DNA of 64,000 bases, taken from an uncultured Traorella sp. Lineage in GTDB: Bacteria > Bacillota_I > Bacilli_A > Erysipelotrichales > Erysipelotrichaceae. The translations under genes were made by a program, and so were the position numbers. The notes beneath the pieces are model-generated. The model saw only the letters and a list, made by a program, of their open reading frames with translations, made no database searches and had not been told where the DNA came from. Positions 1-64,000 of the stretch are shown here, one piece after another. The DNA lies in NCBI GenBank assembly GCA_944324265.1, contig CALUVS010000005.1, positions 1 to 64,000 on the forward strand. The letters are read 5' to 3'. Positions within the stretch are counted from its first letter, which is position 1, and each line of letters begins with the position of its first letter.

Positions 1-93
1 ATTGACAAACAGCGGCTGCAAAACAACGATTTCTTCTTTTGTATTTTTAGATTTATTCACAGATTCAGTTATGCAATAACTGAATCTCGACAT
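1..93 (-). CDS. Partial hypothetical ORF running off the left edge
   Basis: A leftward reading frame opens at an ATG (93-91) and is uninterrupted to the window edge, giving 31 residues that begin MSRFSYCITESVNKSKN. An AGGA sequence lies 9 bases before the ATG. The first dozen codons coincide with the palindrome at 61-87. There is too little sequence to assign a family, and the frame could be chance, since the plus strand is also open here. It matters because, if real, a recombination-like site sits inside its first codons. Confidence 0.3.
   Translation of the reverse strand, partial: MSRFSYCITESVNKSKNTKEEIVVLQPLFVN
61..87. repeat. Perfect palindrome matching the paralog leader element
   Basis: Arms AGATTCAGTT (61-70) and AACTGAATCT (78-87) flank the 7-base core ATGCAAT (71-77). 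The left arm plus core recur exactly upstream of four choline-binding paralogs, and core plus the last four arm bases recur at the other two. There the core reads on the minus strand, so this copy is inverted relative to them. No T-run follows, so a terminator is unlikely. The size (10-bp arms, 7-bp spacer) suits a tyrosine recombinase crossover site, and a recombinase gene begins 240 bases away. An operator is the alternative. Confidence 0.6.
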
Positions 94-327
94 GCAAAAT
101 AGTCCTAAATCTAGGGAAAAATGAACATTTTTCAAAAAAATCAAAAATTAATTTTTTCCATTTTTTGGGATAATAAGTAAAAGTATCAAAAAAAGACGAA
201 ATTATGCATTTTGTATTGAATTATGAGTAATTTTTATAAAAAAGTTTACTTACACCCATTGCGTTGTTTCCAAAATTTAATAAACTAATCTCAAGTAGGG
301 TATAGTAAATTTAAAGGAGGAAAAGAT

Positions 328-1326
328 ATGAAAGTTTATAACAAAAAAGCAAAAGAAGTTTACTACAAGACCGGTACATTCACAATTGATCACTCTATGA
401 CATTCGCTGATCTGTGTGAGTATTATTTTAAAAAGAGAAGAACAGTTCGTAAGAGCACCTCTCTTCAAAATGATATGTATTCTCTTAAAAAATTTGAATC
501 ACTTAATGATATGCCTATCTTTATGATTAAGCCTGATGATATCAAAGAAATACTTGATGAGATGGAACGTGCAGGAAAGAAGCCTTCCTATATTAATAAG
601 ATACATGCAACTATTTCAAAAGTATTTTTATTTGCAATCGATGAAGAACTTGTATATGTAAATCCAATGAAAAACGTTCCAAAATATGAACGTCCTGATG
701 AATTGCTGCCAGAAATGCAATACTGGACTTATGATGAATTTTCAACGTTTATTCAAGCCGTTGATAAAGTTCAAGACCTAGAACATTACTTGCTTTTTAA
801 CTTCTTGTATTTTATGGGCTGTCGAAAAGGGGAAGCGATAGCCCTAAAATGGGAAGACATCAATTTCGTTACGGGTGTGGTACGTATTTACAAGACCATT
901 ACCCAGCAATTAAGAGGATGCAATTTTAAACTTACTCCTCCTAAAACAAAAAACAGTGTTCGCAGTATTAAAATGCCATCACAGCTAAGCGAAATGCTGA
1001 AAGAAAGATATGATCAAGTTCGATTAGATCCATTATTTTCACCAAACGACTTCGTATTTGGTGGCAAAAGACCTATCGGTTTAAAGAATGTCGGAATTAA
1101 ATTCAGAGACTATGCCATTGCTGCTGGTGTAAAAACAATCCGTATTCATGATTTGCGTCATTCACATGCTTCATTGCTTATCAATAACGGGGCAAACATC
1201 AAAGCCATTTCCTCACGTTTGGGGGATAATGTCGATACGGTATTAAGTGTTTATACCCATTTATTCCAAGAAACAGAGGATGAATTAGTGCGAATTATCG
1301 AAAAAGTTACTGGTGCAGGTGAATAA
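328..1326 (+). CDS. Orphan tyrosine recombinase (phage integrase family)
   Basis: A 332-residue site-specific recombinase. Residues ~22-120 form a SAM-like core-binding domain (FADLCEYYFKKRR...). The catalytic domain follows, with R166 in GCRKGEAIAL, a probable K208 in TKNSVRS, H274-x-x-R277 in IHDLRHS and nucleophile Y309 in VLSVYTHLF. The usual LGH histidine is LGD (D300), an unusual substitution at the fifth catalytic position. The start follows a strong AAAGGAGG site at 314-321. There is no excisionase, phage gene or tRNA beside it, so it is not obviously a prophage integrase. The inverted repeat at 61-87 and the matching elements before the surface-protein paralogs make those its candidate sites. 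Confidence 0.9.
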   Translation: MKVYNKKAKEVYYKTGTFTIDHSMTFADLCEYYFKKRRTVRKSTSLQNDMYSLKKFESLNDMPIFMIKPDDIKEILDEMERAGKKPSYINKIHATISKVFLFAIDEELVYVNPMKNVPKYERPDELLPEMQYWTYDEFSTFIQAVDKVQDLEHYLLFNFLYFMGCRKGEAIALKWEDINFVTGVVRIYKTITQQLRGCNFKLTPPKTKNSVRSIKMPSQLSEMLKERYDQVRLDPLFSPNDFVFGGKRPIGLKNVGIKFRDYAIAAGVKTIRIHDLRHSHASLLINNGANIKAISSRLGDNVDTVLSVYTHLFQETEDELVRIIEKVTGAGE

Positions 1327-1404
1327 TTTAGATAGAATTTACCAAATTCTTTAATCTTCTTTAACTTTCTATGATAAAATTAATAAGTATGGAGGCTATA
1401 AAAT

Positions 1405-2703
1405 ATGTTTCTTAAATTACTTGAAAAAAAGGGGTTTACTTTAAAGGAAAGTAGTTGGATCTTATATGATGTTGCAAACTCAGCGCAAACATTAACCACT
1501 ATGACTGTTTTATTTCCTTTATTAATTGATTTTATCTCACCAAATGAGCTGGGAAGTATTTATGTAGGATGGGCTAATACAGGTTATGCTGTTTTATTGG
1601 CATTCTTGTCACCGGTTTTAGGTACTATTGCTGATTATAAGGACAAGAAAATGAAATTCTTTAAATTCTTTTTAGCAATGGGAATTGTTGGCGGCTTTTT
1701 GCTTGCATTGCCTGTTTTCGATTATATTCAATGTGTCATTATTTATGTCATTGCCATGATTGGCTACACAGGGGCAAACATTTTCTATGATGCTTTTTTG
1801 GTTGATGTCTGTGATGATGATCGTATGCACAAGGTATCTTCTGCCGGATATGCTTATGGATATATTGGTTCTGCCGTTCCATTTATGCTATTCATCATTC
1901 CGTTTGCTTTAGTCACATTATTCGGCGATGCTAACGGAAACTTAGTAATCGGAAGTTTTACTTTAACTTATCGTGTGGCAATCATGATTTCCATGTGGGC
2001 CGCAGTAATCTGGTGGCTGTATCACTCACGTCATATCATCAGAAATGTAAAACAAGTTCATTATCATGAAGAAGAACCACATGTCATTCGTTCAAGCTTT
2101 ACACGTTTGATCAATACATTTAAGAACTTGAAAAAAAATCGCAATATTTTCTTATTCTGCTTAGCTTATTTCTTCTATATTGATGCAGTAAACTCTGTCA
2201 TCTCCATGGCTGTTTCACTTGCAGGTGATATGGGGGTCAGTGATGTATTGTTATTGGCAGTTGTTATTGTCATCAATATTGTTGCTTGTCCAGGTGCTAT
2301 CCTATATGGCAAACTTGCTGAGAAATTCGGCGGAAAACCAATGATTTTCGCTGGTATTGCAGGTTACTTTGTAGTAGTTGTTGTTGGTTCTCAATTAAGC
2401 AGAAATGCTAATATGATTTGGATCCTTGGTTTATTAGTTGGTTTATTCCAGGGCGGTATTCAGGCAGTATCCCGATCATATTATGCTTTGATGATTCCGG
2501 ATAAAGAAGACTCAAATGAATATTTCGGTTTCTTTGATATCTTCTCAAAGTTTGCGGCTATTTTAGGACCATTCATTATTGCTTTAGTTGTACAGATTAC
2601 CGGCGAACCTTCTTATGGTATTCTTGGCTTGGTTCCTAGTTTGATTATCGGTGCAGTTTTACTGGCATTTGTCAAAGAAGATAAAACAAAAGAATTAGCT
2701 TAA
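1405..2703 (+). CDS. MFS transporter, UMF1 (Atg22-like) family
   Basis: A 432-residue polytopic membrane protein with about twelve hydrophobic segments. The N-terminal ESSWILYDVANSAQ and the later GTIADYKDKKMKFF are characteristic of the UMF1/Atg22-like branch of the major facilitator superfamily. A hydrophilic loop (HYHEEEPHVIRSSFTRL, ~residues 220-245) separates the two halves. Yeast Atg22 exports amino acids from the vacuole; bacterial substrates are mostly unknown, so no substrate is assigned. The start follows GGAGG at 1391. The gene is monocistronic and ends at a bidirectional terminator (2723-2765). Confidence 0.85.
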   Translation: MFLKLLEKKGFTLKESSWILYDVANSAQTLTTMTVLFPLLIDFISPNELGSIYVGWANTGYAVLLAFLSPVLGTIADYKDKKMKFFKFFLAMGIVGGFLLALPVFDYIQCVIIYVIAMIGYTGANIFYDAFLVDVCDDDRMHKVSSAGYAYGYIGSAVPFMLFIIPFALVTLFGDANGNLVIGSFTLTYRVAIMISMWAAVIWWLYHSRHIIRNVKQVHYHEEEPHVIRSSFTRLINTFKNLKKNRNIFLFCLAYFFYIDAVNSVISMAVSLAGDMGVSDVLLLAVVIVINIVACPGAILYGKLAEKFGGKPMIFAGIAGYFVVVVVGSQLSRNANMIWILGLLVGLFQGGIQAVSRSYYALMIPDKEDSNEYFGFFDIFSKFAAILGPFIIALVVQITGEPSYGILGLVPSLIIGAVLLAFVKEDKTKELA

Positions 2704-2722
2704 TATATTTAATAGATTCAAT

Positions 2723-2765
2723 AAAAAAAACATTCCTGAAAATTTTGATCAGTGAATGTTTTTTT
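2723..2765. terminator. Bidirectional intrinsic terminator
   Basis: AAAAACATTC and GAATGTTTTT flank an 18-base loop, with A- and T-runs on either side, between the convergent transporter and hypothetical genes. Confidence 0.75.
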
Positions 2766-3354
2766 ATGATTTCATTGTAAGCAGATGATCAATTTTTTGT
2801 ATTTCATAATACCCTAATGTATTCAAAAATACTTGAACACCTACAATTATTGAACTCTTTATTTCATCTTGGATATGTACTGTACTTATATAATATCTTG
2901 TTAGATGATCCTTTGCACAAAAAATCGGAACATAAGAAATTCCTAACAGCTTTTTTTGTGCTGCATTGATGATGCGTATATCTTCAGAATCAGGCAGATG
3001 ATAATTTAGCTTCTGATGATTTTTAATTGAAATGATTTCAATTTCGGATATATCCTTATGACTGATTAAAAGACATGTAAAATGGTTCTGACGGCCATGA
3101 CGAGTTGAGGCTATTACATATCTCAAATTATTGTTTGTCGCTGCTGCAAGCGGTTTATAAAGGCGTGAACCTAATTTTATGAGCTTTGATTGATGGAATT
3201 TATTTTCTAAGTCATCAATATGCCAATTTTCTTTAGAAAATATAATTTTATTTTGTAAGGGAATGTTTTCATTTCTATTTATAAACATATCTTTATCATA
3301 CGGTATATTTACTAAATGTAAAGCAAAGCGCTTTAAAAAAGTCAGATAAATCAA
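2764..3354 (-). CDS. Hypothetical protein, 196 aa
   Basis: I do not recognise a family. The protein is soluble-looking with mixed alpha/beta composition and no signal peptide or strong membrane segment (for example LRYVIASTRHGRQNHFTCLLI, residues ~77-97). The frame begins at a TTG two bases after the stop of the upstream CPBP gene, preceded by CAGGTAAA; the first ATG is at about residue 23 (MFINRNEN). The tight spacing implies translational coupling with the CPBP gene. It shares the terminator at 2723-2765. Confidence 0.6.
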   Translation of the reverse strand: MIYLTFLKRFALHLVNIPYDKDMFINRNENIPLQNKIIFSKENWHIDDLENKFHQSKLIKLGSRLYKPLAAATNNNLRYVIASTRHGRQNHFTCLLISHKDISEIEIISIKNHQKLNYHLPDSEDIRIINAAQKKLLGISYVPIFCAKDHLTRYYISTVHIQDEIKSSIIVGVQVFLNTLGYYEIQKIDHLLTMKS

Positions 3355-3356
3355 AT

Positions 3357-4163
3357 TTACCTGACAAATTTTCTTTTATATATTCTTTTGTGATGTGCTG
3401 GCTTAGCAACTGGATATTCAATTAATGGTTCTCTTTCTTTATTTTCCATTGGTTTGCATTTCAAACAAAGACCAATTGCAATACTTAAGAATCCCAAGAC
3501 AATCAGCTGCAAGGCAAATGTCTGAATTTCTCCGCCTTGTGCAAAGAATTGGGCAAGAGGTTCAAACAGCTGCGGATTGGATTGTTCAAGATAAAGGAAA
3601 CATCTTAATGCAAAACTGGCAAAGATACCCGGATATATCGAATCTGAGTAAACATAAAGAAGCATCAGTCCTAAACCTAATACCAAACCGATCATTGACT
3701 GCATATATAATCCATAAACAACAGTAACGATAAGAATCAAACCAGCTTTATTTGTTTTCCCTTTCAATATATGAGTAAGATATCCTCTAAAGAACAGCTC
3801 TTCCATAACGGCAAATCCTAATGTGTAAACTAGAATTCCAATGAAAGAATTGCCTGAAGGCAGTAAAAGATAGTTGCCATTGATCAATACCTTTTGCGAT
3901 CCAAAAAAAATAAATAATGCAAATAAGAGGGCATATATCAAATTTTTGGGCTGAGATTGATTCAAACTTAACTCCTTAAAGCGATAATGATAATAATAGA
4001 TGAGTCCGGCAATCATCAAAATCAGAATATATCCATAGCGATATGAAAATAACATAGCTAAAAGAATCATCGCTAAATGAATACTATTGTTTTTCACATC
4101 AGACATATAAAGATCTTTCCATTTGATCAGTATTTCTTTTATTTCGGTCATAATTGATTTCAT
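3357..4163 (-). CDS. CPBP-family membrane protein (CAAX protease-like), possibly inactive
   Basis: A 268-residue protein with about eight transmembrane segments and a basic tail (KPAHHKRIYKRKFVR). The CPBP/Rce1-like motif 1, EExxxR, is present as EELFFRG around residue 121. The expected motif-2 histidine (FxxxH) is replaced in YGLYMQ, and the third-motif histidine is not apparent in GIFASFALRC. The family are intramembrane metalloproteases; loss of two metal ligands would leave a non-proteolytic relative. This family is often linked to peptide immunity or envelope stress. It lies first in a pair with the downstream hypothetical gene. Confidence 0.75.
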   Translation of the reverse strand: MKSIMTEIKEILIKWKDLYMSDVKNNSIHLAMILLAMLFSYRYGYILILMIAGLIYYYHYRFKELSLNQSQPKNLIYALLFALFIFFGSQKVLINGNYLLLPSGNSFIGILVYTLGFAVMEELFFRGYLTHILKGKTNKAGLILIVTVVYGLYMQSMIGLVLGLGLMLLYVYSDSIYPGIFASFALRCFLYLEQSNPQLFEPLAQFFAQGGEIQTFALQLIVLGFLSIAIGLCLKCKPMENKEREPLIEYPVAKPAHHKRIYKRKFVR

Positions 4164-4193
4164 ACTTATGTATTATACCATTCATATTCCAAT

Positions 4194-4216
4194 AAAAAAA
4201 GTGAATTTCTTCACTT
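4194..4216 (-). terminator. Intrinsic terminator of mnmG/LURP-one unit
   Basis: On the minus strand, AAAGTGAA-GAAA-TTCACTTT is followed by a T-run, directly at the stop codon of the LURP-one gene. Confidence 0.75.
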
Positions 4217-4683
4217 TAATCATTGCACATAGCGCAGTCGATAGCCAAAAGGATCATCACACAGATTTCCTCATATCGATCATCAAGAATATCTAAGCAA
4301 TAGCAATCTCCCCAAGTAAGAATCTCTTTGGAAATTTGCATGACTGCTAAATCATTTTCATCATAGACTGTATAATTCAAGGAAAAACAATCTCCGTCAA
4401 CATACCAGCCTTTATATTCCAAATCATATTTCTGTGATAAAAAAGACAGTCGTTTTACAATAGAACCCAATGCTTCTCCTCGTAATTCCATTTCAAACGT
4501 CGGCATGAAATTAAAAATCTCCTGTTTGATATAACCGATTTCCATACCGTATTTATATACACGAACTTTATGTCCGATAGTAAAGTTTTCATCTTCTGCA
4601 TAATAAACTTCATTTCCAAGTTCATCAAAAATGGAAAAACGATCGGCCCATGTGAAAACGGCTTGCTCTACATAAAGTTTCAT
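4216..4683 (-). CDS. LURP-one-related / tubby-like beta-barrel protein
   Basis: A 155-residue protein with the compact LOR/Tubby C-terminal-like pattern: MKLYVEQAVFTWADRFSIFDELGNEVYYAEDE at the start, then repeated short strands (YIKQEIFNFMPTFEMEL, YKGWYVDGDCFSLNYTVYDE) and a hydrophobic C-terminal helix (YEEICVMILLAIDCAM). The molecular role of this family in bacteria is not established; lipid or membrane-surface binding has been proposed from fold similarity. Its start codon directly abuts the mnmG stop, so the two are co-transcribed. Confidence 0.7.
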   Translation of the reverse strand: MKLYVEQAVFTWADRFSIFDELGNEVYYAEDENFTIGHKVRVYKYGMEIGYIKQEIFNFMPTFEMELRGEALGSIVKRLSFLSQKYDLEYKGWYVDGDCFSLNYTVYDENDLAVMQISKEILTWGDCYCLDILDDRYEEICVMILLAIDCAMCND

Positions 4684-6540
4684 TTACTTGCTCCTTTGTT
4701 TAAGATATACAGCCAATACGGCAATATCTGCAGGATTGACCCCAGAAATACGAGAGGCTTGTCCCAATGTAAATGGCTGCAGCTGTGATAATTTCTGTCT
4801 TCCTTCCAAAGATAGATTTTCTACTTCATCATAATTGACATTGATAAGTTTGACTTTATCCATCGCCTGCAGACGCTCTGCTTCTTTTTTTGCCTTTCGG
4901 ATATAACCTTCATATTTAGCCTCAATTTCAATTTGTTTGGCAACTTGATCATCGATCTCTAATGACAAAAATGGCTTTAATCCTTTTAATGTCACATTAG
5001 GTCTTTTAATAAGTTCCAGTGCACTGATGCCTTCATGCAAAGGCTCGTATCCTAATTGAATCAGATATTCGTTGACTTCTGATTTCGGTGTGAAGCGAAT
5101 TTCGGCTAATGCGGAAGTAATTTTCTTAATATCTTCGCATTTCTTTTTAAATGCATCATATCTATTCTGAGGAAGCAATCCTGCTTCATAGCCTTTTTCA
5201 CTTAAACGCATATCTGCATTGTCATGACGCAGAAGCAAACGATATTCTGCACGGCTAGTCAATAATCGATAAGGCTCTTTGGTTCCTTTTGTCACTAAGT
5301 CATCAATCATAACACCAATATAAGCTTCATCACGGCCTAAAACCAATCCTTCACGTTTTTCAAGTTTTAATGAGGCATTGATTCCTGCCATCAAGCCTTG
5401 TGCAGCTGCTTCTTCATATCCGCTTGTTCCGTTGATTTGTCCGGCGCAGAATAAATTTTCTATATCACGGACTTCTAGTGTAGGCTTCAGCTGAAGCGGA
5501 TCAATAGCATCATATTCAATTGCATAAGCATATTTCTTGATACGGCAATTTTCTAGCCCAGGTAAACTTCTTAACATTTTCTCTTGAATATCATGAGGCA
5601 TTGAAGTAGAGAAGCCTTGAACATAGATTGTATCTAATTCTCTGGATTCAGGCTCTAAAAATATTTGATGTCTTTGCTTGTCTGCAAATCTGACTAACTT
5701 ATCTTCAATAGAAGGACAGTAACGCGGACCTACACCTTTTACTAAGCCTGAATACATGGCACTTTCTTTTAAGTTAGAATTAATAATTTCATGTGTTAAA
5801 GGCGTTGTATAAGTTAAATAACAAATTTCCTGTTCCTTGAAAGGCAAGATCTCATCTGGTTTTGTGTCATTTGAGAAACAGACAAAATCATCCGTTCCTG
5901 GCTGAGGTTCCGTTTTACTGAAATCAATGCTGTCACGATAAATTCGTGCAGGTGTACCAGTCTTTAAACGGAAAGTTTTCAATCCAGCCTCTCTCAAACT
6001 TTCTGACAGATGATAAGTTGTCGGCTCATTGTCTGGACCGCTTGGTGTTGAAGTATGTCCTACAAGAACATTTGAACTCATAAAGGTACCTGTAGTTAAA
6101 ATCAGCGCCTGGCATTGAATCACACTGCCATCCTGCAGTTCAACACCAACTACTTTCTTATTTTCAAATAAAACTCTTTCTACAATAGCTTCTTTTACAG
6201 TTAAATGCTCTGTATGAAGGCATGTTTGCTGCATATAGCGCTTATAAGCCATCTTATCACTTTGCACACGTAAGCTTTGTACTCCAGGACCTTTGGCCAT
6301 ATTCAGCATTTTAAACTGCAGAGCAGTTAAATCAGCAGCACGTCCCATCTCGCCGCCCAAAGCATCGATCTCACGCACAACAATTCCTTTGGCCGGTCCT
6401 CCAACACTAGGATTGCATGGCATGGATGCAATCATATCTATATTCATGGTAATCAACATTGTTTCATGTTTTTTTCTAGCACAGGCAAGTGCAGCTTCTA
6501 CACCGGCATGCCCTCCGCCTAAAACAATTATTTCAACCAT
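4684..6540 (-). CDS. mnmG: tRNA uridine 5-carboxymethylaminomethyl modification enzyme MnmG
   Basis: A 618-residue FAD-dependent enzyme which, with the GTPase MnmE, installs the cmnm5 group on wobble U34 of tRNAs reading NNA/NNG codons. The N-terminal dinucleotide-binding motif GGGHAGVEAALA is at residues 8-19, followed by CNPSVGGPAKGIVVREIDALGGEMG. SGYEEAAAQGL appears near residue 375, and the C-terminal MnmE-binding helical domain is complete. The length matches the family. AAGGTGGTGAT precedes the ATG. mnmE is not in the window. Confidence 0.97.
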   Translation of the reverse strand: MVEIIVLGGGHAGVEAALACARKKHETMLITMNIDMIASMPCNPSVGGPAKGIVVREIDALGGEMGRAADLTALQFKMLNMAKGPGVQSLRVQSDKMAYKRYMQQTCLHTEHLTVKEAIVERVLFENKKVVGVELQDGSVIQCQALILTTGTFMSSNVLVGHTSTPSGPDNEPTTYHLSESLREAGLKTFRLKTGTPARIYRDSIDFSKTEPQPGTDDFVCFSNDTKPDEILPFKEQEICYLTYTTPLTHEIINSNLKESAMYSGLVKGVGPRYCPSIEDKLVRFADKQRHQIFLEPESRELDTIYVQGFSTSMPHDIQEKMLRSLPGLENCRIKKYAYAIEYDAIDPLQLKPTLEVRDIENLFCAGQINGTSGYEEAAAQGLMAGINASLKLEKREGLVLGRDEAYIGVMIDDLVTKGTKEPYRLLTSRAEYRLLLRHDNADMRLSEKGYEAGLLPQNRYDAFKKKCEDIKKITSALAEIRFTPKSEVNEYLIQLGYEPLHEGISALELIKRPNVTLKGLKPFLSLEIDDQVAKQIEIEAKYEGYIRKAKKEAERLQAMDKVKLINVNYDEVENLSLEGRQKLSQLQPFTLGQASRISGVNPADIAVLAVYLKQRSK

Positions 6541-6707
6541 TCTATCACCACCTTGAACGCAATAATCATATCATTTTTTTACTTTTTTCGCATCAACAAT
6601 CAATGAAAAGTATAAAGAAATCAGCCGTTTAATGATAACTTTTCATCAGTTATGAATATTTCTGAACGGAATTATTTTCCATTCTTCACTTATAGATTTT
6701 TATCCGT

Positions 6708-6744
6708 AAAAAAGAGGACCTCTCTTATTGAGAAATCCTCTTTA
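6708..6744 (-). terminator. Terminator of the first paralog
   Basis: The minus-strand hairpin AAAGAGGA...TCCTCTTT is followed by T6. It differs from the terminator shared by the other five paralogs. Confidence 0.7.
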
Positions 6745-6768
6745 TTTATTATTTTTAACTTAACTTAA

Positions 6769-8544
6769 TTAAGCGTGCCATTCACCGTTAGCATTGATAG
6801 TATAACCATCAACTACAGTGTTAGTAACCATCTTACCATCAGCACCTACATAGTACCATACTGATAAGCTAGAATCACGTGCGATCCAAGAGTTAGTTAA
6901 CATAACTCCATTAGCTCCTGCATAATACCAGTCATTGTTGTGGTCTGCTACCCAAACGTTAGATACTGTACGTCCGTCTTGGTAGAATACCCATTGACCA
7001 TTTTCAAATACCCACCAATCTTTAGTCACGATGATTTCTGCTTCTGCATTTTCCATTCTAGACCAAATTCTTTCTAAGCGAGTTCTTTCAGCTTTCAATG
7101 TACGTTCTTCACGTGCATTCAAGTTGTATGGATCTTCACCAGTGTAATCACCATCAGCATCTGTTGGTAATAATCTTTCTAATGCATCTAAAGCATTAGT
7201 AACTAAGTCAACTTCAGTTGTAGTGTAAGTCCATTTCAATTCTACACCTTCAGCTTCTTCAACGATAGCGATTAAATCAGCTTTTGTAACTTTTGTAGTA
7301 TCTGTATCAACTAATACATCATAAACTGTGTCTTCTGATTTCTGATCAGCGTCTAAGATTGTAGTTAACAGTTTTCTTACATTTGTATTTACATCGTCAT
7401 TGTCAATGTAAGCAGCTAAATCAGTTCCTTCTTCTCTTACATAGTAACGTCCGCTTGATCTCTGTCTAGTTTCATAAGTATAGAATTCGTTTACAACTTC
7501 TTCTACATAAGTCTGAACGTTTTCGATGTCTTCAGCTGTGAATGTATCGATTACTTTCAATGCATCTTCATCAGTTTTACCAGCTAAATTGTTTACTTTG
7601 CTTCTTACTGCTCTTAAAGCTCTAGCAGCATCAGAAGAAGAATCTAAGATTTCATCAACTGTTTCTAAATCAGAAATAACAGCTTCAACTGCATCGATGA
7701 TATCAACTACTTCATCTTCATCACCGTATAATGCATATTCATCAGATGCCATCTCTTTTTCTAATGCAGATTTTAATGCAGATAATGATCTACCTTGATA
7801 TTTACCATCATCGTTTAATTCTAATTCTTTAGCAAATTTTTCTTCCAAATCAGTGATGTAATTTTCAGCAAAATCATCATAGAATTCATCTTTGTAATCA
7901 TTTACTAAATCTTCTAATACTGCAGCATCATCTCTGAATTGTTCTTTCTTATCTTCGTCGTACTTAGTTGTAGCAACGTTATCTAAATATGGTAAAGCAT
8001 TTACTACTTTGTTGTATAATTCTTCTGCATCTGTCCATTCGTCAGAATCAATCACACCATCACTTAAGTCACCGCTTGTTAATTTAGTGTGTAATTCATC
8101 TACAATAGTATTCAAATCATTTACTGCAGTTACGAATCCAGCCAAGTAAGTAGCGTCTTCATCTTCACCTGAACAATTGTTTACACGATTTTCGATAATA
8201 GTACTTGCAGATCCAGTTACAGTTGTTACTGTATTAATTGGAGATGCTTCTAATACTTCCCAAATTGTAGCTCCAGCAGAAATTCCATCTAACAATGCGC
8301 TTGTATTTGTCCAAGCGATTTGTCCATCTCCATCAGCATTTGTAGTTGCATTGTTAGGGATGTTACTTAATGTGTAGCCTGCTGCCCTAACATCTGTAGC
8401 AATAGCTTCTACCAATGTATCAGCAAAATCACGTTCTACGATATTACAAGTTGCTGCACTAACGTTTGTACTAACAGCTGGCAATACACTAGTAACCATA
8501 GATAATGCCATAGCACTAGCTAATAACTTCTTGAAGTTATTCAT
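6769..8544 (-). CDS. Choline/cell-wall-binding surface protein, paralog 1
   Basis: A 591-residue secreted protein. Residues 1-~31 are a Sec signal peptide (MNNFKKLLASAMALSMVTSV, ending near VSAA). A long acidic, helix-rich central region follows. The last 82 residues are aromatic-glycine cell-wall-binding repeats (NGQWVFYQDG, DWYYAGANGVML, VWYYVGADGKMV) of the choline-binding type. The central stretch around DSSSDAARALRAVRSKVN and YETRQRSSGRYYV is closest to paralog 2. Its leader carries the type B arm (GATATAGTT) and differs slightly from the others. No enzymatic motif is visible. Likely an envelope-attached surface protein; the function of the central domain is unknown. Confidence 0.85.
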   Translation of the reverse strand: MNNFKKLLASAMALSMVTSVLPAVSTNVSAATCNIVERDFADTLVEAIATDVRAAGYTLSNIPNNATTNADGDGQIAWTNTSALLDGISAGATIWEVLEASPINTVTTVTGSASTIIENRVNNCSGEDEDATYLAGFVTAVNDLNTIVDELHTKLTSGDLSDGVIDSDEWTDAEELYNKVVNALPYLDNVATTKYDEDKKEQFRDDAAVLEDLVNDYKDEFYDDFAENYITDLEEKFAKELELNDDGKYQGRSLSALKSALEKEMASDEYALYGDEDEVVDIIDAVEAVISDLETVDEILDSSSDAARALRAVRSKVNNLAGKTDEDALKVIDTFTAEDIENVQTYVEEVVNEFYTYETRQRSSGRYYVREEGTDLAAYIDNDDVNTNVRKLLTTILDADQKSEDTVYDVLVDTDTTKVTKADLIAIVEEAEGVELKWTYTTTEVDLVTNALDALERLLPTDADGDYTGEDPYNLNAREERTLKAERTRLERIWSRMENAEAEIIVTKDWWVFENGQWVFYQDGRTVSNVWVADHNNDWYYAGANGVMLTNSWIARDSSLSVWYYVGADGKMVTNTVVDGYTINANGEWHA

Positions 8545-8640
8545 AATAATTTTTCCTCTCTTTCCTTTCTCTTTCCCTATTGGAATTCTAATTTTTTTGG
8601 ATATGTTATGTAAGTCATTGCATAACTATATCCTTGATAG
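8545..8640 (-). repeat. Conserved leader block of paralog 1, type B
   Basis: From the ATG outward on the minus strand: a polypurine ribosome site, GAATTCCAATAGGG, then TTACAT, the core ATGCAAT (8617-8623), and the arm AGTT preceded by AAGGATAT. The bases just inside the core (TAACATATCC) differ from the other copies. Upstream DNA is AT-rich, with only a weak -10 candidate near 8660. Confidence 0.7.
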
Positions 8641-8811
8641 GAATAAAAGAAAAATAGCAGTTCTATATAATCGAATTTACGAACTATAAGGATTTTATGC
8701 GTATTGTAGTAATTTTTATTAAAAATCTTCTTTTTTATTAAATTAACTGAAAAAAATTCAAGTCAAATAAACGATTATAATATACATTTTTTGGAAAATG
8801 CCAATAAAAGA

Positions 8812-8888
8812 AAAAAAGAACCCTCAATTTGGGAAATTGAGAGTTCTGATAGGGATTCAATTGTTTGTGCTGAATTGCTTTTCAGCAC
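8812..8888 (-). terminator. Two-hairpin 3' end of paralog 2
   Basis: On the minus strand, GTGCTGAA...TTCAGCAC (8867-8888) is followed by AACTCTCAATTT-CCC-AAATTGAGGGTT and a T-run (8812-8846). The same pair, with conserved sequence between, follows four other paralogs. Confidence 0.85.
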
Positions 8889-8921
8889 CTTTCTTTTACT
8901 TTCTTAAATTTTGCTTTTTAA

Positions 8922-10712
8922 TTAAGCGTGCCATACACCGTTAGCGTCGATAGTGCATCCATCAACTACAGTGTTAGTAACCATCTTACCATCAGCACCT
9001 ACATAGTACCATACCTGTAAGCTAGAATCACGTGCGATCCAAGAGTTAGTTAACATAACTCCGTTAGCTCCTGCATAATACCAGTCATTGTTGTGGTCAG
9101 CTACCCAAACGTTAGATACTGTACGTCCGTCTTGGTAGAATACCCATTGACCGTTTTCAAATACCCACCAGTCTTTAGTCACGATGATTTCTGCTTCTGC
9201 ATTTTCCATTCTTGAGTGGATTCTTTCTAAACGTGCTTGTTCAGCTTTTAATGTACGTTCTTCACGTGCATTCAATCTATATGGGTCAGCAACAAATTCA
9301 GCTTTTTCTTCTTCAGTAGCATTTTCTGGTAATGTTGGGAATAATAAATCTAATGCATCTAATGCATCTTCAACTAAGTCAACTTCAGTAGTAGTGTAAG
9401 TCCATTTCAATTCTACACCTTCAGCTTCTTCAACAATAGCAATCAAATCAGCTTTAGTTACAACAGTTGTATCTGTATCAAGTAATACATCATAAACAGT
9501 ATCTTCTGATCTTTCATCAGCATCAAGAATTGTAGTTAAAATAGTTAAAACGTCATCATTTACATCATCTTCACTGATGTACATTGCTAATTCAGTTGGT
9601 TCAATTCTTACATAATAACGTCCGCTTGATCTCTGTCTAGTTTCATAAGTATAGAATTCGTTTACAACTTCTTCTACATATGCTTGTACTGCATCAATAT
9701 CATCAGCAGTAAAAGTATCAATTACTCTTAATGCAGCTTCATCAGTCTTGCCAGCTAAAGATCTTACTTTACTTCTAACTGATCTTAGGCCTCTAACAGC
9801 ATCAGAACTAGAATCTAAGATTTCGTTTACTGTTTCCATATCTGCAATCATGCCTTCAATAGCATCGATGATTTCAACTACTTCATCTTCAGCTCCATAA
9901 GTGTCATATGCAGTTGATTCAGTAACAGTTTCAAGTTTTTCTTTTAAACTATCTAAATTGCTTCTATTATAAGAATTAAGTTCAGCATCTTCCAATGCAG
10001 CTAATTCTGTTTTAAAAGTTTCTTTTAATGAGTTGATGTATTCAACTGCAAATTCATCATAGTATTCATTTTGATAATCTTCAACTGCAGCTTCCATAAT
10101 GTCGAAGTATTCATCATATGCTTCTTTGTAAGTTAAGCCTGTGTCTGCCACAGTTTCAGTTGAATTTAAGTTGTTCAAGAAGCCATCAAAATCATTAATT
10201 AAATCATAGATTCTCTTTACTTCAGTATAACCTGTACTATCTAAATCTTCGTCATCGTATTTACCACCATCTCTGTAGAATGATACTAATGCATCGATAC
10301 CTTCAACTAAATTAACAGCACTTTCTGTGAAATTGATCCATTCATTTTTTGCACCAACTAATTTTGTTGCAACTTTTTTCTGTAAATCAGTTCCTTCTCC
10401 AGATGCAACTAAGTGTTTTAATTCATTTTCGTGAAGTTCTGCATATTCACCTACTGTCATAGCACCAACTTCATCTTGAATTGTAAGTTGTTCTGTTGTT
10501 GTTACTGTGTCAATAGTTAATTTTTCTTCAGTTAAAGCTGCAATTAATCTATTAACGACAGTTTTACCATTTGCAACCTGTGTTTCGCTGATGTAGTCGA
10601 TTGGAGTATCATCAGTAGCTGTTACAGCTGCGTTTACACCAGTAACAGGCAACACACTAGTAACCATAGTCAAAGCCACAGCACTAGCTAATAACTTCTT
10701 AAAGTTATTCAT
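8922..10712 (-). CDS. Choline/cell-wall-binding surface protein, paralog 2
   Basis: A 596-residue paralog: signal peptide (MNNFKKLLASAVALTMVTSV, residues 1-~28), an acidic central domain, and 82 C-terminal residues of aromatic choline-binding-type repeats almost identical, including at DNA level, to paralogs 1, 3 and 6. The segment YETRQRSSGRYYV and its flanks are nearly identical to paralog 1, while the first ~250 residues differ, giving a mosaic look. The leader has a type A arm. Directly upstream lies the end of the ATPase gene and its terminator hairpin (10814-10850), so read-through transcription looks blocked and no clear promoter is seen outside the leader. Confidence 0.85.
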   Translation of the reverse strand: MNNFKKLLASAVALTMVTSVLPVTGVNAAVTATDDTPIDYISETQVANGKTVVNRLIAALTEEKLTIDTVTTTEQLTIQDEVGAMTVGEYAELHENELKHLVASGEGTDLQKKVATKLVGAKNEWINFTESAVNLVEGIDALVSFYRDGGKYDDEDLDSTGYTEVKRIYDLINDFDGFLNNLNSTETVADTGLTYKEAYDEYFDIMEAAVEDYQNEYYDEFAVEYINSLKETFKTELAALEDAELNSYNRSNLDSLKEKLETVTESTAYDTYGAEDEVVEIIDAIEGMIADMETVNEILDSSSDAVRGLRSVRSKVRSLAGKTDEAALRVIDTFTADDIDAVQAYVEEVVNEFYTYETRQRSSGRYYVRIEPTELAMYISEDDVNDDVLTILTTILDADERSEDTVYDVLLDTDTTVVTKADLIAIVEEAEGVELKWTYTTTEVDLVEDALDALDLLFPTLPENATEEEKAEFVADPYRLNAREERTLKAEQARLERIHSRMENAEAEIIVTKDWWVFENGQWVFYQDGRTVSNVWVADHNNDWYYAGANGVMLTNSWIARDSSLQVWYYVGADGKMVTNTVVDGCTIDANGVWHA

Positions 10713-10799
10713 AAATTTTTTCCTCTCTTTCTTTCTCTTTCCCTATTGGAATTCTTATTTTTCGGACACAATCATGTAAGTCATTGCATAACTGAATCT
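10713..10799 (-). repeat. Conserved leader block of paralog 2, type A
   Basis: Core ATGCAAT at 10783-10789 (minus strand), with arm AGATTCAGTT at 10790-10799 identical to the palindrome arm at 61-70. Between core and ATG lie GACTTACATGATT, GTGTCCG, GAATTCCAATAGGG and the polypurine ribosome site. Homology to the other copies stops exactly at the outer end of the arm. Confidence 0.8.
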
Positions 10800-10855
10800 A
10801 ATGGAAAGGTAAAAGAAAAGAATCTTCAATAAGTTAGATTGAAGATTCTAGATTT

Positions 10856-12250
10856 TTATTTGCATTCAATAATATTTTCAAGATTAATTAAATACAGATT
10901 GTCATAATCTCTAACATATTCTAGTACATTTTCTTTATATCCTGATAATGAAAATAGATAATAGTATTTGTTTTCTTGCGTAAATAATTCTCCTTGTTTT
11001 AACAGATCGCTTAATACGATCATATCTATAGGATCTTTATGCCATTTACATTCGCCTATCAAAATATTGTGAGAATCCATCGCGCATATATCAATTTCTT
11101 CCTGCTTTTTTGTGATTGGATTTCCGCCCCACCATCTGCCCACTTCAGCATATGCAAATGGGGCATTCTCTATTACACTTGGCTGCAGCAAATACATCAT
11201 ACAGACTCTTTCAAATACCTTTCCCATATAATGATTTAGATTCTTCTCTACAAAAGAATTATATACATACTCACCATTTTGCTGAACAATCAATGAGACA
11301 TACGGATATACAAATCTATACCAAAATATAAACGCACTATCTTTAATATAATAGGTCGTTTTTTTTGTTGATGATTTTTCTCCTATTGGTATTTCCTTGC
11401 CAATAATATCTAAAGATATTAAAGAATTTAAATAATAACTGCATGAAGATGTTGTATCACCAATTTGCTGTGCTATCTCATTGAGTGTATTTTTTGAATG
11501 AGCGATTGCATTGAGTACAGAATGATATATTCTTGGCTCTCGTAATTCTTGTTTTAGTAGGTTTGTTGGTTCTTCAAACATACGGCCTTGCGGATTTAAA
11601 TAAAGTTTAATGATATTCTCTTTCACAGATAAATGATCATCAATAAAAGAAAGGTATTCCCCAATTCCGCCGGTAATAGCATAAATCTTCGTTAGTTCTT
11701 CATAAGTGAAATTCCAATGAAATTCTTTTATTTCATGTAATTTGAATCTTTCGATTTTATATTGAGCTGTCCTTCTGCCATATAAAGGACTTTTATATCC
11801 TAACACTTGATTTTCCATAAAGCTCATTGAGGAACCGCACAAAATGAGTTTAAGTTTACTGTCTTTCCAGTTTTCGTCAATGTGCTTCTGAATCAAAGAA
11901 GATAGAGGTTCATAACCTTGAGCAAGATATGGATATTCATCAATGGCCAATATGATCTTTTCATTTGCAATACCATCAATATAATCAAACAATTGTTCAT
12001 AACTTTGAAAAGTTAATTGAAGCAGGCTAGGTTGAACAACTGATAAAATACTAGCTGAAAAACCTGCAAGATTATCTTTCTGACCTCCTTCTACACCAAT
12101 ATAATAGATGCTTTTTTTATCTTTGCAGAATTCTTTGATCAAGGTCGATTTTCCTACACGCCTTCTTCCATAAATAACTGCAAATTCAAATTTATCTGTT
12201 TCATAAAGCTGTTCTAAACTTTCCAATTCTTTTTTTCTGCCGATGAACAT
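10856..12250 (-). CDS. Archaeal-type ATPase with DUF234/PD-(D/E)xK-like C-terminus
   Basis: A 464-residue P-loop ATPase. It begins MFIGRKKELESLEQLY with Walker A GRRRVGKS at ~residues 29-36 and Walker B ILAIDEYPYLA at ~100. The middle carries a winged-helix region (LNEIAQQIGDTTSSCSYYLNSL). The C-terminal part contains EEIDICAMD...LIGECKW, a nuclease-like D...ExK pattern typical of the DUF234 subfamily. Such genes are widespread and mobile; their role is not settled, though they have been proposed as defence or toxin-like ATPases. It is monocistronic, lodged between paralogs 2 and 3, and followed by a hairpin at ~10814-10850. Confidence 0.8.
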   Translation of the reverse strand: MFIGRKKELESLEQLYETDKFEFAVIYGRRRVGKSTLIKEFCKDKKSIYYIGVEGGQKDNLAGFSASILSVVQPSLLQLTFQSYEQLFDYIDGIANEKIILAIDEYPYLAQGYEPLSSLIQKHIDENWKDSKLKLILCGSSMSFMENQVLGYKSPLYGRRTAQYKIERFKLHEIKEFHWNFTYEELTKIYAITGGIGEYLSFIDDHLSVKENIIKLYLNPQGRMFEEPTNLLKQELREPRIYHSVLNAIAHSKNTLNEIAQQIGDTTSSCSYYLNSLISLDIIGKEIPIGEKSSTKKTTYYIKDSAFIFWYRFVYPYVSLIVQQNGEYVYNSFVEKNLNHYMGKVFERVCMMYLLQPSVIENAPFAYAEVGRWWGGNPITKKQEEIDICAMDSHNILIGECKWHKDPIDMIVLSDLLKQGELFTQENKYYYLFSLSGYKENVLEYVRDYDNLYLINLENIIECK

Positions 12251-12330
12251 ATATCCTCCTAACTCAAATGTAACTAACTTAGTTTATCTTGAGTTTATTT
12301 TATCAGATATATCTTTTTCTATCAAGAAAA

Positions 12331-12410
12331 AGAACTCTCAATTTAGGGGAATTGAGAGTTCTGATAGGGTTTCAATTGTTTGTGCTGACTTGCTTTTCAG
12401 CTCTTTCTTT
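12331..12410 (-). terminator. Two-hairpin 3' end of paralog 3
   Basis: The minus-strand pair: an AGCTGAAAAGCAAGTCAGCA hairpin, then AGAACTCTCAATT...AATTGAGAGTTCT with a T-rich tail. It matches the 3' ends of paralogs 2, 4, 5 and 6. Confidence 0.8.
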
Positions 12411-12425
12411 CTTTTATTTCTCTAA

Positions 12426-14024
12426 TTAAGCGTGCCATTCACCGTTAGCATCGATAGTATAACCATCAACTACAGTGTTAGTAACCATCTTACCATCAGC
12501 ACCTACATAGTACCATACCTGTAAGCTAGAATCACGTGCGATCCAAGAGTTAGTTAACATAACTCCGTTAGCTCCTGCATAATACCAGTCATTGTTGTGG
12601 TCTGCTACCCAAACGTTAGATACTGTACGTCCGTCTTGGTAGAATACCCATTGACCATTTTCAAATACCCACCAGTCTTTTGTGATTTCTACATCGGCTT
12701 CTACTTCGCCTAATCTATCATCAATAACATCTAATTTTCCTTTCAATGTTTCCAATGTACGTGCTTCTCTTGCAGTTACTTCGTATTGTGTTCTATTGTT
12801 AAGAAGAACGTTTACTGCATAAACTGCATCCCATACCTTTTCTGCTTCAGAAGTTGTATAGTTCCATTTTAATTCGATGTTTTTAGCGGCATCAATCATT
12901 TCCATTAATTCCTCTTTTGTAGTTACGCTTAAATCTTCTTCAACTAAAACATCATAATAAGTATCTGATACTTTTTCTTCAAAGATTTCTTTTAATAATT
13001 TTCTAGCACCTTCATGCACATCATTGCTATTTAAGTACATAGCTAATTCAGTAGGTTCTTCTACAACATAGTAATTTCCTGAAACAGAACGTCTTCTAGT
13101 TTCGTAAGTATAGAATTCACTAACGACATTTTCTGCATAATTAATGATTTTTTCTACATCTTCTTCAGTGAAGTTTTCAGCAATGTAATCTAATGCTGCA
13201 TCATCAGTTTTTTCAACAAATGCTGTAACTTTATTTCTTACTTTTCTGAATTCCTTTGCATCATCTGAACCCAGGATTTCATTCACTGTTTCCATGTTGT
13301 CAATCATTGTTTCAATTGCATCGATAATTTCAGCAACTTCATCTTCACCGCTGTATTCAGCATATTCATCTGAATCCAATTCTTTCTCTAAAGTTTCTTT
13401 TAAATCTTCTAAGTTATCTCTAGAATAAGATTTTTCATCTTCTAATGCAGTTAACTCTTCAACAAATGTCTTAGTTCTTAACTCTGTTACATATTCTTCT
13501 AAATAAACATCAGAATAAGCTTCTTTATATTCAGCTACCATTGCTTTCAATGCATCAGCATCGTCATTGAAATCTGACAATACTTCAGATGACCATCCCA
13601 TGTTGCCTAAATATTTTTCATTAGCAATCAATGATTCATAATGTGCCTTATAAGTAGTATCGTAAGCATCTGTATTTTTGATTTCACCATCATCTGCTAA
13701 TTCAGGAAGTTTAGTTAGCAATTCCTTTAATGCATTTGTACCAGCATATAAGCCAGCCAAATATTTACCTTCTTCACTTGTTGCAGCTGATACAGCAGTA
13801 GTTAAATTCTCTTTACCACTTGCTTCCTTGATTTCTTCAAATGTAGAATCGTAAATTGTTTTTTCTTTTTGTGCTAAATTATAAACAATTTCATTTACTA
13901 CTTCTTCTGCAGCTTGCACTTCACTGTATGATGCCGCAAAAACGCTAGTTGCTGCTGTAGGCACCACAGATGTTACCATAGTTAATGCCATAGCACCAGC
14001 TAATAACTTTTTAAAGTTATTCAT
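12426..14024 (-). CDS. Choline/cell-wall-binding surface protein, paralog 3
   Basis: The shortest copy, 532 residues. Signal peptide MNNFKKLLAGAMALTMVTSV (to about residue 31), an acidic helical central region with the shared DEVAEIIDAIETMIDNMETV and YETRRRSVSGNYYVV segments, and 82 C-terminal choline-binding-type residues. The Asp/Glu/Lys-rich centre suggests an extended helical stalk or binding domain. No catalytic motif is visible. The leader is type A. The divergently transcribed AAA gene starts only 175 bases away. Confidence 0.85.
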   Translation of the reverse strand: MNNFKKLLAGAMALTMVTSVVPTAATSVFAASYSEVQAAEEVVNEIVYNLAQKEKTIYDSTFEEIKEASGKENLTTAVSAATSEEGKYLAGLYAGTNALKELLTKLPELADDGEIKNTDAYDTTYKAHYESLIANEKYLGNMGWSSEVLSDFNDDADALKAMVAEYKEAYSDVYLEEYVTELRTKTFVEELTALEDEKSYSRDNLEDLKETLEKELDSDEYAEYSGEDEVAEIIDAIETMIDNMETVNEILGSDDAKEFRKVRNKVTAFVEKTDDAALDYIAENFTEEDVEKIINYAENVVSEFYTYETRRRSVSGNYYVVEEPTELAMYLNSNDVHEGARKLLKEIFEEKVSDTYYDVLVEEDLSVTTKEELMEMIDAAKNIELKWNYTTSEAEKVWDAVYAVNVLLNNRTQYEVTAREARTLETLKGKLDVIDDRLGEVEADVEITKDWWVFENGQWVFYQDGRTVSNVWVADHNNDWYYAGANGVMLTNSWIARDSSLQVWYYVGADGKMVTNTVVDGYTIDANGEWHA

Positions 14025-14111
14025 AAATTTTTTCCTCTCTTTCTTTCTCTTTCCCTATTGGAATTCTTATTTTTCGGATATAATCATGTAAGTCATTGCA
14101 TAACTGAATCT
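14025..14111 (-). repeat. Conserved leader block of paralog 3, type A
   Basis: Core ATGCAAT at 14095-14101 (minus strand), arm AGATTCAGTT at 14102-14111. The inner part reads GATTATATCCG where other type A copies have GATTGTGTCCG. No near-consensus promoter lies immediately upstream. Confidence 0.8.
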
Positions 14112-14176
14112 TAGAATAAAGTAAATAAATAACATTAAAATTACCACGTTAATGTATCATTCATACACTTTTGTGA

Positions 14177-14182
14177 TATAAT
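14177..14182 (+). promoter_or_regulatory. Extended -10 promoter of the AAA_14 gene
   Basis: TATAAT preceded by TG one base upstream (an extended -10), with no clear -35. AGGTGAT follows at 14189-14195 and the ATG at 14199, giving a very short 5' leader. Confidence 0.55.
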
Positions 14183-14198
14183 GTTGTCAGGTGATCTC

Positions 14199-15509
14199 AT
14201 GAAAAGAAAGATAGAACAGAAATTATTGGATTGGAAATTAAATCGATCAAGTTATCCGCTTATTTTAAATGGTGTCAGACAAGTAGGGAAAACTTATTCA
14301 TTAGTTGAGTTTGGAAGTAAAAACTATGACAATTATGCTTATTTCAATTTTGAAGATAATCGACCTTTAGCTGAGCTATTTGACGCTGACTTCGATATAC
14401 CGCGTTTAATTAAATCATTGGGAGTTTTAAATAATCAGACAATAACAGAAAACAACACTCTCATTATTTTTGATGAAATCCAGTGTTGTGAAAGAGCGCT
14501 CACATCTTTAAAATACTTTAATGAGCATTCATCAAATTATCATATTGTGGCTGCAGGCAGTTTGCTTGGAGTGGCAATTAAAAGAGATTTATTTTCTTTT
14601 CCAGTTGGTAAAGTTGACTTCTTGAATATGTATCCTTTGGATTTTGAAGAATTTCTCTGGGCAAATGATCAATATGACTTAGCTGAAATGATTCGCACTT
14701 ACTACGATAGAATGAGCGAATTCCCATTACATTTGAAAGCATTAGATTGGTATTATAAATACATTACTGTAGGAGGAATGCCCAATGCAGTCAGCACATA
14801 TATTCATCAGGATAACTATATCTTTGTACAGAATATTCAAAAAAATATTAATCTGAGCTACACAGCAGATATGGCAAGATATGTATCTGCACAAGAAGCC
14901 AATAAAATTATGGATGCATGGGATAGCATACCTGCACAGTTGGCGAAAGAAACAAATAAGAAATTCCAATATGCCAAGATACGATCCGGTGCAAGAGCAT
15001 ACGATTATATTTCACCTATCAATTGGCTTAAGAACAGTGGAATCATATATAAATGCACTCGTGTTACAGAATGGAAAACTCCATTGATAGCCTATGCGGA
15101 TAATGATCAATTTAAGATATATATGTCAGATATAGGTTTGTTATTTGTGCGTTACGGTATTTCTGCAGACAGTTTCTTATATGATCGTAATCTTTCTGAT
15201 ATCACAAGAGGAGGTCTTACAGAAAACTATGTTATGCAGGCACTTAAAGCGAATGAATATGAACCATATTATTGGAGTATGCCTAGCGGAGGCGGAGAAT
15301 TAGATTTCATTCTACAAAATGATAAAGGTGACCTGATTCCGATTGAATGCAAATCAGGAAGACATGTACGTGCAAATACATTGAAGAAATTTATGGAAAC
15401 AGTAAATCCACCTTATGGAATCAGAATTTCAGAAAAAAATTTCGGATACGAGAATAACATTAAAAGTATTCCTTTATACGCAGTCTTCTGCATAGATATA
15501 AACAGTTAG
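14199..15509 (+). CDS. AAA_14 / DUF4143 ATPase
   Basis: A 436-residue protein. Walker A GVRQVGKT is near residue 27 and Walker B LIIFDEIQC near 92, followed by the sensor-like VAAGSLLGVAI typical of AAA_14 proteins. The C-terminal DUF4143 region contains GGGELDFIL...LIPIECKSG, a nuclease-like D...ExK pattern. The start chosen follows AGGTGAT; an upstream in-frame ATG overlaps the -10 box. The family is common, mobile and of uncertain function. It is oriented opposite to the surrounding surface-protein genes. Confidence 0.85.
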   Translation: MKRKIEQKLLDWKLNRSSYPLILNGVRQVGKTYSLVEFGSKNYDNYAYFNFEDNRPLAELFDADFDIPRLIKSLGVLNNQTITENNTLIIFDEIQCCERALTSLKYFNEHSSNYHIVAAGSLLGVAIKRDLFSFPVGKVDFLNMYPLDFEEFLWANDQYDLAEMIRTYYDRMSEFPLHLKALDWYYKYITVGGMPNAVSTYIHQDNYIFVQNIQKNINLSYTADMARYVSAQEANKIMDAWDSIPAQLAKETNKKFQYAKIRSGARAYDYISPINWLKNSGIIYKCTRVTEWKTPLIAYADNDQFKIYMSDIGLLFVRYGISADSFLYDRNLSDITRGGLTENYVMQALKANEYEPYYWSMPSGGGELDFILQNDKGDLIPIECKSGRHVRANTLKKFMETVNPPYGIRISEKNFGYENNIKSIPLYAVFCIDINS

Positions 15510-15556
15510 CTTTGACACTAACTGTTTTTTGTATGACGGGCATGCCGTTATACAAA
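15501..15556 (+). terminator. Tandem terminators after AAA_14
   Basis: AACAGTTAG...CTAACTGTT plus a T-run, then TGTATGACGG-GCAT-GCCGTTATACA flanked by T6 and A6, which can act in both directions. Confidence 0.8.
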
Positions 15557-15675
15557 AAACATCTCATTCCTGAGATGTGAATTAGATTTCAGATTTTTTC
15601 ATTGACGATTAATTTTATTTACTTTTTTACTAGAGGATAAATTCAGGGCTGATCTGAGTCTCATAATTTATTTTC

Positions 15676-15790
15676 AAATTTCATTTAATTTATCAAATAA
15701 TTCTTCTCTTAGTATTTAACATTTCTCAAATTTCTTAAATATGTTATGCTCTAAAATTTAATATTTACAAAGAAAATTAAATTTCTACAT
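15676..15790 (-). pseudogene. Remnant of an AlbA-type gene 5' end
   Basis: This stretch matches, base for base over most of its length, the promoter region and first ~14 codons of the AlbA-type gene at 30344-31780 (compare 31742-31850). The start codon is ATA instead of ATG, the frame closes after AAATGAAATT with TGA, and the rest of the gene is gone. A second copy evidently sat here and was lost, leaving only its 5' edge. The remaining sequence between 15557 and 15828 shows nothing else I can assign. Confidence 0.7.
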
Positions 15791-15828
15791 TGAAATATGA
15801 AAATATCTATCTTTTTGAGAAGCAAAAG

Positions 15829-17094
15829 CTAATATGATTCATAGCAAGCATGGAATGCCGGACGCATATCTTCTATTTTGTTTTTGGGAATATTGTAATG
15901 ATTAGCTAACTTTTCCCAATTATTTTTTACTATTTCTATGATATCATTTGCCATTATTACGGCATCTTCTTTTTCGATACCAAAATAGCGAGCTGTTTCA
16001 ATTGCTAAAGGAATTGAAATGCTATTATCATTTTCATTCACATTTAGAGAAAGTTCATCACCGTAAGGTACTGGATTAACGTCATAAAGAGGGGAAAGCT
16101 CCCAGCCATTTTTTCGTAGAATGAAGGAATGATTTCGTAAATGATCATCTGTATTTGATACAGCCATATTGAAAACAATTCGTTTCCATAATTCAATTAA
16201 ATCTTTTTTGGGATGACAGCCAACTGAATTTAAGATTGATACAAGATCTAAGTAACTTACTCCATCTATTGCTGAAGCACCATCCTTTTTTCCCAACAAT
16301 GTCATTGCGCTGGCAAAATGAATTCTTTTATTCCCAATACGATCAAATCTCTTTACGAGAAAGGTACTGCCCAATTTCGAAAAAGTTTCAATTTTTGAAT
16401 CAGGTACATTTAAACCGCACATACGTGCCAAATCATGAACAACCTTTTCCCATGCTCCAGTATTATTATCATCGTTTTTTGATGGAAATTTTGCAATCCA
16501 TAATTGACCGCTTGGATCAATTATTGTTGCTTTTGGCCGTGCACCGCCGAGCGATGAACCCGGTTTAAGCAATTGATTGATCCATTTTTCGTTGAAAGTG
16601 GAATCATCATTTTCAAATTGTCTTGAAGCTTCTTCCAATGCGCGAAGTGTTTCCCATGGCGGTACAGCAGTATCTTTATCATCGGCTAAAAAGGGACCGT
16701 CTTCATTCAGTTTAAATCGAATGCCTCCCATACGTGTTTCATCATAGACACCGAGAAGATAATCACTATCGTTTAGTTTTCTAGGCTTACGAGATTCTTT
16801 TTGAGCATTGATTCGTTCTTTTTTATTTATTAACATTCGTCCCCAGCGATCCGGAGAAGCATCAGCAAACACGCCAAAAATTGATCTGTTGCTGGGATGC
16901 TGTCTTCCGCCGTATGGAAATAAATCAGGATCTAGAGCAACGGACATTTTCTTTGATTTTAACCATTTATCATCATATTCGAAAGAGTAGCTTTCTGTTC
17001 CTTTAATTACATCTATATATAGTTTTCCTAACAGAATAGGATTTTCTTCACTAAAATCATCATAGACAAATACTTTCTTTTGATTGATTTCCAT
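15829..17094 (-). CDS. hipA: HipA-like serine/threonine kinase toxin
   Basis: A 421-residue HipA-family protein. The N-terminal HipA_N region contains GVFADASPDRWGRMLI, and the C-terminal kinase region contains GGARPKATI, LWIAKFPSKND, the nucleophile/ligand segment NMAVSNTDDHLRNHSFI and LSPLYDVNP. In E. coli HipA phosphorylates glutamyl-tRNA synthetase and induces dormancy; the target here is unknown. All canonical motifs look intact, so it is probably functional. It lies two bases downstream of the HTH antitoxin gene, the usual hipBA order. Confidence 0.9.
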   Translation of the reverse strand: MEINQKKVFVYDDFSEENPILLGKLYIDVIKGTESYSFEYDDKWLKSKKMSVALDPDLFPYGGRQHPSNRSIFGVFADASPDRWGRMLINKKERINAQKESRKPRKLNDSDYLLGVYDETRMGGIRFKLNEDGPFLADDKDTAVPPWETLRALEEASRQFENDDSTFNEKWINQLLKPGSSLGGARPKATIIDPSGQLWIAKFPSKNDDNNTGAWEKVVHDLARMCGLNVPDSKIETFSKLGSTFLVKRFDRIGNKRIHFASAMTLLGKKDGASAIDGVSYLDLVSILNSVGCHPKKDLIELWKRIVFNMAVSNTDDHLRNHSFILRKNGWELSPLYDVNPVPYGDELSLNVNENDNSISIPLAIETARYFGIEKEDAVIMANDIIEIVKNNWEKLANHYNIPKNKIEDMRPAFHACYESY

Positions 17095-17096
17095 AA

Positions 17097-17417
17097 TTAA
17101 TCATCCTTTCTAGGTGCTCGTTTCCTTGTAATTAAATTTAAATCTTGCATTTTTCTTCCCATAGCGTCATCTTTTGCAACCAGTAATAGATCCTTATCCA
17201 TTCGATTAAGTGCATGTAATACAGCAGCGTATATACCAATTGCAACAGAAGGACTGCCTTTTTCAACATTCCAAAGAGTTGTTCTGCTGATTCCTGCACG
17301 CTCTGCAACTAATTCGACAGATAAATTACGGCGAAGTCTTGCCAATTTGATTTGTTCACCCAATGTTTTTAATATATCTTCAGTTTGGGGCAATAGATTA
17401 TATGATGTTTTTTTCAT
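17097..17417 (-). CDS. hipB: HipB-like XRE-family antitoxin
   Basis: A 106-residue helix-turn-helix protein (residues ~18-75: IKLARLRRNLSVELVAERAGISRTTLWNVEKG) with a basic tail (NLITRKRAPRKDD). It should bind and neutralise HipA and repress the operon. The perfect palindrome GTTTATAATTATAAAC at 17433-17448 overlaps the promoter and is its likely operator. Confidence 0.88.
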   Translation of the reverse strand: MKKTSYNLLPQTEDILKTLGEQIKLARLRRNLSVELVAERAGISRTTLWNVEKGSPSVAIGIYAAVLHALNRMDKDLLLVAKDDAMGRKMQDLNLITRKRAPRKDD

Positions 17418-17432
17418 ATGATACCTCTTAAT

Positions 17433-17467
17433 GTTTATAATTATAAACCAATTGATTGATTTGTCAA
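17433..17467 (-). promoter_or_regulatory. hipBA promoter with palindromic operator
   Basis: On the minus strand, TTGACA (17462-17467), a 16-base spacer, and TATAAT (17440-17445) lying inside the 16-bp palindrome at 17433-17448. Repressor bound there would occlude the -10 box. This is typical autoregulation for a toxin-antitoxin pair. Confidence 0.75.
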
Positions 17468-17493
17468 TAATTATGAATATTAATAAGAATGTA

Positions 17494-17575
17494 AAAAAGA
17501 ACTCTCGATTTTATAAGAATTGAGAGTTCTGATAGAATTTCAATTGTTTGAGCTGAATTGCTTTTCAGCTCTTTC
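17494..17575 (-). terminator. Two-hairpin 3' end of paralog 4
   Basis: The same arrangement as after paralogs 2, 3, 5 and 6: AGCTGAAAAGCAATTCAGCT, then a GAACTCTCA...CGAGAGTTC-type hairpin and T-run on the minus strand. Confidence 0.8.
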
Positions 17576-17590
17576 TTTATTTTGTTTTAA

Positions 17591-19393
17591 TTAAGCGTGC
17601 CATTCACCGTTAGCATCGATAGCATAACCATCAACTACAGTGTTAGTAACCATCTTACCATCAGCACCTACATAGTACCATACTGATCCACTAGAATCTC
17701 TAGCAATCCAAGAGTTAGTTAACATAACTCCGTTAGCTCCTGCATAATACCAGTCATTGTTGATGTCTGCTACCCATACATTTGACTGTGGTAATCCATT
17801 CTTATAGAATACCCATTGGCCGTTTTCTTTAATCCACCAATCTTTAGTTACTGTACCGTTTAAGATTAATTTTGCATATAATGCTGAAATTAAATCTTCA
17901 TTTGCTGAAACTGCACGTCTTTCTTTAGAAGTCATTGCTGAATAGTAAGGACCTGTCTTATCCATTAATTCATCATAAGCTTTCTTTGCTGCTAAGATTT
18001 TTGATGCATCTGATGAAGTGAATGTGCTGTTCAATGCAATTCCTTCAATGTCAGTTGTTGCAGCTTTGACCAACTTATCTAATTCACCAACACCTGCAGT
18101 TAATTCGTCATAAACGCTTTCTTCAGATCTTACATCAACGTTAGTAGTTAATAAGACTACAACTGCATTACTTTCTGCGAATTCTTTTTCATTTTCATTT
18201 AAGTAACGAGCTAATTCAGTTTCTTCTAATCTTAAAGAGTAGTTTCCATTAGAACGTTGAACTGCATCAACTGTATAGAATTCATTGAAGAAATCAGTTA
18301 CATATGTCTGTAAAGCTTCGATTTCATTAGTATTTACTTTATTCAATTCATTCAGATATTTTGTTTCCTTAGTGTCGTTGTTGTAATCTGCTTTGAAATC
18401 AACTGCAGCATTTGCTAAAGAAGTAAAGCTCATTCTGCGGATAGCTTTATAAGCATCAGATTTAAATAACTCATTTACATCTTTTACATCTTCAACGATA
18501 GCATCCAAAGCATCCAAAATATCTTCTACATCTGGATCTCCTTCAACTTGGCTGTAGTAAACTCCGTCATAAGCAACTTTGTCATCTCTGATATCAGAAA
18601 GAACTTTTTCTAATTTAGATAAATCTTCACGGTGGAATGCAGCACCATCAACTAAATCCTCAACAGTAGCATCTCTATCATAAGTAACTACTACTTTTTC
18701 TTCCAATGCCTTTACAAATTTATCTGCAAAGACATCAGCATAAGTTTCTTCATAATCCTGTACAGCATCTTCCATTAATGAGAAGTATTCATCATAAGCA
18801 TCTTTTAATGAAATTTCAGCATAACCATCATTTACAGTTGCTGTTGTATTTCCAATAAATCCAACATAAGCGTTGATCATATCATAGGCTTCTTTTACTT
18901 CTGGATATGATTTTCTATCTAAATCTACACCATCATATTTGCCTTCATTTTTGTAGTAATCTACTAAGGTTCCAATTCCTTCATAGATATTGTCTACACT
19001 GTTATCAAAGCTAATCCAAGCTTTGTTTTTACCAACTAATTTTTCTGCAACTTCAAGTTCGCTGTCAGTTGCTTCACCTGAAGCTACTAACATTTTTAAT
19101 GTCGCTTCAACTGTTGTCCCGTTATAAGGTGTTTTTAATAAATCACTAACTGTACCAGTAGCAATAACGCCCCAAGTATAAGGATCTTTTGTTGTGATGT
19201 TATTTAAACTAACATCATCTTTCAAGGCAGAATTAATTTCCTTTACTAAGTTCTTTGCAGCTGCAATTTGAGCATAATCAACATCGATTGTTTCATCTGT
19301 TGGGTTTTGATATGCTTGAACATTAGTCGGCAATACACTAGTAACCATAGTTAAAGCCATAGCACTAGCCAATAACTTCTTAAAGTTATTCAT
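17591..19393 (-). CDS. Choline/cell-wall-binding surface protein, paralog 4
   Basis: A 600-residue paralog with signal peptide MNNFKKLLASAMALTMVTSV (residues 1-~28). Its N-terminal ~180 residues resemble paralog 2 (LKMLVASGEATDSELEVAEK, YKNEGKYDGVDLD) while the rest diverges more. The C-terminal 82 residues keep the choline-binding repeats with a variant first repeat (WWIKENGQWVFYKNGLPQSN). The acidic centre contains VNELFKSDAYKAIRRM. The type A leader is intact. Function of the central region is unknown. Confidence 0.85.
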   Translation of the reverse strand: MNNFKKLLASAMALTMVTSVLPTNVQAYQNPTDETIDVDYAQIAAAKNLVKEINSALKDDVSLNNITTKDPYTWGVIATGTVSDLLKTPYNGTTVEATLKMLVASGEATDSELEVAEKLVGKNKAWISFDNSVDNIYEGIGTLVDYYKNEGKYDGVDLDRKSYPEVKEAYDMINAYVGFIGNTTATVNDGYAEISLKDAYDEYFSLMEDAVQDYEETYADVFADKFVKALEEKVVVTYDRDATVEDLVDGAAFHREDLSKLEKVLSDIRDDKVAYDGVYYSQVEGDPDVEDILDALDAIVEDVKDVNELFKSDAYKAIRRMSFTSLANAAVDFKADYNNDTKETKYLNELNKVNTNEIEALQTYVTDFFNEFYTVDAVQRSNGNYSLRLEETELARYLNENEKEFAESNAVVVLLTTNVDVRSEESVYDELTAGVGELDKLVKAATTDIEGIALNSTFTSSDASKILAAKKAYDELMDKTGPYYSAMTSKERRAVSANEDLISALYAKLILNGTVTKDWWIKENGQWVFYKNGLPQSNVWVADINNDWYYAGANGVMLTNSWIARDSSGSVWYYVGADGKMVTNTVVDGYAIDANGEWHA

Positions 19394-19480
19394 AAATTTT
19401 TTCCTCTCTTTCTTTCTCTTTCCCTATTGGAATTCTTATTTTTCGGACACAATCATGTAAGTCATTGCATAACTGAATCT
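19394..19480 (-). repeat. Conserved leader block of paralog 4, type A
   Basis: Core ATGCAAT at 19464-19470 (minus strand), arm AGATTCAGTT at 19471-19480, inner GATTGTGTCCG, GAATTCC and the polypurine ribosome site. Upstream DNA (19481-19560) shows no near-consensus promoter. Confidence 0.8.
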
Positions 19481-19618
19481 AGTGAAAATAAAAAAAGTAA
19501 AAAATTACCAGTCCCGAAATCATGGGCTTTATTGAAGCTTTTCTTTTTCATTTTATATTTCACATAATTCAAAGAGAATTTTCGTGTTAAAATTATAAAC
19601 AAGAGGTGATTTGAGATA

Positions 19619-20905
19619 ATGAAGAAGAAGTTAGGAATTATATTTGCACTGGTCATGATGCTGTTTAGTCAGCCTATGCCTATTCACGCAGAGCCATATT
19701 ATGTAGAGGGAGACTACATTTTATATATTGATGAGGAAACTGAGGTTGGCGATGAACCATTTATTGGCGGCAGAATTCTTGGTTCTGTGCCTGAAGGGGT
19801 TTATTATGCAGATGCAATTAAAGACAATTTTTATCGTTTAGTCGGATATGATAATACATGGGTTTATAAATACAATCGTATTGACGCTAAACAGATTCAC
19901 AAGATGAGCAATGAAGTGATTGAATTGAATGTTGAAGCAGAAGCTTACACAATGCCTTTTGAAGAGGAAAAATTTGAGGCAGGCTTTACTTTCCAGCCAG
20001 GACAATATGATGTCTCTAAAAAAGCGTTTAACTGGTTATTGATTACAGATGGTACAACATCCGGATGGATCATGAATAAAGAAGGAGAAGCAACCTTATT
20101 GGATTCCAAAGGTGTTTTAGATCTTACATTTGATGGTGTTGAATATAAGACACAGATTATTGATTACAGTCCATATAAACGTGTAGGATTTGTGATGCGT
20201 CCAGATTCCATTACGATTCACAACACCGCAAATGGCAATCCAGATTCAGATGCACAAAGACATGCAGATTTGTTATCGAATCCTACTGCACGTGCTTATA
20301 CATCATGGCATTTCACAGTGGATGATCATCAAATCATTCAAAGTATGCCTGTGAATGAAGTCGGTTATCATGCCGGAGATGGACAAGGTTACGGAAATGG
20401 AAATTCAGTTGCTATTGAAATGTGTGAAAACGCAGGCGGAGATTGGAATCAAACGGTAGCCAATACACAAAAGCTCGTTGCTCGTTTGTTGATTGAATTG
20501 AATTTAACCATTGATGATGTGAAACAGCACAAAGATTTCTCTGGTAAGAATTGTCCTCGTCAATTGATGGATGAAACGGTATGGGCAGAATTCTTAGCTG
20601 GAATCCAAGAACAGTATGACATTATGCGATTGAATGATGGTGCTCACACAGATTGGAATGATTTAGGCAACGGCTGCTGGGCTTATTATGAAGCAGACGG
20701 AACACCTGCAAATCGCTGGGCACAGAGTGCCGGAGGTCAATGGTATTATATCGTTGACGGAATTATGCAGAAAAACATGTGGATCGACGGAGGTTCCGGC
20801 AGATGGTATTATGTTGGCCATGATGGTATGATGCTTACAAATACTTGGGTACAAGAAGACGGCACTTATTACTGGATGGGTGCTGACGGACTTTGGGTAA
20901 GATAA
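19619..20905 (+). CDS. Choline-binding N-acetylmuramoyl-L-alanine amidase
   Basis: A 428-residue secreted wall hydrolase. Residues 1-~24 are a signal peptide (ending IHAEP). An SH3-like N-terminal region follows, then an Amidase_2/PGRP domain (~residues 190-325) with zinc ligands expected in SITIHNTANG, VGYHAGDG and DFSGKNCPR. The last ~80 residues carry aromatic choline-binding repeats (WAYYEADGTP, WYYIVDG, WYYVGHDGMML). It cleaves the amide bond between N-acetylmuramic acid and the stem peptide. It resembles pneumococcal LytA in pairing an amidase with choline-binding repeats. AGAGGTGAT precedes the ATG. It sits directly before the choline-incorporation operon. Confidence 0.9.
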   Translation: MKKKLGIIFALVMMLFSQPMPIHAEPYYVEGDYILYIDEETEVGDEPFIGGRILGSVPEGVYYADAIKDNFYRLVGYDNTWVYKYNRIDAKQIHKMSNEVIELNVEAEAYTMPFEEEKFEAGFTFQPGQYDVSKKAFNWLLITDGTTSGWIMNKEGEATLLDSKGVLDLTFDGVEYKTQIIDYSPYKRVGFVMRPDSITIHNTANGNPDSDAQRHADLLSNPTARAYTSWHFTVDDHQIIQSMPVNEVGYHAGDGQGYGNGNSVAIEMCENAGGDWNQTVANTQKLVARLLIELNLTIDDVKQHKDFSGKNCPRQLMDETVWAEFLAGIQEQYDIMRLNDGAHTDWNDLGNGCWAYYEADGTPANRWAQSAGGQWYYIVDGIMQKNMWIDGGSGRWYYVGHDGMMLTNTWVQEDGTYYWMGADGLWVR

Positions 20906-20914
20906 ACCAAATAA

Positions 20915-20941
20915 ATAGAGATGGGGAAACCCATCTTTTCA
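20915..20941 (+). terminator. Amidase terminator
   Basis: AGATGGG-GAAA-CCCATCT followed by TTTTC. Confidence 0.8.
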
Positions 20942-20956
20942 TTTGACTTCATTTTA

Positions 20957-21007
20957 TGTTCAATTTTTGAACAAACTTCTTGCATTTTTCTCAAAAGAGT
21001 TTAAAAT
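20957..21007 (+). promoter_or_regulatory. Promoter and inverted repeat of the lic operon
   Basis: TTGCAT (20980-20985), a 16-base spacer, and TAAAAT (21002-21007). Just upstream is a perfect inverted repeat TGTTCAA-TTT-TTGAACA (20957-20973), a candidate operator. The first gene of the operon carries its own winged helix-turn-helix domain and could bind it. Confidence 0.6.
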
Positions 21008-21027
21008 GAAACTATCAAGGAGGCATT

Positions 21028-22872
21028 ATGGAAAAGATTTATCAGCTTCTTAAATGTATTAGAGACAATGTGAATGCAACACAGCGCCAGATGGCAGAAG
21101 TCAGCGGCTATTCTTTGGGAATGGTCAATTCATTGCTGAAGAGCATGGTTGATGAAGGCTTCATTACAGTTCATCAGCGCAATCGACGTAATTGTTATGA
21201 ACTGACTCCAAAAGGAAATGAATGCATGGAAAATGTCATTCGAGAACGTCAGATGGATAAATTAAATGTGAATAAAGATTCTTTTGTAAAAACGGCAGTT
21301 ATTTTAGCTGCCGGAGCGAATTCTGTGTTTGACAGTCCTATTGGCTGTTTGATGCTGAAGTCACAGACTATCCTCGAAAGAATTGTGGATACTTGTTTTG
21401 AAAAAGGGATCGAAAAAATTGTTATTGTTGTCGGTTTTCAAAAAGAGAAAATCAAGGCTATGTTTGAACATAACAAGAATATCGTGATTGTTGAAAGCAA
21501 TCGATATAAATGGACAGGATCAATGGATTCATTAGCTTTGGCAAAAGATGAAATCAAGGAGGATTTCTTATTGATTGAAAGTGATTATGTATTTGAAAAA
21601 AGCATTTTATCTCTTTTGCTTGAAAACAGTGATTCCACCTGCATGTTTATGAATTTACCGAAAGGCAGAGCAGATGAAGCTTATGTGGAATTAGATGAAC
21701 AAGAGCATTTATTTAAAATAAGCAAGGATATTCATGAATTGAATCGTATTGATGGGGAATGTACAGGCATCAATAAGATTTCCTATCACATGTATGAAAG
21801 AATGCTGAAAATATATGCCAATAATCAAAATCCATATATCAATTATGAATATGTATTGGAAAATCTTTCACGCATTTATCGTATTCCGGTTATTACAGCT
21901 GATGACTGTGTGTGCATGGATATCGATAATGAAAAACAGTATGAAGATATGCTGAATCTCTATTATCCAAAGCTTCGCAAAAAAGAAAAGGAAAATGATG
22001 CACAGGAATTTAGAAAATTATTCATGAAGGTCATGAATATGAACGAAAGTGATATTTACAGCATTGGAACTGCCGGAGGGATGACCAATTCCAATTATAA
22101 AGTGAAGACAGCAAAAGGGAATTATATTTTAAGGATGCCTGGAAAATGCACCGAAACGATGATTTCCAGAGGCAATGAAAAGGTAAACGGCAAGCTAGGA
22201 TTTTTATTGGGACTGAATGTCGATACGGTGTACTTTGATGAACAAAGCGGTGTGAAGATTTCTCGTTATATTGAGGATGCAAAGACAATGACGCATGCCA
22301 CAGTCAAGCAGGAAGAGAATATGATGAAGGTGGCAGACTTGCTTTCGCGCCTGCATAACAGCGGTATAGAACTGAAGGGACGATTTGATCCTTTTGTGGA
22401 ACTGGAAAAATATGAAACCATCATGGAGCAATCAAATGTCGTTCCATATCCCGGATATGATCAAGCTCATGAGTTTTACATTCAATCCAAAGATCGCTTA
22501 GATCAAATGGGCTGGAATCTGAAACCTTGTCATTGTGATTTGGTCAGTGAAAACCTTATTTTGGATAAAGAAGGACGTATGTATCTTATTGACTGGGAAT
22601 ATGCCGGATATAATGATCCAATGTGGGATCTGGCAGCTCATTTCATTGAATGTGAGTTTACTCCGGTAGAGGAAGAACTGTTTGAGAGTTATTACCAGGG
22701 AAATATTCATCAGCAGAAAATTGAATTGTTTAAAATATTGCAGGATATTATGTGGAGTGCTTGGACCATGGCAAAAGAAGCAAATGGGGAAGATTTTGGC
22801 ACTTATGGTGAAGATCGTTTGAATCGAGCGTTACATTCTATGGAGGTATACAAAAATACTTATGAAAAATAA
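21028..22872 (+). CDS. licA: HTH - nucleotidyltransferase - choline kinase fusion (LicA-type)
   Basis: A 614-residue three-part protein. Residues 1-~70 are a winged helix-turn-helix. Residues ~86-330 are a sugar-nucleotidyltransferase fold whose signature LAAGANSVFDSP lacks the usual GxGxR, suggesting reduced or altered activity. Residues ~340-614 are a choline/APH-type kinase with HCDLVSENLI and IDWEYAGYNDP (catalytic Asp and metal-binding Asp). The kinase should make phosphocholine from imported choline. The neighbouring choline transporter and LicC support this. The HTH could make the operon self-regulating. GGAGG precedes the ATG, and the stop overlaps the transporter start by 11 bases. 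Confidence 0.85.
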   Translation: MEKIYQLLKCIRDNVNATQRQMAEVSGYSLGMVNSLLKSMVDEGFITVHQRNRRNCYELTPKGNECMENVIRERQMDKLNVNKDSFVKTAVILAAGANSVFDSPIGCLMLKSQTILERIVDTCFEKGIEKIVIVVGFQKEKIKAMFEHNKNIVIVESNRYKWTGSMDSLALAKDEIKEDFLLIESDYVFEKSILSLLLENSDSTCMFMNLPKGRADEAYVELDEQEHLFKISKDIHELNRIDGECTGINKISYHMYERMLKIYANNQNPYINYEYVLENLSRIYRIPVITADDCVCMDIDNEKQYEDMLNLYYPKLRKKEKENDAQEFRKLFMKVMNMNESDIYSIGTAGGMTNSNYKVKTAKGNYILRMPGKCTETMISRGNEKVNGKLGFLLGLNVDTVYFDEQSGVKISRYIEDAKTMTHATVKQEENMMKVADLLSRLHNSGIELKGRFDPFVELEKYETIMEQSNVVPYPGYDQAHEFYIQSKDRLDQMGWNLKPCHCDLVSENLILDKEGRMYLIDWEYAGYNDPMWDLAAHFIECEFTPVEEELFESYYQGNIHQQKIELFKILQDIMWSAWTMAKEANGEDFGTYGEDRLNRALHSMEVYKNTYEK

Positions 22873-24364
22873 CACGATTGATTGGGGCATTACATTAATA
22901 CCATTGGCTTTGATTTTATTATTATCTGGTTTGATCTTTGTCTTTCCGGAACAGAGCAGCAGTATCATTGCTTTATTGCGTAATTTCTTTGTCAATGATC
23001 TTGGGTTCTTTTATATTTTATTAGGATTGGGCATTTTGATTACAGCAATCATTATTGCCTTCAGCAAATATGGTTCTATTCAGCTGGGGAAATTGGATAA
23101 ACCTCGTTATTCTACTTTTTCATGGGGAAGCATGATCTTTACTTCTACCATGGCTGCGGATATTCTTTATTGGTCATTATGTGAGTGGAGTTATTATTAT
23201 GATGCCAATATTTTTGGACAAGGAACTTTATCTTTGGTAGAAAAACAGGATTGGGCCAGTGCGTATCCGCTGTTTCACTGGGGACCTATTCCTTGGGCAT
23301 TTTATATATTACCGGCTTGTGCTTATGCCTATATGATGTTTGTCAAAAAGAGAAAAAGACAGACATTGTCAGAAGCATTGCGTCCTTTATTGAAAGATAA
23401 AAGTGATGGCATATTCGGGAAAGTTATTGATATTTTTGCTGTTATAGGTTTATTGGCTGGTACTGCTACCACCTTCTCATTGGCGACTCCGTTGTTAAGT
23501 GAAGCGTTGGCCAGCTTATTAGGAATTGAATCCAGCAAAGCTATATCGATCTTCAGTTTATGTGTAATTGGTCTTGTTTTCATGGTTGCGGTATTAAAGG
23601 GAATGAAAGCAATCAGTTATTTAGCGAATTTCTGTGTCATTGTGTTTATACTATTAGCAGCTTGGTTCTTCCTGTTCGGGCCAAAAATTTATTTGATTGA
23701 AACAGGAATTACAGCGATTGGTACGGTGATCAATAATTTCTTCAGTATGGCCACCTGGATGGATCCGACACGTTCCAGCGGATTCCCGCAGGATTGGACA
23801 ATCTTCTATTGGGCCTATTGGATTGCTTGGTTTGTAGCTACTCCGTTCTTTATTGCTAAGATTTCTGAAGGGCGTACAATCAAACAGACAATTTTAGGAG
23901 GATTGTGCTGCGGTATGGCGGGTACATTTACTTCCTTTATTATATTCGGCGGATATGGTTTGTACTTACAAGTAACAGGAGCATTGGATGTTGCTGGCAT
24001 GATTGCGCAGGGCGTGAATGTGTCTACAGTAATTCTGATGATCTTTGAGACATTGCCGATGCATCAGATAGCTTTGGTCATCTTGATTGTAGCGATGATT
24101 GCTTTCTATGCTTCAACCTTTGATGCCATTACTTTGGTCATTGCTTCTTATTCTGAAAAGGAAGAAAAAGAAGAACCAAGCAAGAAACTTCGGGCCTTTT
24201 GGTCGATTGTATTCCTGCTGCTGCCGATTGCCTTATTGTTTGCTGAAAGCACCTTATCAAACTTGCAGACAATTTCCATTATTGCCGCATTCCCGCTGGG
24301 ATTGATCATGATTGGAGTAGTCGCCAGCTTTATCAAAGAATTAAGAGAGGATACAAGAGCATGA
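22862..24364 (+). CDS. BCCT-family choline transporter
   Basis: A 500-residue protein with about twelve transmembrane segments and the BCCT layout: N-terminal DWGITLIPLALILLLSGLIF, the SWGSMIFTSTMAADILYWSL segment, and the conserved Trp-rich DWTIFYWAYWIAWFVATPFF in the middle. BCCT carriers import choline, betaine or carnitine by Na+ or H+ coupling. Its position between choline kinase and cytidylyltransferase makes choline the probable substrate, replacing the unrelated LicB permease found in other lic loci. The start is set by GGAGG at 22842 and an ATG within the licA tail. Confidence 0.88.
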   Translation: MKNNTIDWGITLIPLALILLLSGLIFVFPEQSSSIIALLRNFFVNDLGFFYILLGLGILITAIIIAFSKYGSIQLGKLDKPRYSTFSWGSMIFTSTMAADILYWSLCEWSYYYDANIFGQGTLSLVEKQDWASAYPLFHWGPIPWAFYILPACAYAYMMFVKKRKRQTLSEALRPLLKDKSDGIFGKVIDIFAVIGLLAGTATTFSLATPLLSEALASLLGIESSKAISIFSLCVIGLVFMVAVLKGMKAISYLANFCVIVFILLAAWFFLFGPKIYLIETGITAIGTVINNFFSMATWMDPTRSSGFPQDWTIFYWAYWIAWFVATPFFIAKISEGRTIKQTILGGLCCGMAGTFTSFIIFGGYGLYLQVTGALDVAGMIAQGVNVSTVILMIFETLPMHQIALVILIVAMIAFYASTFDAITLVIASYSEKEEKEEPSKKLRAFWSIVFLLLPIALLFAESTLSNLQTISIIAAFPLGLIMIGVVASFIKELREDTRA

Positions 24365-25068
24365 ATGCGATTATTTTAGCTGCAGGTCTGGGTTCACGTT
24401 TTCATGAGATAACGCAGAACAATCACAAAGCATTATTGCCGATTGACGGGATTCCGAATATTGAAAGAACGATTGGCTATCTGCATGAATTTGGTATTGA
24501 AGATATTACGATTGTTGTCGGGCATATGCATCATCTGTTTGATTACTTGAAAGACAAGTATCATGTAAGATTGATCTATAATGAACATTATGCTGACTAT
24601 AACAATTTATATTCTTTTTATAAAGCAATGGATCATTTCAGTGATACGTATATGATTGATGCAGATGTTGTGCTTTTCAGAAATATATTTGAACGGCATA
24701 TAGACAGCTGTTATTACGTTGTTCAAAGACCGAAAAGTGAGGCTAAGGAATGGTGTCCTCGTGTAGAAAATGGCCGTGTCGTTGAAATGGAAATTACCAA
24801 TGAGGAAAAAGAAAGCATGTTAGGGATTTCTTATTGGAAAAAAGAAGACTGTGAATTGATCAAAAAATGTGTCATTGAGAAAATGAACATCAGTGAAAAT
24901 TATACAAATCCAAAGTATTATTGGGACAATATTCCTTTGGAATTATTCAATCAAATGAAAGTAACGGTGCATTCTGTCAACACGGATGAAGTAGATGAAA
25001 TGGATACTTATGAAAACTATCAGGATATACAGATAAAACTTGAAAAGTATAAGTCAAAAAGCATATAA
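24361..25068 (+). CDS. licC: CTP:phosphocholine cytidylyltransferase LicC
   Basis: A 235-residue nucleotidyltransferase with an intact signature (MNAIILAAGLGSRFHEITQNN, then KALLPI). DADVVLF supplies metal-binding aspartates around residues 100-106, and YWDNIPLELF is typical of LicC. The product, CDP-choline, is the donor for phosphocholine transfer to teichoic acids or glycolipids. It overlaps the transporter by 4 bases (ATGA). No LicD phosphocholine transferase is in the window. Confidence 0.88.
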   Translation: MNAIILAAGLGSRFHEITQNNHKALLPIDGIPNIERTIGYLHEFGIEDITIVVGHMHHLFDYLKDKYHVRLIYNEHYADYNNLYSFYKAMDHFSDTYMIDADVVLFRNIFERHIDSCYYVVQRPKSEAKEWCPRVENGRVVEMEITNEEKESMLGISYWKKEDCELIKKCVIEKMNISENYTNPKYYWDNIPLELFNQMKVTVHSVNTDEVDEMDTYENYQDIQIKLEKYKSKSI

Positions 25069-25092
25069 TGTTGATAGAAACGAGGTATTTTT

Positions 25093-26091
25093 ATGAGAAT
25101 ATTAGTTACAGGCGGATGTGGATATATCGGCAGTCATACAGCGGTAGAATTGCTGAATGCAGGATATGAAGTCGTCATTGTCGATAACTTCTATAATTCA
25201 CAGCCAAATGTCGTAGATAAGATAAAAACAATTACTCAAAAAGATTTTGCTTTCTATGAAGAAGATTGCTGTGATGAAAAAGCAATGCGTAAAATTTTCT
25301 CAGAACAGAAGATTGATGCGGTCATTCATTTTGCCGGATATAAAGCAGTCGGTGAAAGTGTTGAAAAACCTTTAGCATACTATCGAAATAACATTGATTC
25401 TACCTTGGTGTTATTGAGTGTCATGAAAGAATTCGGCTGCCGTAAGTTTGTCTTTTCAAGCAGTGCGACAGTATATGGGGATCCGGCTTCATTGCCTATC
25501 AAAGAGGATTTCCCTTTATCCACTACAAATCCTTACGGCACAACAAAGCTATTTATTGAGCGTATTTTGACGGATATTGCATATGCAGAAAAAGACTTAT
25601 CAGTTGCTCTCTTGCGTTATTTCAATCCGATCGGGGCTCATGAGTCTGCTTTATTAGGAGAATCACCGAATGATATTCCAAATAACTTAATGCCTTATAT
25701 TATGAAAGTAGCTACGAAACAACTGCCGATTCTGAATATTTTCGGTGATGATTATGATACACCGGATGGTACAGGAGTACGTGATTATATTCATGTGGTT
25801 GATTTGGCGTTAGGTCATATCAAGGCTTTAGAAAAGCTGGAACATGAAACTGGCGTATTGATTTACAATTTAGGCACAGGAAAAGGCTATTCTGTATTGG
25901 ATCTGGTCAAGACATGTGAAAGAGTCAATCATGTGGAAGTGCCTTATCAAATTGTAGGCAGACGTCCTGGAGATATTGCGGCATGTTATGCCGATCCAAC
26001 AAAGGCAAAAGAAGAATTAGGCTGGACAGCTGAAAAGGGCATTGAAGAAATGTGCCGTGATTCTTATAATTTTGTAATCAAAAATATTTAA
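25093..26091 (+). CDS. galE: UDP-glucose 4-epimerase
   Basis: A 332-residue short-chain epimerase with the NAD-binding GGCGYIGSHTAVELL at residues 7-21, SSSATVYGDP and the YGTTK catalytic tyrosine/lysine pair (~148-152). It interconverts UDP-Glc and UDP-Gal, and possibly the N-acetyl forms. It lies 24 bases after licC, in the same direction and before a terminator, so probably the last gene of the lic operon, supplying galactose-type sugars for the choline-bearing polymer. Confidence 0.92.
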   Translation: MRILVTGGCGYIGSHTAVELLNAGYEVVIVDNFYNSQPNVVDKIKTITQKDFAFYEEDCCDEKAMRKIFSEQKIDAVIHFAGYKAVGESVEKPLAYYRNNIDSTLVLLSVMKEFGCRKFVFSSSATVYGDPASLPIKEDFPLSTTNPYGTTKLFIERILTDIAYAEKDLSVALLRYFNPIGAHESALLGESPNDIPNNLMPYIMKVATKQLPILNIFGDDYDTPDGTGVRDYIHVVDLALGHIKALEKLEHETGVLIYNLGTGKGYSVLDLVKTCERVNHVEVPYQIVGRRPGDIAACYADPTKAKEELGWTAEKGIEEMCRDSYNFVIKNI

Positions 26092-26095
26092 TCCA

Positions 26096-26117
26096 AAGCC
26101 CACAAAAGTGGGCTTTT
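26096..26117 (+). terminator. lic-galE operon terminator
   Basis: AAAGCCCAC-AAAA-GTGGGCTTTT. Confidence 0.85.
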
Positions 26118-26133
26118 ATGCTATCATAGGATT

Positions 26134-27024
26134 ATGAGTAAATTAGTGTTTCCAAGTGATTACATCGTATTAGATATTGAAACAACTGGATTAAATAGCC
26201 GCAGTGATGAAATCATAGAAATCGGGGCTGTCAAAATTGTGGATCACCAGGTTGTCGATACATTCAGCCGTCTGATCAAACCGCAGTTTCCGATATCTAA
26301 GTTTATTACCAATCTGACAGGCATTACCAATGAAATGGTCAGTGATGCGGATGATATTGAAACTGTATTAACTGATTTTCTTTTATTTATCAATGATGCC
26401 ATTTTGATTGGCCATAATGTGAACTTTGACCTTGGCTTTATCAAAAATAACTTTGAACGACATCTAGGGATCTGTTTAGAAAATCAGTCATTGGATAATC
26501 TGCGCTATGCCAGAAAAATTCTCCCGCAGCTATCCAGCCATAAACTGAAAGACTGTGTTTCTTACTTCAATATCTTTCAGGAAACAGCACACCGAGCACT
26601 GGATGATGCCCAGGCAACCTATGAAGTATTTGAACATCTGCGTCATATGTATGAAAAAGAAAATGGCAGTGAAGCAGATAAGATAAATCTATTGAAGGAA
26701 ACCATCTTTGAAAAAGAGATGGCATTATTAGATCCAGAAGTCCGTTCAAATCCTCTGTTGATACAAAATTATGTAGATAAACAATTCAGAGAATTTACCA
26801 GTTTAGGAATTGTTTACAAATATGAAATCAACGATACATTTGAAGGAAATAAAAATAAAGATTGGCAAATAGAAAACTTCCAGATACAGGAAATCGATAA
26901 AAAAACAGTGCTTGCGACATATGTATTACATAAATCATCGCAAAAAACACTGCGTTCTTCTATTTGGATCAAAACAAAACAAGATTGGAAGATGATTTTT
27001 CATCAAGGGACACTTACAGTTTGA
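26134..27024 (+). CDS. DnaQ-like 3'-5' exonuclease
   Basis: A 296-residue protein. Residues ~8-175 are a DEDDh exonuclease: DIETTGL (Exo I), IGHNVNFDLGFI (Exo II) and HRALDDAQAT (Exo III). This is the fold of the DNA polymerase III epsilon proofreading subunit. The C-terminal ~110 residues (EMALLDPEVRSNPLL onward) are not assignable. Low-GC Gram-positives often carry such stand-alone paralogs in addition to PolC; its task may be DNA repair or RNA turnover. ATAGGA precedes the ATG. Confidence 0.8.
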   Translation: MSKLVFPSDYIVLDIETTGLNSRSDEIIEIGAVKIVDHQVVDTFSRLIKPQFPISKFITNLTGITNEMVSDADDIETVLTDFLLFINDAILIGHNVNFDLGFIKNNFERHLGICLENQSLDNLRYARKILPQLSSHKLKDCVSYFNIFQETAHRALDDAQATYEVFEHLRHMYEKENGSEADKINLLKETIFEKEMALLDPEVRSNPLLIQNYVDKQFREFTSLGIVYKYEINDTFEGNKNKDWQIENFQIQEIDKKTVLATYVLHKSSQKTLRSSIWIKTKQDWKMIFHQGTLTV

Positions 27025-27043
27025 TGAGTCTTCATCTTTTTTT
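27023..27043 (+). terminator. Terminator of the exonuclease gene
   Basis: GATGA-GTCT-TCATC followed by T7, between convergent genes. Confidence 0.75.
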
Positions 27044-28147
27044 ATGCGTTTATATGAATCATGACAATTTCACTGCTGGTAGCAATACGCATCGGAATTT
27101 GGAAATAACCGCATCCAGAGGAAACAATACTTTGGGTATTGCCTCTTTTAGCATAGCCATAATAGGATTCTTTGCCATAAGCCAATTCAGTAAATATATT
27201 GGCAGGGAAGAATTGTCCTCGATGCGTATGACCGCATAAGATCAAATCAATGTTGTTTTGCATGGCTTCCTGAATGCCGGAAGGATTGTGATCAAGTACG
27301 ATCGTAGGCTTATGAATATTCTTGTTGATAATAGAATCCAAGGATTTTCGATTTGGATTGTTGCTGATGTCATCACGTCCAATCAGATAGAAATGTTTTG
27401 TGTTTAGATCATCATCAATCAGTAAATGAATGTGGGATTTTTTAAAGAATTCACGTATCTTTGTATCTTGGCTGGCAGGATCATGATTTCCAAGAATAGC
27501 AAACACCTTAAATTTTGAAGTCAGCCGTTTTAATTGATTCAAAGTTTCTGAATTTCCTTTATTTTCAAAGGCGCCATCATCAAAAGTATCACCGGCCAGC
27601 ATAACATAATCAGGATTTAATCCATTACTTTTGATATGATCTTATCTAACTGCTTATGATCGACAAATGTGCCGATATGAATATCACTGAGCAATGCGAT
27701 TGTCATTGGCTGCTTGATATGAGGCAAAGAAATATCATAATTCTTTACTTTCACTGATCTAGCATGAATAAAGCCATAAATTGTCAGCAATATAGAAAGG
27801 ATAATTGGAATGTAATATCCAGATATATTTTCAAATTGAATGAATAAATTCAATAAATCATATCCTAAAAGACATAAGGCTAAATTAATGATGAAACAAA
27901 GAAGAATGCTGCAAAACTCAAATAATTTTGTTTTCGGTTTCTGCCTTTGTTTCTAGTTTAAATGAACCATATATAAGAAAAACAGACATAATAGAATAAA
28001 TATAATAAAATAAGTGTCTATATTGAACTGATAGTCAATTAGATCACCTAATCGAATTGAAACATAAAACATCAGCAAAAATACAATAATTTCAAAAATA
28101 ATTGAAAAAGCTTTGCTTCTTACAAATTTACCAAATCACTGATACAT
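27042..28147 (-). pseudogene. Membrane-anchored metallophosphoesterase, three lesions
   Basis: Conceptual joining gives ~365 residues: four hydrophobic N-terminal segments, then a calcineurin-like phosphoesterase with LLSDIHIG, AGDTFDD, LGNHDP and CGHTHRGQ. The native start (28147-28145) has AGGAG 8 bases before it, but codon 4 is TGA. A TAG interrupts after MVHLN near 27957. A one-base loss in an A-run near 27618 shifts the frame between DKIISK and NGLNPDYV. The catalytic part alone survives as 186 residues from 27602, without its first metal-binding motif. It is a pseudogene unless the assembly is wrong at three places. Confidence 0.8.
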
Positions 28148-28230
28148 ATAAATGCTCCTATTCTTTAATAATAAATAATATAACACTGGATTATTGTAAA
28201 TTTATATAGATAAAATGTGAAATTATGCCA

Positions 28231-28315
28231 AAAAAGAACTCTCAATTTTAGAGTAATTGAGAGTTCTGATAGGGTTTCAATTGTTTGTGCTGAATTGCTT
28301 TTCAGCACCTTTCTA
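28231..28315 (-). terminator. Two-hairpin 3' end of paralog 5
   Basis: GTGCTGAAAAGCAATTCAGC, then AGAACTCTCAATT...AATTTTGAGAGTTC-type hairpin plus T-run on the minus strand. The 3' end is shared although this paralog's coding C-terminus is not. Confidence 0.8.
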
Positions 28316-28339
28316 TTTAATTAATTTCTAAAATCTGAA

Positions 28340-30199
28340 TTATCTGTGCCACAAACCGTTAGCATCTAATTCATATCCGTTAACAGTAGTTGGTCCGTAA
28401 ACCATAACACCGTCATCGCCTACATAGTATGCAGAGTTTGCATCTCTCCATACCCAGTAGTTTCTCATCATATTACCATTCTGTACATAGTACCAAGTAT
28501 TTGGAGCTGTGCAGATCCATTTAGTTGGAGCTGTTCCGTCTGCTTCAAAGTATTTCCAGTCACCATTACCCATTGGAATCCATCCAGTAGTTTCAGCTAA
28601 TGAACCAAATTTTTCTCTGTATGCTTCGTATAATTCGTCGATTGATCTTTCAGCACGACGAACTACTTTTGCCTCTGCACTTGTTAAGTTATCGCCATAA
28701 ACATCTAAGAAATCCCATGCATCATCAACTGCAACGATAGTATCACGATCATTAACTGTTAAGTTCTTAGCTACTAATTTATCTAATTCAGTAGATACTA
28801 ATTCATAATTTTCTTCAACTTCTGCCATGTGAGCAGCTACAATGTCATAACCAAACAAACCTTCTTCTCTATCTACTAATTCATATAAATATGCAGGGAA
28901 TACATTTTGTAAAGTTTGTTTCTGTGCAGTAGTAACGCTAGAATTCCAATCTGATCTATCTGAATAATAGTTACCAATCTGTCTAGTTTCAAATGTATAA
29001 GCTGCATCAAATACTTCTTCTTTCATTTCGCGAAGAATTTCAAATTGTTCCATTGTTAATTCTTCTGCTAATGCTTCAGCTTTTACTTTTGATGTTAAAT
29101 TAGGTTGCTTGTCAAAGAATTTTACTGTAGTTTCAACAGTTTCTCTTGTGTTACCATTCTTATTTTCACCATAATTTGTATCAGAAGTGATTCTTGTGCG
29201 TGTGTAAGCTTCATATGCATCAGATTTTAATAAGTCTTTCTGTCCATCAACAGCATCAAGCATTTCTTCATAAACTTCAATAATTGAAATTACTGCTTCT
29301 TCATCTTCAAAGCGGCTGTAGAAAGAATGATTTTTGATTTTGTTAATACGAGCATTGATTGATGATTTTTTTGAAGCATCAACCGGAGCGATACTTTCAA
29401 GATCTACAGGACCGCTTAATTTATTGTCAGTTCCTGTATATCCAGTGATTTCTGTGATTGATTTTGATGCACCTTTTGGTGTAGCTGAAACATCTGTATA
29501 TGCTCCATTTAAATCATTTTGAAGAATTGTATCAAATGCTAAAACAAAATCATTTAAGTCAGAATCATGAGTAACACCTAATGCTTCGTTGATGTTGTAC
29601 TGCAATAAATCCATCACATCTTCAAATTGAATTGCTTGATCCTCTGTAAGATTTGCTTTATATTGGAAATCGCTCATCTTTTTCAAATTCTTTTGTGCTT
29701 CTACTAAATTGTCTGAACTTTCCTTTAAGCCATCAATAGTATAATCAATTGGATCTTTTCCATAAAGTCTATTTTCAACAGTATCTAGCCAAGATTGTGA
29801 TCCATCTGTTGTAAAAAAAGATAAAACACCTCTATAGATATTGCTTATTTCTCTAGCAAATGTACGGCCTTCATCTAAAACACTTAATCCATCAAATTCA
29901 TCAACTACAGTACCAATATAAGCGAATGCAGATTCATTTGCGATGTTATCGCCATTTGTGTCAATAAGAGTATCAGAATTTAGAACTCTCCATCCGTTAC
30001 TTTCTTGTTCTTCAGAAAGTGATGTCAATGAAATCTTTCTAATTTCTAATTCTTCTTTTAAAGTTAATGCTTCGCATGAAACTTCAGAATCACCAGTACA
30101 TGTAGTAAAATTAGCAGCACTAACATTAGTAGCTGGCAACACACTAGTAACCATAGTCAAAGCCATAGCACTAGCTAATAACTTCTTAAAGTTATTCAT
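28340..30199 (-). CDS. Choline/cell-wall-binding surface protein, paralog 5 (divergent)
   Basis: A 619-residue copy. The signal peptide matches the others at DNA level (residues 1-~28), but the central region is largely unrelated and lacks the shared YETRQRSSGRYYV context, apart from a short YTFETRQIGNYYSD. The C-terminal binding repeats (~residues 541-619: WIPMGNGDWKYFEADG, WYYVQNGNMMRN, AYYVGDDGVMV) are also distinct and resemble those of the amidase more. So leader and 3' UTR are shared while nearly the whole coding part differs, as expected for an exchangeable cassette. Leader type A. Confidence 0.85.
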   Translation of the reverse strand: MNNFKKLLASAMALTMVTSVLPATNVSAANFTTCTGDSEVSCEALTLKEELEIRKISLTSLSEEQESNGWRVLNSDTLIDTNGDNIANESAFAYIGTVVDEFDGLSVLDEGRTFAREISNIYRGVLSFFTTDGSQSWLDTVENRLYGKDPIDYTIDGLKESSDNLVEAQKNLKKMSDFQYKANLTEDQAIQFEDVMDLLQYNINEALGVTHDSDLNDFVLAFDTILQNDLNGAYTDVSATPKGASKSITEITGYTGTDNKLSGPVDLESIAPVDASKKSSINARINKIKNHSFYSRFEDEEAVISIIEVYEEMLDAVDGQKDLLKSDAYEAYTRTRITSDTNYGENKNGNTRETVETTVKFFDKQPNLTSKVKAEALAEELTMEQFEILREMKEEVFDAAYTFETRQIGNYYSDRSDWNSSVTTAQKQTLQNVFPAYLYELVDREEGLFGYDIVAAHMAEVEENYELVSTELDKLVAKNLTVNDRDTIVAVDDAWDFLDVYGDNLTSAEAKVVRRAERSIDELYEAYREKFGSLAETTGWIPMGNGDWKYFEADGTAPTKWICTAPNTWYYVQNGNMMRNYWVWRDANSAYYVGDDGVMVYGPTTVNGYELDANGLWHR

Positions 30200-30285
30200 A
30201 AAATTTTTCCTCTCTTTCTTTCTCTTTCCCTATTGGAATTCTATTTTTCGGACACAATCATGTAAGTCATTGCATAACTGAATCT
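30200..30285 (-). repeat. Conserved leader block of paralog 5, type A
   Basis: Core ATGCAAT at 30269-30275 (minus strand), arm AGATTCAGTT at 30276-30285. Immediately upstream on the minus strand is the terminator of the AlbA-type gene (CTCAGAAATGAGATG plus T-run), so transcription from upstream should stop before this gene. Confidence 0.8.
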
Positions 30286-30343
30286 GATTGTAGGAAATAA
30301 AAAAACATCTCATTTCTGAGAATCAGTAATAAGATGTTTTGAC

Positions 30344-31780
30344 TTATTTCGTTTTATAAGTTTGATTTCTGCTGCTAGGTTTTTCAGGAATGCTTAATTT
30401 TAATAAACCTCTTTTGACTAATGGATCAATATAAGTTTGAATAGCATATGTACTTGAAGATAATCCTAGATATTTTATTAACTCTTTCCTAGTTCGTGGT
30501 GTTTGACAATATTCCAAAATTTTTATTTCATCGTTGTTTAGTTCAATTTTTTCCTCATGTATCTTTTTATAAAAAATTACCTGAAACGTTCCTCTTTCAT
30601 CAATGAATATTGGATCAGGAAGATCATACTCCTTCATGCTTCGATAGATTGCGGGAATACCGGAATATCTATTTTCTGTTATACCTAGTTTTTCCATAGC
30701 AACTGCAATAACTGGATTTCTTGTATCCGGCTGTATTTTTCCTAATTGATCAATTTTGATTCTTCCATATATGCCTCCGGGATTATGAATTTCAAGACGA
30801 TCTTCAAACATAAATAATTGAATTGGCTTTCCTTCTGTATGGATACTATAATCACGGTGAATTAACGCATTTAACAAGGCTTCTCTGACTGCAGTGATTG
30901 GATATTCTGTTTTATCTTCACGCAGTCCTGTCTCAGGATCAATGATTGTACTGACTTTCATATTTTTTCTGACGAATTGCAGTGCTGATTCTAACATTTG
31001 AATTAAAGTTCCTTCAATGCGCTGATTATCAATAAATCTTTCTTGATTCTTTCCTAAATCCCCAATCTCTTTTCCTTGAATTGAAACAGCGTTGATAGAT
31101 AATTGAGGAAAATATGCTTGAGGATATATACCAAACATCAATTCAGAGAATAAAGTAACTTCATTATTTTTCGTAATACTCATCAATTCATAGATTTCAG
31201 AATCAGAAAGGGCTGATAGATTCGGACGATTCATTTTGATTTTCAGAAGATATTGCTGGAGGAGATCTTGCTGTAATGATGAAAAGGGTGCTTGTGATAT
31301 TACACGAATGTCATCTTGATATTTTTTTCTGAAGGCTTCATAACTATATACTTCGTATTCAGTCATGTGTTCATCACTATCACCGCTTCGCACAAAAGAA
31401 CCTTTCAATCTTCCTTGTCCGGCATAATAGCAAGGTCGATCTGTTATATCAACACTAGGAATTTCTGCGGATACAAAGTATTTGTTGTTTTTTTCAATTA
31501 CAGTAAATACCGGGCGTATGACTGGAATCATTTGAAGACACTGTTCGTTTACTTTTTTTTGTAAATCATGCGGATCATAAACACCAACTTCCTCATAATT
31601 ATTTTGTTCATCAATACCGAAAAGGATAATGCCTCCTTCATCTTGATTAGCAAAACTTGAAAGAGTATCATAAAGACGTTTGGGACAACCTAAAGAAGCA
31701 GATTTAAGTTCTAACGTTTGAGTTTCGCATCTCAACTTTTGAATTTCATTTAATTTATCAAATAATTCTTCTCTTGTCAT
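30344..31780 (-). CDS. AlbA-domain putative regulator with GHKL-like ATP-binding region
   Basis: A 478-residue COG2865-type protein. Residues ~15-140 are an AlbA_2/Schlafen-like domain (TLELKSASLGCPKRLYDTLS, GGIILFGIDE). Residues ~295-400 form the ATP-binding region typical of this group (AVREALLNALIHRDYS, LEIHNPGGIYG). The C-terminus is a winged helix (TRKELIKYLGLSSSTYAIQTYI). Such proteins are common mobile accessory genes annotated as transcriptional regulators; their role is unknown. A decayed 5' fragment of a second copy lies at 15676-15790. Confidence 0.82.
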   Translation of the reverse strand: MTREELFDKLNEIQKLRCETQTLELKSASLGCPKRLYDTLSSFANQDEGGIILFGIDEQNNYEEVGVYDPHDLQKKVNEQCLQMIPVIRPVFTVIEKNNKYFVSAEIPSVDITDRPCYYAGQGRLKGSFVRSGDSDEHMTEYEVYSYEAFRKKYQDDIRVISQAPFSSLQQDLLQQYLLKIKMNRPNLSALSDSEIYELMSITKNNEVTLFSELMFGIYPQAYFPQLSINAVSIQGKEIGDLGKNQERFIDNQRIEGTLIQMLESALQFVRKNMKVSTIIDPETGLREDKTEYPITAVREALLNALIHRDYSIHTEGKPIQLFMFEDRLEIHNPGGIYGRIKIDQLGKIQPDTRNPVIAVAMEKLGITENRYSGIPAIYRSMKEYDLPDPIFIDERGTFQVIFYKKIHEEKIELNNDEIKILEYCQTPRTRKELIKYLGLSSSTYAIQTYIDPLVKRGLLKLSIPEKPSSRNQTYKTK

Positions 31781-31874
31781 TTAACATTTCCTCGATTTCT
31801 TAAATATATTATATCCTAAAATTTAATATTTTAATAGAAAATTAAATAGAATTTGAATTTTCAATTTAAATATT

Positions 31875-31960
31875 AAAAGAACTCTCAATTTTGGAGTAAT
31901 TGAGAGTTCTGATAGGGTTTCAATTGTTTGTGCTGACTTGCTTTTCAGCTCTTTCTTTTC
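31875..31960 (-). terminator. Two-hairpin 3' end of paralog 6
   Basis: The same two hairpins and conserved intervening bases as the other four copies, on the minus strand, with a T-rich tail toward the AlbA-type gene. Confidence 0.8.
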
Positions 31961-31975
31961 TTTATTTAGTTTTAA

Positions 31976-33820
31976 TTAAGCGTGCCATTCACCGTTAGCG
32001 TCGATAGTGCATCCATCAACTACAGTGTTAGTAACCATCTTACCATCAGCACCTACATAGTACCATACCTGTAAGCTAGAATCACGTGCGATCCAAGAGT
32101 TAGTTAACATAACTCCGTTAGCTCCTGCATAATACCAGTCAGTAGCATTAGAAGCTACCCATCTATTAGATACTGTGTGTCCATCTTGGTAGAATACCCA
32201 TTGACCGTTTTCGTATACCCACCAGTCTTTTTCTTCAGTAACGATTACTTCTGCATTGTTGATTCTTTCATAAACATCATTTAAGTATGCTTGTAATGAC
32301 TTAATTTGACGTCTTTCACGAGCAGTTAAATCATATGGATTACCTAAAGATTTTCCATCATTATCTACTGGCAATAATGTTGCAGCAGCAGCTCTTGCAT
32401 TATATACTTTTTCAACTTCTACATCAGTATAAGTGAATTTTAATTCAACTTCAGCACCTTCTTCTACAATAGCGATTAAATCATCTTTTGTTGTACCTTC
32501 AGAAGCAACTAATTCATCATAATAAGTGTCACCAGTTCTTGATGTTTCATCAACAAGTGTAGTTAAGATAACTTTAATATCTGAACTTTGTAAATCTTCA
32601 CTTTCAGAAGCAGTTAAGTATCTTTCGATTTCAGTTGGTTCTAATTCTGCAGTATAACGGCCATTAGAACGTTCAGTTTTTCTTACTGTATAGAATTCAT
32701 TGAAGAAATCTTCTACATAAGTAATTACATTATCAATATCTTCAGCATTGAATTTAGTAATAACATCCAAAACATAAGCTTCTTTATCAGGATCTTCATT
32801 CTGCGCATCTGCTAATTGTTCAACTAAATCATCTACAGCTTTTAAAGCTCTATTAGCATCAGATCTAGAATTCATCAAATCATTAACTGCAGTGATATCT
32901 TCAACGATTGCATCTAATTCATCCATGATTTCAACTACTTCATTTTCGTCTTCAACTAATTCATAACTTGGTAAGTCAGCAATTGTACTACCATCAGTAT
33001 CTTTGAATGTGTGCTCATCATTTCTTACATCTTCAAGGAATTCTGTTAATGCTTCTAAATTAGTGCGTGGGAAACGGGTACGAGTATCTAAGATATCATC
33101 AACAGTTACCCCATTAACAACTTCTTGTTTCAATAAAGCATCTGCATAGTCATCAGCATAATCACCGATATATGCGCTTCTGTAATCATCAACTAAATCT
33201 TTGAAATCAGCCAAGTTATCTTTAAATGTATCTAAAATTTTTTCAGTAACGGTATATTTACCTACAGTTTCTCCAACAGTAACGTTACCGATATATGTTT
33301 CTACATCCATGATATCTTCATAAAGTTCACTGATACCTTCATCCCAATCATTAGTTGAAATAATGTCATCAGCTAATCTACCACCATCTTCGAATTCTTT
33401 ATTCAAATCATAGATTAACCCTTTATTAGCATCAGATGCTAATTCAGTTACACCATCAACAAATCCAGTAATTTTCAAAGAGTCAGCAGTGTGTGCATTA
33501 CAATCTGTTAAAGCATCTAAAGATGTTCCTAATTGCCCAAGTGCTCCACCAAATGTAACCCCATTCCAGTTTCCAGCTTCACCAACTCCAACAGCTTTTC
33601 TAGTGTTTTCCATATCTAATTTTGAATCCATCTTTACGTTAGATAAACTCAATTTAGCATTTGCCAAGTCTTGCTTAATAGCATCTACAACAGCTGTAGC
33701 TTCATTTCTTGCAACTAAATCACATGCTGCTGCACTTACAGTTGTAGTTGCTGCTGGTAGCACACTAGTAACCATAGTCAAAGCCATAGCACTAGCTAAT
33801 AACTTCTTAAAGTTATTCAT
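31976..33820 (-). CDS. Choline/cell-wall-binding surface protein, paralog 6 (likely expressed copy)
   Basis: A 614-residue paralog: signal peptide MNNFKKLLASAMALTMVTSV (to ~31), an acidic centre with partial similarity to paralogs 1 and 4 (DLMNSRSDANRALKAVDDLV, FNEFYTVRKTERSNGRY), and the 82-residue choline-binding tail nearly identical to paralogs 1-3 but with WVASNATDWYY in the second repeat. It has a type B leader with a near-consensus promoter ending right at the leader element. Among the six copies it is the best candidate for active transcription. The central function is unknown. Confidence 0.85.
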   Translation of the reverse strand: MNNFKKLLASAMALTMVTSVLPAATTTVSAAACDLVARNEATAVVDAIKQDLANAKLSLSNVKMDSKLDMENTRKAVGVGEAGNWNGVTFGGALGQLGTSLDALTDCNAHTADSLKITGFVDGVTELASDANKGLIYDLNKEFEDGGRLADDIISTNDWDEGISELYEDIMDVETYIGNVTVGETVGKYTVTEKILDTFKDNLADFKDLVDDYRSAYIGDYADDYADALLKQEVVNGVTVDDILDTRTRFPRTNLEALTEFLEDVRNDEHTFKDTDGSTIADLPSYELVEDENEVVEIMDELDAIVEDITAVNDLMNSRSDANRALKAVDDLVEQLADAQNEDPDKEAYVLDVITKFNAEDIDNVITYVEDFFNEFYTVRKTERSNGRYTAELEPTEIERYLTASESEDLQSSDIKVILTTLVDETSRTGDTYYDELVASEGTTKDDLIAIVEEGAEVELKFTYTDVEVEKVYNARAAAATLLPVDNDGKSLGNPYDLTARERRQIKSLQAYLNDVYERINNAEVIVTEEKDWWVYENGQWVFYQDGHTVSNRWVASNATDWYYAGANGVMLTNSWIARDSSLQVWYYVGADGKMVTNTVVDGCTIDANGEWHA

Positions 33821-33912
33821 AAATTTTTTCCTCTCTTTCTTTCTCTTTCCCTATTGGAATTCTTGTTTTTCGGACACAATCATGTAAGTCATTGCATAAC
33901 TATATCCTTGCT
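33821..33912 (-). repeat. Conserved leader block of paralog 6, type B
   Basis: Core ATGCAAT at 33891-33897 (minus strand), flanked outside by AGTT and CAAGGATAT (the arm shared with paralog 1) and inside by GACTTACATGATT, GTGTCCG, GAATTCC and the polypurine ribosome site. Confidence 0.8.
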
Positions 33913-33915
33913 ACT

Positions 33916-33943
33916 ATTATATCATTCATGAATAGAAAATCAA
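33916..33943 (-). promoter_or_regulatory. Sigma-A promoter abutting the leader element of paralog 6
   Basis: On the minus strand, TTGATT (33938-33943), a 16-base spacer, then TATAAT (33916-33921). Transcription would begin near 33909, at the outer edge of the recombination-like element. I see no comparable promoter outside the element at the four type A copies. Confidence 0.7.
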
Positions 33944-33959
33944 CATAAAAATGAAAGTA

Positions 33960-34204
33960 TTTCGTAAAATCATGCAAAACACTCTGCATTTTTCAATCAA
34001 GCCAAGGCTGGTTCAGGGAATTGTTCGCCAAATAACCTTGATCTGATAGTTTTGCTAGTCTCTCTAATTAATTAGAAAGATGCATGAAATTAAACACTTC
34101 TCTTTCTGTCGACTAGCAATTCATGGATGATCATTGTATTCTGACAGCCCATTATTCCTAACATCGGAAAGAACCGTCATCAATTCCAATACACACATAT
34201 TATA
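33960..34204 (-). ncRNA. Candidate structured small RNA (6S-like rod)
   Basis: An extended -10 (TATGG then TATAAT, 34199-34204) on the minus strand predicts a transcript from about 34192. No ORF follows. Nested complementary segments make a rod: GAACC/GGTTC (34171-34175 with 34010-34014), ATTCC/GGAAT (34154-34158 with 34017-34021), and a 9-bp pair at 34111-34119 with 34052-34060. It ends with the hairpin ATGCAGA-GTGT-TTTGCAT and GATTTT near 33966-33989, total ~230 nt. A long rod with internal loops recalls 6S RNA, but identity is unproven; an alternative is a long leader of paralog 6. The rest of the gap (34205-34471) shows no gene. Confidence 0.4.
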
Positions 34205-34471
34205 CCATAATCTTGTTTCAGGTAAAGGCTTTTTGTTCAAAAAGTCCCTATTTCGTGCCTTTTAAATTACATCTTTCACTTATCTTGCGCTTTTATAGGC
34301 TACTTATTCACTCTTTGCAAACAACACTTTCATGCAACTTTATATCCGATTATATTTTTACTTTATCCAATTTATGGTATGCGCATACATTAAATCGCTT
34401 TCATTATTATCGTTCTTATTCCTATCCGCCTATTTCCTATAATATATAATAAAAAAGCAAAGCCTTCTGAA

Positions 34472-35878
34472 TTACTTTGCCTTTTCTACTAATATATCCT
34501 TATTTTTAATCTTATGTCCTTTCATTCCTTTCAAGACAAGATCTCCTTTGTTATTTAAGATTTCCACATAACTTTGATAATCCAAAATCTCAATGATACC
34601 GATATCTGTTGGCTCTACCCCTTCAATCTGCGTAAATGCGCCAACAATATCTCCTGCTCTCAGCTTCTTATTTTTCCCCGCTTTCAGATAAAGCTTGTTT
34701 TTTTGACTTTCAAGCACCTCTTCCTTCAACACAATTGGTTCTGAAGTCGATAAAATCGGATCCATTTCTTTTGGTACTATATCTTCCACTTCAATAAATC
34801 GGCAGTCCATTTCATCTTGAATCAGATCCAGATATTTCATCTGTGTCGGAAGCACTAATGTATAAGCTTCTCCTTCATTATCCACTCGACCGCTTCGTCC
34901 AATGCGATGAATGAATCCTTCAGCGGTTGTCGGACAATCATAATTATATATATGAGAGATATTGGCAATATCAATTCCTCTGGCAGCCACATCACTGGCA
35001 ATCAGAAATCGAAACATTCCCTTTTTAAAATCGCGCATGTTTTCCAATCGCTCATCCTGTGTTAATCCGCCATGAATCATACAGCAGCTGTATCCGCCAT
35101 CCAAAAACGCATCAAATACATTTTCCACTGTTTCTCTGAAATTACAGAAGATAATTGCACGCTTAGGTAGATGATAATGGATCAGGTCAAATAAAACATT
35201 CAATTTGTTTTCTTTTTCTACCCTTATATAATAAGGAGTGATATTTTCATTATATGGCTGGTTTTCTTTTATTTTGATGATCACTGGATCTTTCAGATAG
35301 CTTTTTGCCAACTCCAAAATACTCTGCGGCATCGTAGCCGAAAACATTGCACGTGTGCAGTCAGGCAAATAATTCAATATCTTATCTAAATCTTCCTTAA
35401 ATCCAAGATTCAAGCATTCATCTGCTTCATCAATAATACAAGTCTTGATCTCACTCAGATCCAAAGTCCCTCTTTCAATGTGATCAAGCACCCTTCCGAT
35501 AGTTCCGCTCACCACATGAACCTTTTGCTTCAATTCATTTATCTGTGATTTAATCGGCTGTTTTCCTAACAAAGCCACTGCATTGATTCTCTTATAAGAA
35601 CCTAAAGTTCTGAAATCATTCTGCACCTGTTTCGCTAATTCACGGGTAGGTGTCAAAACAAGTACCTGCGGTGAATTGATCAGCCAATCAATCTTTTCAA
35701 TCTCGGGTATAGCATAGCTGGCCGTTTTCCCGCTGCCTGTTTTTGACTGCACCAATACATCCTTTCTATTTAATAATTGCGGAATCACTTTTTCTTGTAC
35801 CGGAAGTACATTTTCATATTTTAAAGCCTGTATAGCTTTTAATAACTCTTGGTTTAATCCAAATTGTTCAAATTGCAT
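34472..35878 (-). CDS. dbpA: DEAD-box RNA helicase, DbpA/YxiN type
   Basis: A 468-residue ATP-dependent RNA helicase. The Q motif precedes SKTGSGKTASYAIP (motif I, ~45-58), PTRELA (Ia), IIDEADECLN (II, DEAD), FSATMP (III) and HRIGRSGRVDNEG (VI). The C-terminal ~75 residues (KNKLYLKAGKNKKLRAGDI...) are the DbpA RNA-binding domain, which directs such helicases to hairpin 92 of 23S rRNA. Its role is 50S subunit assembly. Monocistronic. Confidence 0.9.
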   Translation of the reverse strand: MQFEQFGLNQELLKAIQALKYENVLPVQEKVIPQLLNRKDVLVQSKTGSGKTASYAIPEIEKIDWLINSPQVLVLTPTRELAKQVQNDFRTLGSYKRINAVALLGKQPIKSQINELKQKVHVVSGTIGRVLDHIERGTLDLSEIKTCIIDEADECLNLGFKEDLDKILNYLPDCTRAMFSATMPQSILELAKSYLKDPVIIKIKENQPYNENITPYYIRVEKENKLNVLFDLIHYHLPKRAIIFCNFRETVENVFDAFLDGGYSCCMIHGGLTQDERLENMRDFKKGMFRFLIASDVAARGIDIANISHIYNYDCPTTAEGFIHRIGRSGRVDNEGEAYTLVLPTQMKYLDLIQDEMDCRFIEVEDIVPKEMDPILSTSEPIVLKEEVLESQKNKLYLKAGKNKKLRAGDIVGAFTQIEGVEPTDIGIIEILDYQSYVEILNNKGDLVLKGMKGHKIKNKDILVEKAK

Positions 35879-35910
35879 AATACTAACCCCTTTCCTTAGA
35901 GTATTTCATT

Positions 35911-35939
35911 TTGTCAAATGTGAAATAAAATGGTAAAAT
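35911..35939 (+). promoter_or_regulatory. Promoter of the ArsC/Spx-like - DtxR unit
   Basis: TTGTCA (35911-35916), a 17-base spacer, TAAAAT (35934-35939). Confidence 0.65.
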
Positions 35940-35955
35940 GAAATAGGTGATTGCG

Positions 35956-36309
35956 ATGATTTTTATTAATTATAACAGATGTTCGACTTGTATAAAGGCT
36001 AAAAAGCATTTAATCAGTTTAAATGTTGATTTTGTTGATCAGGATATCACACAGGGTATCCCTTATGATCAACTGAAACAATATGTAGAAAAAAGCGGTT
36101 TAGACATTAATAAATTCTTTAATACAAGCGGCAATATGTATAAAGAAAATAATTTTAAAGAAAAGATCAAAACGATGAGTTATGAAGAAAAACTCAAGAC
36201 CTTATCTGAAAACGGCATGCTGATCAAGCGCCCTATTCTAGTAGGAGATGATTTTGTTTTGGTAGGCTATAAGCCAGAAGTTTATGAGCAGGTGATAAAA
36301 CATGAATAA
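35956..36309 (+). CDS. Spx/ArsC-family thioredoxin-fold protein
   Basis: About 117 residues with the N-terminal CSTC redox motif (NYNRCSTCIKAKKHL), the arsenate-reductase-like NTSGNMYKE segment and KRPILVGDDFVLVGY. It lacks the arsenate-specific resistance context and more closely resembles the YffB/Spx/MgsR group, which act as redox-sensitive regulators or reductases. I chose ATG 35956, which has AGGTGA upstream; a GTG at 35947 overlaps that ribosome site. Its tail overlaps the DtxR gene by 8 bases, so the two are coupled. Confidence 0.8.
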   Translation: MIFINYNRCSTCIKAKKHLISLNVDFVDQDITQGIPYDQLKQYVEKSGLDINKFFNTSGNMYKENNFKEKIKTMSYEEKLKTLSENGMLIKRPILVGDDFVLVGYKPEVYEQVIKHE

Positions 36310-36673
36310 AAGCAATGAAAGTACAGAAATGTATTTGGAAACCATCTATTTATTAGAAAAGACAGGCAAAATTCGTTCTGTTGATATTGCCAGAAAATTG
36401 AATGTTTCTAAACCAAGTGTCAATAAAGCTGTCAACAACCTGAAGGAATTGGGTTATATTACACAAGAAACTTACGGCGATATTCATATGAGCGAGACCG
36501 GAAGAGCGATTGCGGCCAGTATATATGACCGTCATGAAACATTGACTCGTTTCTTGCATGAGGTTCTGCATGTTTCTTTCGAAGTTGCAGAAAATGATGC
36601 ATGTAAGATGGAACATATTGTCAGTGAAGAAACATTGCAGAAAATAAAGGAATATTTAGGGCAAAAGCAGTAA
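36302..36673 (+). CDS. DtxR/MntR-family metal-dependent regulator
   Basis: A 123-residue protein with an N-terminal winged helix-turn-helix (IRSVDIARKLNVSKPSVNKAVNNLKELGYI) and the DtxR dimerisation/metal-binding helix region (RHETLTRFLHEVL, then AENDACKMEHIVSEE). It is the short form without a C-terminal SH3-like domain, as in MntR. It would sense Mn2+ or Fe2+ and repress uptake genes. feoAB elsewhere in this window are possible targets, but no operator was identified. Confidence 0.85.
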   Translation: MNKSNESTEMYLETIYLLEKTGKIRSVDIARKLNVSKPSVNKAVNNLKELGYITQETYGDIHMSETGRAIAASIYDRHETLTRFLHEVLHVSFEVAENDACKMEHIVSEETLQKIKEYLGQKQ

Positions 36674-36732
36674 ATCTGCTTTTTTCTTTTTTCAGATAAA
36701 AAGTCAGAGATGTCTGCCATCACTGACTTATT
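36660..36732. terminator. Back-to-back terminators between dtxR and murA
   Basis: AAAGCAG-TAAAT-CTGCTTT plus T-run serves the plus strand. AAGTCAG...CTGACTT followed by T5 on the minus strand (36699-36732) serves murA. Confidence 0.75.
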
Positions 36733-36735
36733 TTC

Positions 36736-38001
36736 TTATTCAATTGTTTCTCGCCAAATATTAGCTCCCAGTGCTTTTAATTTGCCGTCCAAGTTTTCAT
36801 AGCCGCGGTCAATGTGATAAACGCTGTGTATTTCTGTAATGCCATTGGCAATCAGTCCGGCTACAACCAGGCAAGCTCCGCATCTAAGATCAGTCGCTTC
36901 TACCACGGCTCCATATAATCGGCTTGGCCCATTGATGAAAGAACTTGGAATTCTCACATCAATATCTGCTCCCATTTTATTCAGTTCATAGCAGTGCTTG
37001 AAACGTTCCGGATAAATTGTTTCAGTAATGACAGATTGACCTTGAGCCATTGTCAATAATGCTGTGATCGGCTGCTGCATATCGGTGGCAAAGCCAGGAT
37101 ACGGCAATGTTTTGATATCTACCGGCTGCAGTTTTTCAGCACGCCCGCGAATTTTCACACGATCTACTTCTACTTCCATATCAATACCGATTTCCTGCAG
37201 TTTGGATAATAAACCTTCTAAGTGTGTCGGAATAACATTTTCAACAATCATTTCTTCGGCAGCGGCAGCGGCTACAATAATATAAGTAGCTGCTTCAATA
37301 CGGTCCGGAATGATTTCATGGAAGCATCCGCTCAGATGTTCAACGCCGTCAATTGTGATGACATTCGTACCAACACCGCGGATCTTGGCTCCCATTTTAT
37401 TCAGCAAGGTGGCCACATCAATAATTTCCGGTTCTTTTGCGGCATTTTCAATCGTTGTACGCCCTTTGGCATAAACGGCAGCCATCATAATATTAATCGT
37501 TGCACCGACAGAGGAAACATCCAAGAAAACTTTATTTCCGACCAATTCCTCGGCTTCTATAATAATTGTCCCATTATCATCTGTGACAGTAGCTCCCAAT
37601 GCTTCAAAGCCTTTCAAATGCTGATCAATTGGACGAGGGCCTAAGTAGCATCCTCCCGGCATACGCATGGCTACTTTTCCGTATTTTCCTAATAATGCTC
37701 CCATAAAATAATAAGAAGCTCTTAATTTGCTGACAGTTTCCTGTACCATCGGAATATTCTTCATATTCGTGGGATCAATGACGATATGATCTTGTGCTAC
37801 AAACTTAACATCGACATCCAAGTCTCTTAACAAGGATGCTAATGAATTGACATCAGAAATTGTCGGCACTCCAACAATAGTTACCGGCCCTCCCGCTAAA
37901 ATTGCAGCCGGAATCAAAGCTACAGTTGCATTTTTTGAACCGCTGATCTTGACAGTACCTTTTAATTTCTTTCCGCCTTCTATCTTAATTACTTCTTCCA
38001 T
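36736..38001 (-). CDS. murA: UDP-N-acetylglucosamine 1-carboxyvinyltransferase MurA
   Basis: A 421-residue enzyme transferring enolpyruvate from PEP to UDP-GlcNAc, the first committed peptidoglycan step. It contains [18 protein letters not shown] and the active-site cysteine loop [15 protein letters not shown] (fosfomycin target Cys near residue 116). FATDMQQP and the [14 protein letters not shown] segment are also present. The start is the ATG at 38001, six bases after GGAGGG; the frame is open further upstream but without a ribosome site. Low-GC Gram-positives often carry two MurA paralogs; only this one is in the window. Confidence 0.95.
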
Positions 38002-38227
38002 TGTAGCCCTCCATTTTATCTGTTTTTTACAATCTGCACAGGCAGACTTCACGCGTTTCTTCTATACCTATTATATATTATTTATGTACATCGTGCTACA
38101 ACTAATTATTGGCATTCAGTTTCATCACTCCGATCGCATGCTTTTAAATTTTTTGAATTTATTTTTGCCTCTTTTCAACTTCAGAAAATATGCTAAAATA
38201 GATTAAGTTGAAATCGGGGGTTTTATT

Positions 38228-39712
38228 ATGAACAAAATCGGCTTTGATAATGATAAGTATTTGGAAATGCAGTCAAAACACATCATGGAACGTATTAAAA
38301 TGTTTAACAACAAGCTTTATCTTGAGTTTGGCGGTAAACTTTTTGATGACCATCATGCTTCTCGTGTCTTGCCTGGTTTTCAGCCAGACAGCAAGCTGAA
38401 AATGCTTTTGACTTTAAAAGAACATGTGGAAATCTTAATTGTCATTTCTTCCTTTGACATTGAAAAAAATAAAGTTCGAAGTGACTTAGGCATTACCTAT
38501 GACATGGAAGTCTTACGTCTGATTGACGCTTTCAGAGGTGTTGGCCTTTATGTGGGAAGTGTTGTAGTAACACAATACCAAAACCAGCCATCTGCCGATT
38601 CTTTTATGAAGCATTTAAATAAAATGGGCATCAAAACAGCTCGTCACTATCAGATCCCCGGCTATCCAAACAACGTAAAGTATATCGTCAGTGAAGAAGG
38701 CTATGGAAAAAACGACTACGTAGAAACAACTCACCCATTGGTCGTTGTGACAGCACCAGGTCCCGGAAGCGGAAAAATGGCAACATGTCTTTCACAGCTT
38801 TATCATGAACATAAAAGAGGCATTAAAGCGGGATATGCAAAATTTGAAACATTCCCAATCTGGAATCTGCCATTGAAACACCCAGTCAATTTAGCTTATG
38901 AAGCTGCTACAGCTGACTTAAATGATATCAATATGATTGACCCATTCCACTTGGAAGCTTATGGTCAAACAACAGTCAACTATAACCGTGATGTGGAAAT
39001 CTTCCCGGTACTTAATACTATGTTAAATATGATTGTTGGTGAATCGCCTTATAAATCACCGACCGATATGGGTGTCAATATGGCCGGCAACTGCATCATT
39101 GATGATGATGTCTGTGTAGAAGCCAGCAAGAATGAAATTATCCGCCGTTATTATCAAGGACTTGTAGATCTGAGAAAAGGTTTGATTGATGAAGAACCAA
39201 TCACTAAAATTGAAATGGTCATGAGTCAGGCAAATATTACACCGGAATTCAGAAACTGTGTCCTGCCTTGTTTGGAAAGAGCAGAAAAAACCGGTGCTCC
39301 TGCTTGTTCCATTGAAATGCCGGATGGTACGATCATTACCGGAAGAACTTCTTCCTTACTGGGTTCAAGCAGTGCCGCTTTATTGAATGCATTGAAATAT
39401 TTAGGTAAAATTGATCATTCCATCTTTTTGATTTCACCGAATATTATTGAGCCAATTCAGAAATTGAAGGTTGAGAATTTAGGCAATAACAATCCTCGTC
39501 TGCATACAGATGAAATATTGATCGCTCTTTCCATCGCTGCCACAACAAATCCAATCAGTCATACAGCTTTATCTCAACTGCCGAAACTGAGAGGATGTGA
39601 AGCTCATTCATCTGTTATCTTAAGTGATGTCGATATGAATGTATTCAGAAAATTGGGCGTTCATATTACTTGTGAACCAAAATATAATACGAAAAAATTA
39701 TATCATAAATAA
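38228..39712 (+). CDS. DUF1846 family protein
   Basis: A 494-residue conserved cytosolic protein. It begins MNKIGFDNDKYLEMQSKHI and contains TAPGPGSGKMATCLSQLYHE, NMAGNCIIDDDVCVEASKNEI and LGSSSAALLNALKYLGK, all typical of DUF1846. Structures of this family show a nucleotide-binding-like fold but no established reaction, so no function is assigned. GGGGG lies 8 bases before the ATG. A terminator (AGAACTGTC-CGC-GACAGTTCT, 39717-39745) follows. Confidence 0.85.
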   Translation: MNKIGFDNDKYLEMQSKHIMERIKMFNNKLYLEFGGKLFDDHHASRVLPGFQPDSKLKMLLTLKEHVEILIVISSFDIEKNKVRSDLGITYDMEVLRLIDAFRGVGLYVGSVVVTQYQNQPSADSFMKHLNKMGIKTARHYQIPGYPNNVKYIVSEEGYGKNDYVETTHPLVVVTAPGPGSGKMATCLSQLYHEHKRGIKAGYAKFETFPIWNLPLKHPVNLAYEAATADLNDINMIDPFHLEAYGQTTVNYNRDVEIFPVLNTMLNMIVGESPYKSPTDMGVNMAGNCIIDDDVCVEASKNEIIRRYYQGLVDLRKGLIDEEPITKIEMVMSQANITPEFRNCVLPCLERAEKTGAPACSIEMPDGTIITGRTSSLLGSSSAALLNALKYLGKIDHSIFLISPNIIEPIQKLKVENLGNNNPRLHTDEILIALSIAATTNPISHTALSQLPKLRGCEAHSSVILSDVDMNVFRKLGVHITCEPKYNTKKLYHK

Positions 39713-39716
39713 AGCA

Positions 39717-39745
39717 GAGAACTGTCCGCGACAGTTCTTTTCATT
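39717..39745 (+). terminator. DUF1846 gene terminator
   Basis: AGAACTGTC-CGC-GACAGTTCT followed by TTTTC. Confidence 0.8.
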
Positions 39746-39902
39746 TAGCTTAAATATTGAAAATCTACCATTCCTGTGTATAATAAAAATCAAGCAATCA
39801 CAATAGCAGTTCGGCATTTTGCCCTGCTATTTTTATGTACACAGCATGTAACAATAGAAAGGTGAGTCAAGCTCTATCAGCTTGTCGCTCAATGGTGATG
39901 CA

Positions 39903-40439
39903 ATGACAAATGACATGAAAGAAAAAATCGCAAAAGCAGCCCGTAAGCTTTTAGTAGAAAAAAGCGGCAAAAAACTGACTGTTACCGACATTGTAGAAGA
40001 GTGTCAGATTACTCGTCAGGCATTTTATTATCATTTTGAAGATATTCCGGAATTATTTCGCTGGGCTTTGGAAAAAGATACTCAGAGAATGCTGCAGGAA
40101 GCACATGCTCAAAAGGATCCGGAACAAGGATTGCTTTATTTTTTCAAGGTTGCTGTGCAGGCAGGTCCTTATATCAAAAAAGGAATGCAGTCGAAATACA
40201 AAGATGAAATTGAACGTCTTTTGATTCAGAATGCTTATGTCTTTTTTGAACAAATTGTGGAAGCAGAAAATCTTTATCAAAACTGCACACATTCCGAATT
40301 GAAATTTATTTTACGTTATCACAGCCATGCAGTGATCAGTCTTATCCAGGATTGGACAGATGAAGATACCAAAAACATCGAACAAATTGTGCATATGCTG
40401 TATTTATTGATGGTCGGAAAATTATCCCCTTTATCTTAG
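39903..40439 (+). CDS. TetR-family transcriptional regulator
   Basis: About 178 residues. The N-terminal helix-turn-helix (LTVTDIVEECQITRQAFYYHFEDIPELFRWAL) has the TetR signature FYYHF. The C-terminal ligand domain is short and of the TetR_C_8/DhaS-like type. I place the start at ATG 39903 after GGTGA; a TTG at 39882 is possible. The gene stands alone between terminators, just upstream of the decayed 40549-42518 region, so its original target may be lost. Confidence 0.8.
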   Translation: MTNDMKEKIAKAARKLLVEKSGKKLTVTDIVEECQITRQAFYYHFEDIPELFRWALEKDTQRMLQEAHAQKDPEQGLLYFFKVAVQAGPYIKKGMQSKYKDEIERLLIQNAYVFFEQIVEAENLYQNCTHSELKFILRYHSHAVISLIQDWTDEDTKNIEQIVHMLYLLMVGKLSPLS

Positions 40440-40444
40440 TAAAC

Positions 40445-40475
40445 GCTGAAGTGTTTTTTACACTTCAGTTTTTTT
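40445..40475 (+). terminator. TetR gene terminator
   Basis: CTGAAGTGT-TTTTT-ACACTTCAG followed by T7. Confidence 0.85.
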
Positions 40476-40548
40476 GTCTATACATAATCAAAACTATAAC
40501 TATTGTATAAAAATGATACGAAAACTAAAATATATTTCGAGGAGGATT

Positions 40549-40937
40549 ATGATGACCCACGAAGTACTTTCAGTCAAATTATGTGAACTGGATGAAAAAA
40601 TCAACACGATCCATCAACATATTTATCAAAGCGGTTTTGCCAAGCATAGCCAAATAAAAGAAGAGATTGAAGCGCTGCAGAAAGAATGCGAAGAATCGGA
40701 TATGATCTTATGCGATAAACTGCAGTTTCCAAAGCAGAATCTGTAGCTTCTCTTTATAAAGTTTATGAAAAGGTCACACAGATCATCAAAGATGCCAATA
40801 TAAAACAGGCAGTTGATGAAAATAATGGAAATGCTGTAGAAGAAAAAATATTATTGGCAGAGTACTCGCTAGACTTTGCCATACAATTGGTCAATCATGC
40901 ATTATTAACTTCTTTGGAAGCCATTGATGCAAGATGA
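40549..40937 (+). pseudogene. Frameshifted small coiled-coil protein
   Basis: GGAGGA precedes ATGATG (40549). The frame reads MMTHEVLSVKLCELDEKINT and on to DKLQ, then is lost near 40726-40731 where one base, probably a T, is missing. The other frame continues KAESVASLYKVYEKVTQII to IDAR and a stop at 40937. Restored, it would be ~130 residues of charged helices. The family is not recognised. The stop overlaps the start region of the decayed ftsH, as in a former operon. Confidence 0.65.
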
Positions 40938-40962
40938 CACAACAAGAAAAGGAAGAACGCTC

Positions 40963-42518
40963 ATGAAAGAAGTAAAATCACCGAAGAAACCTCTCATTTA
41001 CTATTATGGAATTGCCCTTTTGATTATTCTTCTTTTCAACTTGCTGATTGCGCCTATTTTAGTGCAGGGACAGGTTGTGGAAGTTGATTACGGTACTTTC
41101 ATGGACATGATCGAAGAAAAGATATCGGCAGTGTCCAGGTAGAGGAAACACAAATTATATTTACAGATAAAGATGAAGAACAAATTTATAAAACAGGTGT
41201 CATGGAAGATCCTACCCTAACGGAACGTCTGCATGATTCAGGGGCTCAGTTTACGAAATATATTCAAGAACCTATGTCACCGTTGATGAGTATTTTCCTA
41301 ACACTGATCTTGCCGATGCTGATATTTATTGGATTAGGCCAATATATGAGCAAGAAATTAATGGATAAGGTCGGCGGCAAGAATTCAATGTCCTTCGGCA
41401 AAAGCAATGCCAAGATTTATGTACAGTCAACACAAGGAATTCATTTCAGCGATGTTGCCGGTGAAGCCAATGTGCCATTCTTCTCTATTTCTGGTTCAGA
41501 ATTCGTTGAGATGTTTGTCGGCATGGGTGCTTCGAAAGTACGTGATTTGTTTAAACAAGCCAAAGAAAAAGCACCTTGTATCGTATTTATTGATGAAATT
41601 GATGCCATCGGTCAGAAACGTAATTCCGGCAGCATGGGCGGCAATGATGAACGTGAACAGACATTGAATCAGCTTTTAACTGAAATGGATGGCTTTGAAG
41701 GAAATACCGGTGTCATCATCCTTGCAGCAACAAACCGTCCGGAATCTTTGGACCCTGCTTTGACTCGACCTGGTCGTTTTGACCGCCATGTTCCGGTTGA
41801 ATTGCCGGATCTGGCAGGAAGAGAAGCTATTTTGGAAGTTCATGCAAAGAAGATCAAAACAGCCGGTGATGTTAATTTCCATACCATCGCGCGTATGGCA
41901 GCCGGTGCTTCTGGAGCAGAATTAGCCAATATCATCAATGAAGCTGCTCTGCGTGCCGTCAGAAACAGAAGAACCATTGTCAATCAATCCGATCTGGAAG
42001 AAAGTGTTGAAGTTGTTATTGCCGGATATCAAAAGAAAAATGCCGTTTTATCTGATAAAGAAAAAATGGTTGTAGCTTATCATGAAATCGGTCATGCTCT
42101 GGTTGCGGCTTTGCAGACACATTCAGCTCCTGTACAATAGATCACCATTATCCCAAGAACCTCTGGTGCATTGGGTTATACAATGCAGGTCGATACAGGA
42201 GATAAATACTTATTGACAAAGGAAGAAATCGAAAATAAGATTGCGACATTTACCGGCGGACGTGCTGCAGAAGAAGTTGTCTTCAATGAAATTACGACAG
42301 GTGCTTCCAATGATATCGAACAGGCAACCAAACTGGCACGTGCGATGATCACTCGTTATGGTATGAGTGATGAATTTGATATGGTAGCAATGGAAACGGT
42401 CAGCAATCAATATCTTGGTCAAGATACGTCCTTGGCATGTTCTGCCGATACACAAAAAGAAACTATTACAGGGGAAGAATTTATGTCTATTCTAAATGCA
42501 GGAGGCGAAACATTATGA
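40963..42518 (+). pseudogene. ftsH: Decayed ftsH (AAA+ membrane metalloprotease)
   Basis: FtsH-like throughout: N-terminal membrane segment (YYGIALLIILLFNLLIAPIL), second membrane segment ([19 protein letters not shown]), AAA motifs FIDEIDAIG and [20 protein letters not shown], and zinc site HEIGH. Four lesions are visible. A lost A near 41122 shifts the frame. About 50 codons including Walker A are deleted, so FSDVAG runs straight into EANVPFF. A TAG replaces a lysine codon at 42138-42140 (VQ then ITIIPR). About 37 codons are missing between ADTQKE and TITGEEF. Both deletions end at short repeats (VAGE, QKE). It cannot encode a working protease. Confidence 0.9.
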
Positions 42519-43057
42519 GAAGAAAATTTGGATTTGGCTGGCTGGAATTGATTTTGGGAATTTTGCTTGTCATACTTGGCATCTTCTCTATGATCAATCC
42601 AAATACTGCTTTGACAGGAATTGTCATTGTCTATGGCATAGCCGCAATTGTTATAGGTATTTCTGATATCATGATGTATGTACGTGTAGAACGATATACT
42701 GGTTTTGGTCCGATGGTATCTTTGATCGGCGGCATTCTCAGCGTCATGAGCGGTGTCATGCTCTTTGTTTATCCAAATGCAGGCAAATGGATTTTATCCT
42801 TGCTTTTCCCAATTTGGTTTATTGCTCATTGTATTTCTCGTTTAGCACATTTAAGTTCAATGCGTATATACATGGAAAACTTTGCCTATTATCTGACTTT
42901 GATTCTGAATATCCTTGGTCTGATCTCAGGATTCATGATGATCTTCCATCCATTTGTTTCATTGTTATCTGTCAGCTACATTATTGGTCTCCATCTGATT
43001 TTATTAGGTATTGATTGTATTGTAATTGCTTTCAGCAAAATAAGCTCAAATCATTAA
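42515..43057 (+). CDS. DUF308 (HdeD-like) membrane protein
   Basis: A 180-residue protein with six hydrophobic segments, starting MRRKFGFGWLELILGILLVILG; the GILLVILGIF and GGILSVMSGVMLF repeats are the DUF308 pattern. In E. coli HdeD is linked to acid resistance; here the function is unknown. GGAGG lies 10 bases before the ATG, which overlaps the decayed ftsH stop (ATGA), so it was once translationally coupled. Unlike its upstream neighbours it looks intact. Confidence 0.75.
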   Translation: MRRKFGFGWLELILGILLVILGIFSMINPNTALTGIVIVYGIAAIVIGISDIMMYVRVERYTGFGPMVSLIGGILSVMSGVMLFVYPNAGKWILSLLFPIWFIAHCISRLAHLSSMRIYMENFAYYLTLILNILGLISGFMMIFHPFVSLLSVSYIIGLHLILLGIDCIVIAFSKISSNH

Positions 43058-43068
43058 TCTCTCTTTCA

Positions 43069-43099
43069 GACAGTGTGCATATATGTACACTGTTTTTAT
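43069..43099 (+). terminator. Terminator after DUF308 gene
   Basis: ACAGTGT...ACACTGT followed by TTTTTATTT. Confidence 0.75.
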
Positions 43100-43151
43100 T
43101 TACACTCTTTTAAAGTTAGAGTAAAATAAAAGAAAAATACGAGGTGATTTT

Positions 43152-43643
43152 ATGGAAGATCGAGTTTTATTATCTTTGCTTGAAAAAAATGCTCGGCGCA
43201 GCGTTACGGATTTAGCCGCAATTCTGAATGAAAGCGAAGAAAATGTATTGAATATGATGACACAATTAGAAAAAGATAAAGTCATCAATGGCTATCATAC
43301 TGTCATCAACTGGGATAAGACCAATGTGGATCATGTTACTGCTGTCATTGATGTTTCCTGCATTCCTGAACGTGATAATGGCTATGATCGTATTGCAAGC
43401 ATGATCTATGCTTATCCAGAAGTTGATACGATGTATCTGATGAGCGGCAAAACTGAATTTCTAGTTATTGTCAGCGGCAAGACCATGCAGGAAATTGCTA
43501 ATTTTGTAGGCTCAAAGTTAGCTACTGTTGAAAATGTCACCGGCACAACGACCAACTTTATTTTGAAGCAATATAAAAGCGGCGGCATCGTTTTTGACCA
43601 GATCGACGATGATGAAGATGACCGCATGATCGTAACACCATAG
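43152..43643 (+). CDS. Lrp/AsnC-family transcriptional regulator
   Basis: A 163-residue regulator: N-terminal helix-turn-helix (LLSLLEKNARRSVTDLAAILNESEENVLNMM) and C-terminal RAM ligand domain (VTAVIDVSCIP, VDTMYLMSGKTEFLVIV). Such proteins sense amino acids. The aminotransferase start follows one base after its stop, so it probably controls its own operon. Confidence 0.88.
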   Translation: MEDRVLLSLLEKNARRSVTDLAAILNESEENVLNMMTQLEKDKVINGYHTVINWDKTNVDHVTAVIDVSCIPERDNGYDRIASMIYAYPEVDTMYLMSGKTEFLVIVSGKTMQEIANFVGSKLATVENVTGTTTNFILKQYKSGGIVFDQIDDDEDDRMIVTP

Positions 43644-43644
43644 T

Positions 43645-44808
43645 ATGTACGAAGAATTATTAAGCACGACCGTCAAAGAATTGAAGCCAAGCGGAATCCG
43701 TAAGTTTTTTGATCTGGCCAACACCAAAGAGGGAGTCATTTCTTTAGGGGTTGGAGAACCTGATTTCGCTACACCTTGGAGTATCTGTGAATCGGCTATT
43801 TATTCTATCAAAACAAAGAAAACACACTATACGGCAAATGCCGGTTTATTGCCATTGCGTCAAGAAATCTGTAAGTATTTAAAACGTAATTTTTCCTTGG
43901 ATTATGATCCGCAGACAAACTGCATTGTCACTGTCGGCGGTTCAGAGGCCATTGATATTGCTTTGCGTACGATCATCAATCCCGGGGATGAAGTTATTTT
44001 GCTGCAGCCTTGTTATGTTGCCTATGAACCGACTGTATTATTAGCCGGAGGAGTCCCTGTATTCATCGAATTAAAAAGTGAAAATGAATTCAAACTGACT
44101 GCACAAATGCTGGAAAATGCTATTACTGATAAAACAAAGGCCATTATCTTGAATTTTCCATCCAATCCAACCGGCGGAGTAATGACCTATGAAGACTATA
44201 TTCCTTTGATTCCGATCATCAAAAAACATCAATTAGTTGTATTGAGCGATGAAATCTATGCAGAACTGAGTTATGATGAAAAACACTGTTCTCCGGCAAA
44301 TTTTGATGAAATCAAAGATTTGGTCATCCTGGTTTCAGGTTTTTCCAAAGCATTTGCAATGACTGGCTGGCGTTTGGGCTATGTCATGGCGAATGAAACA
44401 TTCACCAAACAGATGTTAAAAGTTCATCAATATATTATTATGTCTGCACCGACAGCCGCTCAATTCGGAGCGATTGAGGGACTGAAACATGGTCAGAAAT
44501 ATGTCGATGAAATGGTTGAGCAATACAAACTGCGGCGTAATTTCATCGTCAATGGCTTTAATAAGATTGGCTTGCCGACTCACTTGCCTCATGGGGCCTT
44601 TTATATCTTCCCATGCATTAAGTCCACAGGATTAACTTCACTGGAATTCTGTGAAAAATTATTGGATGAACAAAATGTTGCCTGTGTACCGGGAAGTGCC
44701 TTCGGTGAAGCCGGTGAAGGCTTTATTCGTGTTTCTTATGCGTACAGCATTGAAGAAATTAAAGCTGCATTAGAAAAGATTGAAATCTTTATGAGGAAAT
44801 TCCAATGA
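43645..44808 (+). CDS. PLP-dependent aminotransferase, class I (aspartate/aromatic type)
   Basis: A 387-residue fold-type I aminotransferase. It includes SLGVGEPDFATPWSI, NFPSNPTGGVM, LSDEIYAELSYD and the PLP-lysine motif VSGFSKAFAMTGWRLGY (Lys ~236), with a C-terminal RVSYAYSIEEI. It resembles PatA-type aminotransferases, acting on aspartate, N-acetyl-LL-DAP or aromatic acids; the substrate cannot be fixed from sequence. It is co-transcribed with the Lrp regulator and the PEBP gene. Confidence 0.88.
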   Translation: MYEELLSTTVKELKPSGIRKFFDLANTKEGVISLGVGEPDFATPWSICESAIYSIKTKKTHYTANAGLLPLRQEICKYLKRNFSLDYDPQTNCIVTVGGSEAIDIALRTIINPGDEVILLQPCYVAYEPTVLLAGGVPVFIELKSENEFKLTAQMLENAITDKTKAIILNFPSNPTGGVMTYEDYIPLIPIIKKHQLVVLSDEIYAELSYDEKHCSPANFDEIKDLVILVSGFSKAFAMTGWRLGYVMANETFTKQMLKVHQYIIMSAPTAAQFGAIEGLKHGQKYVDEMVEQYKLRRNFIVNGFNKIGLPTHLPHGAFYIFPCIKSTGLTSLEFCEKLLDEQNVACVPGSAFGEAGEGFIRVSYAYSIEEIKAALEKIEIFMRKFQ

Positions 44809-45260
44809 AAATTACAAGTACTTCTTTAATCAACGATTATTTCAAAGATGACTGCGGCAAGCATGGGCAGGACACTTCCATTGGCTTTGAAATCCACAAA
44901 GCCCCTGCCAATACGCAATCTTTTGCTTTCCTATTTGAAGACAAAGATGCCATGCCCGTATGCGGCTTCTCTTTTATCCATTGGTGCGGATGGAACCTCT
45001 GCTCTGATTCCATTCTTGAAGGAGCCAGCGAAACAGCTGACTATACAGCCGGACTGCACTCCTTATCCAAAGACCATGTCAAAGACCATTATGTCGGAAT
45101 GGCACCTCCTGATAAAGATCATACTTATGAATTGCATGTCTATGCCTTGGACTGTATGATCAATTTAGATCCGAATCATCATTTCAATGATCTTTGGTGG
45201 GCCATGGAAGGACATATTCTAGAAACGGCTACTCTAAAAGGCAGATACCGTTCAAAATAA
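44805..45260 (+). CDS. PEBP / YbhB-YbcL family protein
   Basis: A 151-residue protein with the phosphatidylethanolamine-binding-protein signature: a GMAPPDKDHTYELHVYALD segment (~residues 98-116) and the N-terminal ALKS-equivalent GFEIHKAPANTQSFAFLFED. Bacterial members are small cytosolic proteins of unclear role. It overlaps the aminotransferase by 4 bases and ends at a terminator. Confidence 0.85.
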   Translation: MKITSTSLINDYFKDDCGKHGQDTSIGFEIHKAPANTQSFAFLFEDKDAMPVCGFSFIHWCGWNLCSDSILEGASETADYTAGLHSLSKDHVKDHYVGMAPPDKDHTYELHVYALDCMINLDPNHHFNDLWWAMEGHILETATLKGRYRSK

Positions 45261-45269
45261 ACACCATTG

Positions 45270-45300
45270 AAAAGGAGCTTGATCAATCAGCTCCTTTTTT
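45270..45300 (+). terminator. Terminator of the lrp-aminotransferase-PEBP operon
   Basis: AAAAGGAGCT-TGATCAATC-AGCTCCTTTTTT. Confidence 0.85.
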
Positions 45301-45562
45301 CTTTATTCATCTTATATATGCTCAAGGCAAATAATACCAAAACCGCTGCGATGGCTGCAGCAGAAAGCAAAGGCTCCCATCTGCTTACAGTGATTAATGC
45401 AAGATCTGCATAATCAATCTATAATAAAAACAGTAAGCCTGAAAATATGAGCAAGAATAGACTATGCCATAAGTATGAGATATTCTTTTTCAGTAAGATT
45501 GTCCAACCATTGATCACACAATCAATTAATATAAAAAGCCATAATAATTTTATTATCTCCAT
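45287..45562 (-). pseudogene. Small membrane protein with an in-frame TAG
   Basis: A 92-codon leftward frame begins MEIIKLLWLFILIDCVINGW at 45562, meets TAG at 45421-45419 after 47 codons, and continues in the same frame (IDYADLALITVSRWEPLL...) to TGA at 45287. Both halves are strongly hydrophobic, two to three membrane segments in all. Continued coding character past the stop points to a nonsense mutation. The rest of the gap 45563-45684 shows nothing assignable. Confidence 0.5.
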
Positions 45563-45684
45563 AAACAAAATAGAGATCTTTCTTCAAACAATTGATGAAT
45601 GCGAAATATCCCTGCCCTCCTTAATTACAGTTCATAAATGAAAGAAAGTAAACACAGATATAAGAATAACTATTCATTTTAAAT

Positions 45685-46212
45685 TTATTTCAAATGAATC
45701 CATTGTTCATGGTCTAAGCAATTCACCTGTGTCACTTCATATTTATCTAATTGCGGCAAATATTCTTTTTCATTGATATGATGTTTCTTGAATCCGAGCT
45801 TTTCTTGGACACGGGCAGATTGATGATTGCTTAGAAAATGCTGACACCAAAGTTTTTCTTTTCCTAATTCATCAAAAAACAGCTGCATGATCCGCAAAGA
45901 TGCTTCCGGCATATAACCGCATCCCCAATAAGGATATCCCAGCCAAAAGCCCAATTCTGCTTCTTCTTTATTTTCAAATTTATACATCAGTGAAATATCC
46001 CCGATAATCTTTTGATTTTCTTTACATACAATGGCCCATGTGTTTTCATTCATCAATATATTTTTAAGCACATATTCACTTTCTTTTTCATCTTGATGCG
46101 GCTTCCATCCGCACATAGGACCTACATGCTCATCTTTAGCCAATTCATATAAAGCTTTGACATCTTTTTCTTCCCAAGGACGCAGAATCAGACGTTTTGT
46201 TTCCAAATTCAT
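45685..46212 (-). CDS. GNAT N-acetyltransferase (RimJ/RimL-like)
   Basis: A 175-residue acetyltransferase starting MNLETKRLILRPWEEKDVKAL, with AELGFWLGYPYWGCGYMPEA covering the acetyl-CoA-binding loop and NHQSARVQEKLGFKK near the end. The family acetylates protein N-termini, antibiotics or small amines; the substrate is unknown. Confidence 0.85.
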   Translation of the reverse strand: MNLETKRLILRPWEEKDVKALYELAKDEHVGPMCGWKPHQDEKESEYVLKNILMNENTWAIVCKENQKIIGDISLMYKFENKEEAELGFWLGYPYWGCGYMPEASLRIMQLFFDELGKEKLWCQHFLSNHQSARVQEKLGFKKHHINEKEYLPQLDKYEVTQVNCLDHEQWIHLK

Positions 46213-46301
46213 ATACTTTTCTCCTTTTTGATTATTATACAGCAGGATTCATCATGACGAAATCAAAATCTGGTGTTACAATGAATATGAGGAGTGAAAA
46301 C

Positions 46302-46553
46302 ATGATTGAATTTCGTTATGATACACAGTTATTAATTGAAGGGCATGATTTAGATGAAGATGCCATCAATGATTATTTCTTAGAAAACTTTAAAGGAGAT
46401 TGCTTATTGGCTGTCGGTGATGCCGAACTGATCAAGATTCATTATCATACCAACGAGCCATGGAAGGTGCTGGAATATTGTTCAACCCTTGGAGAAATCT
46501 ATGACATTGTCATTGAAGACATGGATCGCCAATCTCGCGGTTTAAAAGGTTAA
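46302..46553 (+). CDS. Stand-alone FakA/YloV C-terminal-like domain protein
   Basis: An 83-residue protein. GDCLLAVGDAELIKIHYHTNEPWKVLEYCSTLGEIYDIVIEDM matches the C-terminal region of the fatty-acid kinase subunit FakA (typical form GDSLVVVGDDDLVKVHVHT). The N-terminal kinase and linker domains are absent, and no upstream remnant is seen. GGAG at 46291 supports the ATG at 46302. It may be a partner for fatty-acid-binding DegV-type proteins; that is inference. Confidence 0.65.
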   Translation: MIEFRYDTQLLIEGHDLDEDAINDYFLENFKGDCLLAVGDAELIKIHYHTNEPWKVLEYCSTLGEIYDIVIEDMDRQSRGLKG

Positions 46554-46561
46554 TTTCATAT

Positions 46562-46596
46562 AAAAAGTGCTGATCATTGCAATCAGCATTTTTTTA
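46562..46596 (+). terminator. Terminator after FakA-like gene
   Basis: AAGTGCTGAT-CATTGCA-ATCAGCATT followed by T-run. Confidence 0.8.
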
Positions 46597-46648
46597 ACTT
46601 AAATTCATAAATATCGAATATGATAAAATAATATTGGAGGAAACACTT

Positions 46649-48382
46649 ATGAAAAAGCTTATCTACTTGCTTTTTTGCCTTCTTTTGATTGGCTGTTCGC
46701 CGCAAGCATCACCGGAAGAAACCATTGATCAGGAAGTCACAGAAAATATAGATAATGAACAAGAAGAAATCAAACAGGCGGATGAAATCACTGAAGTGAA
46801 TGTTAAAATGTTTGATGAGCCTGTTTCTCTTGACGAAGAAATGAGGATCAGTGATGTTGTTGTAGATGGTCTCAGAAAGCAAAAAATATTGGAATGGCTG
46901 AATCTTTTTGAGCCAAGAAATTTCAGTGAATATGAAGGATATCTTTGCATGGTAGATGGGATTGTCATAATGAATAATAATCCGTCTTCTCCTTTTGGAG
47001 TAATGGCTGAAACATTAACCATCGGTCATACACAGATTCAATTTATCAATCTTAAAGACAAAATAATTTTAACCGGACTTGATCAGCCTTATGCCATTTC
47101 TGCAGAGTATTATGGTGAATCTCCAATTCAGTTGGATTTATTGATTTATGATTCTCTAGGTTCTTTTTTCAAAGGTTCATTAGAAATTCCTGAAATAAGC
47201 TCGACAACTAAGCAATATATGAGAAATAATTTACCAAATATTACTCAAGATCTTATATTTGCAGATTTAAATTCACAAACAGCTGCTATGAAAAATGATG
47301 CTTTGAGACAATTCTTGGCTCGATTGGAAAATCAATTGAATCATTTTGATCCGCTCGATCGTTTGCTTGCTGTCGTGGATCGTTATATCCCTATACCTCT
47401 CAATCAAAAAAAACCAAGCAGTTATACAGACACATTTCAAATAAACAATCAAACCATTACTTTGGCACATGAGATATATCCTTATTCCAGATACTATCCT
47501 GCGAATGAACTAAAGCAGCTTTATTTTACAGTTTATGGCGAAGAGATGGATTTATCCGCTTATTCAGAATATAAAGATGGTAATATTTATTATGATTCAA
47601 ATGCCGATTTTGTTTTTGATACCAAAGAGAACAGTTCCAGTTACTCAGATTTTTCTCAATTATATGTCATAAATCAGAGCATAAGCCATCAGCAATTAAT
47701 TCTTGATATTGCCGCTATTCCAACCCATTATTTAAATGATGGAAAAATCCGCATAGATAAAAATTCCGGCTTGCCGATTCAGTGGTGGCATTTTTCGGAA
47801 GAATCTCGTTCAGATGGTATTTATAAACTATCTGAAATCATCCAAGATCAGCCGAATCAATTTGACACTTATCATGTCATTGCGGATATAGAAGAAGATG
47901 GTTCTTATTCACTTGTAAGTATCCAGCAATCTAATCCTGCTTTTATTCCCGATGGAGATATCATTTTTTATAACAATTATGAAATAACAAATGACACTTT
48001 TCTTTTCATGCCGTTATTCAATTGTTCGTTATGTGATGATTTCAATAAATCAATTCTTGAGATATATTTCTTCAGGGAAACAGATGCCGTTCTCAGTTTA
48101 TATGAAGATGAACGAATTGCTGCTGTTTTCGTTGAAAGACCTGATTATGGCGATACCATGCTTTATGAGTTATTTGCTTATGATAAGCTCAATCAACAGT
48201 TATGGCCTGAGTTATCCGATGAAGAAGCACAGCCTTATCTTGAAATATTAAGAAAGGATAATCCGACTCTTTCAGACGATATCCATATTCAGAAATTTGA
48301 AATTATGGACAAGACCTTATTACAGATTTATGGTGAAGGCATCCGCAATCATATTATTGAAATTAATGATTCACATTCATGA
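46649..48382 (+). CDS. Large hypothetical lipoprotein
   Basis: A 577-residue protein with a classical lipoprotein signal (MKKLIYLLFCLLLIGCSPQA; lipobox LIGC, lipidated Cys ~16), then an acidic linker (EETIDQEVTENIDNEQEEIKQADE). The body is rich in beta-like segments; no catalytic motif or known family was recognised. GGAGG supports the ATG at 46649. It should sit on the outer face of the membrane. It is monocistronic, just before the metNI leader, with no hairpin terminator evident. Confidence 0.75.
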   Translation: MKKLIYLLFCLLLIGCSPQASPEETIDQEVTENIDNEQEEIKQADEITEVNVKMFDEPVSLDEEMRISDVVVDGLRKQKILEWLNLFEPRNFSEYEGYLCMVDGIVIMNNNPSSPFGVMAETLTIGHTQIQFINLKDKIILTGLDQPYAISAEYYGESPIQLDLLIYDSLGSFFKGSLEIPEISSTTKQYMRNNLPNITQDLIFADLNSQTAAMKNDALRQFLARLENQLNHFDPLDRLLAVVDRYIPIPLNQKKPSSYTDTFQINNQTITLAHEIYPYSRYYPANELKQLYFTVYGEEMDLSAYSEYKDGNIYYDSNADFVFDTKENSSSYSDFSQLYVINQSISHQQLILDIAAIPTHYLNDGKIRIDKNSGLPIQWWHFSEESRSDGIYKLSEIIQDQPNQFDTYHVIADIEEDGSYSLVSIQQSNPAFIPDGDIIFYNNYEITNDTFLFMPLFNCSLCDDFNKSILEIYFFRETDAVLSLYEDERIAAVFVERPDYGDTMLYELFAYDKLNQQLWPELSDEEAQPYLEILRKDNPTLSDDIHIQKFEIMDKTLLQIYGEGIRNHIIEINDSHS

Positions 48383-48431
48383 AACAATTGAAATAAAAAG
48401 GTATTTCTATTGCTGAATTTTTCAGATATTC

Positions 48432-48460
48432 TTGACAGATTGGCTTTCCAATGTTAATGT
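48432..48460 (+). promoter_or_regulatory. Promoter of metNI
   Basis: TTGACA (48432-48437), a 17-base spacer, TAATGT (48455-48460). Confidence 0.75.
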
Positions 48461-48466
48461 TATTGC

Positions 48467-48733
48467 AATAAAACACGATGAATTGAAGAGTAGTTTTGGA
48501 GTATCATGCAGAGAGCTTGTGGCGGGTGAAAACAAGCTGAGATGCCAAAATGAAGATGGTCAAGGAGTGGTACAGGCGACATGTAGTCTGTAACGGAACT
48601 GCCCGTTAGCGCAGACAAGTATCAACAGTGTACTTGATGAGGCATTATTCGTGAGAATAATGTGAAACAGGGTGGTAACACGATTCGCTCGTCCCAAACA
48701 GGACGGGCTTTTATATTTTTAGGAGGGAAGCAC
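48467..48733 (+). promoter_or_regulatory. T-box leader of metNI
   Basis: A complete T-box: GAAGAGTAG (Stem I loop-E strand), AGAGAGC (48511-48519), the apical stem GCTTGT/ACAAGC, TTTTGG/CCAAAA, then the T-box motif GGGTGGTAACACG at 48670-48682. The terminator GCTCGTCC-CAAACA-GGACGGGC with T-rich tail follows. Uncharged tRNA would pair with GGTGG-side bases and favour the antiterminator. The specifier strand reads TGAAGATGG (48551-48559); ATG at 48556-48558 fits methionine, while a GAT register would mean aspartate. The downstream genes favour methionine. Confidence 0.92.
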
Positions 48734-49768
48734 ATGATTGAAATAAAAAATGTCACGAAAACATTTGTGACACCAAAGCAAAATGTTCATGCCTGCAATG
48801 ATATTTCTCTGACGATTGAGGATGGAGAGATTTATGGGATTATTGGGTTTTCAGGTGCAGGTAAGTCAACACTTGTTCGATGCATTAACTTATTGGAAAG
48901 ACCTACCAGCGGGCAGGTATTGATTGATGGGGCAGAATTGACTGCTATGAGTGAAACTGAACTGCGCAAGGTCAGAAAAAAAATAGGAATGATCTTCCAG
49001 CATTTTAATCTGATGCGTTCAAGAACAGTTGCTCAGAATATTGCTTATCCTTTAAAGGGAAGCGGCTTATCCAATGAAGAAATTCAAGCCAAAGTCAAAA
49101 GCTTATTGAAATTAGTCGAACTGGAAGATAAAGAAAATGCTTATCCTTCCCAGTTATCCGGAGGACAGAAACAGCGTGTAGCTATTGCCAGAGCCTTAGC
49201 CAACGATCCGAAAGTATTGCTTTGCGATGAAGCTACAAGTGCTTTGGACCCACAGACAACACATTCTATTTTAGCTTTATTGAAAGAAGTTAATCAAAAG
49301 TTAGGCATTACCATTGTATTGATTACACATGAAATGGCTGTCATTAAAGCTATCTGTGATCGTGTTGCCGTCATGGAAAAAGGACATGTTGTAGAAGAAG
49401 GCAAGATTTTGGATGTTTTCTCTCATCCAAAACAAGAGGTAACGAAAAACTTCATTCGTTCTACTTCCTCTGTCTCTCAGATCTATGAAATGGTAGAAAA
49501 AAATGATCCGCTTGTTGCAATCAAAGAAAATGAAAGTTTAATTATTTTAAGCTATTCTGCCGGCAATGCCGGTGAAGCCTTGATTTCTGCTATATCCAGA
49601 AAATTCAATGTCGATGCGAATATCGTATTCGGCAATGTAGAAATTATCGCTAATCAAGCGATGGGATCCTTAGTGGTTATTATCAGCGGTGAATTATCCG
49701 ATATCAATCAGGCAGTCGCATATATTCGTGATGCCGGTGTGAAAGTTGAGGTGCTGAAAACATGTTAG
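48734..49768 (+). CDS. metN: Methionine ABC transporter ATP-binding protein MetN
   Basis: A 344-residue ATPase: Walker A GFSGAGKST (~38-46), Q-loop FQHFNLM, signature LSGGQKQR and Walker B VLLCDEATSALD. The last ~80 residues form the NIL regulatory domain (ESLIILSYSAGNAGEALISA), which binds methionine and inhibits transport in MetN proteins. The start is the ATG after AGGAGGG at 48721; a longer frame upstream runs through the T-box. It overlaps metI by 7 bases. No MetQ substrate-binding lipoprotein is adjacent. Confidence 0.93.
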   Translation: MIEIKNVTKTFVTPKQNVHACNDISLTIEDGEIYGIIGFSGAGKSTLVRCINLLERPTSGQVLIDGAELTAMSETELRKVRKKIGMIFQHFNLMRSRTVAQNIAYPLKGSGLSNEEIQAKVKSLLKLVELEDKENAYPSQLSGGQKQRVAIARALANDPKVLLCDEATSALDPQTTHSILALLKEVNQKLGITIVLITHEMAVIKAICDRVAVMEKGHVVEEGKILDVFSHPKQEVTKNFIRSTSSVSQIYEMVEKNDPLVAIKENESLIILSYSAGNAGEALISAISRKFNVDANIVFGNVEIIANQAMGSLVVIISGELSDINQAVAYIRDAGVKVEVLKTC

Positions 49769-50442
49769 ATTTTATTGTTCAATGGATGCCCAATGTTGTG
49801 TTGCGATGGGATGGCTTAGTACAGGCTTTCTGGGAAACAATCATTTTATTGGTTGTCTGCGGTTTTCTATCATTTATTGTTGGCTTATTTTTAGGGGTTG
49901 TATTGATTGTCACAAAAAAAGGCGGAATCCTGCAGAATTTGTTTATCTGGCGTATTCTTGATTTCTGCATCAATATCATCCGTGCCATTCCATTCCTTAT
50001 TTTGATTATTGCTCTGCTCCCTGTTACACGTACTATCATGGGAATTGCTATCGGTGTCAGAGGGGCTATCTTCCCTTTGGTTGTCGGTACTGTGCCTTTC
50101 TTTGCTCGTCAGATTGAGGCGGCGCTTTCAGAAGTTGACAGCGGTTTGATTGAAGCGGCACAGTCTATGGGGGATTCTCCTATACAGATTATCTTCCGTG
50201 TATATCTTCATGAAAGTATCCCAAGCATCATTCGTGCTACTACGATCACACTGATTGCTTTGATTGGTTATATTGCCATTGTCGGTTCTATCGGCGGCGG
50301 CGGAATCGGTAACTTCGCTATTGCTTACGGACACATCCGTAATGATACGGACATCATGGTCATTGTCGTAATCCTCAGTGTTCTGTTAGTTACTGCTATT
50401 CAGTCCATCGGTGATTTCCTCGTTCGCAAAACTACACATTAA
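49762..50442 (+). CDS. metI: Methionine ABC transporter permease MetI
   Basis: A 226-residue membrane protein with five to six transmembrane segments. The EAA loop EAAQSMGDSPIQIIFRVYLHES (~residues 130-151) contacts MetN. IGGGGIGNFAIAYGHIR near the C-terminus is characteristic of MetI. Followed by a bidirectional terminator. Confidence 0.93.
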   Translation: MLDFIVQWMPNVVLRWDGLVQAFWETIILLVVCGFLSFIVGLFLGVVLIVTKKGGILQNLFIWRILDFCINIIRAIPFLILIIALLPVTRTIMGIAIGVRGAIFPLVVGTVPFFARQIEAALSEVDSGLIEAAQSMGDSPIQIIFRVYLHESIPSIIRATTITLIALIGYIAIVGSIGGGGIGNFAIAYGHIRNDTDIMVIVVILSVLLVTAIQSIGDFLVRKTTH

Positions 50443-50446
50443 GAAA

Positions 50447-50492
50447 AGAGCTTCATCAGCCTAAATTCGGGCAGCTTGAAGCTCTTTTTTCT
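50447..50492. terminator. Bidirectional terminator between metI and DUF6054-like gene
   Basis: AAGAGCTTCA...TGAAGCTCTT with flanking A- and T-runs. Confidence 0.8.
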
Positions 50493-50829
50493 ATCCTTGA
50501 TATCTTGCAACGGCATCTCTCAGTGTATCTAAAAATGCATCTTCTCCCCAGGTATTGATCTTGAACAAGACAGCCTGTGATCCTCCTGTCGCCACGCCGA
50601 TAACATGGGCAATATCTTGATTTCCCACCAGCGTTACTGTCATGGAAACACGATTGCCTCCCGTATAGCTATAACGTTCAAAAGCCAGTACATAGCAGTT
50701 CATGTCTTCCATCTTTGTTACTTCTTTTTCTTCCAAGGAGACCGTATTGCTTCCTCGCATCACAGCATTTTCTACATAGGAGGCCAAACGATTGACATCT
50801 GTCTTTAATGTTTTAACATATTTAGCCAT
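50491..50829 (-). CDS. Small conserved protein, DUF6054-like
   Basis: A 112-residue cytosolic protein. The central YVLAFERYSYTGGNRVSMTVTLVG and the terminal VATGGSQAVLFKINTWGEDAFLDTLRD look like the DUF6054 family, from memory of its pattern rather than a search. Function unknown. It overlaps the upstream aminotransferase by 8 bases, placing it third in the pheA-aminotransferase unit. Confidence 0.6.
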   Translation of the reverse strand: MAKYVKTLKTDVNRLASYVENAVMRGSNTVSLEEKEVTKMEDMNCYVLAFERYSYTGGNRVSMTVTLVGNQDIAHVIGVATGGSQAVLFKINTWGEDAFLDTLRDAVARYQG

Positions 50830-52063
50830 TGATTACCTCACTTAAAATATCTTTCATACGTTTTGCTAATCCTTTTGTCTTTTCTACACTCAAAGAACAT
50901 ACCGCAACTCGAATTCCTTTATTGACACTGACCGTATAAATATGATGCGCCATCAGTGCTTCATGATACTTTTCTTTCAATGGATTGTCTTCAATCTTGA
51001 TCGTTACAAAAAATCCTTCTTTGTATGGATAAATGGCTAATCCGCATTCATTGGCTTCTTTTACAAAAATATCACTTCTTTGTCTTAACAGATTAATATA
51101 CATCTGCTTTTCCATCAAGAAATCATCTAAATGTTCACTCGTTACCTGAGTAAAATTATCCATTGCGGCATTCGGTATATTGCTCCAGATAGCTCTGGCA
51201 CTCTTTTCCATTACAATTTCTGCATCACGGACACTTTCTTCACTTTGAGCACATATCACAGCTGCACCGCATCTTAAACCATAAGAGGTCATTGTCTTAG
51301 AACAGCTGAATGCGATGATGACCATGACATTTTCACCGATAACATCAAAGTTTTTCATATAGTCTCTGGAATGAGCCAGATCATACGCATAATCAATATA
51401 AGCAATATCATTCAAGATGACGATCGGTGTTGTCTTAGAAGCTTCATTGATATACTCAATGATCTGTTTCCATTCTTCCTGCGTTAAGGAATTACCGGTT
51501 GGATTATGACAAGGATCATTGATGATCAGACAAATGCGATTTTGTTTGCCTAACAATTGATTGATACAGTTTTTCAAAGACTGAATATTGAAATGATCTT
51601 CTTCAAACATTTCATACTGCAGAATATTCAATCCTTTATCCTTGGCCATCAAAGCATAAGATCCCCAAGCAATATTCGGAATGATCACTGTTTCATTGGC
51701 TTCCAAAATATCACTCAGTACAATTGAAACAGCTCCTGTTCCACCAGGTGTTGCAATGACGCTGCTTTTTAACGTGCTGCCAGCCTGTCCCAATGTCCAT
51801 TCCTGCACTTTTCTGCGGAAATCAGGATTTCCTCGAAAACTGACAGCATAAGCTCCTTTTGTTTTGGCAGAGATCTTATCATAGTTATCAAATACTGTCT
51901 TGAATGCTACAAACTGTCCGCTTTCATCATACAAAGAACCAATGGTCGCATCTACGACATTTTCTTCACCTACTGTCTTTTTTGCTTCTTTGGCTTTTTC
52001 CACAATTGCAAAGACAGTATCCACAATCGGTTTTTTATCTGCACTTTCTTTAATAAAATTCAT
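50822..52063 (-). CDS. PLP-dependent aminotransferase, probably aromatic
   Basis: A 413-residue fold-type I aminotransferase with TPGGTGAVSIVLSDIL, INDPCHNPTGNSL, NDIAYIDYAYD and the PLP-lysine motif IAFSCSKTMTSYGLRCGAA. It lies six bases after the pheA stop, and would suit the last step of phenylalanine or tyrosine synthesis, transamination of phenylpyruvate or hydroxyphenylpyruvate. The substrate assignment rests on context. Confidence 0.82.
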   Translation of the reverse strand: MNFIKESADKKPIVDTVFAIVEKAKEAKKTVGEENVVDATIGSLYDESGQFVAFKTVFDNYDKISAKTKGAYAVSFRGNPDFRRKVQEWTLGQAGSTLKSSVIATPGGTGAVSIVLSDILEANETVIIPNIAWGSYALMAKDKGLNILQYEMFEEDHFNIQSLKNCINQLLGKQNRICLIINDPCHNPTGNSLTQEEWKQIIEYINEASKTTPIVILNDIAYIDYAYDLAHSRDYMKNFDVIGENVMVIIAFSCSKTMTSYGLRCGAAVICAQSEESVRDAEIVMEKSARAIWSNIPNAAMDNFTQVTSEHLDDFLMEKQMYINLLRQRSDIFVKEANECGLAIYPYKEGFFVTIKIEDNPLKEKYHEALMAHHIYTVSVNKGIRVAVCSLSVEKTKGLAKRMKDILSEVING

Positions 52064-52069
52064 CCTATT

Positions 52070-53167
52070 TTACCTCCTTGTTATTCCTATCACTTTAAAA
52101 TTCTTGCAGCAAGCTTCACATTCCTCCAGCATTGCCTGCATATTTTCATCATATTCCCCTTCTACTGCAATATAGAAGTAATACTCCCAGCTGCTTTTCT
52201 TCAAAGAACGAGAGCGAATATTTTCCATGTTATAGCCATATTTGGCAATAACTTGAATCACTTGAGCCAATCGCCCGGCAACATGTTCCAATGTAAAGAG
52301 CATCGATACATGATTTCCTGACTGTTTCAATTCATTGCCAATCACGATAAATCGTGTTGTATTGTCTTTGCTTGTATTGATTTCACTGGCTAAGATCTCA
52401 AGTCCATATAATTGAGCTGTTTCTTTTGCCGCAATCGCCGCAATTGTTTTATCCTTTTGTTCACTGACATATTGAGCTGCCAAGGCTGTATTCGGATAAG
52501 GAATGCATTCAAAATGGAATGGCTTGAGATAATCTGCACATTGACTCAATGCCTGATGATGAGAATACACCGTCTTGATATCCTGCAATGTACTGCCTTT
52601 GATGCCCAATAAATTCTGATCTACCTTTAAATCATAAAAATCCTGTATATATACATCATATTTCAATAAAAGATCCAATACTTCGCCTACTTCTCCGGTA
52701 TAGCTGTTTTCAAAAGGCAGAATTCCTTTTTCAATTTCATGGTTCAATACTCCCTTCACGACTTCTTCCCAGGTATTGTAGTTTTTCTGCTTTCCTTCCG
52801 GAAACAAATGACTGAGCGCTAACTGCGCAAATGCCCCTTCACTTCCCTGATAGCCATACGTTCCCTGATTTAACAGCGCATACTGATATTTCTTGGATAT
52901 ATTCATCAGCTCTGTCAAATATTCTTTATAGTAAGGAATCAGTTTCGGATCCTTGATTTTCTGTATATTTTTTTCAATGACTTCATTTTCTCTTTTTTCA
53001 TCAAATATCGGCAATTGATTTTCTTTTTTATAAGTGACGACATCAACTGCGGCATTCATTCTTTCCTGAAATAAATCCGCCATCTGTTCATCCACTTCAT
53101 TGATCACTTGCCTTGCTTTTTCCAGTTGATTCACGTAAGAAACACCTTCTCTCATTGCCTTTATCAT
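52070..53167 (-). CDS. pheA: Bifunctional chorismate mutase / prephenate dehydratase
   Basis: A 365-residue P-protein. Residues ~15-100 are an AroQ-type chorismate mutase (LEKARQVINEVDEQMADLFQERM). Residues ~105-275 are prephenate dehydratase, beginning YGYQGSEGAFAQLA and including ILPFENSYTGEVGEV and the catalytic TRF in SKDNTTRFIVIG. The C-terminal ACT domain (VSMLFTLEHVAGRLAQVIQVIAKYGYNMENIRSR) should bind phenylalanine for feedback inhibition. It converts chorismate to phenylpyruvate. AAAGGA precedes the ATG. It is transcribed divergently from the aro operon. Confidence 0.95.
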   Translation of the reverse strand: MIKAMREGVSYVNQLEKARQVINEVDEQMADLFQERMNAAVDVVTYKKENQLPIFDEKRENEVIEKNIQKIKDPKLIPYYKEYLTELMNISKKYQYALLNQGTYGYQGSEGAFAQLALSHLFPEGKQKNYNTWEEVVKGVLNHEIEKGILPFENSYTGEVGEVLDLLLKYDVYIQDFYDLKVDQNLLGIKGSTLQDIKTVYSHHQALSQCADYLKPFHFECIPYPNTALAAQYVSEQKDKTIAAIAAKETAQLYGLEILASEINTSKDNTTRFIVIGNELKQSGNHVSMLFTLEHVAGRLAQVIQVIAKYGYNMENIRSRSLKKSSWEYYFYIAVEGEYDENMQAMLEECEACCKNFKVIGITRR

Positions 53168-53261
53168 AGCATATTTTCCTTTATTTAGAATATTTCATTT
53201 ACAACTTTCAATTTCAAAGTGATAATTTTACATTATTTTCATGAAAATTTTCATTTTATAG

Positions 53262-53290
53262 TTGCAAACCGTCATAAAAAGTTATAAACT
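53262..53290 (+). promoter_or_regulatory. Promoter of the aro-tyrA operon
   Basis: TTGCAA (53262-53267), a 17-base spacer, TAAACT (53285-53290). Initiation about 7 bases on would fall at the leader-peptide ATG (53297), making the transcript leaderless or nearly so. Confidence 0.65.
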
Positions 53291-53296
53291 AGGATT

Positions 53297-53338
53297 ATGA
53301 AAATAGTTAACAACGCATTCTTTTACTTTTATCGATAA
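53297..53338 (+). CDS. Aromatic-rich leader peptide of the aro operon
   Basis: A 13-codon ORF encodes MKIVNNAFFYFYR and stops at TAA (53336-53338). Five of its last six residues before the stop are Phe or Tyr (codons TTC TTT TAC TTT TAT), the end products of the pathway encoded downstream. Ribosome stalling at these codons when charged tRNA-Phe or tRNA-Tyr is scarce would alter folding of the following leader RNA. No canonical ribosome site precedes it; AGGA lies two bases upstream, and it may be translated from a leaderless start. Confidence 0.7.
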   Translation: MKIVNNAFFYFYR

Positions 53339-53419
53339 GCCCCGACAAGCCAATTCTGAATATTGGTTATTTTGTCATTGTGGGGCATAACGGCATCGGT
53401 GAGTAACGGATGCTTTTTT
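53333..53419 (+). promoter_or_regulatory. Attenuator of the aro-tyrA operon
   Basis: After the leader stop, GCCCC/GGGGC (53339-53343 with 53382-53386), GACAA/TTGTC (53344-53348 with 53372-53376) and CCAAT/ATTGG (53350-53354 with 53362-53366) form one nested hairpin. GCATC/GATGC then makes a terminator (53392-53413) with T6 to 53419, just before aroB. CGAT-AA-GCC at 53333-53341 can instead pair with GGCATCG at 53392-53398, which would block the terminator; a ribosome at the leader stop would cover that strand. The arrangement fits ribosome-mediated attenuation. Confidence 0.65.
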
Positions 53420-53440
53420 ATTTCTATGGAGGTTTGTCTT

Positions 53441-54454
53441 ATGCAGATGGAAGTGAATTTAAGTTCAAGTCACAGCAATATTTACATTGAAAGGGGGATC
53501 CTGCATCACATTCGTGAGAAGATTGATGGAAATTGTAAGGTCATGGTCATCACAGATGAAGGGGTTCCTGCTCAATACAGTGAAATTGTGTGCAGACAAT
53601 TCCCTAACAGCACGCTTTATGTCACAGTGCAGGGAGAAAAAGCCAAAAGCTTTGAAGTTTATGAAGCGATTATCCGCAAGCTTTTGGAATTGAATTTTAC
53701 CCGCAAGGATATGATTTTGGCGCTTGGCGGAGGTGTGATCGGTGATCTCAGCGGATTTGTGGCTGCCACCTTCAAAAGAGGTATGCGCTTTGCCTCCATT
53801 CCGACAACAACACTTTCGCAAATTGATTCCAGCATTGGCGGCAAGGTGGCCATCAATGTTGATGAATTGAAAAATATGGTCGGCACATTCTATCATCCGG
53901 AAGCTGTTTTCATTGACATTGATACATGTAAGACATTGTCGGCACGGCATGTGTCCAATGGCCTTGTGGAGGCTGTTAAAGCAGGATTGATTGGTGATGA
54001 AAAATTATTTGAGCTGTTTGAAACAGAAAATATCGAAGATCATCTGGAAGAAATTATTACGCATTCACTGATGGTAAAAAAGAAAGTGGTAGAAGAAGAT
54101 GAAAAAGAAACACATCTGCGCAAGATCTTGAACTTTGGTCACACTATCGGACATGCCATTGAAAGCTATTATCATCTGCATGATTATTATCATGGAGAAT
54201 GTGTGGCCATGGGAATGATGGCTGTCCTTGAAAACAAAGAACTGAAGGAGCGATTAAGACATATTTTAGAAAAAATGCAGGTGCCTGTATCTGCTCCTTA
54301 TGATCCAGAATCTCTTCTGAAGCTCATTCAGAAAGATAAAAAAGTCAGTGATGATCATATTACTCTTGTTTTAGTAGAAAAATGCGGACAAGCTGAATTA
54401 AAAGAAGTAAGCATGGATACAATACGTCAATATTTGAAAGGAGAAGCCTTATGA
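53441..54454 (+). CDS. aroB: 3-dehydroquinate synthase
   Basis: A 337-residue NAD- and metal-dependent cyclase converting DAHP to 3-dehydroquinate. It contains ALGGGVIGDLSGFVAATFKRGMRF (~residues 90-113), DSSIGGKVAIN, and the metal-ligand region RKILNFGHTIGHAIE with YHGECVAMGM. GGAGG at 53428-53432 fixes the start at 53441; the frame is open upstream through the attenuator. First structural gene of the operon. Confidence 0.95.
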   Translation: MQMEVNLSSSHSNIYIERGILHHIREKIDGNCKVMVITDEGVPAQYSEIVCRQFPNSTLYVTVQGEKAKSFEVYEAIIRKLLELNFTRKDMILALGGGVIGDLSGFVAATFKRGMRFASIPTTTLSQIDSSIGGKVAINVDELKNMVGTFYHPEAVFIDIDTCKTLSARHVSNGLVEAVKAGLIGDEKLFELFETENIEDHLEEIITHSLMVKKKVVEEDEKETHLRKILNFGHTIGHAIESYYHLHDYYHGECVAMGMMAVLENKELKERLRHILEKMQVPVSAPYDPESLLKLIQKDKKVSDDHITLVLVEKCGQAELKEVSMDTIRQYLKGEAL

Positions 54455-55533
54455 AAAGCGTCATCGGAAAAAATGTAACTCTCACTCTGTATGGAGAAAG
54501 CCACAGTGATGCGATGGGCATTGTGATTGATGGACTGGCCAGCGGCATTCCTCTTGATCTGCAGGATATTCAAGATCAATTGGAAAAGCGCAAAGCTAAA
54601 GGAAAAATTTCTACTCAGCGGCATGAAGCAGATGATTTTAAGATCACCAGCGGTTATTTCAATGGCAGAACTACCGGAACTCCTCTGCATATTCAAATTG
54701 AAAACCATGCTCAGAATTCCAAGGATTATCATCCTGAGATCCTGCGTCCCTCTCATGCAGATTATGTCGCACACATCAAATATGAAGGCTATCAGGATTA
54801 TCGCGGCGGCGGACATTTTTCAGGAAGACTGACAGCACCGATTGTGGCTGCCGGAGCTATTGCTCGTCAAATCTTAGCTAAAAAAGGGATTCTTATCGGG
54901 ACACATATTGCCCAATGCTCGCAGATCAAAGATCGTGATTTTCAAGATCTTGAACAAGATATTCATTTATGCAATCAGCTGGAATTTGCGGCATTGGATG
55001 AAAAGAAACGTCAGGAAATGATTGCCTGCATTGAACAAGCAGCTGCAGAAAAAGACAGTGTCGGCGGCATCTTAGAAACAGCCATCCTGCATTGTCCTGC
55101 CGGCATCGGCGAACCTTTCTTTCACTCCGCTGAAAGTCAGCTCAGTCAGTATTTATTTTCTATTCCTGCTGTCAAAGGCATTGAATTCGGCATGGGATTT
55201 GATTTTGTCAATCATAAAGGCAGTGAAGCTAATGATGCTTTCTGTATTGAAAATGGTGTTATCACAACCATGACCAATCATAACGGCGGTATCAACGGCG
55301 GTATTGCCAACGGCATGCCTATTCTATTCCGATGTGTGATCAAACCGACAGCTTCCATTTTCCAAAAACAGAAAACAGTCAATTATGATACAAAAGAAAA
55401 TATAGAATTTGAATTAAGCGGCCGACATGATCCAGCTATCTTCCATCGTGCAAGAGTCGTGGTTGATGCTATGACTGCCTGCTGCATCTTGGACTTATGT
55501 GCTGAAAAATACGGCACAGATTGGATGCGATAA
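54451..55533 (+). CDS. aroC: Chorismate synthase
   Basis: A 360-residue FMN-dependent enzyme converting EPSP to chorismate. It contains GESHSDAMGIVIDGL near residue 12, RGGGHFSGRLTAPIVAAGAIA (~110-130) and the C-terminal GRHDPAIFHRARVVVDAM. Its ATG overlaps the aroB TGA. Placed second, ahead of the earlier pathway steps, so the operon order does not follow the pathway. Confidence 0.95.
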   Translation: MKSVIGKNVTLTLYGESHSDAMGIVIDGLASGIPLDLQDIQDQLEKRKAKGKISTQRHEADDFKITSGYFNGRTTGTPLHIQIENHAQNSKDYHPEILRPSHADYVAHIKYEGYQDYRGGGHFSGRLTAPIVAAGAIARQILAKKGILIGTHIAQCSQIKDRDFQDLEQDIHLCNQLEFAALDEKKRQEMIACIEQAAAEKDSVGGILETAILHCPAGIGEPFFHSAESQLSQYLFSIPAVKGIEFGMGFDFVNHKGSEANDAFCIENGVITTMTNHNGGINGGIANGMPILFRCVIKPTASIFQKQKTVNYDTKENIEFELSGRHDPAIFHRARVVVDAMTACCILDLCAEKYGTDWMR

Positions 55534-55534
55534 T

Positions 55535-56782
55535 ATGAAATGCGGATTAATCGGAGAAAAATTAGGTCATAGTTTTTCAAAAGTGATTCATGAACAAATT
55601 CGTCATGAAAACTATGATTTAATTAGTTTAAGTGAAAGTGAATTTCACGAGTTTATGAAAAAGAAAGACTTTGATGCTATCAATGTCACCATTCCTTATA
55701 AGCAAAAAGTCATGCCTTACTGTGATGAAATCGATGAGATTGCTTCCAGCATCGGTGCAGTCAACTGCATCCGCAATGATGCCGGCAGACTGATTGCCAC
55801 TAATACAGATTTTGAAGGTCTGCGGCGTATGATCGTTCATCATCACATTCCGATCGAAAACAAAATTGTGGCCATCTGCGGAACCGGCGGCACCAGCAAA
55901 ACAGCCCTGGCCGTAGTGAAAAGCTTAAAGGCCAAAGTCATTTATCAGGTAGGCCGCAATAAATCGGCGCCCATCTTAAGCTATGAAGAAATGAAAGAAC
56001 ATCCGGAAATTGAGATCATTATCAATACAACAAGTGTGGGCATGTATCCCAATAATGATGATCAGATCGTAGATCTTCAATACTTCCCGAACTGCTGCGG
56101 AGTCATCGATGTGATATACAATCCTTTGACCACAGCACTATGCCGGCAAGCAGAAAAGCTCGGCATTCCTCATCTCAATGGATTGGAAATGCTGGTCGGT
56201 CAGGCTGTCAAAGCCAGTGAATTTTTCTATCAGGATCATTTGGATGAGTCTTTGATTGACTCTTTGAGTTCTTCCATGGAACATGATATGCAAAATATCG
56301 TCTTGATCGGTATGCCAAGCTGCGGAAAATCTTCTTTGGGTAAATTATTAGCCGAAGAACTCAATAAGAAATTTATTGATTTGGATGATCAGATTGTCCA
56401 AAAAGCTCAGAAATCTATTCCGGAAATCTTTCAAGAAAGCGGTGAAGAAGGATTTCGGCAATTGGAAATTGAAATTTGTGCTCAAGCTGCTTCTATGCAT
56501 GGCTGTGTTATTGCCTGCGGAGGAGGCATCATCAAAAATGAAATCAATATTGAACGCTTGAAACAAAATGGTCTAATTGTTTACATACAAAGAGATGTAC
56601 AAAAGCTTTCTGTGGATGAAAGCCGTCCCTTATCTACCAGCAGAGAAAGACTGATTGAAATGGAAAAGGAACGCCATCCGCTTTATTTGAAAGCCAGTGA
56701 CATCCAAGTGATAAATAATGATACAATTGAAAATTGTTTAATTGAAATCAAGGAGAAAGTTTATGAAAATAATGGTTATTAA
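55535..56782 (+). CDS. aroEK: Shikimate dehydrogenase - shikimate kinase fusion
   Basis: A 416-residue bifunctional protein. Residues 1-~250 are AroE: GEKLGHSFSKVIHEQI, NVTIPYKQKVM and NADPH-binding CGTGGTSKTAL. Residues ~255-416 are AroK: Walker A GMPSCGKSSLGK, FIDLDDQIVQ, ACGGGIIKN and DESRPLS. The two catalyse successive steps, dehydroshikimate to shikimate to shikimate 3-phosphate. No linker stop or internal ribosome site is evident, so this is a true fusion. The start lies one base after the aroC stop; an upstream in-frame ATG inside aroC is less likely. Confidence 0.93.
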   Translation: MKCGLIGEKLGHSFSKVIHEQIRHENYDLISLSESEFHEFMKKKDFDAINVTIPYKQKVMPYCDEIDEIASSIGAVNCIRNDAGRLIATNTDFEGLRRMIVHHHIPIENKIVAICGTGGTSKTALAVVKSLKAKVIYQVGRNKSAPILSYEEMKEHPEIEIIINTTSVGMYPNNDDQIVDLQYFPNCCGVIDVIYNPLTTALCRQAEKLGIPHLNGLEMLVGQAVKASEFFYQDHLDESLIDSLSSSMEHDMQNIVLIGMPSCGKSSLGKLLAEELNKKFIDLDDQIVQKAQKSIPEIFQESGEEGFRQLEIEICAQAASMHGCVIACGGGIIKNEINIERLKQNGLIVYIQRDVQKLSVDESRPLSTSRERLIEMEKERHPLYLKASDIQVINNDTIENCLIEIKEKVYENNGY

Positions 56783-57200
56783 TGGTCCCAATATCAATAT
56801 GCTGGGAATTCGTGAAAAAAATATATATGGCACTGAAAGCTTTGAAGCATTGATTCAATTAGTGAATGAAACTTGCCGGAAAGAAAATATTGAAGTAGAA
56901 TGTTACCAAAGCAATCATGAAGGAGATTTAGTTGATGAAATTCAATCTGCTTTGGATAAAAAAGTGAATGGCATTGTGATAAATCCAGGTGCTTATACTC
57001 ATACTTCCATTGCTTTATTGGATGCATTGAAAGCTGTGAATCTTCCTTGCGTTGAAGTACATATTTCCAAAGTAGATGAAAGAGAAGAATTCCGTCAGAT
57101 TTCTTATGTGCGATTGGCATGTTTTAAAACCATTACCGGAAAAGGAATCAAGGGATATCAAGAAGCTATTTTAGCTTTAAAAGAAAGATGTGGAGAATAG
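56763..57200 (+). CDS. aroQ: 3-dehydroquinate dehydratase, type II
   Basis: A 145-residue type II dehydroquinase with NGPNINMLGIREKNIYG (catalytic Tyr near 22), NPGAYTHTSIALLDAL and VEVHISKVDEREEFR (catalytic His near 99). It removes water from 3-dehydroquinate. The start is set by AAGGAG before 56763; the gene overlaps aroEK by 20 bases in another frame. Confidence 0.94.
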   Translation: MKIMVINGPNINMLGIREKNIYGTESFEALIQLVNETCRKENIEVECYQSNHEGDLVDEIQSALDKKVNGIVINPGAYTHTSIALLDALKAVNLPCVEVHISKVDEREEFRQISYVRLACFKTITGKGIKGYQEAILALKERCGE

Positions 57201-57203
57201 AAT

Positions 57204-58220
57204 ATGATTATTACATGTAAAAAGGGTGCCCCTCAGGCAGAAATAGATAAAATTGTTCATGATTTTGAACAAAGAGGACTAGAAGTGAATTTAATTACCG
57301 GAAAGGATTATAATGTCTTCGGTATTGTCGGAGATACGACCAATATTGATGATAAGCAAATGATGAGCAATCCATGGATTGAAAATGTCCAGCGTGTATC
57401 TGCTCCATATAAAAAGGTAAACCGTTTGTTTCACCCGCAGGATACTGTTGTTGATGTAGCGGGAATCAAAGTCGGCGGCAAAGAAAAGATTGTGGTGATC
57501 GGCGGGCCTTGTTCTGTCGAAGGATTGGAACAAATCTGTGATTTAGCTCATGATGTCAAAGAAGCCGGCGGATGTATGTTAAGAGGCGGTGCTTATAAGC
57601 CAAGAACTTCTCCGTATGCTTTCCAAGGCTTAGGAAGCAAAGGCATTGAATATTTGGTCGAAGCAAGAAGACAGACAGGTTTGCCGATTGTATCTGAAAT
57701 TATGAGCATTGACAAAATTGATGAATTTGTGGAAAATGTCGATCTGATCCAGGTTGGAGCCAGAAATATGCAGAACTTTGATTTATTAAAAGCATTGGGC
57801 AAGATCAATAAACCAATTTTATTAAAAAGAGGTTTATGCAATACCATTGAAGAATGGCTGATGAGTGCGGAATATATCATGGCCAGCGGCAATGAAAATG
57901 TCATTCTTTGTGAAAGAGGTATCCGTACTTTTGAAAAATATACACGCAATACATTGGATCTCAGTGTTGTCCAGATCGTAAAAAGAAAATCACATCTGCC
58001 GATCATCATTGACCCTTCTCATGCGACAGGTGATTGGGAATTGGTCGAATCTATGGCTTTAGCAGCTATTGCTGCTGGGGCAGATGGATTGATTGTGGAA
58101 GTACACCGCAATCCGGAATGTGCATGGAGTGATGGTCAGCAATGCTTAAAACCAGAGAAATTTAAGACAATGATAGAAAAAGGGCGAGCAATTGCCAATG
58201 TCATAGGAAGAGGAATGTAA
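57204..58220 (+). CDS. aroF: DAHP synthase, type I-beta, copy 1
   Basis: A 338-residue enzyme condensing PEP and erythrose 4-phosphate, the pathway entry. Residues 1-~70 are the ferredoxin-like/ACT-type regulatory domain (MIITCKKGAPQAEIDKIV) found on type I-beta enzymes. The barrel follows: VVIGGPCSVEG, RGGAYKPRTSPYAFQG, GARNMQNF, LKRG and IIDPSHATG. The regulatory domain normally binds Tyr or Phe for feedback. It is the first of a tandem pair with one base between them. Confidence 0.95.
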   Translation: MIITCKKGAPQAEIDKIVHDFEQRGLEVNLITGKDYNVFGIVGDTTNIDDKQMMSNPWIENVQRVSAPYKKVNRLFHPQDTVVDVAGIKVGGKEKIVVIGGPCSVEGLEQICDLAHDVKEAGGCMLRGGAYKPRTSPYAFQGLGSKGIEYLVEARRQTGLPIVSEIMSIDKIDEFVENVDLIQVGARNMQNFDLLKALGKINKPILLKRGLCNTIEEWLMSAEYIMASGNENVILCERGIRTFEKYTRNTLDLSVVQIVKRKSHLPIIIDPSHATGDWELVESMALAAIAAGADGLIVEVHRNPECAWSDGQQCLKPEKFKTMIEKGRAIANVIGRGM

Positions 58221-58221
58221 T

Positions 58222-59238
58222 ATGATCATAACCATAAAAAAAGATGCACCGGAAATAGAAGTGCAGCGTATTATTCATTCATTTGAAGAAAAAGGATTCC
58301 AAGTTAATAATTCCCAAGGATCTGATTATCATATCTTAGGATTGATTGGGGATACAACTAGTTTGGATATCAAAAATATCCAGGCTAATCCGTACATTGC
58401 GGAAGTAACTCGTATTGCCGCTCCTTATAAAAAGGCAAATCGGATGTTTCATCCGCAGGATACCGTTGTTGATGTCAATGGCATCAAGATCGGCGGACAA
58501 GAAAAAATTGTCGTCATCGGCGGTCCTTGTTCTGTCGAAGGAATGGATCAGATCTGTACCTTAGCCAAAGAAGTCAAAGACGCCGGTGCAGATATGTTAA
58601 GAGGCGGTGCTTATAAACCAAGAACTTCTCCGTATGCCTTCCAAGGCTTGGAAACTGAAGGTATTTTGGATATGGTCGAAGCAAAAAAGCAGACCGGATT
58701 GCCGATTGTCAGTGAATTGATGGATGCGGAACATATTGATGAATTTATTCAGTATGTGGATATTATTCAGATCGGTGCCCGCAACATGCAGAATTTCAGT
58801 TTATTAAAAGCTGTAGGCAAAACAAATAAGCCTGTACTGTTAAAACGAGGATTAGCCAATACGATTGAAGAATGGATCATGAGTGCAGAATATATTTTGG
58901 CCGGCGGCAATCCCAATGTTATCTTATGTGAAAGAGGGATTCGTACTTTTGAAAAATATACGCGCAATACATTGGATCTCAGCGTCATTCCAATCATCAA
59001 GGAAAGAACCCACTTACCGATCATCATTGATCCCTCTCATGCTACCGGCAACTGGAAGCTTGTGGAATCCATGTCTTTAGCTGCTATTGCTGCCGGAGCA
59101 GATGGTTTGATTATCGAAGTACACGACAATCCGGAATGTGCATGGAGTGACGGCGCTCAATCATTAAAGCCAGAGAAATTTAAGACATTGATTGAAAAGT
59201 GCCGAGGCATTGCACATGTCATCGGCAGGGAGCTGTAA
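58222..59238 (+). CDS. aroF: DAHP synthase, type I-beta, copy 2
   Basis: The same length (338 aa) and layout as copy 1. The catalytic motifs (GGPCSVEG, RGGAYKPRTSPYAFQG, IIDPSHATG) are near-identical, while the N-terminal regulatory domain (MIITIKKDAPEIEVQRIIHS) is the most divergent part. A tandem duplication, probably giving isoenzymes with different feedback effectors. Both copies look functional. Its stop is one base from the aroA start. Confidence 0.95.
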   Translation: MIITIKKDAPEIEVQRIIHSFEEKGFQVNNSQGSDYHILGLIGDTTSLDIKNIQANPYIAEVTRIAAPYKKANRMFHPQDTVVDVNGIKIGGQEKIVVIGGPCSVEGMDQICTLAKEVKDAGADMLRGGAYKPRTSPYAFQGLETEGILDMVEAKKQTGLPIVSELMDAEHIDEFIQYVDIIQIGARNMQNFSLLKAVGKTNKPVLLKRGLANTIEEWIMSAEYILAGGNPNVILCERGIRTFEKYTRNTLDLSVIPIIKERTHLPIIIDPSHATGNWKLVESMSLAAIAAGADGLIIEVHDNPECAWSDGAQSLKPEKFKTLIEKCRGIAHVIGREL

Positions 59239-59239
59239 G

Positions 59240-60502
59240 ATGAAAGCCCAAATTTCACCAAGCACACTTCACGGCACGATCAAACTTCCGCCAAGCAAAA
59301 GCATGGCGCATCGCCTGATCATCTGTGCCTCCTTGGCAAAAGGCAGAAGCACCATCAGCAACGTTGCTTACAGTGTGGATATCCAAACGACAATTGAAGG
59401 CATGAAAGCCTTAGGCGCAAAGATTCAGTGTCTGGAAGATTCTTTGATCATTGATGGCATTGAAGACTTTCACCAATGTCAAGCTTCTGTCATTGAATGC
59501 AATGAATCTGGTTCTACCCTGCGATTTCTGATTCCGCTTTTCTCTTTAACAGAAAAGAAAATCACGTTTGTCGGCAAAGGCCGATTAATGGAACGTCCGC
59601 AGAAAATCTATGAACAGATTTTTCAGGAGAAACAATTATTTTTTAAGCAGGATAGTTTAGGCATTCAGATACAAGGAGCTCTGCCAAGCGGGCATTACAC
59701 GGTACCCGGCAATGTCAGTTCACAGTTTATCAGCGGATTGTTATTTATACTGCCGTTATTAAATGAAGATTCTTATATTCATATTCAAGAACCGTTCGAA
59801 TCCAAAAGCTATATCGATCTGACTCTGCAGGCAATGAGAGATTTCCATGTGCACGCTGAATTCAGGGATGATCATACCTTATATATCAAAGGAAATCAGC
59901 ACTATCAGCCTTGCAATATGTCTGTAGAAGGTGATTTCTCTCAATTTGCCTTTTTCGGTGTCGCAGCCGCAATTAACCATGATCTGCATATTCAAGGGGT
60001 ATCCCATGATTCATTGCAGGGTGACAAGCAAATATTGGATATCTTAAAAGATTTTCAAGCTGATGTAAAAGAAACAGATGATGGCTATATGATAAGAAAA
60101 TCTGAATTAAAAGGAAATCTGATTGATTTAGCGAATTGTCCTGATCTGGGACCGATTGCCTGTGTTTTAGGCATGTTTGCACAAGGAACCACCAAGATCA
60201 TTCATGCTCAGCGTCTTCGTCTGAAGGAAAGCGATCGTATTTTAGCTATGGAAACAGAGTTGTCAAAATTTGGCTGTCAGATTCAATCTGATGAAGACAG
60301 CATCACGATCATCGGCGGCTGTCATGCCCCAAGTGTTCCTTTATCCGGCTGGAAAGATCATCGCATCGTCATGGCCCTGTCGATGGCCTGCACAGTGTTA
60401 TCCGGTACAATCGAAGGAGCAGAAGCCATTGCCAAAAGCTATCCGAATTTTTATGAGGATTGTCAGAAAATAAACATGGAGGTCACTCTATATGATGAAT
60501 AA
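59240..60502 (+). CDS. aroA: EPSP synthase (3-phosphoshikimate 1-carboxyvinyltransferase)
   Basis: A 420-residue enzyme transferring enolpyruvate from PEP to shikimate 3-phosphate. It contains LPPSKSMAHRLIICASLA near residue 14, ESGSTLRFLIPL and HAQRLRLKESDRI. GGGAG precedes the ATG at 59240; the reading frame extends back into aroF without a better start. It overlaps tyrA by 11 bases. Confidence 0.95.
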   Translation: MKAQISPSTLHGTIKLPPSKSMAHRLIICASLAKGRSTISNVAYSVDIQTTIEGMKALGAKIQCLEDSLIIDGIEDFHQCQASVIECNESGSTLRFLIPLFSLTEKKITFVGKGRLMERPQKIYEQIFQEKQLFFKQDSLGIQIQGALPSGHYTVPGNVSSQFISGLLFILPLLNEDSYIHIQEPFESKSYIDLTLQAMRDFHVHAEFRDDHTLYIKGNQHYQPCNMSVEGDFSQFAFFGVAAAINHDLHIQGVSHDSLQGDKQILDILKDFQADVKETDDGYMIRKSELKGNLIDLANCPDLGPIACVLGMFAQGTTKIIHAQRLRLKESDRILAMETELSKFGCQIQSDEDSITIIGGCHAPSVPLSGWKDHRIVMALSMACTVLSGTIEGAEAIAKSYPNFYEDCQKINMEVTLYDE

Positions 60503-61346
60503 TAAAAAATTTTTGATTGTTGGTTTAGGCTTATTGGGCGGCAGCTATGCCTTGGCCTTAAAAAAATGGCATCATGAGGTCTATGCCATTGATATTGATC
60601 CCAATGCCATTCAATATGCTCTGGATCACCAGATCATTGATGAAGGTTCCTGTGAAAATGATCCAGCACTGATTCAAAAAGCAGATGTAATCATCTCCGG
60701 TCTATATCCAAAAGATATTGTTCAATGGGTCCAAAACAACCAGCAATATTTCAAACCCAACACCTTGATCAGTGATGTCACCGGTGTCAAATGTGCCATT
60801 CTTTATGACATTCAAGCTATCTTACGAGACGACTGTGAATTTATCGGCTCTCATCCGATGGCAGGAAAAGAAGTCAGCGGTGTCCAGCATGCCGATGCAT
60901 CCATCTTCCTTCCTGCCAATCTGATCCTTACGCCTACTGATAAAAATACCCAGCAGGCCATCGATTTTATGTATGAATTCGGCAAGGAACTTCGTTTTAA
61001 CAATATCTGTATCTTAACTCCGGAAAAACATGATGAAATGATTGGTTATCTTTCACAATTGACACATGTGATTGCTGTTTCATTGATGAATGCCAACGAT
61101 AATAAGCATTTAAAAGAATACACAGGAGATAGCTTCAGAGACTTGACTCGAATTGCAAAAATCAACGAAAATCTATGGACCGAATTATTCTTGATGAATA
61201 AAGAAAACCTGATTCATGAAATAGATATTTTTATGGATGAAATGAAGTCATTTCGGGATATTCTTGAAAAAGAAGATACTCAGGCCATGAAAGAAAAGTT
61301 TATTCAATCTACCCAGCGAAGAAAATATTTTGATATTGATTCATAA
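60492..61346 (+). CDS. tyrA: Prephenate dehydrogenase
   Basis: A 284-residue NAD-dependent enzyme converting prephenate to 4-hydroxyphenylpyruvate. NAD-binding GLGLLGGSYALAL at ~10-22, SDVTGVK and GSHPMAGKEVSG, followed by a helical C-terminal domain. It lacks a C-terminal ACT domain, so direct feedback by tyrosine is less likely and control may rest on attenuation and DAHP synthase. Last gene of the operon, before a strong terminator. Confidence 0.93.
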   Translation: MMNNKKFLIVGLGLLGGSYALALKKWHHEVYAIDIDPNAIQYALDHQIIDEGSCENDPALIQKADVIISGLYPKDIVQWVQNNQQYFKPNTLISDVTGVKCAILYDIQAILRDDCEFIGSHPMAGKEVSGVQHADASIFLPANLILTPTDKNTQQAIDFMYEFGKELRFNNICILTPEKHDEMIGYLSQLTHVIAVSLMNANDNKHLKEYTGDSFRDLTRIAKINENLWTELFLMNKENLIHEIDIFMDEMKSFRDILEKEDTQAMKEKFIQSTQRRKYFDIDS

Positions 61347-61353
61347 AAACCAT

Positions 61354-61391
61354 CAATGGTGTCACTTTCAATCAGTCAGACACCATTTTTT
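61354..61391 (+). terminator. Terminator of the aro-tyrA operon
   Basis: AATGGTGTC...GACACCATT followed by T-run. Confidence 0.85.
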
Positions 61392-61497
61392 CATTTGTCT
61401 CTTGCTTAAATCCAAGGCTGTTAAAATAGATGAGAAAAGCTTGAGCTGAACAGCCTTTTTCTATGATTTTAAAATCTTTATACTAAAAGAAAGTATA

Positions 61498-61527
61498 TTG
61501 ACATACAATGCAGAATAGCGCTAAAAT
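61498..61527 (+). promoter_or_regulatory. Promoter of feoAB
   Basis: TTGACA (61498-61503), an 18-base spacer, TAAAAT (61522-61527). No clear Fur or DtxR box was recognised. Confidence 0.7.
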
Positions 61528-61557
61528 TTACTAGTTAAAAACGATAGAGGTGATTTT

Positions 61558-61782
61558 ATGACATTAGATGAATTAAATGTTGGAGAAAAAGCAGTAATTA
61601 CAGCCGTCAATGGAGAAGGTGCCTTGCGTCGATTTCTTTTAGGTATGGGCTGCACACCGAAAACAGAGGTAACGCTTCAGAAAATAGCGCCGATGAAAGA
61701 TCCGATTGAAATTCGTTTAAGAGGTTATACATTGACACTGCGTTTGGAAGATGCCAAGAATATTGAGGTAAAATACTTATGA
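61558..61782 (+). CDS. feoA: Ferrous iron transport protein FeoA
   Basis: A 74-residue SH3-like protein (MTLDELNVGEKAVITAV, LRRFLLGMGCTPKTEVTL, PIEIRLRGYTLTLR). It is the small cytosolic partner of FeoB. AGAGGTGA precedes the ATG, and it overlaps feoB by 4 bases. Confidence 0.93.
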   Translation: MTLDELNVGEKAVITAVNGEGALRRFLLGMGCTPKTEVTLQKIAPMKDPIEIRLRGYTLTLRLEDAKNIEVKYL

Positions 61783-63785
61783 TCAATTTTGCACTTATCG
61801 GAAATCAAAACAGCGGGAAAACAACTTTATTTAATCAGCTGACTGGCAGCAATCAGCATGTAGGGAATTTCCCCGGTGTCACCGTCGATCGCAAAGACGG
61901 TTATATTTTAGGTTATAAAGATCGTGTTATTACTGATTTGCCTGGTATTTATTCTTTATCTCCTTATACCAATGAAGAAATTGTTACTCGTGACTTTCTT
62001 TTGGATGAAAAAGTGGATTGTATCGTCAATATCTTGGATGCAACCAATATTGAACGTAATTTATATTTGACTTTGCAGCTGATTGAGCTGCAGATTCCGA
62101 TGGTCTTAGCCATCAATATGATGGATGAAATGCGCACCAATGGCGGAACAATCAAGATCAATGAATTTTCAAGAGCAATCGGTGTTCCTTGTGTGCCAAT
62201 TTCTGCCGCAAAAAATGAAGGGATTCAAGATTTAGTTCATGAAATGATGCGGGTAGCCGTCAATAAGATTCGTCCTGAAAAGATTGATTTCTGTGCAGGA
62301 GCGGTGCACCGCTGTCTGCATGGTATTTCTCATATGATTGAAGATCATGCTGTGGCAGCCGGTCTTCCGCGGCGATTTGCGGCAAGCAAGCTGATTGAAG
62401 GTGATGAACCTTTAGCCAAACGATTGAATCTGACGCAGAATGAATTGGAAATGATTGAACACAGCGTTGTGGAAATGGAAAAAGAATGTGAAATGGATCG
62501 TGAAGCAGCTATGGCTGATATGCGCTATTGCTTCATTGAAAATCTATGCAGAAATACCGTCATTCGACCTACTGTCAGCAAAGAATATCTGCGCAGTGTA
62601 AAAATTGACAGTATTCTTACTTCCAAGTATTTTGCCATTCCGGCTTTTGTGCTGATCATGGGATTAATTTTCTATTTGACCTTTGGTCCTATCGGTACTT
62701 TCCTAAGTGATGGCTTTGCACTGATTATTGATTGGATCATCAACTATATTTCTGAATTATTGATTCAATTTGAAATCAATCCGGTCGTTCATTCCTTGGT
62801 AGTTGATGGTATTTTCGCCGGTATTTCTTCTGTCTTGAGCTTTATGCCAGTCATTGTGGTTCTGTTCTTCTTCTTATCTATTCTGGAAGACAGCGGATAT
62901 ATGGCTCGTGTGGCCTTTATCATGGATCGTCCGCTCAGACAGCTGGGATTATCCGGCAAAAGCTTTGTACCGATGCTGATTGGTTTTGGCTGCTCTGTAC
63001 CCGCTATTATGGCAACACGTACCTTATCGAGTGAACGTGACCGTAAGATGACAATTCTATTGACACCGTTTATGAGCTGTACTGCCAAAGTACCTATTTA
63101 TTCGGTATTTGCACTTGCTTTCTTCCCAAATCATGCAGCAGAAGTCATGATCTTGCTTTATGCTACTGGTATCGTTGTCGGCATCGGCTTTGCCATGATC
63201 TTAAAGAAAACGGTTTATAAAGGAGCTCCGATTCCATTTGTTATGGAATTGCCGAACTATCGTATGCCAAGTGCAAAAAGCGTATTATTGCTTATGTGGG
63301 AAAAAGCCAAGGACTTTATTACCAGAGCTTTTACCATTATATTCTTAGCCAGCATCATTATCTGGTTCCTGCAAAGCTTTGACTTACGCTTCAATTTAGT
63401 TGAAGACAGCTCTTATTCTATTTTGGCGAATATCGGTCAGATTATCGCCCCAATCTTTGCTCCTTTGGGCTTCAATGATTGGCGTGCAGCTACGGCTTTG
63501 ATTACGGGATTCTCTGCCAAAGAAGCTGTCGTTTCTTCTTTAGCTGTTTTATTAAAGACAAGTGCCGATCAATTGCCGACGATGCTTTCAAGCATGTTTA
63601 CAACTGCCAGTGCCTTTTCATTCTTGCTGTTCACATTGCTTTATACACCATGTGTAGCCGCAATTGCCGCAGTGAAGCGTGAAATGGGCAGTGTGAAAAG
63701 CACCATTGCTTTAATTGTTACTCAATGTGCCATTGCTTGGATCATTGCCTTTATTTTCTATACTTGTGCTTCATTAATACTTTGA
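61779..63785 (+). CDS. feoB: Ferrous iron transporter FeoB
   Basis: A 668-residue Fe2+ importer. The N-terminal G domain has G1 GNQNSGKTT, G2 PGVTVDRK, G3 DLPGIYSLSPY and G4 NMMDE. A helical guanine-dissociation-inhibitor-like linker follows. The membrane part contains the two gate segments around LIGFGCSVPAIMATRTL and LTPFMSCTAKVPIYSVFA. Complete, with normal length. Uptake of ferrous iron suits an anaerobe. Confidence 0.95.
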   Translation: MINFALIGNQNSGKTTLFNQLTGSNQHVGNFPGVTVDRKDGYILGYKDRVITDLPGIYSLSPYTNEEIVTRDFLLDEKVDCIVNILDATNIERNLYLTLQLIELQIPMVLAINMMDEMRTNGGTIKINEFSRAIGVPCVPISAAKNEGIQDLVHEMMRVAVNKIRPEKIDFCAGAVHRCLHGISHMIEDHAVAAGLPRRFAASKLIEGDEPLAKRLNLTQNELEMIEHSVVEMEKECEMDREAAMADMRYCFIENLCRNTVIRPTVSKEYLRSVKIDSILTSKYFAIPAFVLIMGLIFYLTFGPIGTFLSDGFALIIDWIINYISELLIQFEINPVVHSLVVDGIFAGISSVLSFMPVIVVLFFFLSILEDSGYMARVAFIMDRPLRQLGLSGKSFVPMLIGFGCSVPAIMATRTLSSERDRKMTILLTPFMSCTAKVPIYSVFALAFFPNHAAEVMILLYATGIVVGIGFAMILKKTVYKGAPIPFVMELPNYRMPSAKSVLLLMWEKAKDFITRAFTIIFLASIIIWFLQSFDLRFNLVEDSSYSILANIGQIIAPIFAPLGFNDWRAATALITGFSAKEAVVSSLAVLLKTSADQLPTMLSSMFTTASAFSFLLFTLLYTPCVAAIAAVKREMGSVKSTIALIVTQCAIAWIIAFIFYTCASLIL

Positions 63786-63819
63786 AATACATTACAGCTA
63801 TAATCATAAAACACAATAG

Positions 63820-64000
63820 AGTAGAGGGAAAGTAGCTAGTATTTTCGCCCCTCTCATTGCACCGTACGTACGGGTCTCGTATACGGCGCTACATTTATAT
63901 GTTGATTTACGACTTATCTTAGATAGTACGCAAGGGGATTGACCAAACCTGGTCTTTCTCCTTTTCTTATCGCCAGCACATCGGCGCTAAGAAGAAAGTT
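63820..64000 (-). mobile_element. Group II intron, 3' portion
   Basis: Read on the minus strand, GCGCCGTATACGAGACCCG plus TACGTACGGTGC (about 63857-63890) has the look of domain V. GAGAGGGGCG...CTTTCCCTCTACTC (about 63819-63858) can fold as domain VI near the 3' splice site. The C-terminus of an intron-encoded protein lies just upstream. The body continues beyond the window. It is inserted 35-40 bases after feoB in opposite orientation. The exact boundary cannot be fixed without the other end. Confidence 0.75.
63914..64000 (-). CDS. ltrA: Group II intron reverse transcriptase/maturase, C-terminal end (partial)
   Basis: A leftward open frame enters from the right edge and stops at TAA (63916-63914). 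The visible tail reads NFLLSADVLAIRKGERPGLVNP and ends LAYYLR. It directly precedes the intron domain V-like segment, as intron-encoded proteins do. Only 28 residues are visible; the assignment rests mostly on that position. Confidence 0.6.
   Translation of the reverse strand, partial: NFLLSADVLAIRKGERPGLVNPLAYYLR

Follow-up and report, generated by a model that had tools for sequence, protein, structure and literature searches.

The region upstream of the aro operon in the window, i.e. the whole stretch of 64,000 nucleotides of uncultured Traorella sp. DNA that was analysed, is very probably a leader-peptide attenuator, which would be read by a ribosome and would respond to the charging state of tRNA-Phe and tRNA-Tyr. 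A run of Phe/Tyr codons with a coding signature lies near the stop codon of a short ORF, genes for aromatic synthesis or import follow downstream, and an intrinsic terminator is found between the two. Leaders of this kind occur in two architectures within one family, the window's class and a sister class, with about 40 leaders in each.

A sequence-only reading of the window had described a 13-residue ORF with FFYFY near its stop, followed by a nested hairpin and an intrinsic terminator upstream of aroB, and all of these are present at the locus (Table 1), the nested hairpin being enclosed by the helix GCCCC:GGGGC. The 13 codons and the stop are ATG AAA ATA GTT AAC AAC GCA TTC TTT TAC TTT TAT CGA TAA, in which a single Arg codon (CGA) separates FFYFY from the stop. 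Folding of the window's leader gave z = -2.8, and the terminator had been missed by a pattern scanner because the latter accepted loops of only 3-8. The operon that follows (53441-61346) reads aroB-aroC-aroEK-aroQ-aroF-aroF-aroA-tyrA in NCBIfam names, comprising an aroE-aroK fusion, tandem DAHP synthases and, as had been claimed, a final tyrA (prephenate dehydrogenase), with pheA (chorismate mutase-prephenate dehydratase) divergent from it. The two DAHP synthase genes (57204-58220 and 58222-59238) are adjacent, both encode 338 aa, and are possibly isoforms differing in feedback control. Elsewhere in the window, a short Rfam match to a group II catalytic intron was registered on the minus strand (63816-63891; 41.2 bits against a cut-off of 40).

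Table 1. Features of the aro leader region, in coordinates of the window
Feature	Position	Strand	Basis or remark
Predicted -35 box TTGCAA	53262..53267	+	Promoter geometry; equal spacing in genus relatives G001, G003, G004 (TTGATT) and G028 (TTGCAA)
Predicted -10 box TAAACT	53285..53290	+	17-nt spacer; 6 nt between box end and leader ATG
Leader peptide ORF, MKIVNNAFFYFYR and stop	53297..53338	+	Aromatic codons 53318-53332; stop TAA 53336-53338
GCATTC within leader ORF	53315..53320	+	Pairs with terminator 3' arm (GGATGC) in ribosome-free folds; GCATC/GCGTC kept in five relatives
Strand A, GCCCC, directly 3' of the stop codon	53339..53343	+	Ribosome-masking folds; A:D partner-swap test
Nested hairpin B:C (GACAAGCCAAT..ATTGGTTATTTTGTC), then U-rich stretch	53344..53376	+	Hairpin plus TTTT throughout the window's class
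Strand D, GGGGC, partner of A	53382..53386	+	Folding; partner-swap test
Predicted intrinsic terminator, GGCATC-11 nt-GATGC-TTTTTT	53392..53419	+	-10 kcal/mol; GGCATC 53392-53397, GATGC 53409-53413, T6 53414-53419
Shine-Dalgarno (SD) GGAGG of aroB	53428..53432	+	Sequence
aroB	53441..54454	+	ATG at 53441; first operon gene

The leader ORF is, on the evidence of its codons, a coding one, because 373 of the 375 TT/TA codons at positions -7 to -2 have T or C as third base, in a stretch of which A makes up 22%. As for its start, the window's leader ORF has no SD, and the -35/-10 geometry (TTGCAA-17 nt-TAAACT) predicts that the transcript begins with the A of this ORF's ATG, in agreement with an earlier remark on a weak ribosome site or leaderless start. 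Among leaders lacking an SD, the -10 box ends exactly 6 nt before the ATG in about 17/41, the window's included, and in nearly all leaders with an SD it lies 16-24 nt ahead of the start codon. From a -10 box 6 nt before the ATG and the missing SD, a leaderless ORF is therefore predicted for the window and for about 17 further leaders.

The conservation of the device was assessed by taking aroB from 60 relatives, 36 named records and 224 family genomes and reading the strand-corrected upstream regions, which led to a collection of 71 leaders; the named records nearest to the window are Erysipelotrichaceae and Solobacterium MAGs. Aromatic-rich short ORFs with conserved hairpins before aroB, which the sequence-only reading had proposed to look for in relatives, were found in about 70 Erysipelotrichaceae genomes, where 3-6 mostly Phe/Tyr codons are followed by usually one other codon and the stop. 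Of 93 newly fetched aroB upstream regions, 56 contain an ORF whose last 7 codons include at least 4 Phe/Tyr (dinucleotide shuffles: mean 1.4, maximum 4), and under the stricter requirement of at least 5 the count was 41 of the 93 against 0.2 in shuffles. Across 63 distinct peptides, aromatic residues occupy codons -2 to -7 in 60-94% of cases (84% at -2, 94% at -4), and Trp is absent at all ten counted positions. The N-terminal codons of the leaders drift and the aromatic codons are conserved, and equivalents of the terminator were retrieved in 69/71 leaders by an automatic search. Some relatives are without a leader; G205-G207, for example, keep the terminator and have no aromatic ORF. In these relatives of G204 (loci L070, L078 and L077 in G205, G206 and G207, respectively), the first hairpin and the aromatic ORF have seemingly been lost upstream of aroB. 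In G129 (L087), the leader ORF apparently continues past the aromatic codons, with its stop inside strand D rather than before A. Furthermore, the leader MRMNYLVSVFYFYR occurs in a record titled Faecalimonas umbilicata (L032:2840-3000), whose AroB shares 64% identity with that of the window; Faecalimonas is a Lachnospiraceae genus, and either horizontal transfer or a mislabelled record would account for this leader.

One covariance model was built per leader class. Among 295 genomes of the order, 53 matched the sister-class model, every one of them a member of the family and with a single match. The model of the window's class, run at a loose threshold, matched 45 of 226 family genomes, often with a second copy, and the weakest of these matches are untrustworthy; one weak match of R2 (G205, C4:2782) was discarded, as it sits in an apparent gene. 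Those second copies of the window's class that were read lie upstream of aroE or aroF, and copies at these two genes occur where the aro genes are split; a sister-class leader also precedes aroF in G024. The window's own genome has one leader copy. In a few genomes only, leaders precede transporter genes: MVNNHNITNISFFFFFR (G164, G165) and one ending QFYFYFS (G241) stand before PF04392 substrate-binding proteins, and weaker matches in G025 and G185 before an SBP_bac_3 protein. On these comparisons of sequence, the device is a real and widespread Phe/Tyr leader-peptide system.

The possibility that the region is a U-rich structured RNA (a riboswitch, a T-box-like element or a protein-binding leader) in which the aromatic ORF is incidental is highly improbable, since, although the leader is indeed structured, the third-base pattern, the conserved frame and stop beside variable N-terminal codons, the SD or leaderless start context, the restriction of the leaders to aromatic-pathway and transporter genes and the lack of a matching Rfam family all speak against it. 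Specifically, the T-box model RF00230 had no match at the leader site, the Rfam proteobacterial Phe, Trp and His leader families had none there up to E = 10, and a search of the site at relaxed thresholds returned nothing relevant.

The way in which a ribosome on the leader could act on the terminator was addressed with a masking test, in which the ribosome footprint is masked on the RNA and the remainder is folded at equilibrium. Among the E. coli controls, hisL and pheL were clearly recovered and trpL weakly, and a larger footprint (+17) left the picture unchanged. In the sister class, strand D has three possible partners: A, at the ORF end; C, which forms the 3' side of the first hairpin; and the loop plus 3' arm of the terminator. 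Covariation at A:D, C:D, D:E and E:F was in each case above all 500 column shuffles; that at B:C was not, 9/500 shuffles reaching its value. In G083, a member of this class, the terminator had a probability of 0.93 in the free RNA, which dropped to 0.01-0.04 for a ribosome at late aromatic codons and was 0.97 for one at the stop. In truncated transcripts of G109, G112, G101 and G111 the antiterminator fell from 13-15 paired bases at the aromatic codons to 0.2-7 at the stop. For the sister class, then, an antiterminator is predicted while the ribosome stands at the control codons, and none once it has reached the stop. Many other leaders of the class showed little equilibrium change in the test, and the modelled E. 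coli-like antiterminator/terminator switch is thus supported for the class, not for every member.

The masking profile of the window's class is the reverse of this. A ribosome standing at the first aromatic codons leaves strand A free, and A:D forms; one standing anywhere from codon -2 to the stop covers A. The helix is strongly conserved in pairing: over 41 leaders, A:D reached -14.4 kcal/mol with its own partner vs -7.5 with swapped ones, 28/41 ranking in the best 10% (p = 4.7e-19). In the window's leader the terminator is free with the ribosome at the aromatic codons (P = 0.93-0.98), and throughout the class it was predicted in every ribosome-bound state tested at these codons. No antiterminator forming at the control codons was found in the window or its class. 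Pairings D:E, D:loop, D:3'-arm, A:E and those of the middle region did not exceed swapped partners in the 41 leaders, and pseudoknots joining the U-rich stretch after B:C to the A-rich terminator base were inconsistent across the class when inspected by eye. In these folds, A:D is the only ribosome-gated element found; what is certain for the window's class is one predicted ribosome-gated hairpin and one predicted terminator. The sequence-only reading had ascribed the E. coli pheL/trpL architecture to the locus, and the masking test finds such rewiring in the sister class, not in that of the window. The antiterminator it had put forward, CGAT-AA-GCC with GGCATCG, is not supported either, as the corresponding A:E pairing fails the partner-swap test. 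The proposed pairing shares bases with the far better conserved GCCCC:GGGGC helix and is outcompeted by A:D, and close relatives do not keep it intact (CGTTAAGCC in G001, G003 and G004).

When free of the ribosome, the window's leader hardly forms the terminator at equilibrium (P = 0.02), the leader CDS pairing instead with the terminator loop and 3' arm, which is the opposite of the behaviour of E. coli leaders. Such CDS-terminator pairing in ribosome-free RNA is confined to the window's genus and a few others; it is long in that genus and in G067, with weak support class-wide (p = 0.05), and in most other leaders of the class the ribosome-free probability of the terminator is about 0.9 or more.

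Three wirings of the attenuator may be considered for the window's class. In the first, classical attenuation of the pheL/trpL type, D or the CGATAAGCC stretch would pair with the terminator 5' arm while the ribosome is stalled, e.g. at the last aromatic codon. The sister class behaves in this way in the same tests, D (GGGGCAT) can by inspection pair with ATGCTTTT of the terminator in G000, G001, G003 and G028, and the truncated fold shows upstream pairing of the terminator zone (6.2 nt) when the ribosome occupies codon -2. However, a ribosome at the first Phe and Tyr codons lets A:D form and leaves the terminator free, none of D:E, D:LF and A:E passes the swap test with either 24 or 41 leaders, and the match of D to the 3' arm is broken in G002 and G004, so that we regard classical wiring as rather doubtful. 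Strand D paired with the terminator 5' arm, loop or 3' arm was discarded as an antiterminator of the class, swapped partners being equally good.

Direct action of the A:D hairpin on RNA polymerase or on terminator folding, e.g. as an exit-channel hairpin just ahead of the terminator and with no antiterminator, would fit two facts: no other ribosome-dependent helix is conserved across the 41 leaders, and in most of these only 0-9 nt separate the end of A:D from the terminator; the stop of G129, apparently in D, would likewise keep A:D disruptable by a finishing ribosome. This wiring is also somewhat unlikely, as no known RNA of such a type was matched. A simple adjacent hairpin is not known to block intrinsic termination.

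In the third wiring, the sign of regulation would be opposite: the terminator would stay free as long as the ribosome is held at the aromatic codons, and leader or D strands would interfere with it when the ribosome has finished or is missing. For a biosynthetic operon, such a sign would have little physiological logic. The idea follows from a literal reading of the masking folds, in which the terminator zone pairs least with upstream RNA for a ribosome at the aromatic codons and more for one at the stop or, in several leaders, in ribosome-free RNA; yet the pairings that would interfere at the stop lack conservation and the ribosome-free fold loses the terminator in only 7 of about 24 aroB leaders of the window's class, which makes it distinctly unlikely.

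For the preferred reading, a ribosome-read Phe/Tyr attenuator, the following course of events is proposed. Transcription would probably start on the leader ATG, a ribosome would load on the leaderless 5' end, and RNA polymerase would probably pause after hairpin B:C. The progress of the ribosome through FFYFY before the polymerase reaches the terminator would then decide the state of strand A, free to pair with D if the ribosome is held at the aromatic codons and covered if it stands at the ORF end. In the sister class, this choice of A would set the antiterminator/terminator switch, with read-through on starvation; by analogy with that class and given the pathway, starvation should raise read-through in the window's class as well.

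The sequence-only reading had also held T-boxes to be the usual solution of low-GC Gram-positives, and this is true of the aminoacyl-tRNA synthetase genes of this genome and of the aro operons of a sister family, where three of four scanned loci have a T-box before or within the operon; Firmicute leader-peptide attenuators, however, have precedents. In the window itself the T-box it had assigned to metNI is confirmed at 48469-48699. The genome of the window has 16 T-boxes above the cut-off and two below; they precede, among others, pheS (after the weakest match), tyrS and trpS, and the genes following T-boxes, named by recognition, include serS, metG, ileS, leuS, alaS, thrS, tyrS, hisS, trpS, asnS, cysS and pheS. 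In this genome a PF04392 protein, whose family assignment was tested, follows the weak T-box match L177. The same kind of transporter has Phe/Tyr leaders at L191, L195 and L196 (in G164, G165 and G241), which suggests an exchange of sensors on it.

With the E. coli pheL-pheA system, as with hisL and trpL, the window's leader shares a short ORF rich in the regulated residues and a terminator before the first gene, the last Phe of pheL standing at codon -2; it differs in phylum and operon, in an apparently leaderless ORF, in a run of mixed Phe/Tyr and in belonging to a class without an antiterminator in the test that recovers that of E. coli. Another similar case is the uORFC-13-1 motif, a proposed Phe uORF attenuator before aroF of Acholeplasma, in which a short ORF with Phe codons and an intrinsic terminator likewise precede a gene of the shikimate pathway, again in a low-GC lineage (PMC8632094). 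That motif has an RBS and at least one Phe codon, comprises 24 sequences of Acholeplasma and aroF only, and is described with no run of 3-6 Phe/Tyr codons; it is by this description that it is set apart (PMC8632094). His leader-peptide attenuators of his operons have been predicted in Erysipelotrichales, the B. cereus group and Peptostreptococcaceae; these concern histidine and other genera (Eggerthia, Catenibacterium, Coprobacillus and others), and the accessible part of that article does not mention Phe/Tyr leaders (PMC9413887). In C. glutamicum, leader peptides have been reported at aroF (Phe-Tyr-Phe), ilvB, leuA and trpE, which offers both an aromatic leader before a DAHP synthase gene and leaderless small ORFs, the ilvB leader being without an RBS (PMC4046766). 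This likeness is one of description, in an actinobacterium with three consecutive aromatic residues only. Firmicute transcription antitermination by a leader peptide is exemplified by the Leu-rich attenuator peptide of S. aureus ilv, as cited in PMC13009471, which concerns branched-chain amino acids in another lineage and with another sequence. In the open literature, subscription journals being outside the scope of the search, no description of an Erysipelotrichaceae Phe/Tyr leader family was found. As predictions, the lineage, the regulon, the likely leaderless start and the absence of a detectable antiterminator in the window's class would be new.

That a single ribosome-gated hairpin after the leader stop controls the terminator with no antiterminator pairing, for example via RNA polymerase, seems unlikely; if true, it would constitute a new wiring of leader-peptide attenuation. 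An E. coli-like architecture and one with no visible antiterminator in the same family make it possible to ask which RNA pairing attenuators need, and leader peptides and T-boxes before pheS and tyrS in the same genomes offer two tRNA-sensing solutions that can be compared in one cell. Overall, the leaders add to a Firmicute family a predicted Phe/Tyr regulon that would be read through leader peptides.
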